IMG/VR virus record: IMGVR_UViG_3300020442_001277
Location: 1 to 40,381 of that record
Strand: one strand, 5' to 3'
DNA length: 40,381 nt
Origin: a virus
The stretch's first letter is position 1, and the number at the start of each line of letters is the position of its first letter. The position numbers and the translations under genes are program-made. The notes beneath the pieces were generated by a model that saw nothing but the letters and a program-made list of their open reading frames with translations, had not been told where the DNA came from and did not search any database. This document shows, in pieces, positions 1-40,381 of the stretch.

Positions 1-3000
1 TAAATCTGATGGATCTTGGGGATCTTCTGCTGATTTACCTTTTACAATCTGGAATTCACCATTAGGTAGTAAGAATACTTTATCGATTCTAGACAGATAC
101 CAATCAAAATCGCAACGGAAGTCACTATTGATCTTTGGAATATCAAATAATGTTGCTGCAGGAGTACTAGAAGTTGGGAATACTCTTGATTTAAAATCAA
201 ATGTTGAACAGTTTACAAATGCAGGAGATGCAACTGTTCCTGTTCCACTGAACAAGTTCTTAACACCTGGACGGAAATCAAGATAATCAGGTAAAAACTT
301 CTCATTAAATACAGGAATATCTTCATATGCAGTATCAAGATATGATTGACCACCAAAGTAATCACCAGTAGCAGAGTGTGAATAGTAATCAAGAACAATC
401 TTTAACTTTCTAATTGGAGTCGATACACCTTTCTTACGAACTAATCTAGAAATACCATATAAGAAATCAGTTGAACCCACTGCAAGATCATATCTATCCG
501 TAATTACTTTAGAACCAGCAATAACAGATCCAACACTATCATTAATAATACCTGCGATAGGACTATTTGCACTATCAACTCCAGTTACAGATTCGCCAGA
601 GATGAATGATCCACTCAAGTAAACAATAGTTAATTTAAGTGTGCTTGAGTTAAAGTCAACAACTCTTGCTCTTGCCTTAGATGTTGCACCAGTAACTACA
701 GTTCCAGTAGCAAAGAATGTAGGTTCAACTAATGTGATAGATGGAATTACAGGATCACTATCATCAAGTGATTCGTAAACAGCATGAACTTTATATGCAT
801 CAGTTAATCCAAGAGAAATATCTTGGTCTTGAACTCTAGTTCCATAGAGAGTAGAGTATGCTAAATTATAATTTTGTTTATCTAAATTTAAAGTAGTTTT
901 ATTAACTTTCAAGACAAACATCTTCTGAGAAGATTTAGTCTTTCTTTGTGTAACATTCTTAGAAATAGATGCAGTAACTTTAACAGATGTGATATTTGAT
1001 AAGTTATCCATCTGAATAGTTGTTCTATCCGAAGATGTGAAGGTTGTATACCCTAAGTTTCCAGATCCACTTGTTACAATAGGAATCTGATCTCCTACAG
1101 GATAAGTACCGTTACTACCTGCAAGAACTGTGAATGTGTAGTTTTGATTTGATAATGCTTCAAACTGTTCATTCTCAGGAAGAGTGATAGAGATAGAACC
1201 AGAAGACACTGTTTGTGCATCAAAAGTTCTTCTGACAACCATAGATTCATCAGAAATACTCTTAACGTATGGTTTTGGTAACTCTTCTAAGAGAGTTGCA
1301 TTCTCTGTTCCTTTAAGACTTGCTCTATATCTAACTAAAACAGAATAATCGCCAGCAGATGGAGCAGCAGAACCAGCACCAGGTGTTACATTTACAGTCT
1401 GGTTTGCATAGTTAAAAATAGTTGCAGGATTAGAAGAAGTTAAGTTTGTAGGATCAACAAAATCAACATCGACAAATTTTGTAGCACTAAAGAAAATTCT
1501 ATCTCCAGATCTTAAATCAGATGAGAAGTTTGAATTTTGTCCTGTAATACTTTCAGAACCGCCACTAGCATCGTATGTAAATGTAGAACCTTGAATCTCT
1601 TGGAGATCTTCAAGAACTATATCAGCAGTAAATTCGATAGCGTTTGTGCTTTCATCTCTTGATAATACCTGACGTGTATCAGAGTATTGATAATTATAAA
1701 CGTTTGTAATTGTATCTTTATTGAGACCATCAACAGTGATCATCTCTCCAGATTGGAAATCACCTTCGACAGAATAAAGAGTTACATGATCTCCAGTAGA
1801 TGCATTGACCACATATCCTCTAGCACCAGATGTTGATCCAACAACAATAGAACCAAGACCAATAGTTTGAGCACTTGCAAGATCAAGGATGGTAAACATC
1901 TGAATATCAAAGAGATTCAGTTTATATCTGTCATCACTATCACCAAAAGTTGTATTAGGATCAGCAGCGTGTTCTAGAGAAGCAACACGAGCGTATCCAA
2001 TAACATTACCAACAGCATCACCTGGTGTTGCTGTAAATCTATCATGAAGTTCTAAGGTTTGATATGCTTGAGCGATTGTAGAACCAGATGTGTTTACAAA
2101 ACCAAATACATTTTCAACAAGTGAGAAATTACCTAACTCAAATGGAATAATTGTATTTTGTGCAGCATCAATATCTCTTGGTTTAGCAAGATCAACATAT
2201 TTTGGTGAAAGAGTTTTAATTCTATATCCTCTTACATATCCAGTACCAGGACCAAACTCAACTGCATAATTTGCTTCAGTTGCAGTATTTCCTTGTGCAC
2301 TGGTATCTCCTAATTCATATACACCATTGTTAAAACCATCATTGAGGTTTTCTCTCATAGTAATTTGGAAATCGTCTACAACGTAGTTTCCTGATTCCTC
2401 AAATGTTCTAAGAGCTAAGGATTTTTCTAGTTCATCATATGCACTACGATCAACCAGTTTTTCAATCTTATTACCATTAATACGAAGTAATTCAATAAAA
2501 TCTTTATCCGCTTCGTCAGTAAGAAGTTTCTTAATTAAGTTTGTAGTTATTCTAAATCTATGAGAACCAGGAGCAGCATAATTAGATGTTCCTGCAGCGT
2601 TATCATTGAGTGATAAGTCATCTTCGGGCGTGACGATTGACTCAAGGATTTCAAGTCCAATTCTGTATTTTGGTGTGGTTCCATACTGATCAAGAAGAAT
2701 ATATTGATATGGTACGTCTACGAAGAAACCTCTAATGAAGTAAACACCTTCTTGAACGTATGCAGCAGATCCAGTTTGAATTGCTGCGGTGGGAAGTAAT
2801 TGTGCAAATGGAGAACCAACTTCAATAAGAGTAGTTCCGAAAGTAATTTCTGTATCTGTAATTAACTGCTCGTTATTAGTAAATGTCTGTTGAGTTTGTG
2901 CGTCTCCACCAGACTCAATATACTTAACATATAAAGTAATATAACCTTTCTCAGAGGCAGTTTCTGAAACACTAAACAGAACTTTTGCCTTAACACCAGA

Positions 3001-3312
3001 AGTAAGACCAGTGATAATTTTATTTTCTAACTGAGATCTATACAATTCAACATCAGCACCCAAGAATGATTCTTGAAGCATGATAGCATCAACTGCCAAG
3101 TCATATCCTACTTGACCTGGAATGACCATCGCACCATCTTTAAACAGATGAGAACCTACGTTCTCGATCTGATTTTGCATGATACTCTGAGTTTGCGTCA
3201 GTTCTCTTGCTTGAATTGGAAAACCAGGACGAAACAGCACTCGATAAAAGTTTTTTGCTTTATCGAAATCGTCGTAGTATGGTGTGACGTTTAGATTAGT
3301 GTTTTGTGCCAT
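1..3312 (-). CDS. Virion structural protein with DUF4815 domain, 3' end outside window
   Basis: The reading frame is open from the ATG at 3312 to position 1 (1,104 codons, no stop), so the C-terminus lies outside the window. The N-terminus reads NVTPYYDDFDKAKNFYRVLF followed by RPGFPIQARELTQTQSIMQN, which I recognise as the start of DUF4815, a family of tail or baseplate proteins in marine T4-like phages. Further family-like segments follow, such as YFIRGFFVDVPYQYILLDQY and YVRGYRIKTLSPKYVDLAKP. The remainder is beta-rich. Its ATG overlaps the gp8 stop as TAATG, so the two are probably translationally coupled. By position after gp8 it may be a peripheral baseplate or fibre-attachment protein, but I cannot equate it with T4 gp9, gp10 or gp11. 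The family call is firm; the role is inferred. Confidence 0.88.
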   Translation of the reverse strand, partial: MAQNTNLNVTPYYDDFDKAKNFYRVLFRPGFPIQARELTQTQSIMQNQIENVGSHLFKDGAMVIPGQVGYDLAVDAIMLQESFLGADVELYRSQLENKIITGLTSGVKAKVLFSVSETASEKGYITLYVKYIESGGDAQTQQTFTNNEQLITDTEITFGTTLIEVGSPFAQLLPTAAIQTGSAAYVQEGVYFIRGFFVDVPYQYILLDQYGTTPKYRIGLEILESIVTPEDDLSLNDNAAGTSNYAAPGSHRFRITTNLIKKLLTDEADKDFIELLRINGNKIEKLVDRSAYDELEKSLALRTFEESGNYVVDDFQITMRENLNDGFNNGVYELGDTSAQGNTATEANYAVEFGPGTGYVRGYRIKTLSPKYVDLAKPRDIDAAQNTIIPFELGNFSLVENVFGFVNTSGSTIAQAYQTLELHDRFTATPGDAVGNVIGYARVASLEHAADPNTTFGDSDDRYKLNLFDIQMFTILDLASAQTIGLGSIVVGSTSGARGYVVNASTGDHVTLYSVEGDFQSGEMITVDGLNKDTITNVYNYQYSDTRQVLSRDESTNAIEFTADIVLEDLQEIQGSTFTYDASGGSESITGQNSNFSSDLRSGDRIFFSATKFVDVDFVDPTNLTSSNPATIFNYANQTVNVTPGAGSAAPSAGDYSVLVRYRASLKGTENATLLEELPKPYVKSISDESMVVRRTFDAQTVSSGSISITLPENEQFEALSNQNYTFTVLAGSNGTYPVGDQIPIVTSGSGNLGYTTFTSSDRTTIQMDNLSNITSVKVTASISKNVTQRKTKSSQKMFVLKVNKTTLNLDKQNYNLAYSTLYGTRVQDQDISLGLTDAYKVHAVYESLDDSDPVIPSITLVEPTFFATGTVVTGATSKARARVVDFNSSTLKLTIVYLSGSFISGESVTGVDSANSPIAGIINDSVGSVIAGSKVITDRYDLAVGSTDFLYGISRLVRKKGVSTPIRKLKIVLDYYSHSATGDYFGGQSYLDTAYEDIPVFNEKFLPDYLDFRPGVKNLFSGTGTVASPAFVNCSTFDFKSRVFPTSSTPAATLFDIPKINSDFRCDFDWYLSRIDKVFLLPNGEFQIVKGKSAEDPQDPSDL

Positions 3313-4844
3313 TAGAACTCGATTACGATTTTAATATCTTCTACCTGGTCGTTTGCACGACTAATGGATCTTCTATTATCTATATACACAACGTCACCGC
3401 TATTTGACTTGATTTCGGGTTTCGCATAACCATTATTAAATTTCATACCCAAGTCATACTCGGTATTGTTGATCGTTCTAGAAGAAGCATTAGGAACGGC
3501 TGGAAAGTTAACATCGGGTTGACCAGCAGCACCAGATGTTGCACCATTAATTACATTGGATCCATCAAACTCATTTTGTGTACCAGTTACTTCTGGGAAA
3601 ATACCATCAACAGCGTTCTGATAATACTTCAGAACTTTGGTGATTGCGTTCCACGAGATAACTCTTGCACGAGCAGTAACGTTCGTACCACCAACAACTC
3701 TAGTTTGAGTGATAATTTCGTCGGGGACATAATTTCCTTGGAATGTAGGAGAGAAGATAACTGCTTTTGTAGCAGATACCGTCAAATCAGAAATTAGTTC
3801 TTCAGTTCCAAACTTCAAAGGGTTAGTGATAAGACCAATACGACGATAATCGTTATCAATCGGGAAATCACCAGCACCTTCATCATATGAAAGTTTGGCA
3901 TTAATCATAACTCGGAATGCACCAAGTTCTACAACAGAGTCAGAACCATGACCATTTGGAGGAGGAATGATAACGTCAACTTGACCACCAGTTCCTGTTC
4001 CAATACCAGTGATACTATCAACACTAATCTTACCGAATGTGTATCCAGTTCCACCAGATGTCACCGTTGTGGAAATAATTTTACCACCATCAACAACAAC
4101 TGAAACTCTACCACCAGTTCCGTCACCATTAATGGAAACGTTGTCGTATGTTCCGTTGTTGTAACCAGCACCAGCAGAATTAATAACTACTGTATCAATT
4201 TCACCAGCGACTGCATTAGTTTTTACCGCGTCGTTTGTGAAGACGGGCATGTAATCGTTGGAGAAAAACTTGAGGACTGAAGCAACAGGGATGGTGTACA
4301 TGTATTTCCAACGGTAACTGTCACCAGTTGTAATAATGCTAGTGGAAGTACCAGTAGGCTCAACTGTAGAAGGTTTACCATTAGGATCAGAAGGCGATGT
4401 TCCGTTATAGATGCACTTGTAGACTTGATACTGAGAGTTTACAACGTAAAAGTCAGAGTCATACAGTTTAGTCGCACCAGAAGCAGCAGTTTTACTAGGA
4501 GAGTAATCATGACGATACATGTCATAAGTGAAACCAAGTCCACCAGTAGTTTGTTCTGGAGAAACCCAGTCAATTCTACGACAAACTTGCACGGTATCAG
4601 ATGCCAGAACTCTCTTGAGAGAGATCATGTCATCATAAGAACCCGAAAATTCGGAAAATGAATCCACTGCCTGTGGCGGTGAGTTTTCATTATCCCATGA
4701 CTGAGGTCTACCGATGAATAGGTAAATCCTATCTCGGTTTGCTCCTGCTGCAGCGTCACTTTGCGTTGCATCAGGACCCTCCAAAGATTTAATGAATTTT
4801 TTCGCTGAAAAAATCCTAAATTGATCTGTTAATAGAGCTGCCAT
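3312..4844 (-). CDS. 8: Baseplate wedge protein gp8, with inserted beta repeats
   Basis: 510 aa, against 334 for T4 gp8, a baseplate wedge subunit that with gp6, gp7, gp10, gp11, gp25 and gp53 forms the wedge. Conserved landmarks appear in T4 order: an N-terminal segment ending IYLFIGRPQSW (about 40-50), VYKCIY (141-146), GDSYRWKYMYTIP (174-186), RRIGLITNPL (334-343) and the C-terminal block GDVVYIDNRRSISRANDQ followed by VEDIKIVIEF (483-510), matching T4 GEMIYMENRPPI...DQTEEINILF. Residues 214-295 hold two Gly-x-Gly-Tyr repeats (SAGAGYNNG, SGGTGYTFG) absent from T4 gp8, which explain about half of the extra length. A late promoter candidate lies 29 nt before the ATG. The stop overlaps the next gene as TAATG. 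Identity is confident from order of motifs and synteny with gp6 and the gp7-like giant. Confidence 0.92.
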   Translation of the reverse strand: MAALLTDQFRIFSAKKFIKSLEGPDATQSDAAAGANRDRIYLFIGRPQSWDNENSPPQAVDSFSEFSGSYDDMISLKRVLASDTVQVCRRIDWVSPEQTTGGLGFTYDMYRHDYSPSKTAASGATKLYDSDFYVVNSQYQVYKCIYNGTSPSDPNGKPSTVEPTGTSTSIITTGDSYRWKYMYTIPVASVLKFFSNDYMPVFTNDAVKTNAVAGEIDTVVINSAGAGYNNGTYDNVSINGDGTGGRVSVVVDGGKIISTTVTSGGTGYTFGKISVDSITGIGTGTGGQVDVIIPPPNGHGSDSVVELGAFRVMINAKLSYDEGAGDFPIDNDYRRIGLITNPLKFGTEELISDLTVSATKAVIFSPTFQGNYVPDEIITQTRVVGGTNVTARARVISWNAITKVLKYYQNAVDGIFPEVTGTQNEFDGSNVINGATSGAAGQPDVNFPAVPNASSRTINNTEYDLGMKFNNGYAKPEIKSNSGDVVYIDNRRSISRANDQVEDIKIVIEF

Positions 4845-4873
4845 TTCCTAGTAGTGACTCCTGTCCTCCTGTT

Positions 4874-4881
4874 TATTTATG
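4874..4881 (-). promoter_or_regulatory. Candidate T4-type late promoter before gp8
   Basis: The minus strand reads CATAAATA, one base from the T4 late consensus TATAAATA, in the short gap between the stop of the 1,407-aa gene (4886) and the gp8 ATG (4844). No sigma-70 -35 box is needed for this promoter class, which uses phage gp55 and gp33. Confidence 0.6.
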
Positions 4882-4885
4882 AAGG

Positions 4886-7800
4886 TTACGAACGAACAAT
4901 AGTTTGATAATCAATTCTCTTGATTCTATACGTTGCTCCACCGTTACCTACGAGGTTCTCACCACCGAGAACCGCTTGTACAACTGCACCAGAACCAGTG
5001 GAATCTCCACCAGCATTTGTAAATACAGTTGTTGGATGATATGCATATGTGCCATCAACGCTTTGTTTAATCCCATATCCACCATTTGTGATATTTAAAG
5101 AAGCAACCTGGTCACCCGCAGTGGTCATGGTAACCGTAGCAGTTGCTTGTATATCACCAATATTTTCAATGGCAACTGTTGGTGTTCCTGTATAGTTAGT
5201 TCCTGGATTTTGAACTATAAAATCAACAACAGTTCCATCTTGAGAGAACTCATATAGTAATCCCCCAATACCAACGTTAATATTACCTGTATTAAATGGA
5301 ACTATGTCTTTAACTTGTAAAAGACTTAACGCAGGATCCCAAGAAACTACGGTTGCTCGCACTTGAGATACAGCACCTATGACAACTTCATTGACACTGA
5401 AGTTTGCACCATTACCTACATTAGGATCTAAGTAGATATTTAGGATAGCAGGATGGTCTACACCATCAGTAAGTGTACCTGCAGTGTCAACAGTTGCAAA
5501 CTTAAATGGTAAACTAGCGTCTTTTACTCTATCACCAACAGCGAATAGAGTTGTGTTAGTTCCACCTTGAGTTTCTTCAATACCATAAAGTGAATTATAT
5601 AAACCACCATCAAGACTAATCTGACCAGCATAATCTGTTCCAGTATTTACCAAGTCAGCAATACCATCACCTGCACCATCATTTTCAGCAATATCTTGGA
5701 ATGATCTATCAGTAAACAGTTGAATAGGAACTGTTAACAATGTGATGTTGCTACCATTTGTATTCAAAATAACATGAGGATCAAATCCTGATGGTGCACT
5801 TGCTGCAGTTCCTCCATCGAACTGAACAATAGCGTCTTCAGTAGAAGGTATACCACCATCAATAAACGCTAACTCGTCAACTTCAAATACGACTAATAAT
5901 TCTCTAGTTGCAGGATTCCAATCATAAACTTTTGCAATTTTATTGCTTGCACTTTCAACAGCACGGATTACAATATCCCCAACACTAAATTTATATGTTG
6001 ATATACCATTAGAATCATTTTGACCTGCGTCTAAAATAACACGTTGATCATAGTTAAAGTTTACACCACGAGTTAAACCAGAAAACTTACCAGCAGACTT
6101 AGAAGTATAACTGATAGTTTCGGTATTAAGAATAATAGCACCAGAACCAGGATATGCATCGGTGGAATCAACGAAGATTTCAGTATCTGCTGCAGCAACA
6201 TCTTTTACAACACCTGTTAAGTATATGAGAGAAGAGTTAAATGACTGTCTAGCATCTGATTTTCTCTTTAAATTAACTAATTTAGTAAAGATGATATTAG
6301 GTGCAGATGTGTAACCTTTACCTGGATCAGTTACATTAATACTTGTTATTCTACCCTGATCAATATTAGCGACTGCTTTTGCACCAATACCACCACCGCC
6401 AGTGACTAGAATGAATGGAGGTTCTTGATAGAACTCACCTTCATCTACCACAGAGATAGAGGTGACTTCACCAAGAGTGTCAATTTCTGCAGCACCTTGA
6501 GCACCTTGTCCACCACCACCTTCAAAAATAAGAGTTGGAGGAGTAGCATAATTTCTACCTTTGTTTAACAAAGATAAACCAGTAACAGTTTGTACGACGG
6601 GAGATGCTGTAGCACCAGTTCCCTGTCCACCTAAAATTTTTGCTGTTGCAGCACCAAAGAAGTTATCACCTTTCTTGGTCATTCTGACATAAGAAACTGT
6701 TCCAGAGTCAGTTAATATAACTTCTCCTTCTGCCTCTGATGGGAATACATCAACTTCTGATGGAACTGTATCACCTTCAAATAAAGGAACTCCATAGAAT
6801 CTACGACCAATAGCGTAAGGATAAGCAGGATTACCACTACTATCCTCAGTCATAAAGTATGCGTAAGTTCCATTTGGATACTCAGGTGTTACTGCAAATT
6901 TACCATTATATTCATCCAAAGTTCCTACAGATGAATCATAGATGTAATCATTTACTAGATCACCCAGTACATAACCATTATTAACTACCCTAATTCCAAA
7001 TCCAGTTCCAGTATATGAGAAAAGATACAATACATTAGGAGCATTTACAGGAACTGTAAATCTAATTTCTCTTGTTGTAGCACCATTAAAACCAGAGATA
7101 TATGATTGGTAAGTTGTTTCCGAACCATCGATATAATATTTTACGCCATTACCCTTAACTACAGGACCATCGTATAGATCATCTGTATTACCAACAATCG
7201 ATGGGTCTGATGTATGCCACCCATCTTCTTGTGAAGAAATCAACAATGTGCGATTTGCATTCGATGCATCATCTTGATTGAAAATATATGTTTTTCCTCT
7301 TTCAAGGTTTAAGAAACTAGGTGATGCTCCACCATAAACAAACTTGTCGTTTACAACTGTAATAGCATAAGTTACATTAGATACTGTATTGACTTGAGGT
7401 CTACTACCTTGCAATTCAATATTAGTTCTCAAACGATACGAAGAAGTTTCTCTAGCAACCGCACCACTAGCGTTATATCCCCAAGGACCGTAAATAGGAT
7501 ATCCATCAAAGGACATACCCAAAACTTTAGAGTGACCATCTACATGACGAGAACGATCAATAGTATTAGGATTATTTGAATCTGATTGATAATAATCTTC
7601 TAAGTAGTAATTATTTGGATGAGGTTCAACTTCGATCTCAGGATCCAGATACATATATCCTTCATGTCCCTCTTTACCAGACATGTCAGGATGATGTTTA
7701 CAGAAATAATATATAAATCCATTTTCATCCGCATTCATCAAGAAGATTGGTGCAAATTCATTCTCATAGTCAGCAGCAGGTGCTTGACTTACACCTGTGC

Positions 7801-9109
7801 TATTGTAATAAAGAGTACCTGGCGATGTATTATGAATACCATCTGCAGTGGTGCTGAACTGCATCGCATGACCTTGAGGATGTGCCTCTGATGGTCCGTT
7901 AGAACTATCAGACTGATTCCATATAATTAGATAATTTCTCTGAACTTTAATTCCTTCTGGAGCAAAGTAATATTGACCAGGAACAAAAGGACCAAATTCA
8001 TCTGCATCTGTTCCAAAATCAATATAAAAAATACCATTTGGTAATGCTTCTGGTTCTTCGGTAATAGTAAAACTAAATCCATTAGAACCTAAAACTTTAT
8101 CTCCTTGTGCAAAAGATGCACCAGTACTAACATTTCTTATGTAAATATTGGTAATAACATTTTGATTATTTCTAACAATTTTTGCAATTTCTCCTCTTGC
8201 TATTCCAGATATTTCATCAATAATTCTACCAACTTCGACAGAACCTAAGGTTTCATCGACTTGATTTACAGTAAGATAAAGATTATCAACTTCTACTTTA
8301 ATATTCCAAGTGAATATATTTTGTGGAGATATCTTACCCCATTCAAATACTCCATTATCAAGAGCAAATTCATCTATAACTTTACTTGACTGATAAAAAT
8401 ATGTGTTATTATCAATTACTGCGTCATAAGCGTTAGTGTTTTTTACATAATCATATTTTACTGTATCAATTTGGAATTCAGCTGGTGGATTTCCATCAGC
8501 ACCAAATTCGGGAGTATGCAGCAAACCACCGTTTGCCATAATACCGATAGCTTTATCAATTTGAATCTGTCTAGTACCTGGATTAGGAACGTCTTTTCCA
8601 CCACGATATATGAATGTTTGATCAAAAGATCTATCTGCAATTAAAGAGTTACCACCAGGTTGTCTCTCAACATCAATACCTGTATGCATTGATGGTTTAG
8701 GATGATTATCAGATTGTATTCTTAATCTATCAATCTTATCACCTGCGTTACTGGTAGAAAATACACCAGTTGTGGGTGAATTAGGATGACCTTGCCAAAT
8801 TCTATTAATATCAAAAGAGGTAACTACACTCGGAGTTTCCTGTAAAGGTGTAATCTTAAGTCTTAATGGATCGTAACCTCTTCCTCTGTTTAATACCCTA
8901 ACGTGAATAATTTTACCAGAGTCTTCATCAATAATTGGATATAATAATGCTTCTACATCAGGAGTTCCACAACCATTAACAGTCAAACGTGGTGGATCTG
9001 AAGGAACGTATCCCGATCCTCCGTCTAAAACGTTTACTGCTCGAACACCAAAAATTTCATCGAAAATCGGTTCGATTACAGCACCAGTACCAGGAACAGT
9101 TCTTGCCAT
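4886..9109 (-). CDS. Large virion protein with YHYH and cupredoxin-like domains
   Basis: 1,407 aa, not matched to any T4 protein. Beta repeats of the Gly-x-Gly-Tyr type occur at the N-terminus (DGGSGYVPSDPP, NRGRGYDPLR), again at about 850-960 (NKGRNYATPP, DPGKGYTSAP) and near the C-terminus (NPGTNYTGTP). Residues about 370-490 resemble a cupredoxin, with His414 and the pattern Cys470-x2-His473-x2-Met476. A YHYH-type domain starts at GMSFDGYPIYGPWG (about 530) and resumes at LDEYNGKFAVTPEYPNGTY (about 730). Between the two lies a second cupredoxin-like segment (YAITVV to IRVVNNGY) without the copper ligands. The ATG follows the 405-aa gene by 3 nt. A role as an outer baseplate or fibre protein is inferred from position between the gp7-like giant and gp8. 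The YHYH call is solid; the cupredoxin call is a motif-level judgement. Confidence 0.85.
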   Translation of the reverse strand: MARTVPGTGAVIEPIFDEIFGVRAVNVLDGGSGYVPSDPPRLTVNGCGTPDVEALLYPIIDEDSGKIIHVRVLNRGRGYDPLRLKITPLQETPSVVTSFDINRIWQGHPNSPTTGVFSTSNAGDKIDRLRIQSDNHPKPSMHTGIDVERQPGGNSLIADRSFDQTFIYRGGKDVPNPGTRQIQIDKAIGIMANGGLLHTPEFGADGNPPAEFQIDTVKYDYVKNTNAYDAVIDNNTYFYQSSKVIDEFALDNGVFEWGKISPQNIFTWNIKVEVDNLYLTVNQVDETLGSVEVGRIIDEISGIARGEIAKIVRNNQNVITNIYIRNVSTGASFAQGDKVLGSNGFSFTITEEPEALPNGIFYIDFGTDADEFGPFVPGQYYFAPEGIKVQRNYLIIWNQSDSSNGPSEAHPQGHAMQFSTTADGIHNTSPGTLYYNSTGVSQAPAADYENEFAPIFLMNADENGFIYYFCKHHPDMSGKEGHEGYMYLDPEIEVEPHPNNYYLEDYYQSDSNNPNTIDRSRHVDGHSKVLGMSFDGYPIYGPWGYNASGAVARETSSYRLRTNIELQGSRPQVNTVSNVTYAITVVNDKFVYGGASPSFLNLERGKTYIFNQDDASNANRTLLISSQEDGWHTSDPSIVGNTDDLYDGPVVKGNGVKYYIDGSETTYQSYISGFNGATTREIRFTVPVNAPNVLYLFSYTGTGFGIRVVNNGYVLGDLVNDYIYDSSVGTLDEYNGKFAVTPEYPNGTYAYFMTEDSSGNPAYPYAIGRRFYGVPLFEGDTVPSEVDVFPSEAEGEVILTDSGTVSYVRMTKKGDNFFGAATAKILGGQGTGATASPVVQTVTGLSLLNKGRNYATPPTLIFEGGGGQGAQGAAEIDTLGEVTSISVVDEGEFYQEPPFILVTGGGGIGAKAVANIDQGRITSINVTDPGKGYTSAPNIIFTKLVNLKRKSDARQSFNSSLIYLTGVVKDVAAADTEIFVDSTDAYPGSGAIILNTETISYTSKSAGKFSGLTRGVNFNYDQRVILDAGQNDSNGISTYKFSVGDIVIRAVESASNKIAKVYDWNPATRELLVVFEVDELAFIDGGIPSTEDAIVQFDGGTAASAPSGFDPHVILNTNGSNITLLTVPIQLFTDRSFQDIAENDGAGDGIADLVNTGTDYAGQISLDGGLYNSLYGIEETQGGTNTTLFAVGDRVKDASLPFKFATVDTAGTLTDGVDHPAILNIYLDPNVGNGANFSVNEVVIGAVSQVRATVVSWDPALSLLQVKDIVPFNTGNINVGIGGLLYEFSQDGTVVDFIVQNPGTNYTGTPTVAIENIGDIQATATVTMTTAGDQVASLNITNGGYGIKQSVDGTYAYHPTTVFTNAGGDSTGSGAVVQAVLGGENLVGNGGATYRIKRIDYQTIVRS

Positions 9110-9112
9110 TTA

Positions 9113-10330
9113 TTAGCTTACGATGTTAATTTGACCTTGCATTGCTGCGTGAATTGTACACTGATAATACAGTGTAGCAGGAGCATCCATAGGAACAGTG
9201 AAATACAACACAGAAGTTCCACTACCAGATTGACCTGTAGTGTATGGAGTACCCGATAATCCTTGAGTAGATTGAATTCTAAAAGGATGATTACCACCAG
9301 TGTTATTATCAAAAGCGTATGTCATACCTCTCATTAGATAGAGAGTAGGATCATTTGTTGCAGTTGCAAAACCAGGACCAGTGAATGTGTAATCACTAGC
9401 ACCATTTGCATCTAATTCCCACCAAGTAATAGGACTACGAGTAGGAATCCAGTTAGTCCCATTCCAGAATAATGAGTCACCTTGAACGATACCTGTTACG
9501 TTTGTATCTGTTAAAGCAGCAAATGTTGTAGTAAGAGATCCGCTAAAGTTAATAGTTAAAGTATCACCAGTAACCGATGTCGTAATATTTGTGCCACCAG
9601 CAATAGTTAATGTATCGGTTTGTGAATTTGCAGTGGTAGATCCTGTATCAGCACCAACTGTTTGGAAAACGTTGATAGAACTTACACCTGCGTTATCATC
9701 ACCAGGTACCCAATTAGTTCCATTCCATTTTAAAACTTGATTAGATGTTGGAGCAACAGTTGTAATATCTACATTTGCAAGATCACCAATACCAGAGTAT
9801 TGTGTTAAAAGAGACGCTCTAGTGTCACCAACACCGCCAGCAGTAATATTGATATTTACATATGGTTTATCATCACCATCTACAGTGAAGAAGTAACCAG
9901 GATAACCAGCTGCAGAAGGTGCAGCACCAAGAGATGAATATTCATTTTTAAATTTCACCTTAGTGGGCATATTAATTTCGCCCGTAGCACCATCAAATGT
10001 GCTAGTTATTGAACCTGCAGAAAAAAGAATATCTCCAGTTCCATTTGCAGAAAGTGAAATATTACCATTAGATGAAGAAACAATAGAGTTTCCATTAACA
10101 TCTAATGCAGATGTCAAGTTAGAATAATCACTAGCAGCAAACTGCGAACCATTATATCTTAAGACTTGTCCAGTAGCAGGATTGGTAACATTTACAGTTA
10201 AAGTGCTACCATTACCTAACGCTGAATAAATCTCATTAAAATTATCATTGATCTTATCGCCACCAACACGAAGAGTATCACCTGTGTTATCATTAGCTGA
10301 GGTTCCAAGACCTAAGGATTGTTTAGCCAT
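9113..10330 (-). CDS. Fibre-like virion protein with C-terminal cupredoxin-like domain
   Basis: 405 aa. The N-terminus (MAKQSLGLGTSANDNTGDTL, then KINDNFNEIYSALG) is the usual opening of fibre or structural proteins in marine T4-like phages. The middle is Ser/Thr/Gly/Asn-rich with tail-fibre phrases such as VLKWNGTNWVPGDD, LTIAGGTNI and LFWNGTNWIPT. The last ~105 residues look like a cupredoxin fold: a strand with GNHPFRIQS (His348), VPMDAPATLYYQ, then CTIHAAMQGQI, placing Cys391, His394 and Met397 in the Cys-x2-His-x2-Met spacing of amicyanin. A late promoter candidate overlaps the stop of the upstream giant gene, 20 nt before this ATG. Probably displayed on the baseplate periphery or a fibre. 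Metal binding is inferred, and the domain may be used only as a scaffold. Confidence 0.87.
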   Translation of the reverse strand: MAKQSLGLGTSANDNTGDTLRVGGDKINDNFNEIYSALGNGSTLTVNVTNPATGQVLRYNGSQFAASDYSNLTSALDVNGNSIVSSSNGNISLSANGTGDILFSAGSITSTFDGATGEINMPTKVKFKNEYSSLGAAPSAAGYPGYFFTVDGDDKPYVNINITAGGVGDTRASLLTQYSGIGDLANVDITTVAPTSNQVLKWNGTNWVPGDDNAGVSSINVFQTVGADTGSTTANSQTDTLTIAGGTNITTSVTGDTLTINFSGSLTTTFAALTDTNVTGIVQGDSLFWNGTNWIPTRSPITWWELDANGASDYTFTGPGFATATNDPTLYLMRGMTYAFDNNTGGNHPFRIQSTQGLSGTPYTTGQSGSGTSVLYFTVPMDAPATLYYQCTIHAAMQGQINIVS

Positions 10331-10350
10331 TACTCGCTACGATTTTTAGT

Positions 10351-10358
10351 TATTTATG
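10351..10358 (-). promoter_or_regulatory. Candidate T4-type late promoter before the 405-aa fibre gene
   Basis: The minus strand reads CATAAATA. It overlaps the TAA stop of the giant gene (10354-10356) and ends 20 nt before the ATG at 10330. It would let downstream genes be expressed independently of the 20-kb upstream transcript. Confidence 0.6.
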
Positions 10359-13300
10359 GGGTTTCTGGGTCTACTAACTCTTCACCGTAAAGTGAAAGGT
10401 CAGGAGGAGTCCAATCATCAGGGACTGAAGTCTCAACCGCCACGCTAGGATTCTGATATCCAGATCCAGATTGACTAATTTCAACTGCAGCAACACCAAC
10501 CAACGCACGAATATTACCATCGAAACCAGAAATGGAGTCAATTCTAACGGTTGGACGTGAAGTATAACCAGATCCACCACCTGTTACCTGTACTTTATCA
10601 ATAAATCCAGATGTCAAGGTTGCTTGTCCTTGAGCACCTTGTCCGAAGACAGATCCAAGATAATCGAATGTAATAAGTGAATTAGAAGATTCAATAACAG
10701 CGACTTCTCTATCATCTGTTTCACCTTGAATATCAATAAAATCACCGATCTCAATAGGTGGAACAACTTCAGCAGCGTCAACGTCTGCCTCAGAACCGAC
10801 ATAAGAGAAGGCAACAAATGTAGATCCAAATCTAGGAATCTCAGAGAAGATAATTCTAGAACCAACGATCTCGAAACCAACACCAGGTTCTTGAATAACA
10901 CCATTTAGAGAAACAATAATGTTGTTCTCAGGTCTAGTAACACTAGACTGAACACCCTCAGTAAGAGTAAGTGAGTAGAACACGTCATTACGCTTAAGGT
11001 TGAAGGACTGTCTCAACGAGTCAAACTCGAACGAGATATCATCCAACTGTCTAAGTTTACCAATATAGAATCCTGTAAATGATGCTCCAAGATCAGGTGC
11101 TTCAGTAAATTGAATCTGATCAGAGAACGCTGTAAATGCGTTAGTAGCACCAGGAGGTTGTAAGATACCATTAACGAAGATCAACATATGACCTGCAGGA
11201 TCTGGGAAGTAAGGAGTTCCGTTTGCAGTGGTAAGTTTGAAGTTAGTTTGAACTCCATCAAATCCTCTGAAGGAACGCTTAACTCTTGCCTTAAGTTCCA
11301 CATTATTTGTGATAGCAGATTTGTAATTATCTCCACCGATAATTCCATCTCTGTTATTCCATGTTCCCTTGATATTACTGAGATATAATCTCTTGTTAAC
11401 ACCAATAGTACGAATATCTTGAATCCTAGCAGATGCTTGACCCGCTACAACAACAGTGGTTGTAATACTTGCGTATCCGTTAGGAATATCACCGATAACA
11501 GCACCGTAATCACCAACAATATCACCATTACCAAATGTTCCTTGTGCAACACTTACGTACAAGAAGTTGTTATCTAAATCAACCTCTGTAATAATACAGT
11601 ATTGTGAAGCATCTGCAACTGCGTTAACAACCTTATAAAGTCTATTTCCTTTGGTAAAGGTATTGTATCCACTGATAATTGAAATACCAAACCTAGTATG
11701 ACCAGAAGAAGCAATCTGATCACCAACTTTAATATCTAATCCAGAGAATTTAACAACATCGAAGTATCTTCTAGAACTTGTAGGATAGATAACAGAGTTA
11801 ACTTCAAATGTTCCCACAAGTGATGCAGTATCAACAGTTAATGAACCACCTGTATTATCAGTGATCGCTGCTTGTGTCTTGAGATATCCAGTTGGGAAAG
11901 CAGATTCACCACTTGTATATCCTTTGAATGGAATATCATTAACAAATTCACCTTTAACATCAATGACATGAATTCTATCTTCGATAGCACTAATTTGAGC
12001 AGTTGTTGAGTTTGCAGAACCAAGAATAGTATCTGTAATTGCCCAAGTTCCACCTGTGACACGAACATCAAGATACTTATAGTTTTCATCTGTATGGAAT
12101 CCATAAACAACACCAGTGATGCTGTTAACACCTTGTTTTTGAACCGTTTCGTTCATAGTGAAAGGACCATCAGTGATGTCACCATCAATTCTAAATCTCT
12201 TGTAAACTTGAACGATTTTACCTTCATTTAAGGTATTAGTTTCAATCTCAGCTAAAGCATCACTTTGAGTTCCATAAGCAAAATCTGCAAAAGAGATTCC
12301 ACCACCGATACCAACAAGTAGATCTCTAACTCCATAAGTTTTAGAAGGAACTTTAATACCCTTAACTTCTTGTAAAGAAGTATAATAAGTGTCAACAGAT
12401 AATTGTTGTTCGATAATATTCAACATATATCTAACACTTCTACCAAGAGTAGTTGTGTTGTAGTTAGTTGCTTGAACTGAATCATAGAAGGCATAGAAAC
12501 CTGCGTTAGGAGATGGTGAAGTTAGTGTACCTGCTAGTGCTTGATTCATGTAAGTTTCAAGCAATCCTAATGCATAAATTTTGATGTTGTATTCAGTATT
12601 TGCGTAGAATATTTGACCACTTACTGCGGTGTAAGGATCAAGAGCACCCTTATTGAGTTTAACACCCCAAACAAATGCCCCAGTGCTACCATCACCTGTC
12701 CAACTTTGAGCACCTGTAGCACTATTAAGAATAATACTTCCTCTAAGAGTAGAGAAACCAAATCCAAATGTAGTTGTAATGTATGCTCTATACCAACCAT
12801 CACCATAAGGAACAACACCATAAGCTTCACCTGTAAGACCACCTTGAGGGGTAAACAGAGAACCAATAACTCCGTTTGTTAAGTTAATATCAAAGAAGAT
12901 ATTTTGCTCACCAGCTGTTCCATCATCAAGAATGATGCCAAATCTAACAGACTGAGAACCTGCTGCTTTAAAGAACGCTGAATATGTAAATGTTTGATCA
13001 TCAACTGCAGTTCCACTAGCACCAGTGTCAAACGATTCTGTACCACTGTCAAATTTAACTGTAGAAGTATCAAAGGTTTCAAAGGAATTTAGAGAGAAAT
13101 CTCTATATGACTGGTGAACACCACCTTGAAGGTTAGGAGCAAATATTTTTTCTGCTGTAGTGGTAAGATCTGGAGCAGCACCAGCATTATTAGTGATATT
13201 GATGCCATTCGCACCACCAAGTTGGAATGACTGCCAATTAGATGCAAATGCCTCAGGATTAGTCCAGAGATTAGTTCCTGATACTTGACCACTAATAGCA

Positions 13301-16300
13301 GATGTAATCAACTTAGCAGATGCTAAAGTTTTAACATTTGCAGGAGCAGTGTGCCAATCATATGCAGAACTCACACCACTTGTAGAAATAGTAGCAGTGG
13401 CGTTAGATGTTTGACCAGTAAGTGTATTAGTTGCAACGAAAGCATTACCACCAAATGCACCAACATAAAGTTTGTTATTCTCAGAATCCCATTCTAATAC
13501 TTCTGCTTCACCAGAATTGTTACTAACAACTATTTCTCCAACAGTGAAGTTACCTGTTATACTTTCAACAGATAATGTATATGCTGTTGTTTCTTTAGTT
13601 ACGTCAGTAATAACTAAGTCATGAACAGTATTATCAACCATTTCATCAATGAAACTGTTGTAAGACCAAGAACTAGAACCAAATTGACTATTAACAATAT
13701 TTTGAATCTCATCCTTATAATAGTTCTTATTATAAAGGATATTCTTGGCAGCACTTCTCATTTCATTCTTGCCTGGTGCAAGAATATTAATAGCGATATC
13801 AATTAAATCACGGAAACGATAGATGACCTGATTAATATCTGTAGGAGTTTCAGAATCTCTATAAGGAGTAACAGTAGCATGTAACGCTCTGTACTGATCT
13901 CCAACTACAGCCTCATTAAGACCATATAACAAATTGTTAAGTGCTTTTTGTCCTAAGAACCTAATTCTTTCGATAGCGTAAATTGTTGGTAACAATTTGT
14001 CATCAATGGTTTGAATATTTCCTGATGTATTAATGAACTCTTCGATAGCACGAATTGTGCTGTTAGTTCCACCAGTTTGTAAATCAGAAATTACGCCAAG
14101 AATAATATTCTTTAACTCAGTTCGACGTGTAGCAACATCTGTATATTGGAATGCCTGATAATTAATACCATTAAGAGTATAAGTAAACTCTGTGGTGGTT
14201 AAACCAGTTGCCTCTTCAGCAAGATAATTTCTGTTGAAGTATAATCTATCAGCAGCAATATTAAAGTCAGCACTTGTAGGAGCAATCGTATCATTAAGAT
14301 TACCAATTAAAGTATCAATGGTTGTTTGAACATTTGCACATAATCCACCATCTTGTGTAATACCCCAATCACCAACAATAATATTATCAGTGTTGTCATA
14401 AGTTAAATTACCATTGATCGCTTGCTTCATGTAGAATCCAATACGCTCATGTGCATAAGCAGACTGCCAAACTTGGAGACGAATATGAATTAGTTCATCA
14501 TTAGTACCAAGATACTGTCTTGCTACTTGATTAGTAAAGAAGTTACCACCAAGTTCGACATCCTTAACAATCTCATTAAGAATTAACAGAAGGTCAGTCT
14601 GACAACGTAATGTTCCATCTCCACTACCATCAGCATTTCTAGGCATCTCTGATGCAAGATCAGGATATCTCTGAAGTAAATCAAACGATGCTTTGTCGAT
14701 AATAGGACCAGTGTTTGCACGAATTAGATTCGCAGCATCTCTATATCTGTATCTTGAATCAACATCAATTTGTTTGGTGTAAACAACATCAGTATTTGCA
14801 TCATGATAATCTACATTGAATGGAACTTGTAAGAATGCATCAACGGTTGCACCAACAAATTCATACAATGGAGAAACTTTAGTAACACTCGCTAAATGAT
14901 CAACAGGTGATGCTAAAGCAGCATTAGAAATTGTATCAGTAAGAATATCAATTAAATTACCAACAGTGTTGTATACATCTGCACAATCTGAAATTGTATA
15001 ATCAAGAACTTTGATTGAATTATTCGTTGAAGAAACAAATGTATGTGTATATTGTTGATTTGCAGGTGAAACACCAACATTAACAGTGAATGTATCTGTA
15101 TCTGCTGCAATAATAGCAAGAACCGCGTTGTAGGCAGGATCTGGATTACCGTCACCAGCGATAGCACGAGGATATGCAGTTTGACGATCATTACTATCTT
15201 GACTGCAAGTAAATGTAAGTGATTCAGTTGCTATTGAAATCCTGTTTGCAGTGGTTAAACCATGACCTGCTGAGGTGATAACCATTTCACCTGTTGCAGC
15301 GTTGTAGGTAACTGCAGTAGGAGTTTTAAATGTGTAGGAAGGATTAGAAGAATCTGTGATTGTTGTATCAGTCTTCTGTGTTAATCCATGATCACCTTGA
15401 ATTGTCCAAAGGGTATTTGTGATGATGTACTGAAGCATATCATCAACTGTTTCATAAACAAATAATGTTTCCTTAACTGCAGGTTCAATGTTTGAAATTT
15501 GAACTGGATTTTGAGTTCTATCAACATAGTAGGATGCAGCATCCCAAATATGATTGTTAGACCCATTACGAAGATCTTGAACGATTGCATTTAATGTGTC
15601 ACGAACATCATCTTCACAGTTAATACCTTCATCAATAATGACTGCATTATCTGCAGCAGAGACAAATGTATGTAAGTAATTACCACCTGTAACAACTGCG
15701 TTTGCTGCAGCAGATACAAAAGTATGAGCATATTGATCTGCCTGAGCAGAAACACCAACGTTAATAGTTACAGTTCCAGTTTGCTTAATTAAAGCACCAG
15801 CAGTTGCAGAAACGAATGTGTGTGCAGATGTGTCACTAGAAGTTCCAATATCAATAGTAAATGTATCAGCATCAACAACGGTTACTTCAACCCACTCACC
15901 TCTGATAGGATCAGTCTGTCTTGGATATGTGTGGTTTGTAGCATTACTATCATAAGCACATGTGAATGTTAATGAATTATCAGCAATTTGAATTCTATTG
16001 CCAGTAGATAATCCATGGTTACCACTTGTGTTAACTGTTAAAATACCTGTTGTAGGAGCATACGCTGCACTACTAATATCTTGTGTAGATGTACCAACTG
16101 CAGTTACATCTAGAGCAGTGTTATATGCAGGATCAGGTTGACCATCGCCTGCAGTTGCACGAGGATAAGTTTTCTGTGCACTGTTACCATCTTGTGTGCA
16201 AGTGAATGTAAATGAATCTGCAGTTAATCTAATTTGTGTTCCAACATTAATTGTATGATTAGCAATCGTCATTACGAATGCACCAGTTGCAGGATCGTAA

Positions 16301-19300
16301 GTTGCATTAGATGGTTGGAAATTAACTAGAGGAGAAGGTCCAACATTAACAGTTAAGTTAGTAGAACTTGAAGATACGATTGGAAGAGCAACATCTTTAG
16401 ATGCAGGATCAGTCACACGAGGATAAGTCTTATTAGCAGTATTCCCGTCCATCGCACAAGTAAATGTGAGAGAATTATCAATAATTTTAAGTCTGTCTTT
16501 CTCAATAGTAATTGCATTATCTAAAGCACTTACAAATGCATGAGTCGTAGTATTTGAAGATACTCCAACATTTACATCAAATGTATTTGCAGATGCATTA
16601 GAAACTGTCAACCATTTACCTGCAACAGGGTCAGTGCTACGAGGATATGGATGATTTGTTGCATTACTATCTTCAGCACATGTAAATGTAATACCACCAA
16701 CTTTAATATTAATTCTTTGACCATTTGTAACACCATGATTAATCTTGGTGATAGTCAATACACCTGTTGCAGGAACATAAGAAGCAGAAGTAGGTTTGAA
16801 TTGTCCACCATTAGTAAATGTGTTACCAGTTACTGTCATAGACAATAGACCAGTAGCAGCATCATATGTTGCATTGGTAGGAGTGAAACGAGTACCTAGA
16901 ACAACAAGTTCTGGATATCTCTGTCTCATTCGATATACAGATTCTTTCTTAATAAAGTCAACGTTAGCGTTAATTAAATCAGCAGCATCATAATATCTTT
17001 GTGATTTACCAACGAAACCTGCAGGTGTTCCTGTCTGTCTAGACGTTGAAAGAATAGCATCATTATTAAAGTCCTCACCTCTTGTAAATCCTTCAGATCC
17101 AGACCAATCTTCTGTAAAGGTTTGTGCATCATCCCCATCAAAGTGAATTAGTAACTTTGTATTAGTATCACCTTGGAATACACCGTTACGAGGTGTAAAT
17201 GGTGCTGTAGAATATCTGACATTATCAGAAAGTCTAAATTCATCAATATGTCCGATAAATGCATTTGCACCTGCATAGTCCGCACCAATTCTAACTGGTT
17301 TAGCAACGTATGTTGAACTATCAGTTCCAGTTCCTACTTCAGTACCGTTAAGATAAATCTTAGTAGTTGTAGATGATCTTTGAACTGCGATGTGATACCA
17401 CTGATTATTATTAAGTGTTGTAGCACCAGATGTAACAAGATCTGAATTATTAACGTTGTATCTAATTTGACCCGCTTCAAGATATAAACGAGATGCCACT
17501 TCATTAGCACCAGATGCTCTCATATCAACAAGTGTATGAGTGCCTGATAATGATGCAGCAGCAGGATTAACGTAAATATCCATTGTGAATGGATTTCCAC
17601 CCCAAGCAAATTCTGCAGAAGAAGGAATAGTTACATAGTCAATAGTGACGTTAGCAGCACCAACGTTAACTGTGACAGTTGTTCCAGTTACAGCAGTGAT
17701 ACTAAGTGCTTGTCCAGATGCAGGATCTGTAGCACGAGGATATGGGTGAGTTGTTTGATTATTATCAGCAGAGCATGTAAATACGATTCCACTATCAGCG
17801 ATAGTAATAGTATTACTGGTTGTTAATGAATGAGATCCAATATTAATTACTAAAAGTCCTGTCTCAGGATCATATGTCGTACCTGCAGCAGCAGTAAAGG
17901 TTCCAGATGCTCCACCACCAGCAGTAATTGCATTAGTAACACCGCTTACAAATGTATGAGTATGATTTGCAGCACCCAGTAAGAGAGATGCTGATCCAAA
18001 CTTCTTAGTTGAAGTATCTAACTGTGCACCATTAGTAAATGCGACTGAATGATAATCTTCACCAGTTGATTGAGTTCTACCAATCTTACCAAGATAGATT
18101 GTGCTTCTTGCTTGGTTATACCCAATAACTTCTGCCTTAGTATCTGTAGTTCTAATTACTTGACCTGCAGAGAAGAATCCATCACCAACTCTATCTTTAA
18201 AAGTTAGTTTTCTAATATATGCTTGCTCACCTGCAATGAAGTCTCCAACATTATTACCATATTCTAGTTTGTAGTTACGGATAAATTCATCTTGTGTTAA
18301 AGCACCTGTTGGATTATCATAAGGAATAATAATATTACTAATCTCTTCATTTGAAGGGAAGTTAGAATCAATAGAAGTTGCATTGTCTCCAAAGTCAACA
18401 ATATTAACTTGAGACTCAGCAATATTATCAAGAACAATATTAGGATATGTCTGAGATGCAATTCTGTTGAAGAGTAATCCAAAGAATGAAGAACCTTCAG
18501 AAATATTAACCTGAGGGATGAACTCTAAAGTTGCAGGATCCTGATAAACTGCAGTTGCAGTAATACGAGCAACTACACCAGAATTTGCAGCAATAATAAC
18601 ATCATTATTTTGAATATTAAAGAGACCTGGTGTTGATTGATATGTACCTGCAGTCTTACTTAAAGTTAACTTATTAGTAACTGCAATGTTAGTTCCGTAA
18701 ACTGGTTGATCCTCTAAATGACCAACAGCAGCAGTTCCATCTTGTCCTCTAGTTACTGTAATTTGTGTATAATTTGAATAGTCAGTTACACTGTTAACTA
18801 ACATAATTTCAGATCCAACTTGAATCTTATCAGTAGCAGAAATCTTACCAGATTCCACAACAGCATCAGTTGCAGATGCAGCACTAATTAAATCAATAGT
18901 AGTTGTAGCAGGACCAATTCCAAACCTAAGATCTGCAAGAGGAGTTTCTTGTCCAGTTTGAAGGTTGATTTGTTCAACGATTGCAGTATCACCTGCAAAG
19001 TTAGTAACTGTCTCACCAAAAGTAAATAAACCAATATTTGTTACAGGTGTTATTGTATCAAGGTTTGAAGCAAATCCAGTAACACTTCCAGTAATAAGTT
19101 CACCTGCAATGAATGTTCCTTCTGAAATGTAACCAGAAACAACGTCACCAACAACCTTAGTAACAATCAATCTAGCAGTAGAAGCAGTACCAACAATAGT
19201 GTTACCAACATAAGGGAAAATACCACTGATGTTAGTAAATGTCATATCGACAGTTGCAATCTGTGTGATATCAACATTCACATACTTAACACTTGCAGGT

Positions 19301-22300
19301 GGTGCAGGTGGTTCAGCAAACACGACAGAATCACCTTGAATTTCAAACGATGAGCCAGGATTTTGAACAACCCCGTTCAAAACAATCATTAATTGATTAG
19401 CGTTCGCAACAACATTTTGTCCGTTAACAGTTAGAGGGAAAGAAATTCTTACACCATCAAATAGATTAGAAATATCATCAAGACGTTGAACAACAGATGT
19501 TAAGATATTCTCAGAAGATGTTAATCGTTTTTGACGGAAGAATACTTCGGTATTATTGAATGTAGAATAAACTGGTTCAACTAAAGCAAAGTTTTGAATA
19601 TTAGGAACAATCGCTTCTCTAGCAAGTTCAACAGACTTAGTTAATTGGAAATCAGTTTCTTTATTTGGAATCTGTCCATATTCATTAAGATTAAGTTCAC
19701 CAAACACCTTAAAGGAAGCAGGATGAACGTTCTTAAGTAAGATGTCTTTCCATTCACCAATAGAGACTGCAGACTTAACAGCATAAGAGAAGTCCTGATA
19801 GTAGTAAGAGTCTTGAATCTTTTGAATAATTTCAGAAGGTTTACCAACATCATCAATAAACTGACCTGTTGTCTTAGTAATAGAACCAATTTCAAGAACA
19901 CCTTTAGCGATGTTTAGATCACTAATAGTACCTGAAGACTTAGAAATAACACCAGTTATCTTTTGTCCTTGAGAGAAGTTACCTGTATAATCTACAATCT
20001 TAATAACTCTAGGACCAACTTGCCAACCATTGTTTGTAGAAACAAAACCTTGTGCAGTTGCAGTTTCAAATGAATCACCTTGATATACAAGTTCACCTTC
20101 AAGGAAGGTAGATGTGATGACATTTGCAGTAGCAGCACCACCGAAAGACTCAGTTAATAATGATTGACGACCATTACCTGAGTTAATGAAACTAATAGAA
20201 TCACCTAATGCAGCGTTTGATGCAGTGATAGCAAGTTTTAATTGATCATCTTCAAGAGAGTTTGCACTACCAGCAATCGCATAATAAGTTGTGGTGCTAT
20301 TTAAACGACCAATAGCGCCTGCTGCTAATGGGAAATCTTGTCCATCATCAGTCTCAGTAACATTTAAAGTAACTTCAGAACCATTTGTAATACCATGTGG
20401 GAATGAGAACTGAAGAAGTCCTAAGTCAACGTTAACAACATAGTTGAAAGAAGATTTAAGATTAACTGATGGTGTGGAAGAATAACCTGCACCTGGATCT
20501 TTAACAAGGATTTGATCTAATCTACCATTTCTAATTGTAGATTCAGCAACAGCACCTGTTCCACCACCACCAGAGATAATAACAGCAGGTGCTTGTGAAT
20601 ATCCAGAACCAGGATCAGTTACAGTAATACTATCCAGAATACTGGTAGCAGTTAACTGAGCGTTGATTGGGAATGTAATCTCAGGACGTAATGTGTAGTC
20701 ATGAGGATAATCATAACCAAAGTTGTTATTCTTAAGATTCTTAATCTTACCAACTTTATCACCTTTAGTGAATACAGATGCACCAGTTCCAGAAGGAGGA
20801 ATAACAACAATTAATTCTGCACCAGAACCAGTTAAACCTGCACCCAAGATGCCATCAATCGCTTCAATATCAATAGTAGCAGTTGTATAATTTTTACCTG
20901 GTGATGTTACCAAGACTTCCTGTATTTGACCAGGAATTGTATTACCCTCATCATCACTTCCATCAGCAACAGTAATCTGAACTAAACCACCTTCTCCATC
21001 ACCACCGATAGGAACACCATTGTATACACCAACAGCATATTCGGTACCTGGTGCGTTAATTTGAACTCGTTCAATTTGTCTTGTTGATGCAATGTTAGTT
21101 ACAACTGGCAATCTGGTATAGAAACCACCTGGATTGATAATACGAATAGTATCAATAGAACCAACAGCTTTTTCAGAACTTGTGCTATAAGTTGTCTGAG
21201 TTATATCTGCGTTGCCCTCAGGTTCATTGAGAAGTAAGAACTTAAATGTATCAGCACCACGAGTGATAGTTGCACCAGAAGTACTTGTAATAGTGAAAGT
21301 TCCAAGATAAGGTGAATCAGTTACATCGAGATAACTACCAGGAACAACAGGAGAATCATCACCTGTTCTAGATGGATCGAAGTAATACGAAATATTTGTA
21401 ATAATACTCTTATCAATCTTCAATTTAACTGTCGGTGTAGGAGCACCTCCTCCACTTACACCAGGAGTTCCAACACGTTCAATAGAGTTGAATGAATATT
21501 CAAGTTTGTATAGATTATCTTTAGAGAATGATAAGTTACCACCAAGCATTGACGAATGACTTAAGTCAAACAAATACTGGTGTCCGTTATACATTTTGAT
21601 AACAGGAGATTTAACAAATACACTAACATTTGCTGCAGTAGTAGCAGGATCTGTTAAAGCAGCAGTTGGGAGTCTATATGTAAATTCAAGAGGACTGATA
21701 ACTGTATCTACAGGGAAAGCACCATCATATTCATCATACGAAGTAGCACCAATAGTTTGTGTTGGATTACCATCAACTTGAATCATTTCACCAGCAGACA
21801 AATAATGTCTTGTGCCAGTAATTACATAAACTTCATCACTATTAGCAACTGCAGTTACTTGCAATCTCTTAGACAAATTAGCGACAAGAGTGATTTTTAA
21901 TACACCAGTAAGATTAGTAATTTGTGCAGTTGTATATGCAGCGTTGAAACTAATATCTGAAGAAGTAATTTGAACAACAGAACCAACAATGAATGGAGAA
22001 GAACCAGATACTTCATCGATTCTGATTGAATAATCATCGTCACTATGAGGTTTAAATCTAGCCAATTCATCTAAATTATTAGAACCACCCTCAGGATGAT
22101 TATAATCATTCAAATCAATGTTAAATGTACCAGGAGTTGTATTATTAACTTGTGGGAATGTATATCCAACAATTTCATTGATATCTACAGGAATAGGTCC
22201 GACAATATTATAAGAAGATTGCTCATTAAATTGTTCAGTAAGTAACTGACCTGTATTTGTATCATTAGTCCAAGTATTATTGTTTACAGCAAGATAAATT

Positions 22301-25300
22301 TTCTTATTGACAGTATCTTGTCTTACAATATAACCAGAATTTACAAATTGACCAGAGTCATTATTCAATCTAAGTTTTGCACCAGTTGTAAATCTGAATG
22401 TTTGATTCAATGTTAATTCTTGAACATTATCAATCTTTACAGTATTAGTGACTTTGAAGTAATATCTATTTTTAACAACTGCTGTTACTTTAAGTTTTTG
22501 CGAACCTGCAGATGGAACTGTAGCAGTTCTAGAACTCCAAACATCTTGCTTGTAAGTTGGAACTTCGGTGTTCTGAGACATCGTAGTTGTAGCATCATCA
22601 AAATCAAGAGATTGGAAACCTGCTTCTGCTAATCCAAGACCAGCAGTAGTAGTATCAAGTGAAATCTCTGTAACAGGAGTTACAGCAGTTCTAATAAACC
22701 CAACCTGTGTATTTGTTTGTGCAGCCTTTGTTCCTAATCTAGCAGCATCAGAATTCTTATCAACCTTAAGACCCCAACCAACATAATCAATATAATCGTA
22801 TTGATTCAAATACTGGGTAAAGAATGCGGTGTCAGTCCAACTAAATGCCAACCCAAATCCACCAGAAGTAGGATATCCAGTGACATCAGAGGGAACTGTA
22901 GGAGTTACAGCACGGTTTCTCAATCTAAGATTATCAACAGTTCCTTGTAACTGTTCATTCTTACGGAATTGTGCAGTGGTACCACTTCTACCAGGAATAT
23001 TACCGATATGTAAATCTTTATTACCTAAAGATGTGTTAGCGATAGATCCAGTAAATACTTGATTTCCATTTACATATCCAGTAAACTGATTACCTTCTTT
23101 CTTCAATCCAATAAACTGCCATGTATTATCGGCAAACATATTAGTTAATGTCGATGTTAAAGCAGAACTTGCAGAGTTGATTGCAGTTGTACTATTAGTA
23201 ACGACTAATTGTAATTCACCATTACCTAAGTCATAATACATCCAGAGACCACCAGTAGCGTCTGTAGCATCACCAATATTAACTAAGGTTACTTGAGATT
23301 GGCTATGAGTATTATACTCAGAACCATTCTTATAGAGCATAAACTCTAAAGTCCAATCATCTGCAAGTTTAGTTCCTAAAGATGCTGCAGTAAATTTAAT
23401 TGCAGAATTTTCCCAAACAGATGGAGATGCAGTTTGATATGCAGGCATATATGCTGCGTTTCCAAGGAACTGAATTGCATTACCAGTTCCTATGAATGTT
23501 GGTGTATAGTGTCCTGTAGTATCAGTTGTTTCACCAGCAGTGAACGGGAAGATAAACTCGTTTCTATTCCAAGATGTCTGACCAAATACATGCATGTCGC
23601 CAGAATTATCACTGGAAATTGCATATGGTGTAATACCTTCAATATTGTTTAAATTGAAATCATTTGATGTATGATTTTTAATCTTACCGTCATAACCGAT
23701 CTTAACAATTTCAGTTGTTTTGTTACCATTACCTGTAGCAACTTTACCAAAAGCGACATTAAGATCTCCAAAAATATCGATAGTGCACTTAGGTGCCATT
23801 GTAATAGTTCCACCAGAAACTACATATCGATAGTTCCAGATTAGAGTACCGTCAACATCAACTTTACCAACCCAGAAACTATCTTGAGTAGTATCATCAG
23901 ATTTTAGACGAGCAGTTGCACTGATATAGAACTCTTTAAATTCATCAACTGCTAATCCAGTATTAATGAATGAATATGCAGTGTTATTATATTCTTTAAT
24001 CCAATCAACTGTAATTACATTTGTTCCAATAGTTAATTTACCGAAACCAGTATTAATATCCGCAGCGTTGGCATTATTAGCAATTTCTAAGGAGAAATAT
24101 ACACTTGAACCATCTACAACGAGACCAGTAATTTTTTCAGACTTACTTGTTGATGCAATCTTTCTCTTAAGAGCAAAATTACCGCTAGTATCAATTAAAG
24201 CAACATATGCATCATAAGGATTGACAGAGTTAGTATTTGTAAATCCACCAATAACAATTCTAGTATCAGAATATTTTGCAATCGATGTAACTTCATCTGC
24301 ACGAGTAGAACCAGAAATACCTGCATATGCTTTCTGGAATGTTAATGTTGCATCCAATCCATTTGAAGTTTGAGTATACTTGCAAAGGATTACATCAGGG
24401 TTATAAGAATCTAGAAGAGCACTATTAGGTCTATTGTTACCAACGACCCAAATATTGCTACCGTCAATCAATAATTTTTGGAATTCAGTATAATCTGTTC
24501 CGTCTGTGCTCTCTAATGTTTTTTGCCACTCTTTAACACCAGTTGCAGACAACTTAGCAATAAATGCAATGTTTGCTGTACCTGCAGCGTTTTTAGTCTT
24601 ACCACAGACATATACTTCTTTGTTATCATTAACAACTACATCATTAACTTTCACATAATTGTCATTCTCAATAAGAGATACATAATAATCTGCTTTCTTA
24701 AAGATTTGAGGATGTGAAAGAATAACACGAGGGTTTTGAGTATATCCAGAACCAGAGTTAATAATGTTAACAGTATCAATAGATCCAACTGAGGATACCA
24801 CAGCAGATAATTTACCAGATGTTCCATTTCCATCTCTAGGAACAATAGTAATTTCGGGAGGAATATCAGTATTATATCCAGATCCACTTTGATCAATTAC
24901 AATTTCTTCAATACCTTTATATTGCCTAACAATGAACTGTTTGTTAGTGCTTGCCATCACTGGAGTGTAATCAACGAAAACTGAATCACCAGGAATCAAG
25001 TTGTGAGGTGTTGTAGTCTGTAATACACCATAATTATCTCCACCAATATTTTCAAAGGTATAAGAACTTGGTGTCTCACCTTTAATTCTAGATACACGAG
25101 CAGAAACACCAGCACCATCAGTATCTGTATTGTCAAATACAAGTCTATCATTAACCTGATAGTTAATGCCTGGGTTTTCAACTGTGAATCCAGTTACAGA
25201 AGCATCTTCAAATTTAGTGATAGTATCAACTTCAATATCAACCTTAGAATCAAGTTTAACTGTAGGGAAATAGTCAAACAACTGAAGTGGAGGTTCTTCA

Positions 25301-28300
25301 AAAATTTGATCGGGATCATCAATCTCTGCTTGATCAATAACACCACTTCTATCTTCGTCTTCAACCTCAAAGAGTAAAATTTCTCCGTCTTCAGTGGTTA
25401 ATGCATTAGTAGATACGTTAGGTGCTCTTTCTACATCAATATCAACATTTTCATATGGATCACGATAACGAACAACACCAGATGGAATGTTTTGCTGAAC
25501 TGCAGCAGCATCCAAGTTCCACTTATCAACAACAGAGTTAAAACTAGGTCCTAAAACATATGGGAATAAAGGATTACCATCTTCAGTAGAATCAATAGTT
25601 ACAAAATAGCAATATCTACCATCAGGATACTCAGGTGTTTTACAGAAACGACCATTGTACTGATCTAAATCACCTAAACTAAAGATATACTCATAATCTT
25701 CAACAAATCTACCTGCTGCTTCATCAGTAAGCAGAGGACCAGCAGTTCTTACAGGATATGGATTTGTTGTTGCATCGAAAACAAGATTAGTCTTTAATCT
25801 ATATGATGTATTGAGTTTCTTAATACTAGATGCTTGATCGGTAGGATCTGTAAATCCATAAGGACCGTAAATTGGATTACCATCAAATGCCCAACCAATA
25901 ATAGGTGAGTGTGCTAATTGATCTTCTTGTTCTTTGATCTCATCAGCATTATTTTTAAATAAGTTATCTCCAAGAATATATCTCAATCTTTGTGGATTAG
26001 AAATATGTGCATATTCTCCACCATACTGTTGATTAAATCCTTCAAATACTCCACCTTTAGCAGAATCTTGAATTGAAGTTGATTGTAAGTTATATGTCCA
26101 TTGGAATACACTAGCAGTGAATGAAGCGTCCTGTCCAACAGAATTCAAGTTGATAACTGTAGTTCCTTGAATATAACCAATACCTCTATTAACAATTTCA
26201 ATACCAGTAACTCTACCAGCATTTTCACCGTCAACGTCAATGCTTGCTCTTGCCACAGCACCAAAACCTTCACCTTGAATAGTGATCTCAGGAGCAGTTG
26301 TATAACCAGAACCTGCGTTAATAATAGCGATTGAAATAATACGCCCATTCTGTACAATTGCTTGTGCAACAGCACCAGAACCAGAACTTAATACAACAGA
26401 AGGAGTGGATGTATAAGATGAACCACCATTTGTAATTGAAACTGATTGAATAGGACCTCTAACAGATGCTGTAGCAGTTGCTCCAGTTCCACCACCACCA
26501 ACAATAGTAATGGTAGGTTGTGTAGTATATCCTGTTCCACCATCATTAATTAAGATTCTAGATACAACACCTTTAGTAATAATAGCAGTTGCAGCAGCAC
26601 CAGAACCGCCTCCACCAGCAATAGAAACAAGAGGAGAAGAAGTATATCCAGATCCACCAGCAGTTACAGTAATTTCACTAACAGAACCATTAACAACTAC
26701 ATTTGCAGCAGCACCACTACCACTTCCACCTGAGATAGTGATATTTGGAGGAGATGCAGCATCATATCCAGAACCTGCGTTATTAATTGTAACTCCAGTA
26801 ACAGCACCAAAGGTTTTGCTTGATGTTGACTTATAAGACCAAACAGAAACACCATTTACCCATGTTCCGATAGGACCAGGTGAAATAGCGTCCTTAGAGG
26901 AGATTGTAGAGGGTGCTAGAGGGAATCTATTTAACTTACGTTGGTTGCCTGGTAATAATGCAGAACCAGGAAAAGGACCAATTTCATAGTTAGGAATACC
27001 TGTGGATGCAACATAAACGTAATTATCATTAAAGAATGAGTTTTGAACGTTTGTTGTATAAGGACCAATAGCATTTAAAATCTGTGCATTATTAGATTTA
27101 CCTTTATTAAGGTCAACAGATACAAGAATATTTCCCTGAGGAATTACACTTGCAGGTTGTGGTAATTGATATTGGAATACAGTATCACTATCTCTAGAGG
27201 TAACTAAGAAAGATCCGTTATAGATGATTGGGTTTGCACCATAAATTGTAACCGAATCACCAACTAATAGACCATGATTATTTGCACAAGTTACAGTTGC
27301 TGATTGATTATTAACACCACCAAACGTAATTGAATTAACAGAAATTAATTTTTTAACGTTATACAACCAAGTTGTTAACTCTGATCCAGTACTACTACCA
27401 CCTAACTTAGAAACAGTTAATTTATCACCAGGTAAGTAATAAGATCCAGTATCAGTAAGTGTTGTTTGTTGAGCATCAACAATACCAACAATATTCATCA
27501 CTACTTCTTGAGGTGTTCCTTTATTAAGGAATACTCTGAAATTAGAGGAGACTTGTGTAGCAGAATCCCAATCTTCACTAACACCATTCACAGAGCGAGT
27601 ACACTCAATAAACTGGTTTAGAGACTTTTCTTTATATTGAACAATCTCAACGGTATCACTAGAACCACCAATTACAAATTCACCGTTTCTTTCTGGCCAA
27701 CCAATAGTTGAGTCAACTGTGATAATACTATCTTCAACTCCAAGAGGTTCTGCAAGTTTTGTTTTATAAGGAACTGTAAAAGATCCACTAATAGTTTCTT
27801 CTGATAGAATCAATTCAAAAATTTCTACATCAGAAGTTTTAATAGAAATATAGTTTTCAACCAGTGCACTTGCTGCTTGAACGTTACTATCAGCAATGTC
27901 TGCATCTTGTGTTAACAGAGCATCTCTAATATTGGTAGGATCACCACTTACTAAAGTTGCACGCAAAATAGTATCAATAGACCATGTTGCAGCAGATGGT
28001 TTAATGATTTGATCTTTAGGATATGAAATACTTACTTGTTCACCATAAAGAAGTTTGAAAAGGTAACTAATACTAAAGGAAGTTCCTTTTGCACTATAAA
28101 AATCTTTAATAGTTTTAATTGATGTACGAACATCAATTTTTTTGTAATCTAATTCTGGAACATCAGGTAAGAATTGCTCTTTATATTTGTCTAAAAGTCT
28201 TTTTACAAATAAGGCATCAAGACACTTAACAGGAGTGTCTACAATCGCAGATGCTGCAATAGTGTTATTAGAGAACACAGCATTACCATCTTCAGTAAAT

Positions 28301-30189
28301 TGTGTAATACCACTTGCTGCTCTAGCACAACCAGTAAATTTTGCTTTTTGGTATCCTTTACCTTTTTGATTAACTCTGAAACCTGTTACTTCATTTAAAC
28401 CAATTTCAGCAGAACATTTGGCTTCTGGAGGAGATTGAACAACAACTGTTGGTGGGTTAGCAGCACTATATCCAGTTCCAAAAGATGATACGTTAATATC
28501 AGTGATTTGACCATTGAAAATAGAAGCAGTTGCAGTTGCTCCAGTTCCACCAATGTAAACTCCCTGATCATTAGTTCTATTGTCTACAATATAAACAGAA
28601 GGAACATCATCATATCCACTACCACCACTTAATAAATCAATACCAACAACTCTTCCATCAGAGTCAACTTTTGTTTCAAGAACTTGAGCACCAACGGGAT
28701 CAACGATTGCAATTCTAGGAACGGTTTCATATCCTTGACCTGCATTAGCAATAGTGATTCCAGTAACAACACCATCAGTTAAAACTGCTGTCAATGCTGC
28801 TTTAATACCATTAACACCAGTAGGTTCATCAATATAAACTGTAGGAACAGTAGTATATCCAAATCCACCATCAGTAATGGGGATAGTTCCTGATACTTGT
28901 CCACTCACAATAGGACATGTGCCTAATTTAGCACCACCAGGTTGTCTAAATGTGATTCTAGGAGTAAAAGTATATCCACTACCAGAAGTAGTAATATCAA
29001 CTTCAGAAACAGAACCATTAGTAACAGTTGCCTTTAAAACTGCAATACTAGAACCTGCTTTTGTAGGAGATTGGATCTGTACAACTGGTGGGTTAGTGTC
29101 GCTGTAACCCTTTCCACCATCAATTAGGGAAACTGTCTTAACACCGTTGATTAACGTGCTTACAGAGGCACCTGACCCTGTATCAGAGTTGATTGAGACT
29201 TGAGGTGGATACTCAAATCTATAGTTACCTCCGTTTTGATTTATTTCAACACTACTTAACTGACCATTGTTGTCTACACGAGAATAACCAACAGCATTTG
29301 CACCAAAAGAAGGAATCGCTGCCTCAATAGAGTACAGAGATAAGAAACGACCATTTAAAGGTGCAGTTAGGAAAATAAATTGATCTCCATCGATGAAGAA
29401 ATCAACTTTAGGAACTAAAAGACGATTATCATATACAGCAATGATATATTCATCAACGTTTGCTTCATATCTGACTCCATTTCGAGTCATTGTAAATTGT
29501 GTCTTACCTTCTCCAAAAGAATTGGATAAATTGTCAATCGCTAAAACACTATTCTCTACAAAACCACTAAGATAGACAATAGAGGTAGCAGATGCGTCAT
29601 CAGCAGTTAATTTTGCTCTAGGAGCAGTTGTAAATACAATATTACTACCACTGACAGTATAATCAATATTAGGAACTAAAACCTGAGAATATGTTGTTAC
29701 AATAAGATGTTGTGCCGATGGTGGAGAGATCGGATTATCTTGTGATGTAAGAGGGAACTGTCTTGTAGTCCCATCAAAACTGTTTAAGGGATTTGCAAGA
29801 GTAGTCCACTTAAGTTTTACCTGATCGTAAGAAATACCAGGACTTAATGCAATATTTGGTGCATGAGTTACACCTTCGTAATATACAATTTCATTACCAA
29901 TTAATATAGATCCGTCATTCTCTAAAAATTGATCAACACTCTCAACAACAATCTCATCCGCAGTCGCAGTAATATCTTCTACAATTTTCGTAGCACCATC
30001 AAGGATATCAACATTGAGTTTATCAATGTCAAGATAACCGAGAAAATCGTTGAGAATATTTTGTCCTAAACCAGTCTTTTCTTGAGAACGATAGTAATAT
30101 TCAATAAATTTATTGAATAATGGATAATCGTTAGCAATAAAATCTGGGGTCTGTTGTGTGACCGATTGAGAGACCTTATTGATGTTCAT
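10354..30189 (-). CDS. 7: Giant gp7-like baseplate wedge protein (6,611 aa)
   Basis: One uninterrupted 19.8-kb frame at the position of T4 gene 7 (between gp6 and gp8, though with two extra genes before gp8). Three short T4 gp7 signatures appear in order: an N-terminal helix pair (DYPLFNKFIEYYYRSQEKTG), KDFYSAKGTSFSISYLFKLL at 695-714 (T4: YDFYSTKGIEASYKFLFKVL), and a block ending WKDILLKNVHPASF at about 3480-3493 (T4: WKSDVIRFVHPVGF). About 2,770 residues separate the last two, against roughly 100-150 in T4. Domains in between and after: Gly-x-Gly-Tyr repeat blocks (about 300-620, 1125-1350, 1660-1830, 3010-3245, 6535-6590), YHYH (1430-1540), a propeller-like stretch (1830-2210), LamG-like (2230-2430 and 4046-4336), FTC/YPR repeats (4097-5030), a fibre-type beta-sandwich (5630-5860). 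It follows gp6 by 6 nt. The gp7 link rests on short motifs plus synteny. Confidence 0.8.
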   Translation of the reverse strand: MNINKVSQSVTQQTPDFIANDYPLFNKFIEYYYRSQEKTGLGQNILNDFLGYLDIDKLNVDILDGATKIVEDITATADEIVVESVDQFLENDGSILIGNEIVYYEGVTHAPNIALSPGISYDQVKLKWTTLANPLNSFDGTTRQFPLTSQDNPISPPSAQHLIVTTYSQVLVPNIDYTVSGSNIVFTTAPRAKLTADDASATSIVYLSGFVENSVLAIDNLSNSFGEGKTQFTMTRNGVRYEANVDEYIIAVYDNRLLVPKVDFFIDGDQFIFLTAPLNGRFLSLYSIEAAIPSFGANAVGYSRVDNNGQLSSVEINQNGGNYRFEYPPQVSINSDTGSGASVSTLINGVKTVSLIDGGKGYSDTNPPVVQIQSPTKAGSSIAVLKATVTNGSVSEVDITTSGSGYTFTPRITFRQPGGAKLGTCPIVSGQVSGTIPITDGGFGYTTVPTVYIDEPTGVNGIKAALTAVLTDGVVTGITIANAGQGYETVPRIAIVDPVGAQVLETKVDSDGRVVGIDLLSGGSGYDDVPSVYIVDNRTNDQGVYIGGTGATATASIFNGQITDINVSSFGTGYSAANPPTVVVQSPPEAKCSAEIGLNEVTGFRVNQKGKGYQKAKFTGCARAASGITQFTEDGNAVFSNNTIAASAIVDTPVKCLDALFVKRLLDKYKEQFLPDVPELDYKKIDVRTSIKTIKDFYSAKGTSFSISYLFKLLYGEQVSISYPKDQIIKPSAATWSIDTILRATLVSGDPTNIRDALLTQDADIADSNVQAASALVENYISIKTSDVEIFELILSEETISGSFTVPYKTKLAEPLGVEDSIITVDSTIGWPERNGEFVIGGSSDTVEIVQYKEKSLNQFIECTRSVNGVSEDWDSATQVSSNFRVFLNKGTPQEVVMNIVGIVDAQQTTLTDTGSYYLPGDKLTVSKLGGSSTGSELTTWLYNVKKLISVNSITFGGVNNQSATVTCANNHGLLVGDSVTIYGANPIIYNGSFLVTSRDSDTVFQYQLPQPASVIPQGNILVSVDLNKGKSNNAQILNAIGPYTTNVQNSFFNDNYVYVASTGIPNYEIGPFPGSALLPGNQRKLNRFPLAPSTISSKDAISPGPIGTWVNGVSVWSYKSTSSKTFGAVTGVTINNAGSGYDAASPPNITISGGSGSGAAANVVVNGSVSEITVTAGGSGYTSSPLVSIAGGGGSGAAATAIITKGVVSRILINDGGTGYTTQPTITIVGGGGTGATATASVRGPIQSVSITNGGSSYTSTPSVVLSSGSGAVAQAIVQNGRIISIAIINAGSGYTTAPEITIQGEGFGAVARASIDVDGENAGRVTGIEIVNRGIGYIQGTTVINLNSVGQDASFTASVFQWTYNLQSTSIQDSAKGGVFEGFNQQYGGEYAHISNPQRLRYILGDNLFKNNADEIKEQEDQLAHSPIIGWAFDGNPIYGPYGFTDPTDQASSIKKLNTSYRLKTNLVFDATTNPYPVRTAGPLLTDEAAGRFVEDYEYIFSLGDLDQYNGRFCKTPEYPDGRYCYFVTIDSTEDGNPLFPYVLGPSFNSVVDKWNLDAAAVQQNIPSGVVRYRDPYENVDIDVERAPNVSTNALTTEDGEILLFEVEDEDRSGVIDQAEIDDPDQIFEEPPLQLFDYFPTVKLDSKVDIEVDTITKFEDASVTGFTVENPGINYQVNDRLVFDNTDTDGAGVSARVSRIKGETPSSYTFENIGGDNYGVLQTTTPHNLIPGDSVFVDYTPVMASTNKQFIVRQYKGIEEIVIDQSGSGYNTDIPPEITIVPRDGNGTSGKLSAVVSSVGSIDTVNIINSGSGYTQNPRVILSHPQIFKKADYYVSLIENDNYVKVNDVVVNDNKEVYVCGKTKNAAGTANIAFIAKLSATGVKEWQKTLESTDGTDYTEFQKLLIDGSNIWVVGNNRPNSALLDSYNPDVILCKYTQTSNGLDATLTFQKAYAGISGSTRADEVTSIAKYSDTRIVIGGFTNTNSVNPYDAYVALIDTSGNFALKRKIASTSKSEKITGLVVDGSSVYFSLEIANNANAADINTGFGKLTIGTNVITVDWIKEYNNTAYSFINTGLAVDEFKEFYISATARLKSDDTTQDSFWVGKVDVDGTLIWNYRYVVSGGTITMAPKCTIDIFGDLNVAFGKVATGNGNKTTEIVKIGYDGKIKNHTSNDFNLNNIEGITPYAISSDNSGDMHVFGQTSWNRNEFIFPFTAGETTDTTGHYTPTFIGTGNAIQFLGNAAYMPAYQTASPSVWENSAIKFTAASLGTKLADDWTLEFMLYKNGSEYNTHSQSQVTLVNIGDATDATGGLWMYYDLGNGELQLVVTNSTTAINSASSALTSTLTNMFADNTWQFIGLKKEGNQFTGYVNGNQVFTGSIANTSLGNKDLHIGNIPGRSGTTAQFRKNEQLQGTVDNLRLRNRAVTPTVPSDVTGYPTSGGFGLAFSWTDTAFFTQYLNQYDYIDYVGWGLKVDKNSDAARLGTKAAQTNTQVGFIRTAVTPVTEISLDTTTAGLGLAEAGFQSLDFDDATTTMSQNTEVPTYKQDVWSSRTATVPSAGSQKLKVTAVVKNRYYFKVTNTVKIDNVQELTLNQTFRFTTGAKLRLNNDSGQFVNSGYIVRQDTVNKKIYLAVNNNTWTNDTNTGQLLTEQFNEQSSYNIVGPIPVDINEIVGYTFPQVNNTTPGTFNIDLNDYNHPEGGSNNLDELARFKPHSDDDYSIRIDEVSGSSPFIVGSVVQITSSDISFNAAYTTAQITNLTGVLKITLVANLSKRLQVTAVANSDEVYVITGTRHYLSAGEMIQVDGNPTQTIGATSYDEYDGAFPVDTVISPLEFTYRLPTAALTDPATTAANVSVFVKSPVIKMYNGHQYLFDLSHSSMLGGNLSFSKDNLYKLEYSFNSIERVGTPGVSGGGAPTPTVKLKIDKSIITNISYYFDPSRTGDDSPVVPGSYLDVTDSPYLGTFTITSTSGATITRGADTFKFLLLNEPEGNADITQTTYSTSSEKAVGSIDTIRIINPGGFYTRLPVVTNIASTRQIERVQINAPGTEYAVGVYNGVPIGGDGEGGLVQITVADGSDDEGNTIPGQIQEVLVTSPGKNYTTATIDIEAIDGILGAGLTGSGAELIVVIPPSGTGASVFTKGDKVGKIKNLKNNNFGYDYPHDYTLRPEITFPINAQLTATSILDSITVTDPGSGYSQAPAVIISGGGGTGAVAESTIRNGRLDQILVKDPGAGYSSTPSVNLKSSFNYVVNVDLGLLQFSFPHGITNGSEVTLNVTETDDGQDFPLAAGAIGRLNSTTTYYAIAGSANSLEDDQLKLAITASNAALGDSISFINSGNGRQSLLTESFGGAATANVITSTFLEGELVYQGDSFETATAQGFVSTNNGWQVGPRVIKIVDYTGNFSQGQKITGVISKSSGTISDLNIAKGVLEIGSITKTTGQFIDDVGKPSEIIQKIQDSYYYQDFSYAVKSAVSIGEWKDILLKNVHPASFKVFGELNLNEYGQIPNKETDFQLTKSVELAREAIVPNIQNFALVEPVYSTFNNTEVFFRQKRLTSSENILTSVVQRLDDISNLFDGVRISFPLTVNGQNVVANANQLMIVLNGVVQNPGSSFEIQGDSVVFAEPPAPPASVKYVNVDITQIATVDMTFTNISGIFPYVGNTIVGTASTARLIVTKVVGDVVSGYISEGTFIAGELITGSVTGFASNLDTITPVTNIGLFTFGETVTNFAGDTAIVEQINLQTGQETPLADLRFGIGPATTTIDLISAASATDAVVESGKISATDKIQVGSEIMLVNSVTDYSNYTQITVTRGQDGTAAVGHLEDQPVYGTNIAVTNKLTLSKTAGTYQSTPGLFNIQNNDVIIAANSGVVARITATAVYQDPATLEFIPQVNISEGSSFFGLLFNRIASQTYPNIVLDNIAESQVNIVDFGDNATSIDSNFPSNEEISNIIIPYDNPTGALTQDEFIRNYKLEYGNNVGDFIAGEQAYIRKLTFKDRVGDGFFSAGQVIRTTDTKAEVIGYNQARSTIYLGKIGRTQSTGEDYHSVAFTNGAQLDTSTKKFGSASLLLGAANHTHTFVSGVTNAITAGGGASGTFTAAAGTTYDPETGLLVINIGSHSLTTSNTITIADSGIVFTCSADNNQTTHPYPRATDPASGQALSITAVTGTTVTVNVGAANVTIDYVTIPSSAEFAWGGNPFTMDIYVNPAAASLSGTHTLVDMRASGANEVASRLYLEAGQIRYNVNNSDLVTSGATTLNNNQWYHIAVQRSSTTTKIYLNGTEVGTGTDSSTYVAKPVRIGADYAGANAFIGHIDEFRLSDNVRYSTAPFTPRNGVFQGDTNTKLLIHFDGDDAQTFTEDWSGSEGFTRGEDFNNDAILSTSRQTGTPAGFVGKSQRYYDAADLINANVDFIKKESVYRMRQRYPELVVLGTRFTPTNATYDAATGLLSMTVTGNTFTNGGQFKPTSASYVPATGVLTITKINHGVTNGQRINIKVGGITFTCAEDSNATNHPYPRSTDPVAGKWLTVSNASANTFDVNVGVSSNTTTHAFVSALDNAITIEKDRLKIIDNSLTFTCAMDGNTANKTYPRVTDPASKDVALPIVSSSSTNLTVNVGPSPLVNFQPSNATYDPATGAFVMTIANHTINVGTQIRLTADSFTFTCTQDGNSAQKTYPRATAGDGQPDPAYNTALDVTAVGTSTQDISSAAYAPTTGILTVNTSGNHGLSTGNRIQIADNSLTFTCAYDSNATNHTYPRQTDPIRGEWVEVTVVDADTFTIDIGTSSDTSAHTFVSATAGALIKQTGTVTINVGVSAQADQYAHTFVSAAANAVVTGGNYLHTFVSAADNAVIIDEGINCEDDVRDTLNAIVQDLRNGSNNHIWDAASYYVDRTQNPVQISNIEPAVKETLFVYETVDDMLQYIITNTLWTIQGDHGLTQKTDTTITDSSNPSYTFKTPTAVTYNAATGEMVITSAGHGLTTANRISIATESLTFTCSQDSNDRQTAYPRAIAGDGNPDPAYNAVLAIIAADTDTFTVNVGVSPANQQYTHTFVSSTNNSIKVLDYTISDCADVYNTVGNLIDILTDTISNAALASPVDHLASVTKVSPLYEFVGATVDAFLQVPFNVDYHDANTDVVYTKQIDVDSRYRYRDAANLIRANTGPIIDKASFDLLQRYPDLASEMPRNADGSGDGTLRCQTDLLLILNEIVKDVELGGNFFTNQVARQYLGTNDELIHIRLQVWQSAYAHERIGFYMKQAINGNLTYDNTDNIIVGDWGITQDGGLCANVQTTIDTLIGNLNDTIAPTSADFNIAADRLYFNRNYLAEEATGLTTTEFTYTLNGINYQAFQYTDVATRRTELKNIILGVISDLQTGGTNSTIRAIEEFINTSGNIQTIDDKLLPTIYAIERIRFLGQKALNNLLYGLNEAVVGDQYRALHATVTPYRDSETPTDINQVIYRFRDLIDIAINILAPGKNEMRSAAKNILYNKNYYKDEIQNIVNSQFGSSSWSYNSFIDEMVDNTVHDLVITDVTKETTAYTLSVESITGNFTVGEIVVSNNSGEAEVLEWDSENNKLYVGAFGGNAFVATNTLTGQTSNATATISTSGVSSAYDWHTAPANVKTLASAKLITSAISGQVSGTNLWTNPEAFASNWQSFQLGGANGINITNNAGAAPDLTTTAEKIFAPNLQGGVHQSYRDFSLNSFETFDTSTVKFDSGTESFDTGASGTAVDDQTFTYSAFFKAAGSQSVRFGIILDDGTAGEQNIFFDINLTNGVIGSLFTPQGGLTGEAYGVVPYGDGWYRAYITTTFGFGFSTLRGSIILNSATGAQSWTGDGSTGAFVWGVKLNKGALDPYTAVSGQIFYANTEYNIKIYALGLLETYMNQALAGTLTSPSPNAGFYAFYDSVQATNYNTTTLGRSVRYMLNIIEQQLSVDTYYTSLQEVKGIKVPSKTYGVRDLLVGIGGGISFADFAYGTQSDALAEIETNTLNEGKIVQVYKRFRIDGDITDGPFTMNETVQKQGVNSITGVVYGFHTDENYKYLDVRVTGGTWAITDTILGSANSTTAQISAIEDRIHVIDVKGEFVNDIPFKGYTSGESAFPTGYLKTQAAITDNTGGSLTVDTASLVGTFEVNSVIYPTSSRRYFDVVKFSGLDIKVGDQIASSGHTRFGISIISGYNTFTKGNRLYKVVNAVADASQYCIITEVDLDNNFLYVSVAQGTFGNGDIVGDYGAVIGDIPNGYASITTTVVVAGQASARIQDIRTIGVNKRLYLSNIKGTWNNRDGIIGGDNYKSAITNNVELKARVKRSFRGFDGVQTNFKLTTANGTPYFPDPAGHMLIFVNGILQPPGATNAFTAFSDQIQFTEAPDLGASFTGFYIGKLRQLDDISFEFDSLRQSFNLKRNDVFYSLTLTEGVQSSVTRPENNIIVSLNGVIQEPGVGFEIVGSRIIFSEIPRFGSTFVAFSYVGSEADVDAAEVVPPIEIGDFIDIQGETDDREVAVIESSNSLITFDYLGSVFGQGAQGQATLTSGFIDKVQVTGGGSGYTSRPTVRIDSISGFDGNIRALVGVAAVEISQSGSGYQNPSVAVETSVPDDWTPPDLSLYGEELVDPETP
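12600..13300 (-). other. Fibre-type beta-sandwich domain in the giant
   Basis: The segment from NLWTNPEAFASNWQ through GDGWYRAYITTTF to WTGDGSTGAFVWGVKLNKGA and DPYTAVSG has the order seen in receptor-binding or carbohydrate-binding beta-sandwiches at the ends of phage fibres and head spikes. The fold is inferred from these landmarks. Confidence 0.6.
15100..17900 (-). repeat. FTC/YPR repeat family in the giant
   Basis: Six copies of the exact pattern F-T-C-x2-D-x-N-x5-Y-P-R occur, at about 17740-17790, 16640-16690, 16420-16470, 16170-16215, 15925-15970 and 15175-15215. Most are preceded by [AST]-x-Y-[DNVA]-[PA]-x-T-G and several are followed by a THTFVSA-type segment (six of these). Two helical modules with DAA[DN]LI-x-AN...RYPEL/RYPDL occur at about 16905-17000 and 14650-14750. 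Confidence 0.8.
17180..18050 (-). other. LamG-like domain 2, interrupted by a repeat module
   Basis: The first LamG strands (AQLDTSTKKFGSASLLL) and the later ones (DYVTIPSSAEF, FTMDIYVNP, WYHIAVQRSSTTTKIYLNG, GHIDEFRLSDNVRYS) are separated by about 100 residues of the FTC/YPR module at about 17660-17970. In phage LamG domains the LLL and DYVTIP strands are normally almost adjacent. Confidence 0.65.
20450..21160 (-). repeat. Gly-x-Gly-Tyr beta-repeat block D in the giant
   Basis: About five more degenerate units (NPGGFYTRLP, APGTEYAVGV, SPGKNYTTAT, DPGSGYSQAP, DPGAGYSSTP), shortly before the second gp7-like motif (VHPASF, about 19703-19729). A smaller block with three units lies at about 24710-25200. 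Confidence 0.75.
22890..23500 (-). other. LamG/concanavalin-like domain 1 within the giant
   Basis: The encoded segment contains DDWTLEFMLYKNG, WQFIGLKKEGNQFTGYVNG, LHIGNIPG and LQGTVDNLRLRNRAVTP, the usual order of LamG-type strands (wide sheet, then the exit motif D-x-x-R). Such domains in phage tail proteins commonly bind carbohydrate; ligand here unknown. Confidence 0.65.
23560..24700 (-). other. Beta-propeller-like segment within the giant
   Basis: Repeating strands of the form VYVCGKT...AFIAKLSATGVKEWQKTL, IVIGGFTNTN...YVALIDTSGNF and FWVGKVDVDGTLIWNYRY resemble SBBP-type propeller blades. I count about five or six blades. No catalytic signature is seen. The fold assignment is inferred from the pattern only. 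Confidence 0.5.
25530..25930 (-). other. YHYH domain within the giant
   Basis: The encoded segment runs from GWAFDGNPIYGPYG to LDQYNGRFCKTPEYPDGRY and GNPLFPYVLG. It is the uninterrupted counterpart of the split copy in the 1,407-aa protein: 76 residues separate the two landmarks here and 200 there. Confidence 0.75.
26140..26815 (-). repeat. Gly-x-Gly-Tyr beta-repeat block B in the giant
   Basis: About six units (NAGSGYDAASPP, AGGSGYTSSP, DGGTGYTTQP, NGGSSYTSTP, NAGSGYTTAP, NRGIGYIQG) separated by GGGGSGAAATA-type turns. This is the most regular of the blocks, just before the YHYH domain. Confidence 0.85.
28310..29290 (-). repeat. Gly-x-Gly-Tyr beta-repeat block A in the giant
   Basis: About eight units of 35-45 residues, each shaped like a strand, then [DNST]-x-G-x-G-Y-x(2-4)-P, then a second strand and a Gly/Ala-rich turn. 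Examples are DGGKGYSDTNPP, TSGSGYTFTP, DGGFGYTTVP, NAGQGYETVP and SGGSGYDDVP. It lies between the N-terminal gp7-like helices and the KDFYSAKG motif. Confidence 0.85.
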
Positions 30190-30195
30190 CTAAAC

Positions 30196-32217
30196 TTAGA
30201 AGCAGGATGTATTAGTCAGATTACCAGCGTTATCAATATCAGCAACGGTAAGTGTTGTTGGTGTAGTATTGAATACGGCAGGTGTCAAACTATTTAGTGG
30301 GATTGTAGGAGGTGGAATGGATCCAACTGGGACAACTGTCACTTCTGGATTAACAATATTGATAACTGTACCTGGTGTTGATGCAGGAACAGTTGAAACG
30401 TTAGCAGGAATAAACAGAACAGGAATACTAAGACCTGTAGGTAATAAATCTGCATTAGTTACAGAACCAGCACCAGTTGTGGCATCTGTAATGGAAACAC
30501 CAGAGGTAGGATTGTTTACGCCTGCACCGATAACAGCAACAGGACCGAAACAAACTTCACCAGTTGCATAGTTTACAGTGCCTGCAGCATTGTTAGTGTA
30601 TACCTTCTTATTACCAGTATTATAGAAGGTTCTAAGGTTACCGAAACCATCATCTTCAAATTGTTGATCTACGCCAGGTCTATCAGAGGTTCTAAATGTT
30701 CCTGATAAAAGAACTGGTTCTTTTTTACAGTTTCCATCAGTATTACTAGGATTACTATCATATAGTGATCCACCAGTAGCAATACAATAAGTATTGGTTT
30801 GGTTTGTTACAGGTCTAATATATCTCAAGAGTGTCAACTGAGTTGATACATCAGTAATGGAATTATCAGAAAGTTGAACTGCCTTCTCAAATGCACCCAA
30901 TCTAAATGTAGAATTGAAGTTATTAATTTGTGTTTGAGTTGCCCAATCATTAATACCACTTTGAATATTAGTATTAATCTCAGAGGTATTAGTAGATGTC
31001 GCAGGATCATATGATGCAAAGACTTTAAGATACAAGTAGATATCTTCTGGGTCAATAATCACAGGATCAATAGATGCCATAGCATATTTTCTTAAATCTG
31101 CTGAAATAGATTTCTTAGTAGCATCATTAAGTAATGAACCTGTCTTTGTCTTAATTGCAATGTATACCTTTCCGTAAATTGGAGGATTTAGAGTGTCACC
31201 ACCATAGGCAACTACTGCATCAGCATTACTGTATACCTTTTTAGTGATTGTCGCATAATCTTGAGCAGTTACTGCTCTGTACTGAGAGGAGTAAAATCTA
31301 GGTGCATTATATTTGATTGAATCAACTGTTTCTGCAGCAGCACCTAATTGTGAACGTTCTTTTACTTCAAGAAGAACATCTGCAGATGAATAAGCAACAC
31401 TGTTAGTGTCTGTCATTCTACCGATGAATGAAAAATTACTAATTTCGTTTGCCTCTGTGCCAGAAGTAACAAGATACTCTAAAACAACTACTTCACCATC
31501 TTTAAGTGCTCTACCTGCAGTATCATCACCAAATTTAACCTCAAAACGTTGATCCTCTCCTTCAGAAAGGAAATATGCACGAGTGGTTGCAGTCAAGTCA
31601 GTGATTGTATCAGTCAAACTGTACAAATCAGACTGTGAAGAGGTTTCGTTAGGTTTTACACGAACACTCAATGTCCCGATATCAGCGTCTTCAGAAGGAA
31701 TCTTATATGTTTGTGATGCGAAGGTGTTTACGATATAACTAAACTGAACAATACTACCTTCATTAATCATCACATTATCAAATTCAGCAATACCTGTTGT
31801 AGTATTAACTGTAGATGTAATTGGTTCAAGAATATTAAAAATAAAGTTACCACCACTAGCAACAGACCCTTTTGCAAGAGTTACGCTAGTAGGATAAGCA
31901 CCATTAGTTTGCGTTGTTTGTAAAGTAAGTTTTAAACATGCTTTAGAAGATACAATCGAACGCGGAACATAATTTAAAAGTTTTGCAATATTAACTACGT
32001 TGTCTCTAACAGTGGCAGAGGGCAAAAATGCCTCATTCATTGCCATGTTAGCATTAAATGCTGTGTAATAGGTGTTATATGCTAAAGTATCAATTAGATA
32101 CGACAGCGAAGATCCTTCAAAGTCATAGTCACTAAATTCTGTCCTCGTTCTGAGGTATGACTTGATAGATGCTTTAATATCATTAAAGTCTAATGCTGTT
32201 AGGTTATTTGGTTGCAT
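30196..32217 (-). CDS. 6: Baseplate wedge protein gp6
   Basis: 673 aa, close to T4 gp6 (660 aa), a dimeric wedge core protein related to baseplate J-like proteins that ties neighbouring wedges into the ring. The N-terminal block holds the diagnostic DYDFEGS (30-36), LIDTLAYNTYY (41-51) and NEAFLPSATVRDNVV (61-75), matching T4 YDFEGSRLNVLCDLLAYNT and the following segment. The middle contains LSEGEDQRFEVKFGDDTAGR, the usual J-like strand pair. The C-terminal ~120 residues are Pro/Thr/Val-rich, low complexity, and look like an add-on relative to T4. The ATG overlaps the gp25 stop as TAATG, and the gp7-like giant follows after 6 nt. Assignment is confident. Confidence 0.94.
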   Translation of the reverse strand: MQPNNLTALDFNDIKASIKSYLRTRTEFSDYDFEGSSLSYLIDTLAYNTYYTAFNANMAMNEAFLPSATVRDNVVNIAKLLNYVPRSIVSSKACLKLTLQTTQTNGAYPTSVTLAKGSVASGGNFIFNILEPITSTVNTTTGIAEFDNVMINEGSIVQFSYIVNTFASQTYKIPSEDADIGTLSVRVKPNETSSQSDLYSLTDTITDLTATTRAYFLSEGEDQRFEVKFGDDTAGRALKDGEVVVLEYLVTSGTEANEISNFSFIGRMTDTNSVAYSSADVLLEVKERSQLGAAAETVDSIKYNAPRFYSSQYRAVTAQDYATITKKVYSNADAVVAYGGDTLNPPIYGKVYIAIKTKTGSLLNDATKKSISADLRKYAMASIDPVIIDPEDIYLYLKVFASYDPATSTNTSEINTNIQSGINDWATQTQINNFNSTFRLGAFEKAVQLSDNSITDVSTQLTLLRYIRPVTNQTNTYCIATGGSLYDSNPSNTDGNCKKEPVLLSGTFRTSDRPGVDQQFEDDGFGNLRTFYNTGNKKVYTNNAAGTVNYATGEVCFGPVAVIGAGVNNPTSGVSITDATTGAGSVTNADLLPTGLSIPVLFIPANVSTVPASTPGTVINIVNPEVTVVPVGSIPPPTIPLNSLTPAVFNTTPTTLTVADIDNAGNLTNTSCF

Positions 32218-32636
32218 TATTCGGGTCTCTGTAATACGAACTCAATAGTTTCCACTGTGGGCAATCCAGTAATTTGGTAATCGACTTGACAGTCAAAAGA
32301 ATTTTTACCAAAATTTGACTTAACAAATACGTCTGTTAACCTAACTCTAGGTTCATGCTGTTGAATAGTATTTATTATCTCATCTCTGATCGAGTCAGAT
32401 GTAAAGACATCAAGTGGTTCAAATAAGAGTTCGGATATTCGAGATCCGAAATTAGGTTGAAAAGGTTTTTCGCCAGGAACAGTTAAAATAATGTTCTTGA
32501 CTGATTGTTTGATGGCATTATCGTTTTTCACGGCTGCGATATCCTTAGTGTTCGCATTTCGTGTAAAATTCATTGCTATGTCTTTGAAAGTTCTCGATTT
32601 CGAGAAACTATCGCCCGTTATTTTCTTTAATGCCAT
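32217..32636 (-). CDS. 25: Baseplate wedge protein gp25
   Basis: 139 aa, matching the ~132-aa T4 gp25, which links the wedge to the first ring of the tail sheath. The GPW_gp25 core is clear: SVKNIILTVPGEKPFQPNFG (45-64), then LLFEPLD and the conserved Glu-Pro-Arg at 95-97 (HEPRVRL). The family was once called lysozyme-like but is regarded as a structural sheath-initiator family. A late promoter candidate and a 7-bp inverted repeat lie directly upstream. The stop overlaps gp6 as TAATG. In T4 itself gene 25 sits away from gene 6, whereas the adjacent arrangement seen here is normal for marine T4-like phages. Confidence 0.94.
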   Translation of the reverse strand: MALKKITGDSFSKSRTFKDIAMNFTRNANTKDIAAVKNDNAIKQSVKNIILTVPGEKPFQPNFGSRISELLFEPLDVFTSDSIRDEIINTIQQHEPRVRLTDVFVKSNFGKNSFDCQVDYQITGLPTVETIEFVLQRPE

Positions 32637-32638
32637 CT

Positions 32639-32658
32639 GTACAGGGAATGTCCTGTAC
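32639..32658 (-). repeat. Inverted repeat in the gp25 leader
   Basis: GTACAGG, a 6-nt loop, and CCTGTAC form a perfect 7-bp stem that ends 2 nt before the gp25 ATG. The only AGGA-like ribosome site lies in the 5' arm, so the hairpin could hide it. Confidence 0.6.
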
Positions 32659-32666
32659 TATTTATC
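32659..32666 (-). promoter_or_regulatory. Candidate T4-type late promoter before gp25
   Basis: The minus strand reads GATAAATA, overlapping the TAA stop of the 47-aa gene (32662-32664), 22 nt before the gp25 ATG. It has the same geometry as the boxes before the 405-aa gene and gp8. Confidence 0.6.
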
Positions 32667-32805
32667 GACCTTGACCGCGATAACGCTTTTTTGCCCTATT
32701 TGAAGATGTAGCACTATATTTTGTGTGCTGTCCACGTCCTTGACGTGTCTTCTTGGGTTTCGATTCAACTCCACCTTTAACTAAAGATGTATTTCGTGTT
32801 GCCAT
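32662..32805 (-). CDS. Small, very basic conserved-looking protein
   Basis: 47 aa starting MATRNTSLVKGGVESKPKKT and ending NRAKKRYRGQGR. About a quarter of the residues are Lys or Arg, there is no acidic cluster, and the composition suggests a disordered nucleic-acid- or protein-binding peptide. The ATG is preceded by a strong GGAGG at 5 nt, and the gene sits 2 nt after the PAAR gene stop, so it is clearly translated as part of the structural operon. The stop codon overlaps the late promoter candidate of gp25. I do not know its function; short basic proteins of this sort occur in marine T4-like genomes. A virion or assembly role is inferred only from its neighbours. Confidence 0.75.
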   Translation of the reverse strand: MATRNTSLVKGGVESKPKKTRQGRGQHTKYSATSSNRAKKRYRGQGR

Positions 32806-32807
32806 AA

Positions 32808-33371
32808 TTAACCTCCAATAAAAACATTAGGTGAACACCCCGTTACTCTTCCCGTACAAGGGAATGCGGGTGTTTGATCTCCAAGTGGGTCTCCGAACCT
32901 TCCAGCACGAAGACCATTAATCCAAACTGTCTTGCTAGTAGACATACATTTTCGTAAATGTCCAGCTGCTGCTTCTCTACCACCTGCAGTGCCTATTGTA
33001 CACCACCAGGCAGGTGTATTACGCACAGTAAGGCATTTGAACCCAACAGACGTTGTGGCGTGCTGTGTGGGCGTAGGATGAGGTGTGAGAACGTCTTGAT
33101 CGCAAATTGGTAACTGACCATTAACAATAACAGTCCTCAAATAAGGACCATTTGGTAGTTGTGCCATTGGTGGCCAAATAGTAACCGCATCCATAGCAGC
33201 TACAGGTTTAGGAACTACCGTAGGACTAAGAGAAGGATGCGGACAATTAGGTAATGTGCCACCGCCAAGACCAGGATGGTGCGATGCACCGACTCCTACT
33301 CCGTGACCGCTATCAGTGCCCATGTATAGAGCACATCCAGCTGCTCCTGTTGCTGTTGGTATGAATGCCAT
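32808..33371 (-). CDS. PAAR-like spike tip protein
   Basis: 187 aa. PAAR proteins cap the central spike of contractile tails with a sharp cone holding one metal ion (T4 gp5.4 is the ~97-aa counterpart). The typical strands are present: PYLRTVIVNGQLPICDQD (77-94), then LTPH (95-98), a second INGLRAGRFGD (151-161), and the closing GCSPNVFIGG (178-187). It has eight cysteines (13, 43, 90, 113, 124, 142, 172, 179) and seven histidines, well above what one metal site needs. The N-terminal ~70 residues, with HGVGVGASHHPG and NCPHP, are extra relative to a minimal PAAR. The ATG overlaps the stop of the 850-aa gene as TAATG. The call is good; the role of the extra cysteines is open. Confidence 0.83.
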   Translation of the reverse strand: MAFIPTATGAAGCALYMGTDSGHGVGVGASHHPGLGGGTLPNCPHPSLSPTVVPKPVAAMDAVTIWPPMAQLPNGPYLRTVIVNGQLPICDQDVLTPHPTPTQHATTSVGFKCLTVRNTPAWWCTIGTAGGREAAAGHLRKCMSTSKTVWINGLRAGRFGDPLGDQTPAFPCTGRVTGCSPNVFIGG

Positions 33372-35923
33372 TACGTTACTTGAAAGGGATTACCGTATGC
33401 TATATTCGCATTTGCTGCTTGTTGTGCAGCAGAACTAAGATCATGAAACATAGTAATAGATCCGCTTGCACTCCATGCTTTACAACCTGGACCTAAAAGA
33501 CCTGACATAGTGTAACTGGTAGTTGTATTACCACCATTTCCGTCAGGAGCTGTTCCTCCAGTTTGACCCGCAGGTGCGTTACAAGTGAAATGAGCACATC
33601 CCGTGTTTACGGGAGTCATTGATAAGGTGACATTTAACTTAGTCTCCTTTGCTTGATCCGCACGGTATTGCGTCATAATGTATTTAGTGTTAGTTGACGC
33701 TGCGGGTAATTCGGTAAAAGAACCTTGAACTGTTTCAACAAAACTTTCTTTATAGTTTGCAATCTCAGGTATTTGCGTTTGAGTGATATCATCGATTGAT
33801 TTGCTGCGTTCTTCAGTAGTTCTTTGTAATTCCTCGATCAAAACCTCCTTTGTTTGGTTGTCAAGTATATCATTATCTTCTAAAAACTTCAAGTCATAAC
33901 CAGGTTTAACAATTTCACGCAATGCTTGTGTCGCTTTATTGGAATATTTCTTCTGCGGAAGTACTGTAGTGCGTCTTCTATCAGGATCTAACTTAATATC
34001 GATGGTTGATTCACGAATTGAAGTGGTATCGGTCTGCAACATCTGTTGATATGCGTCATTTAACGCATCAATGTCCTCATTAGTCATCTGAGGAGCGTTT
34101 GTTTCGCCAAATTTAGGTTTATTAGACTCATTTTCAGTGATTGTTTTCTCAATCATCTCTTTTGTGAGTCCCAATTCAATTAATCTTTGGTAAGTAGTTG
34201 GATCTGACGCTTCCATGAACCCAAGATTGATCGAATTTTGCTCTGGTTTTGGAAAAGAGGACATTTCTTCCCGATTTCGTTGCTCAAAAGTCGAATCGTA
34301 GCCTGAATTAGTAAAAGTTTGCTGTGAATTTTTGTAAATATTGCGAATAAAGATCTGTGGAGGGTTATTTTCGTCGTATCCGCTACCTCCGCGTGTAATA
34401 TTGATGCCAGTTAGTACGCCTGCACTAAAAGTTCCCTCAACTTCCGCAGATTTTCCCGATTCAATGAGTGGTGGAGTCACAATTATGTTTGGATCTTCCT
34501 TTAATTGGTTCCAACCAGCACCTCCATCATCGATTGTAGCACCTGTTACGCGACCATTAGTGACTTCAAGGGTAACTGAGGGTTGTCTAATGGTATTATA
34601 GATGTCTGGTGCGGAAGAATCAACGTCTGCAGTGACAAATTGCATCGATTTATCGGAAAATTCATACTTTCCAACCAATATTGCACGGTCGGCAATACCA
34701 AAACCTGCTACTGTGGTGATTTGGTGTGCTCTATTAGACGTATATTGAGTATCTTTTGTAAAATTACTACCACTTCCATCAAGATATGCTACATGATAAG
34801 GAAAGTTTTGCTCATCCATGTGGAAAACGCGGTTGATGACGTGTCCATTGATGGTATCACCAGTCCTCAACACGTCAAAACCTGATGATCCAGAGGTCTG
34901 ATTGACTGGAGCAACTACTGTAATCTTTAATGTGACTGTTAAAGTGCTAGTTGTAGTGTCTGGATGAGTATGTGTATAGGTTAAATTGAACGTATCACCA
35001 ACACTATACCCTGTACCAGCGTTTAATATCTCTGTAACCTCCCATTGAGTGCCTGTAAAGACGACAGATGAACCTGATTCGTCTACAATCGGACGTATTC
35101 TTACCTTAATTCTGAGTCCTGTGGTCGCTCCCGACCCATTGAGTTCGTAGATAGTGAAGTCATCAAGCGTCTCGTCGCCACTTTGCCACGGGTTTTGTGT
35201 CGTATTATACGGAATGCCATCCTCAGTGTCCTGATTCCATGCATCAGTATAGGTTACACCGTCATAAGAGAAACTTACATCCACTACTCCGTCTGGTAAT
35301 TGAGTGGATAAAGCGTCATAACTGAATGCAACTTTGTATGATGTGGATCCAAACCCGAACAGCGACGGGTGGGGGCAGTCTGGATCACCTGTATAATCAG
35401 TATCACAGGTATAAGAAAGACTTGTGGTTGCGGGTGTGCAAGTAAATGCAGAGCAAGGATAACATGTGGATCCCGACCCTACTGACCCATCAGCAGTTCC
35501 TCCCACTGTACTCCTCGATTCATCCTCAATGTAATAACAAGGAGTGCCTGCAATACCACCTTTATTAGAAGTATCGTAGAGATATGCAAAGAATCGATCA
35601 GAATAGGCAAAGTCAAACGATAGTTCTGTAGGGTAGTAACTAAACGCTATCTCTGCTTCTGCGTCATTACTGCAAGGGTTAGGAATAGTAACCTTACCAC
35701 AGTTAGATGCAGAGGTGGTGGTAGAGGTAGTTTCAATACCTTCATACATGACAAAGTTTGCTTCTCTACGAGGAACGTTGTAATTGCCTTGTCTGATAGG
35801 TGATTGAGGGTATTCAACGTATGAGAACGTTACTCCTTGACCAGTAGGACTATATTTTGTACAAGATTCATCGCTGAGTGTGTCTCCACTACAGTTATTA
35901 CTAGATCCTGTTTTACATCCCAT
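33371..35923 (-). CDS. Cysteine-rich virion protein upstream of the spike tip
   Basis: 850 aa, function not recognised. The first ~190 residues carry eleven cysteines (for example GCK, CYPCSAFTC and DPDCPHP), followed by beta-rich sequence with Gly-x-Gly-Tyr units at about 298 (NAGTGYSVGD), 464 (DGGAGWNQLK) and 508 (RGGSGYDENNPP). Residues about 560-740 are charged and helical (KEMIEKTITENES, NEDIDALNDAYQQML, KEVLIEELQRTTEERSKSID), possibly a coiled coil. The C-terminus has three more cysteines and a Gly/Thr-rich loop. It overlaps the upstream 71-aa gene by 11 nt and the PAAR gene by 1 nt, which suggests a hub, spike or spike-adaptor role. No lysozyme-like catalytic motif is evident, so I do not call it gp5. 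Confidence 0.75.
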   Translation of the reverse strand: MGCKTGSSNNCSGDTLSDESCTKYSPTGQGVTFSYVEYPQSPIRQGNYNVPRREANFVMYEGIETTSTTTSASNCGKVTIPNPCSNDAEAEIAFSYYPTELSFDFAYSDRFFAYLYDTSNKGGIAGTPCYYIEDESRSTVGGTADGSVGSGSTCYPCSAFTCTPATTSLSYTCDTDYTGDPDCPHPSLFGFGSTSYKVAFSYDALSTQLPDGVVDVSFSYDGVTYTDAWNQDTEDGIPYNTTQNPWQSGDETLDDFTIYELNGSGATTGLRIKVRIRPIVDESGSSVVFTGTQWEVTEILNAGTGYSVGDTFNLTYTHTHPDTTTSTLTVTLKITVVAPVNQTSGSSGFDVLRTGDTINGHVINRVFHMDEQNFPYHVAYLDGSGSNFTKDTQYTSNRAHQITTVAGFGIADRAILVGKYEFSDKSMQFVTADVDSSAPDIYNTIRQPSVTLEVTNGRVTGATIDDGGAGWNQLKEDPNIIVTPPLIESGKSAEVEGTFSAGVLTGINITRGGSGYDENNPPQIFIRNIYKNSQQTFTNSGYDSTFEQRNREEMSSFPKPEQNSINLGFMEASDPTTYQRLIELGLTKEMIEKTITENESNKPKFGETNAPQMTNEDIDALNDAYQQMLQTDTTSIRESTIDIKLDPDRRRTTVLPQKKYSNKATQALREIVKPGYDLKFLEDNDILDNQTKEVLIEELQRTTEERSKSIDDITQTQIPEIANYKESFVETVQGSFTELPAASTNTKYIMTQYRADQAKETKLNVTLSMTPVNTGCAHFTCNAPAGQTGGTAPDGNGGNTTTSYTMSGLLGPGCKAWSASGSITMFHDLSSAAQQAANANIAYGNPFQVT

Positions 35924-36128
35924 GTTCGAGTTTCTTTAGTCTATAGTAAATGTGATCCATGTTATCCTTCAGATTCATGTAATCATCTTTATCATCTGGT
36001 TTATAATATGTTTTATCTGGTGTAGGTAACTCTTGAACATACTTCTCAAGGTTATCTAACCGTGTTCCAATAGTCTTAAGACATTCATTAATAGTATTTA
36101 ATGCTTCTGCTAGTTGTTGTTCTTCCAT
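35913..36128 (-). CDS. Small coiled-coil-like protein, unknown function
   Basis: 71 aa, acidic and helical: MEEQQLAEALNTINECLKTI, then TRLDNLEKYVQEL, a Pro/Asp/Lys linker, and YYRLKKLEHGM. The heptad-like Leu/Ile spacing at the N-terminus suggests a short coiled coil. No good Shine-Dalgarno precedes the ATG. The C-terminal codons overlap the 850-aa gene by 11 nt in another frame, so the two are probably coupled. Coding is supported by this coupling and by composition rather than homology. It may be a chaperone or small virion component, but nothing in the sequence decides this. Confidence 0.65.
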   Translation of the reverse strand: MEEQQLAEALNTINECLKTIGTRLDNLEKYVQELPTPDKTYYKPDDKDDYMNLKDNMDHIYYRLKKLEHGM

Positions 36129-36192
36129 AATGTTGTAAATTTCAAATAGTATACATACACTGTATGGTTTCTCCGAAGGTTGTAGCTTATAT

Positions 36193-36360
36193 TCAGTCGA
36201 TCGCTTTTTTCAACACGATACTGTTACCATCATCCCCTAGTTCAAACTGCAGTTCAGTGTCAACGTTCCATCCTAACTCTTCACAAATTTCATAAGGGAT
36301 AGTAAGGATAAGATCACCGTAGTCATCTTCCTCTAATGTTGTTGTGAATCTATGGGACAT
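36193..36360 (-). CDS. AbrB-like small DNA-binding protein
   Basis: 55 aa: the N-terminal half ends DLILTIPYEICEELGW and the C-terminal half is TELQFELGDDGNSIVLKKAID. This is the SpoVT/AbrB swapped-hairpin layout, in which each chain supplies strands that interlock in a dimer: a strand, then a [LI]-P-x-E-[IL]-C-x-x-L-G-[WL] helix cap, then two strands ending in an [IV]-V-L-K-K tail. Such proteins usually bind DNA as dimers or tetramers and act as transition-type regulators. It starts 9 nt after the 36370-36585 gene, with a purine-rich GAGAGA upstream. It sits at the head of the virion module, where a regulator of late or middle transcription would be plausible. Fold call moderate; target unknown. 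Confidence 0.72.
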   Translation of the reverse strand: MSHRFTTTLEEDDYGDLILTIPYEICEELGWNVDTELQFELGDDGNSIVLKKAID

Positions 36361-36369
36361 AACATCTCT

Positions 36370-36585
36370 CTATAGGCGGTTTATCTGTGGGTTATTGGAA
36401 GGATTATTTCTTTTCCACTCAACCCATAGTGTATATAGATCTTTCACATCTTGTACTGAACCTGCAGATGTAGCATAGTCTGCACATTCATACATTCGAG
36501 GATCTAACATACCTTCATACCTAATCAACTGCTCGATTGCCCATACACGAGCATCTTGTCTTTCTAGACGGGTCTGGGGATCCAT
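36370..36585 (-). CDS. Hypothetical protein, first gene of the virion-side operon
   Basis: 71 aa: starts MDPQTRLERQDARVWAIEQL and ends KRNNPSNNPQINRL. Mixed charged and helical, with an aromatic-rich C-terminal helix (LYTLWVEWKR). No domain recognised. The ATG has a good Shine-Dalgarno (GGAG, 7 nt upstream). It is the first gene after the 230-nt non-coding boundary region, so its leader is the natural place for promoter control of this operon. The 55-aa AbrB-like gene follows at 9 nt. Coding is confident from RBS and spacing; function unknown. Confidence 0.75.
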   Translation of the reverse strand: MDPQTRLERQDARVWAIEQLIRYEGMLDPRMYECADYATSAGSVQDVKDLYTLWVEWKRNNPSNNPQINRL

Positions 36586-36758
36586 TTTTTTCTCCGAAAA
36601 ATTTTTTAAAAGTCAGGTAAAATAATATTCGTATAATATATCTAACGCTTTTGGGAACCTTTGTAGGTTAGGGTAGTGGCCGATTTTAACATTAACGGGG
36701 GCTAAAACCCTGTCATTTTAACATTAATTAAACTGTCAATAGCGTGAGAGGTTTACAT
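36586..36758 (-). other. Non-coding leader/boundary region
   Basis: No gene seen. It contains a 13-bp direct repeat (plus-strand attttaacattaa at 36683-36695 and 36715-36727, 32 bp apart) flanking a small GGG/CCC inverted repeat, a second TTGACAG (minus strand, near 36733-36739), and an AT-rich TATATTATA stretch at about 36632-36640 that could be the -10 of a promoter for the 36370-36585 gene. Confidence 0.55.
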
Positions 36759-36785
36759 AAAAAAAGAGGGGATTGATTACCCCTC
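36759..36785 (-). terminator. Intrinsic terminator of the 106-aa gene
   Basis: On the minus strand GAGGGG, an 8-nt loop, CCCCTC and then a run of seven T. The 6-bp stem is almost all G-C and is directly followed by the U-tract, the standard rho-independent layout. Its 5' arm begins 1 nt after a TATAAT box. Confidence 0.88.
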
Positions 36786-36786
36786 T

Positions 36787-36815
36787 ATTATAGTCTATTT
36801 TGTGTGAGTTGTCAA
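36787..36815 (-). promoter_or_regulatory. Perfect sigma-70 promoter overlapping the terminator
   Basis: TTGACA (36810-36815), a 17-bp spacer, TATAAT (36787-36792). The -35 box begins immediately after the TAA stop of the 106-aa gene. The predicted start point falls within the 5' arm or loop of the terminator hairpin, so its own transcript would lack an intact hairpin while upstream transcripts would end there. Confidence 0.8.
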
Positions 36816-37136
36816 TTAGTCGATTGCTAACTCCATACCGCTAACAAAGTCCTCTTTGACATTCTTGTAACTTACGAACCATTCGTAGTTTTTCTGAAAT
36901 ACTCTCATGCCATAAGAAAATTCATCAAGTAGAGCATTCAAACGTGACTTAGTTGTATTTGATTGCCAACCGCCATCTTTAATGATGATTGAATTGCTTT
37001 TAACGGTTGCGATATGATTGCCATGAAGATAAACATCTGCTTCACCTTCCCAACCGTGCTTAACTGTTGTATTAGATGATGAGAAGTTTTTGCCTGTTCT
37101 GATTGCTCTGTTCATGTCTCTTTCGATCTTTCTCAT
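36816..37136 (-). CDS. Conserved hypothetical protein, DGGW/TTKSRLN type
   Basis: 106 aa, beginning MRKIERDMNRAIRTGKNF. The central block DGGWQSNTTKSRLNALLDEF and the exit FQKNYEWFVSY are recognisable from hypothetical proteins of marine T4-like phages, though no function is attached to them. A longer in-frame start exists at 37268, but I choose 37136. There a Shine-Dalgarno (GGGAG) sits 10 nt upstream, a TATAAT box lies at 37167-37172, and the longer form would overlap the 37189-37401 gene. The N-terminal helix is basic and the rest mixed alpha/beta. A strong terminator and a perfect promoter follow the stop codon directly. Confidence 0.8.
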   Translation of the reverse strand: MRKIERDMNRAIRTGKNFSSSNTTVKHGWEGEADVYLHGNHIATVKSNSIIIKDGGWQSNTTKSRLNALLDEFSYGMRVFQKNYEWFVSYKNVKEDFVSGMELAID

Positions 37137-37166
37137 GTTTGGGGTCTCCCTTTGTTTGTTACTCTT

Positions 37167-37172
37167 ATTATA
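37167..37172 (-). promoter_or_regulatory. TATAAT box of the 106-aa gene
   Basis: Exact -10 box, 30 nt before the ATG at 37136. A weak TTGTAA -35 lies 16 bp upstream, inside the 3' end of the preceding gene. The leader contains GTAACAAACAAA, shared with other genes of the region, but this one also has a Shine-Dalgarno. Confidence 0.65.
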
Positions 37173-37188
37173 ACCCCTAGGCAACCCC

Positions 37189-37401
37189 TTACAACTCCTC
37201 TTGTGCCACTTGTTGTACTGGCACACAGTCCCAAAAATATCCAATAGATTTGATATAATCGAATACACTCAAATGCTTATTAATATCTCTCTCCCTCTCT
37301 CCTCTATCTTCTCTGAGATTGTTTACATAATGCTCCATATCGTATATAGAACTAAACTGTCCTATAAGTTTATGGTCAGTATCATAGAGCGAATAGGTCA
37401 T
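37189..37401 (-). CDS. Hypothetical small protein
   Basis: 70 aa: MTYSLYDTDHKLIGQFSSIY, then a charged helix (NNLREDRGERERDINKHL) and SIGYFWDCVPVQQVAQEEL. No domain recognised. It is preceded by a perfect TTGACA-17-TATAAT promoter whose -10 lies 25 nt before the ATG, and by GGAG further upstream (GTGGAG, about 15 nt). That promoter is the strongest evidence that it is a real, strongly transcribed gene. A plus-strand frame covers the same DNA but has no RBS or promoter. Confidence 0.7.
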   Translation of the reverse strand: MTYSLYDTDHKLIGQFSSIYDMEHYVNNLREDRGERERDINKHLSVFDYIKSIGYFWDCVPVQQVAQEEL

Positions 37402-37426
37402 AGTTTTTCTGAAACTCCACAGAGTT

Positions 37427-37455
37427 ATTATACAGGAAATTTAGAGATCTGTCAA
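37427..37455 (-). promoter_or_regulatory. Perfect sigma-70 promoter
   Basis: TTGACA (37450-37455), 17-bp spacer, TATAAT (37427-37432), both boxes at consensus. It drives the 37189-37401 gene with a leader of roughly 18 nt. The 105 nt between it and the end of the upstream operon (37456-37560) hold no gene I can support. Confidence 0.82.
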
Positions 37456-37560
37456 ATATGTGTGAGTTTCCTCGGAATACTTGACAGTCGATAAGATGCG
37501 TGCTAAGAGTCAAACATATAGAACACTTAACTAGATTTATTTAACCATTTAAAAAGATTT

Positions 37561-37686
37561 TCATTTTTCCTCAATATGCCATCTTTTTCCCTTTCTTATG
37601 TCCTCCCAGATAATAACAGTCAACTCCTTAAGAGTCATCCAAACATATTGCAATTCCTGGAGATGTGTGACTTTATCGTCTTTCAT
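37561..37686 (-). CDS. Very small hypothetical protein, last gene of a five-gene operon
   Basis: 41 aa: MKDDKVTHLQELQYVWMTLK followed by ELTVIIWEDIRKGKRWHIEE and a final Lys. Its ATG overlaps the stop of the upstream gene in the ATGA arrangement, and AAGGA sits about 4 nt upstream, so translational coupling is likely. Helical, amphipathic, with three tryptophans and a basic C-terminus. No family recognised. Support comes from the start-stop overlap and RBS, not from homology. Confidence 0.55.
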   Translation of the reverse strand: MKDDKVTHLQELQYVWMTLKELTVIIWEDIRKGKRWHIEEK

Positions 37687-37922
37687 TTATCCTTTTTAAA
37701 TTGGTGCGGAAACTCCTCCGCAAAGTCACTTTTATTTAACAAAATCATATCCTCCCAGTCATCACGATTTACCAAAACTTTCACTTGCCTTAATCCGTTC
37801 ATAGTCTCTTTATCCTCACTCTCCTTAACACATAGAGTAAGATACAAGTTACAAATAAAGGTGACATAACCCACGTCAGTTTTATGTCTATAGAATTCCC
37901 CTTCTATTGGTTTTGTGTTCAT
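37683..37922 (-). CDS. Hypothetical small protein with SH3-like look
   Basis: 79 aa: starts MNTKPIEGEFYRHKTDVGYV and ends AEEFPHQFKKDK. The opening (a strand with G-E-F-Y-R-H-K, then VGYVTFICNLYL and VKVLVNRDDWEDMILLNKSDF) resembles short beta-barrel proteins that phages carry, but I cannot name a family. The ATG has a near-ideal Shine-Dalgarno (GGAGG, about 4-5 nt upstream) and overlaps the upstream stop as ATGA. It also overlaps the 41-aa gene by 4 nt. Part of the 38538-37561 operon. Confidence 0.72.
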   Translation of the reverse strand: MNTKPIEGEFYRHKTDVGYVTFICNLYLTLCVKESEDKETMNGLRQVKVLVNRDDWEDMILLNKSDFAEEFPHQFKKDK

Positions 37923-38152
37923 AATCCTCCGAGGTTAGTCTTTTTAAGTCTATTTTCAAATATCGCTTCGATATCTTTAAACTGACTTTCAAGTTCTTTC
38001 TGAATAATGTGACTATGTTGCAATAGTTCCCTATTATCGCTATTATAGAGAATAGTGTTAATTTCCTTTACTAATTCAATCCCCTTTTCAAGTTTGTTTA
38101 GTCTCTGGTCAATTTCCACTAATTCGCTCCATTCGTACAAAACGTGGTGCAT
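37919..38152 (-). CDS. Hypothetical helical protein
   Basis: 77 aa: MHHVLYEWSELVEIDQRLNK, then LEKGIELVKEINTIL and SHIIQKELESQFKDIEAIF. It is almost wholly helical with heptad-like Leu/Ile spacing, so a short coiled-coil dimer is likely. The ATG directly follows the TAA of the upstream gene with no gap, and the stop is shared in an ATGA overlap with the next gene. The RBS is weak, consistent with translational coupling. No function recognised. Confidence 0.7.
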   Translation of the reverse strand: MHHVLYEWSELVEIDQRLNKLEKGIELVKEINTILYNSDNRELLQHSHIIQKELESQFKDIEAIFENRLKKTNLGGL

Positions 38153-38356
38153 TTAATCGTCCCATTCTGGTGTTGGTTGTTTTTTCCTATTATTAATTAT
38201 CTTTTGTTTATATGCTTCAATCTGTTTTAACTCATTTGAGACTTTTGTAGCAATGGAAGAATTAACCTCCATATAAAACTCTTTATGGTCACTCTCTGAA
38301 TAGTGAAAGTTTAAGCAAGTGAGCATATACTCAAGTTGTTTTTTTGATAGTTCCAT
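38153..38356 (-). CDS. Hypothetical small protein
   Basis: 67 aa from the chosen start: MELSKKQLEYMLTCLNFHYS and a basic C-terminus KQKIINNRKKQPTPEWDD. An ATG 9 nt further upstream exists (38365), but 38356 is preferred. It forms a TAATG overlap with the stop of the upstream gene and has GGAG 11 nt before it. Charged and helical, with no recognised domain. The operon position suggests coordinated expression with its four neighbours. Confidence 0.7.
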   Translation of the reverse strand: MELSKKQLEYMLTCLNFHYSESDHKEFYMEVNSSIATKVSNELKQIEAYKQKIINNRKKQPTPEWDD

Positions 38357-38538
38357 TATACACACAACTCCGAAAAACGCTTTTCTGCATCCTCTACGAT
38401 TGCCATAATATAACCTAACTCAGAATTTTGCTCCATAGCATATAATTCATCATGAGTCAAATTATTCTTAGTTGCGTAGTCAATCCATGCTTCATCATAG
38501 CAAGTTTCGAGCAAAGATTCGTGATGTAATGTTGACAT
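38356..38538 (-). CDS. Hypothetical small acidic protein, first gene of the operon
   Basis: 60 aa: starts MSTLHHESLLETCYDEAWID and ends EDAEKRFSELCV. Acidic and helical; no domain recognised. It has its own TATAAT box 23 nt upstream and a GAGG-type ribosome site 11 nt before the ATG. It leads a run of five genes (38538 down to 37561) in which every junction is either an overlap of 1-4 nt or directly abutting, so one promoter likely serves all five. Confidence 0.72.
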   Translation of the reverse strand: MSTLHHESLLETCYDEAWIDYATKNNLTHDELYAMEQNSELGYIMAIVEDAEKRFSELCV

Positions 38539-38561
38539 AGTTGAAAAACCTCGTTTTTAAT

Positions 38562-38591
38562 ATTATAGGGGAATAGTATGCAATAATGCAA
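38562..38591 (-). promoter_or_regulatory. Promoter of the five-gene operon
   Basis: TATAAT at 38562-38567 with TTGCAT at 38586-38591 as a possible -35, spacer 18 bp. The -10 lies 23 nt before the ATG of the first gene. Confidence 0.7.
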
Positions 38592-38597
38592 GTAAAT

Positions 38598-38619
38598 GTG
38601 ACAGTATCTAAACTGTCAC
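38598..38619. repeat. Gene-end palindrome, copy 1
   Basis: GTGACAGT, 6-nt loop, ACTGTCAC: 8-bp perfect stem. The TAG stop of the 91-aa gene (38608-38610) lies in the loop, so the last codons of that gene form one arm. Confidence 0.75.
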
Positions 38620-38883
38620 TAACTCTTGCTTACTCTCATTTAACATTTGGTAAAATGTGTCTCTCTCTTCGCTATTATCAGAAGTCATGAGATCGATCGC
38701 ATTCCTTACCATTCTTTTGATTAGGATTCTGTTCTGTGTTGTTAAAGTCTCGTATGTAAAATTGTCGCATACGTCAACAACTTCTTTAACTGCTGTTGCT
38801 ATTTGATATGCGTCAATCTCGTCATAACTGTAACCCTCGAAATTCTGTTGAACGATAACTGGAACTGCGTCAAATAAATTCAT
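38608..38883 (-). CDS. Hypothetical helical protein
   Basis: 91 aa: MNLFDAVPVIVQQNFEGYSY, then IATAVKEVVDVCDNF and LIKRMVRNAIDLMTS. Predicted mostly helical, mildly acidic, no family recognised. It has a TATAAT box 23 nt upstream and a leader made of ACAACAAACAAAAAAC, with no Shine-Dalgarno. Its final codons and stop form half of a palindrome that recurs at the ends of other genes in this region. Coding is supported by promoter geometry and codon-like composition. Confidence 0.72.
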   Translation of the reverse strand: MNLFDAVPVIVQQNFEGYSYDEIDAYQIATAVKEVVDVCDNFTYETLTTQNRILIKRMVRNAIDLMTSDNSEERDTFYQMLNESKQELVTV

Positions 38884-38906
38884 GTTTTTTGTTTGTTGTT
38901 ATTCTA

Positions 38907-38912
38907 ATTATA
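38907..38912 (-). promoter_or_regulatory. TATAAT box of the 91-aa gene
   Basis: Exact -10 box, 23 nt before the ATG; no good -35. Preceded by a short unusually G+C-rich patch (GGTTGCCGCCCGCC). Confidence 0.65.
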
Positions 38913-38941
38913 GGCGGGCGGCAACCACAATGGAAGAGTAC

Positions 38942-38967
38942 ATGTGACAGTTATATTAGTGTCACAT
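38942..38967. repeat. Gene-end palindrome, copy 2
   Basis: ATGTGACA, 10-nt loop, TGTCACAT: 8-bp stem, 3 nt after the TAG stop of the 95-aa gene (38971). No long T-run follows on either strand. Confidence 0.75.
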
Positions 38968-38970
38968 ATT

Positions 38971-39258
38971 CTATTGACTTCTCTCCATTATTTCATTATG
39001 CTCCCTCTGGACTAATGTCCGATAAATTCCAAATAACTTAGATAAGTCCACTCCCTCTAAATCTGTCCAGTTACTGACATAATCAAGTTGACTCTCATCA
39101 TATCCACCATCAACAAAACTAGGTGCGGATAGAAATTCAAAGGAACTATCTATAAAGAAGTGCCTACCAAAATGGTCACTTTCAAATGTTTGACTAGGTA
39201 AAAATTTCATCTTAGAAAATGGTCTATCCTGATAAGTTTTGAATTCAAAAGTTCTCAT
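38971..39258 (-). CDS. Hypothetical protein, second of a two-gene unit
   Basis: 95 aa: MRTFEFKTYQDRPFSKMKFL, then FESDHFGRHFFIDSSFEFLS, and a helical acidic C-terminus ending NEIMERSQ. Aromatic-rich N-terminal half suggests beta structure. The ATG immediately follows the TAA of the 80-aa gene, with a strong GGAGG about 8 nt upstream inside that gene, so the pair is coupled. No family recognised. Confidence 0.72.
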   Translation of the reverse strand: MRTFEFKTYQDRPFSKMKFLPSQTFESDHFGRHFFIDSSFEFLSAPSFVDGGYDESQLDYVSNWTDLEGVDLSKLFGIYRTLVQREHNEIMERSQ

Positions 39259-39501
39259 TTAAAAATCCTCCTTTTCATAACCATTCTGTGATACCATAAA
39301 AGCATCTAATTTTGTGATATCGCTCTCTGTGAGAGTATCAAAGTCAACTCCACCTAGTTTATAAATTCCCCACTCTGAAATTTCCTGGACGTATTCATCC
39401 CAGTTTGCACATAAGCAAGTAAGATTGTCTAGGTTATCATCAAACAAAATTCTCTGTTTGATTCTGTTTACTGGTTCTGAATAAACTGCTGTTGAATTCA
39501 T
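39259..39501 (-). CDS. Hypothetical protein, first of a two-gene unit
   Basis: 80 aa: MNSTAVYSEPVNRIKQRILF, followed by DDNLDNLTCLCANWDEYVQE and an acidic C-terminal half. Contains a Cys-Leu-Cys pair but no recognised metal-binding layout. Its TATAAT box is 21 nt upstream and the leader reads AATTAAACAAACAAC without a Shine-Dalgarno. Immediately upstream of the promoter lies the terminator of the previous gene. Function unknown. Confidence 0.72.
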   Translation of the reverse strand: MNSTAVYSEPVNRIKQRILFDDNLDNLTCLCANWDEYVQEISEWGIYKLGGVDFDTLTESDITKLDAFMVSQNGYEKEDF

Positions 39502-39522
39502 GTTGTTTGTTTAATTACTTTT

Positions 39523-39528
39523 ATTATA
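39523..39528 (-). promoter_or_regulatory. TATAAT box of the 80-aa gene
   Basis: Exact -10 box, 21 nt before the ATG, only 2 nt beyond the T-run of the preceding terminator. The terminator hairpin occupies the place of the -35. Confidence 0.65.
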
Positions 39529-39530
39529 AT

Positions 39531-39558
39531 AAAAAACAGAGGATAATTAAACCCTCTG
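39531..39558 (-). terminator. Intrinsic terminator of the 97-aa gene
   Basis: On the minus strand CAGAGG, 10-nt loop, CCTCTG, then six T. It lies 11 nt after the TAA stop. A degenerate copy of the gene-end palindrome (GACAG...GTGTCAC) spans the stop codon just before it. Confidence 0.85.
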
Positions 39559-39569
39559 TGTGACACTTA

Positions 39570-39863
39570 TTAAACTGTCTGATTGTGATAGTCATATTTG
39601 AACTTTTCAACTAGAATGTCTCTCACTCTCTCACGATCTAGTGAATCACCATCACCCCAAGTGCAAAGATCGAAATCCTCATTATTACATCTATCAAGAT
39701 ATACTATTGTAGCGTGACGTATATCTTCTTTAGTCAATCTCTGACCATTCTTGTATAGAGGATAAAGAGTTTCATCCCCATCTGAAGTTCCATAGAACAT
39801 ATCAACATAATCTACAAAATCTGAGATTTGTCTTAGTGTGTCAACAATTTGAAGTGAAGTCAT
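39570..39863 (-). CDS. Hypothetical acidic protein
   Basis: 97 aa: MTSLQIVDTLRQISDFVDYV, then MFYGTSDGDETLYPLYKNGQ and DRCNNEDFDLCTWGDGDSLD, ending KYDYHNQTV. Strongly acidic, mixed helical and loop; the DFDLCTWGDGDSLDRERV stretch is Asp-rich and could be a turn-rich metal site, but I know no family with it. TATAAT is 21 nt upstream and the leader (AATTCAAACAAACAC) lacks a Shine-Dalgarno. A strong terminator follows. Confidence 0.73.
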   Translation of the reverse strand: MTSLQIVDTLRQISDFVDYVDMFYGTSDGDETLYPLYKNGQRLTKEDIRHATIVYLDRCNNEDFDLCTWGDGDSLDRERVRDILVEKFKYDYHNQTV

Positions 39864-39884
39864 GTGTTTGTTTGAATTACTCTT

Positions 39885-39890
39885 ATTATA
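39885..39890 (-). promoter_or_regulatory. TATAAT box of the 97-aa gene
   Basis: Exact -10 box, 21 nt before the ATG, followed by AAGAGTAATTC as in neighbouring leaders. No convincing -35; the region upstream is a T/C-rich tract, then the palindrome copy 3. Confidence 0.65.
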
Positions 39891-39915
39891 AAGGGAAAGA
39901 AATAGAAATAGGAAA

Positions 39916-39947
39916 ATAATGTGACAGTACTCAAACTGTCACATTAT
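39916..39947. repeat. Gene-end palindrome, copy 3 (best copy)
   Basis: ATAATGTGACAGT, 6-nt loop, ACTGTCACATTAT: 13-bp perfect stem, 7 nt after the stop of the 72-aa gene and 25 nt before the next -10. AT-rich ends on both sides mean it could act as a terminator in either direction or as a dimer-binding operator. Confidence 0.8.
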
Positions 39948-39954
39948 CGGTTGA

Positions 39955-40173
39955 CTAATTTGCGTAAACCCCTTTACAGTCTCTTGAGAGATATGTCTCT
40001 TTAGCGTCACATACATTATCAATTAGATTATCGAATGTTTGAACATCCCAATCTTTTTGCTCTGCTACATCCATAGCATTTGCTTCCATTAGCACTTCGC
40101 AAAGATACTCATATTGTGAAGCACTTACTTCAATGTTCCAACCTTTTGCGAGTTTCTGATTTGTGATTGTCAT
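39955..40173 (-). CDS. Hypothetical small protein
   Basis: 72 aa: MTITNQKLAKGWNIEVSASQ, then YEYLCEVLMEANAMDVAEQK and a C-terminal LSRDCKGVYAN. Mostly helical and acidic; no family recognised. A TATAAT box lies 24 nt before the ATG and the leader (AATAACAATACATCAGAC) has no Shine-Dalgarno. The best copy of the gene-end palindrome lies just after its stop. Confidence 0.7.
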   Translation of the reverse strand: MTITNQKLAKGWNIEVSASQYEYLCEVLMEANAMDVAEQKDWDVQTFDNLIDNVCDAKETYLSRDCKGVYAN

Positions 40174-40197
40174 GTTAATGTCTGATGTATTGTTATT

Positions 40198-40203
40198 ATT
40201 ATA
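40198..40203 (-). promoter_or_regulatory. TATAAT box of the 72-aa gene
   Basis: Exact -10 box 24 nt before the ATG, preceded by the terminator hairpin of the previous gene at 40215-40236. Confidence 0.65.
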
Positions 40204-40214
40204 ATAGGGAATAA

Positions 40215-40236
40215 CGAGAGGAATTTCAACCTCTCG
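40215..40236 (-). terminator. Terminator-like hairpin after the right-edge gene
   Basis: On the minus strand CGAGAGG, 8-nt loop, CCTCTCG, followed by TTATT. 7-bp perfect stem with a short, imperfect T-run. One arm of the gene-end motif (TGTGACAGT, 40237-40245) lies between it and the stop codon. Confidence 0.65.
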
Positions 40237-40248
40237 TGTGACAGTTTC

Positions 40249-40380
40249 TTATCTGGCATATAGGTAACCTCCTGCCCAGTCACAAAAACTAGGATTGTGC
40301 ATAAGTTCCCTTTCTGTGATAATTCTCATATCAAAGCGAACTCCCTTCGCTGGTGCTTTGTAGGATGCTGCTTTAAAAAC
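40249..40380 (-). CDS. Partial hypothetical protein, 5' end outside window
   Basis: The last 43 codons of a gene that enters from the right edge: VFKAASYKAPAKGVRFDMRI and onward, ending NPSFCDWAGGYLYAR, then TAA at 40249-40251. An internal Met exists, but the frame stays open to the edge, so the start is probably outside. Basic N-terminal part, aromatic C-terminus; no family recognised. It is followed by half of the gene-end motif and a hairpin, as for its neighbours. Confidence 0.6.
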   Translation of the reverse strand, partial: VFKAASYKAPAKGVRFDMRIITERELMHNPSFCDWAGGYLYAR

Positions 40381-40381
40381 T

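Follow-up and report, generated by a model that had tools for sequence, protein, structure and literature searches.

We analyzed a window of 40,381 bases, a single virus record that derives from a T4-like marine phage. On its minus strand, the genes are arranged in the order gp25, gp6, a giant gene, gp9-like, gp10-like and gp8-like (Table 1), with gp25 and gp6 named by eye. By position only, the giant gene corresponds to SSM1_102 (T4-GC969) of phage S-SM1; the S-SM1 study reports SSM1_102 as a virion protein by mass spectrometry, and the virion proteome as 41 proteins (PMC3037559).

The product of the gp9-like gene is a full-length match (E = 1.3e-196) to phrog_677 (baseplate wedge tail fiber protein connector), and its N-terminal region matched Pfam family PF07880 (T4_gp9_10_N; E = 5.8e-11). 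Together, the full-length profile match and the gp9/gp10-type N-terminal domain place the protein in the gp9 family. Its closest named relatives, by tblastn of phage records, were gp9 of Synechococcus phages S-SM1 and S-SSM5. A first-pass annotation had described a fiber-like protein, which is more exactly a gp9-like connector of baseplate and tail fiber, and had noted four potential copper ligands near its end. Translation of the frame bore out all four residues (H348, C391, H394 and M397) in the spacing proposed, with the last three in the loop C-T-I-H-A-A-M. The domain boundary at 9420 given in that annotation is out of frame and needs to be moved to 9424.

Table 1. Features of the window discussed in the text
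Feature	Size or residues	Position	Strand	Basis
Giant open frame	6611 aa	10354-30189	-	Single frame
gp9-like baseplate wedge/tail-fiber connector gene	405 aa	9113..10330	-	phrog_677, PF07880, tblastn matches to gp9-annotated phages
T4_gp9_10_N baseplate-anchoring domain of gp9	3-134	9929..10324	-	PF07880
C-terminal cupredoxin-type domain of gp9 (predicted)	303-405 + stop	9113..9424	-	AF2, Foldseek PDB, profile matches in PDB
His348 codon, putative N-terminal His ligand (H-P-F)	348	9287..9289	-	Translation, family alignments
Cys391 codon, putative thiolate ligand	391	9158..9160	-	Translation, family alignments
His394 codon, putative C-terminal His ligand	394	9149..9151	-	Translation, family alignments
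Met397 codon, putative axial ligand	397	9140..9142	-	Translation, family alignments
gp10-like baseplate wedge gene	1407 aa	4886..9109	-	phrog_708, E 0
Second cupredoxin-type domain (copy A), in gp10-like protein	362-488	7646..8026	-	Conservation in relatives, hhalign
Third, degenerate copy (copy B), in gp10-like protein, without ligands	574-703	7001..7390	-	
YHYH domain stretch of gp10-like protein, after copy B	714-757	6839..6970	-	PF14240, E 7.7e-17, two stretches

Fold and ligand residues of the gp9 terminal domain

The terminal domain of gp9 was modeled with AlphaFold2 from a 60-sequence alignment. The model has nine strands (pLDDT 97.6, pTM 0.88), in agreement with the terminal beta domain assumed in the first-pass annotation, and shows a Greek-key beta-sandwich. 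When it was compared to the PDB with Foldseek, the top matches were all cupredoxins: rusticyanin came first, followed by amicyanin, Cu-nitrite reductase (CuNiR) and plastocyanin, each with probability 1.00. TM-scores to these solved structures were moderate (0.45–0.57), with rmsd of about 5 Å. In the model, His46 (domain numbering) lies just before strand 48–51, Cys89 ends strand 84–89, and Met95 lies just before strand 96–102, which is the layout of blue copper proteins.

Profile comparisons pointed the same way. The profile of family alignment A5 matched PDB entries for CuNiR (4e-7), amicyanin (1.6e-6), plastocyanin (9e-6) and rusticyanin (1.2e-5). In these alignments, the Cys, second His and Met of the family match the copper ligands of the known cupredoxins. 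The first His aligns with the type-1 His of nitrite reductase and, versus amicyanin, is off by one. The Pfam Copper-bind family (PF00127) was matched by 7 of 16 family members (best E, 7e-5), while the window domain itself gave no match to it and hit only At5g54830-like and DUF1942, both below threshold. A phmmer search of the PDB with the single window domain returned glycoside hydrolases and amylases at E of 0.03–0.8; these matches covered the non-ligand part only and were dismissed as chance in favor of the profile results. Going by the modeled fold and by profile, the terminal 103 residues of gp9 are a cupredoxin. They contain the elements of a type-1 copper site in canonical order, with His, Cys and His as equatorial ligands and Met as the axial one. 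Judging from fold and register, the four side chains would converge.

Cys391 is the only cysteine, and His348 and His394 the only histidines, among all 405 residues, and none of 20,000 shuffled versions of the protein contained the pattern H-x25-70-C-x2-H-x2-M. We then asked how well the ligands are kept. In three scans of viral contigs, with seed peptides that excluded the ligands, all 152 gp9 ORFs with complete C-termini retained His, Cys, His and Met, contrary to what free substitution in close relatives would predict. The ligand loop reads C-x2-H-x2-M in 140 of these ORFs, C-x2-H-x3-M in 11 and C-x4-H-x2-M in one; loop length is thus changed in 12 of 152 around unchanged ligands. Loop length varies among true blue copper proteins as well. 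Among 98 distinct complete C-termini, with identities down to 31% and an effective number of about 21 at 80% identity, the four ligand positions are among 14 that are invariant.

The invariant columns of 16 ligand-bearing phage domains (25–53% identity) were only G, H, P, Y, C, H and M; the invariance in alignment A1 stems partly from selection, its members having been picked among ligand-bearing matches with the ligand-less PSS2 left out. Overall, all four ligands were found in 285 of 300 unique gap-free domains, and a proline directly follows the first His in 272 of these 285. Alignment A5 includes the rows of A3, whose scan seed contained Y-x-C-x2-H, so its invariance also owes something to selection; this is unlike the counts from the 152 gp9 ORFs, from which the A3 scan was excluded. 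In bacterial homologues, collected with seeds outside the motif, the ligand set was kept at 16 of 17 loci, and the remaining locus had lost all of it. Ligand-less copies of the domain also occur (PSS2, L195 and copy B of gp10). Because these degenerate copies keep the family sequence, the fold can do without the ligands. At another locus (L170, 28-426), the axial Met of one copy is replaced by Gln (H..C-x2-H-x2-Q), an exchange known from stellacyanin.

Copies in gp10 and in other proteins

The gp10-like protein contains two further copies. The ligands of copy A (His414, Cys470, His473 and Met476) are invariant in 31 aligned relatives, and C-H-M is kept in 69 of 69 sequences retrieved with an anchor independent of these residues. 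By hhalign, copy A matched the gp9-type family with the ligands in register (probability 92%, E = 6e-7). Its AlphaFold2 model was of low confidence (pLDDT 66.7), and a PDB search gave no significant match, the best being plastocyanin at E = 1.1. Homologues of the degenerate copy B in S-ShM2 and ACG-2014d retain H..C-x2/3-H..M. Copy B adjoins or sits within the YHYH domain (window 6839-7390, minus strand), and seems to be flanked on both sides by YHYH stretches, the first of which was recognized by eye. A YHYH-like stretch is seemingly also present, again by eye, in the giant protein.

Of 50,697 phage records searched, 355 matched (E ≤ 0.01), all of them from marine phages. Cyanophages made up nearly all of these, joined by a few phages of Pelagibacter and Methylophilales; no enterobacterial T4-like phage matched. 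Many marine phages have the domain in tail fibers and in further proteins of the virion, and 10 of 11 large phage records had one to four detectable copies within long open frames. In several cases (L154, L156, L163, L118 and L170), multiple cupredoxin-type copies occur within single large phage proteins, some of them degenerate, for example with Y/F-C-Y-Y replacing H-C-H-M.

In bacteria, the domain terminates secreted-type proteins that bear CHRD or Lipoprotein_15 domains. Flavobacteriia proteins of this kind (L182, L183, L184, L185, L189 and L191, the Pfam check covering L182, L183 and L191) have the same terminal domain with all ligands. One phage gp9 (L180) lies on a contig attributed to a MAG of Rhodopirellula; the contig is probably phage DNA binned with the bacterium. 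In BFVD, the gp9 domain model matched A0A481Z6J5 and A0A481YWX9 (E of 2e-7 to 2e-6), which are small proteins labeled 'beta-sandwich protein' from pithovirus- and marseillevirus-like records.

Probable metal binding and its possible role

Sequence and model strongly imply that the gp9 domain binds copper. With a cupredoxin fold and profile, and ligands kept across changes in loop length, a metal site explains the domain far better than any alternative, and the metal would most likely be copper, as Cu(I)/Cu(II). That copper is bound in the particle itself we regard as probable. Several points count against it: TM-scores to solved cupredoxins are only moderate, a proline follows the first His in most domains, phages assemble in the cytoplasm, where free copper is scarce, and the domain can live without the metal site, as PSS2, L195 and copy B attest.

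The same ligand-less copies, in gp10 and elsewhere, would fit a domain that is metal-free in the particle and serves as a beta-sandwich for adhesion or as a fiber joint, its ligand residues simply inherited. We consider this rather unlikely, since the set is kept in every gp9 ORF and every copy A sequence examined, and loops that change in length retain their ligands. The idea that an unrelated beta domain happens to contain His, Cys and Met by coincidence has nothing in its favor except the shortness of the motif. The invariant columns, the complete retention in gp9, the shuffles and the convergence of profile and fold on cupredoxins leave it with a negligible probability, and in practice refute it. 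Instead of blue copper, the domain could hold a different ion (Zn, Cu(I) only or a thiophilic metal of the Hg type) in a purely structural site, which would suit both cytoplasmic assembly and the proline that stands where Asn or Ser would be expected after the first His. Yet a cupredoxin fold that combines His, Cys and His with an axial Met shows the pattern typical of copper, and a Zn-type fourth ligand is missing; we judge such a site quite improbable.

What copper would do in the baseplate is a separate question. T4 gp9 holds the long tail fiber. In the marine phage, the T4_gp9_10_N domain would hold gp9 to the wedge, and the cupredoxin domain would be presented outward, where T4 gp9 carries its fiber-binding domain. 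Bound metal would link the loop with the first His to the Cys-x2-His-x2-Met loop, and the linked loops could stiffen the surface that joins the fiber or neighboring baseplate proteins. Among a structural metal lock, host contact and redox sensing, we favor the lock, although a role as lock alone, suggested by position, is a tentative assignment. A type-1 site could instead be redox-active, or swap copper or thiolate ligands at the host surface with a porin, a periplasmic protein or a copper-bearing protein, and so signal to the baseplate. Electron-transfer proteins use this same set of ligands, the domain resides in baseplate and tail-fiber proteins, which contact the host, and bound iron has been proposed to mediate host contact in marine phage tails (PMC11705849). 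However, no redox partner is encoded within the window, hosts differ widely, and the variety of virion proteins and secreted bacterial proteins that have the domain suggests a general module. We think such a trigger unlikely. With a second putative site of the gp9 kind in the gp10-like neighbor, each virion might hold metal ions by the tens, if copy numbers are as in T4.

Marine phage particles may well carry copper, going by these sequences and models. A broader proposal would be that copper is incorporated into baseplates and tail fibers throughout the marine T4-like phages via an HPF-type cupredoxin family, that free virions are copper-bearing, and that infectivity or fiber assembly depends on copper; the family would then be large, unrecognized, and common to bacterial secreted proteins and perhaps giant viruses. 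We put this forward as a possibility, somewhat short of an even chance. A search of the open literature, with subscription papers and preprints outside its scope, found nothing relevant on cupredoxins together with phage, baseplate or tail fiber, and nothing tying them to cyanophages beyond one passing co-mention. As far as that search goes, blue-copper-type domains are undescribed as conserved structural parts of phage baseplates. If copper is bound, some of the ocean's commonest viruses have metal just where the particle meets its host. This would bear on assembly and attachment of these phages, on copper limitation or toxicity during cyanobacterial infection, and on the idea of marine virus particles as metal carriers. 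The copper question is directly testable with the 103-residue domain.

Comparison with known systems

The first-pass annotation likened the site to that of amicyanin. With respect to Paracoccus denitrificans amicyanin (PDB 1aac among others), the likeness holds for the C-x2-H-x2-M loop, for the N-terminal His on a neighboring loop and for the cupredoxin fold, and fails for the setting and for the residue after the first His. Amicyanin is a free periplasmic electron carrier, whereas the phage domain, with a TM-score of about 0.45 to it, is the C-terminus of a virion protein. Amicyanin has Asn after its His53, and the phage domain has Pro. The residue after the first His, Asn54 in amicyanin and Ser86 in rusticyanin, tunes the copper site (PMC12723479). 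Proline at this position implies a second sphere different from that of classical blue sites, which leaves room for a different metal or for Cu(I) alone. Amicyanin and plastocyanin proper have a polar Asn or Ser at this position and are free-standing, exported electron carriers; the gp9 terminal domain is accordingly described as a cupredoxin with an amicyanin-length ligand loop and is not classed as amicyanin. Plastocyanin and rusticyanin, the latter providing the top Foldseek matches, share the fold and the four ligand types but have longer ligand loops and are soluble electron carriers. The plastocyanin gene petE of cyanophages is a separate, host-derived gene (PMC3037559).

Among phage proteins, T4 gp9 shares the gp9/gp10-type N-terminal domain (PF07880), but the cupredoxin domain is confined to marine phages in the 50,697 records searched. 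Cyanophage gp9 proteins (phrog_677; S-SM1, S-SSM5 and Syn9) are full-length homologues with the same terminal domain and the same synteny of giant virion gene, gp9 and gp10-like gene; they differ in that their existing annotations mention neither a cupredoxin nor a copper site. Alteromonas phage R22Y, for which iron-binding HxH domains have been proposed in the tail fiber (PMC11705849), likewise places a putative metal in a marine phage tail, but there the metal is iron and is held by HxH motifs, with ligands other than those of the gp9 domain.
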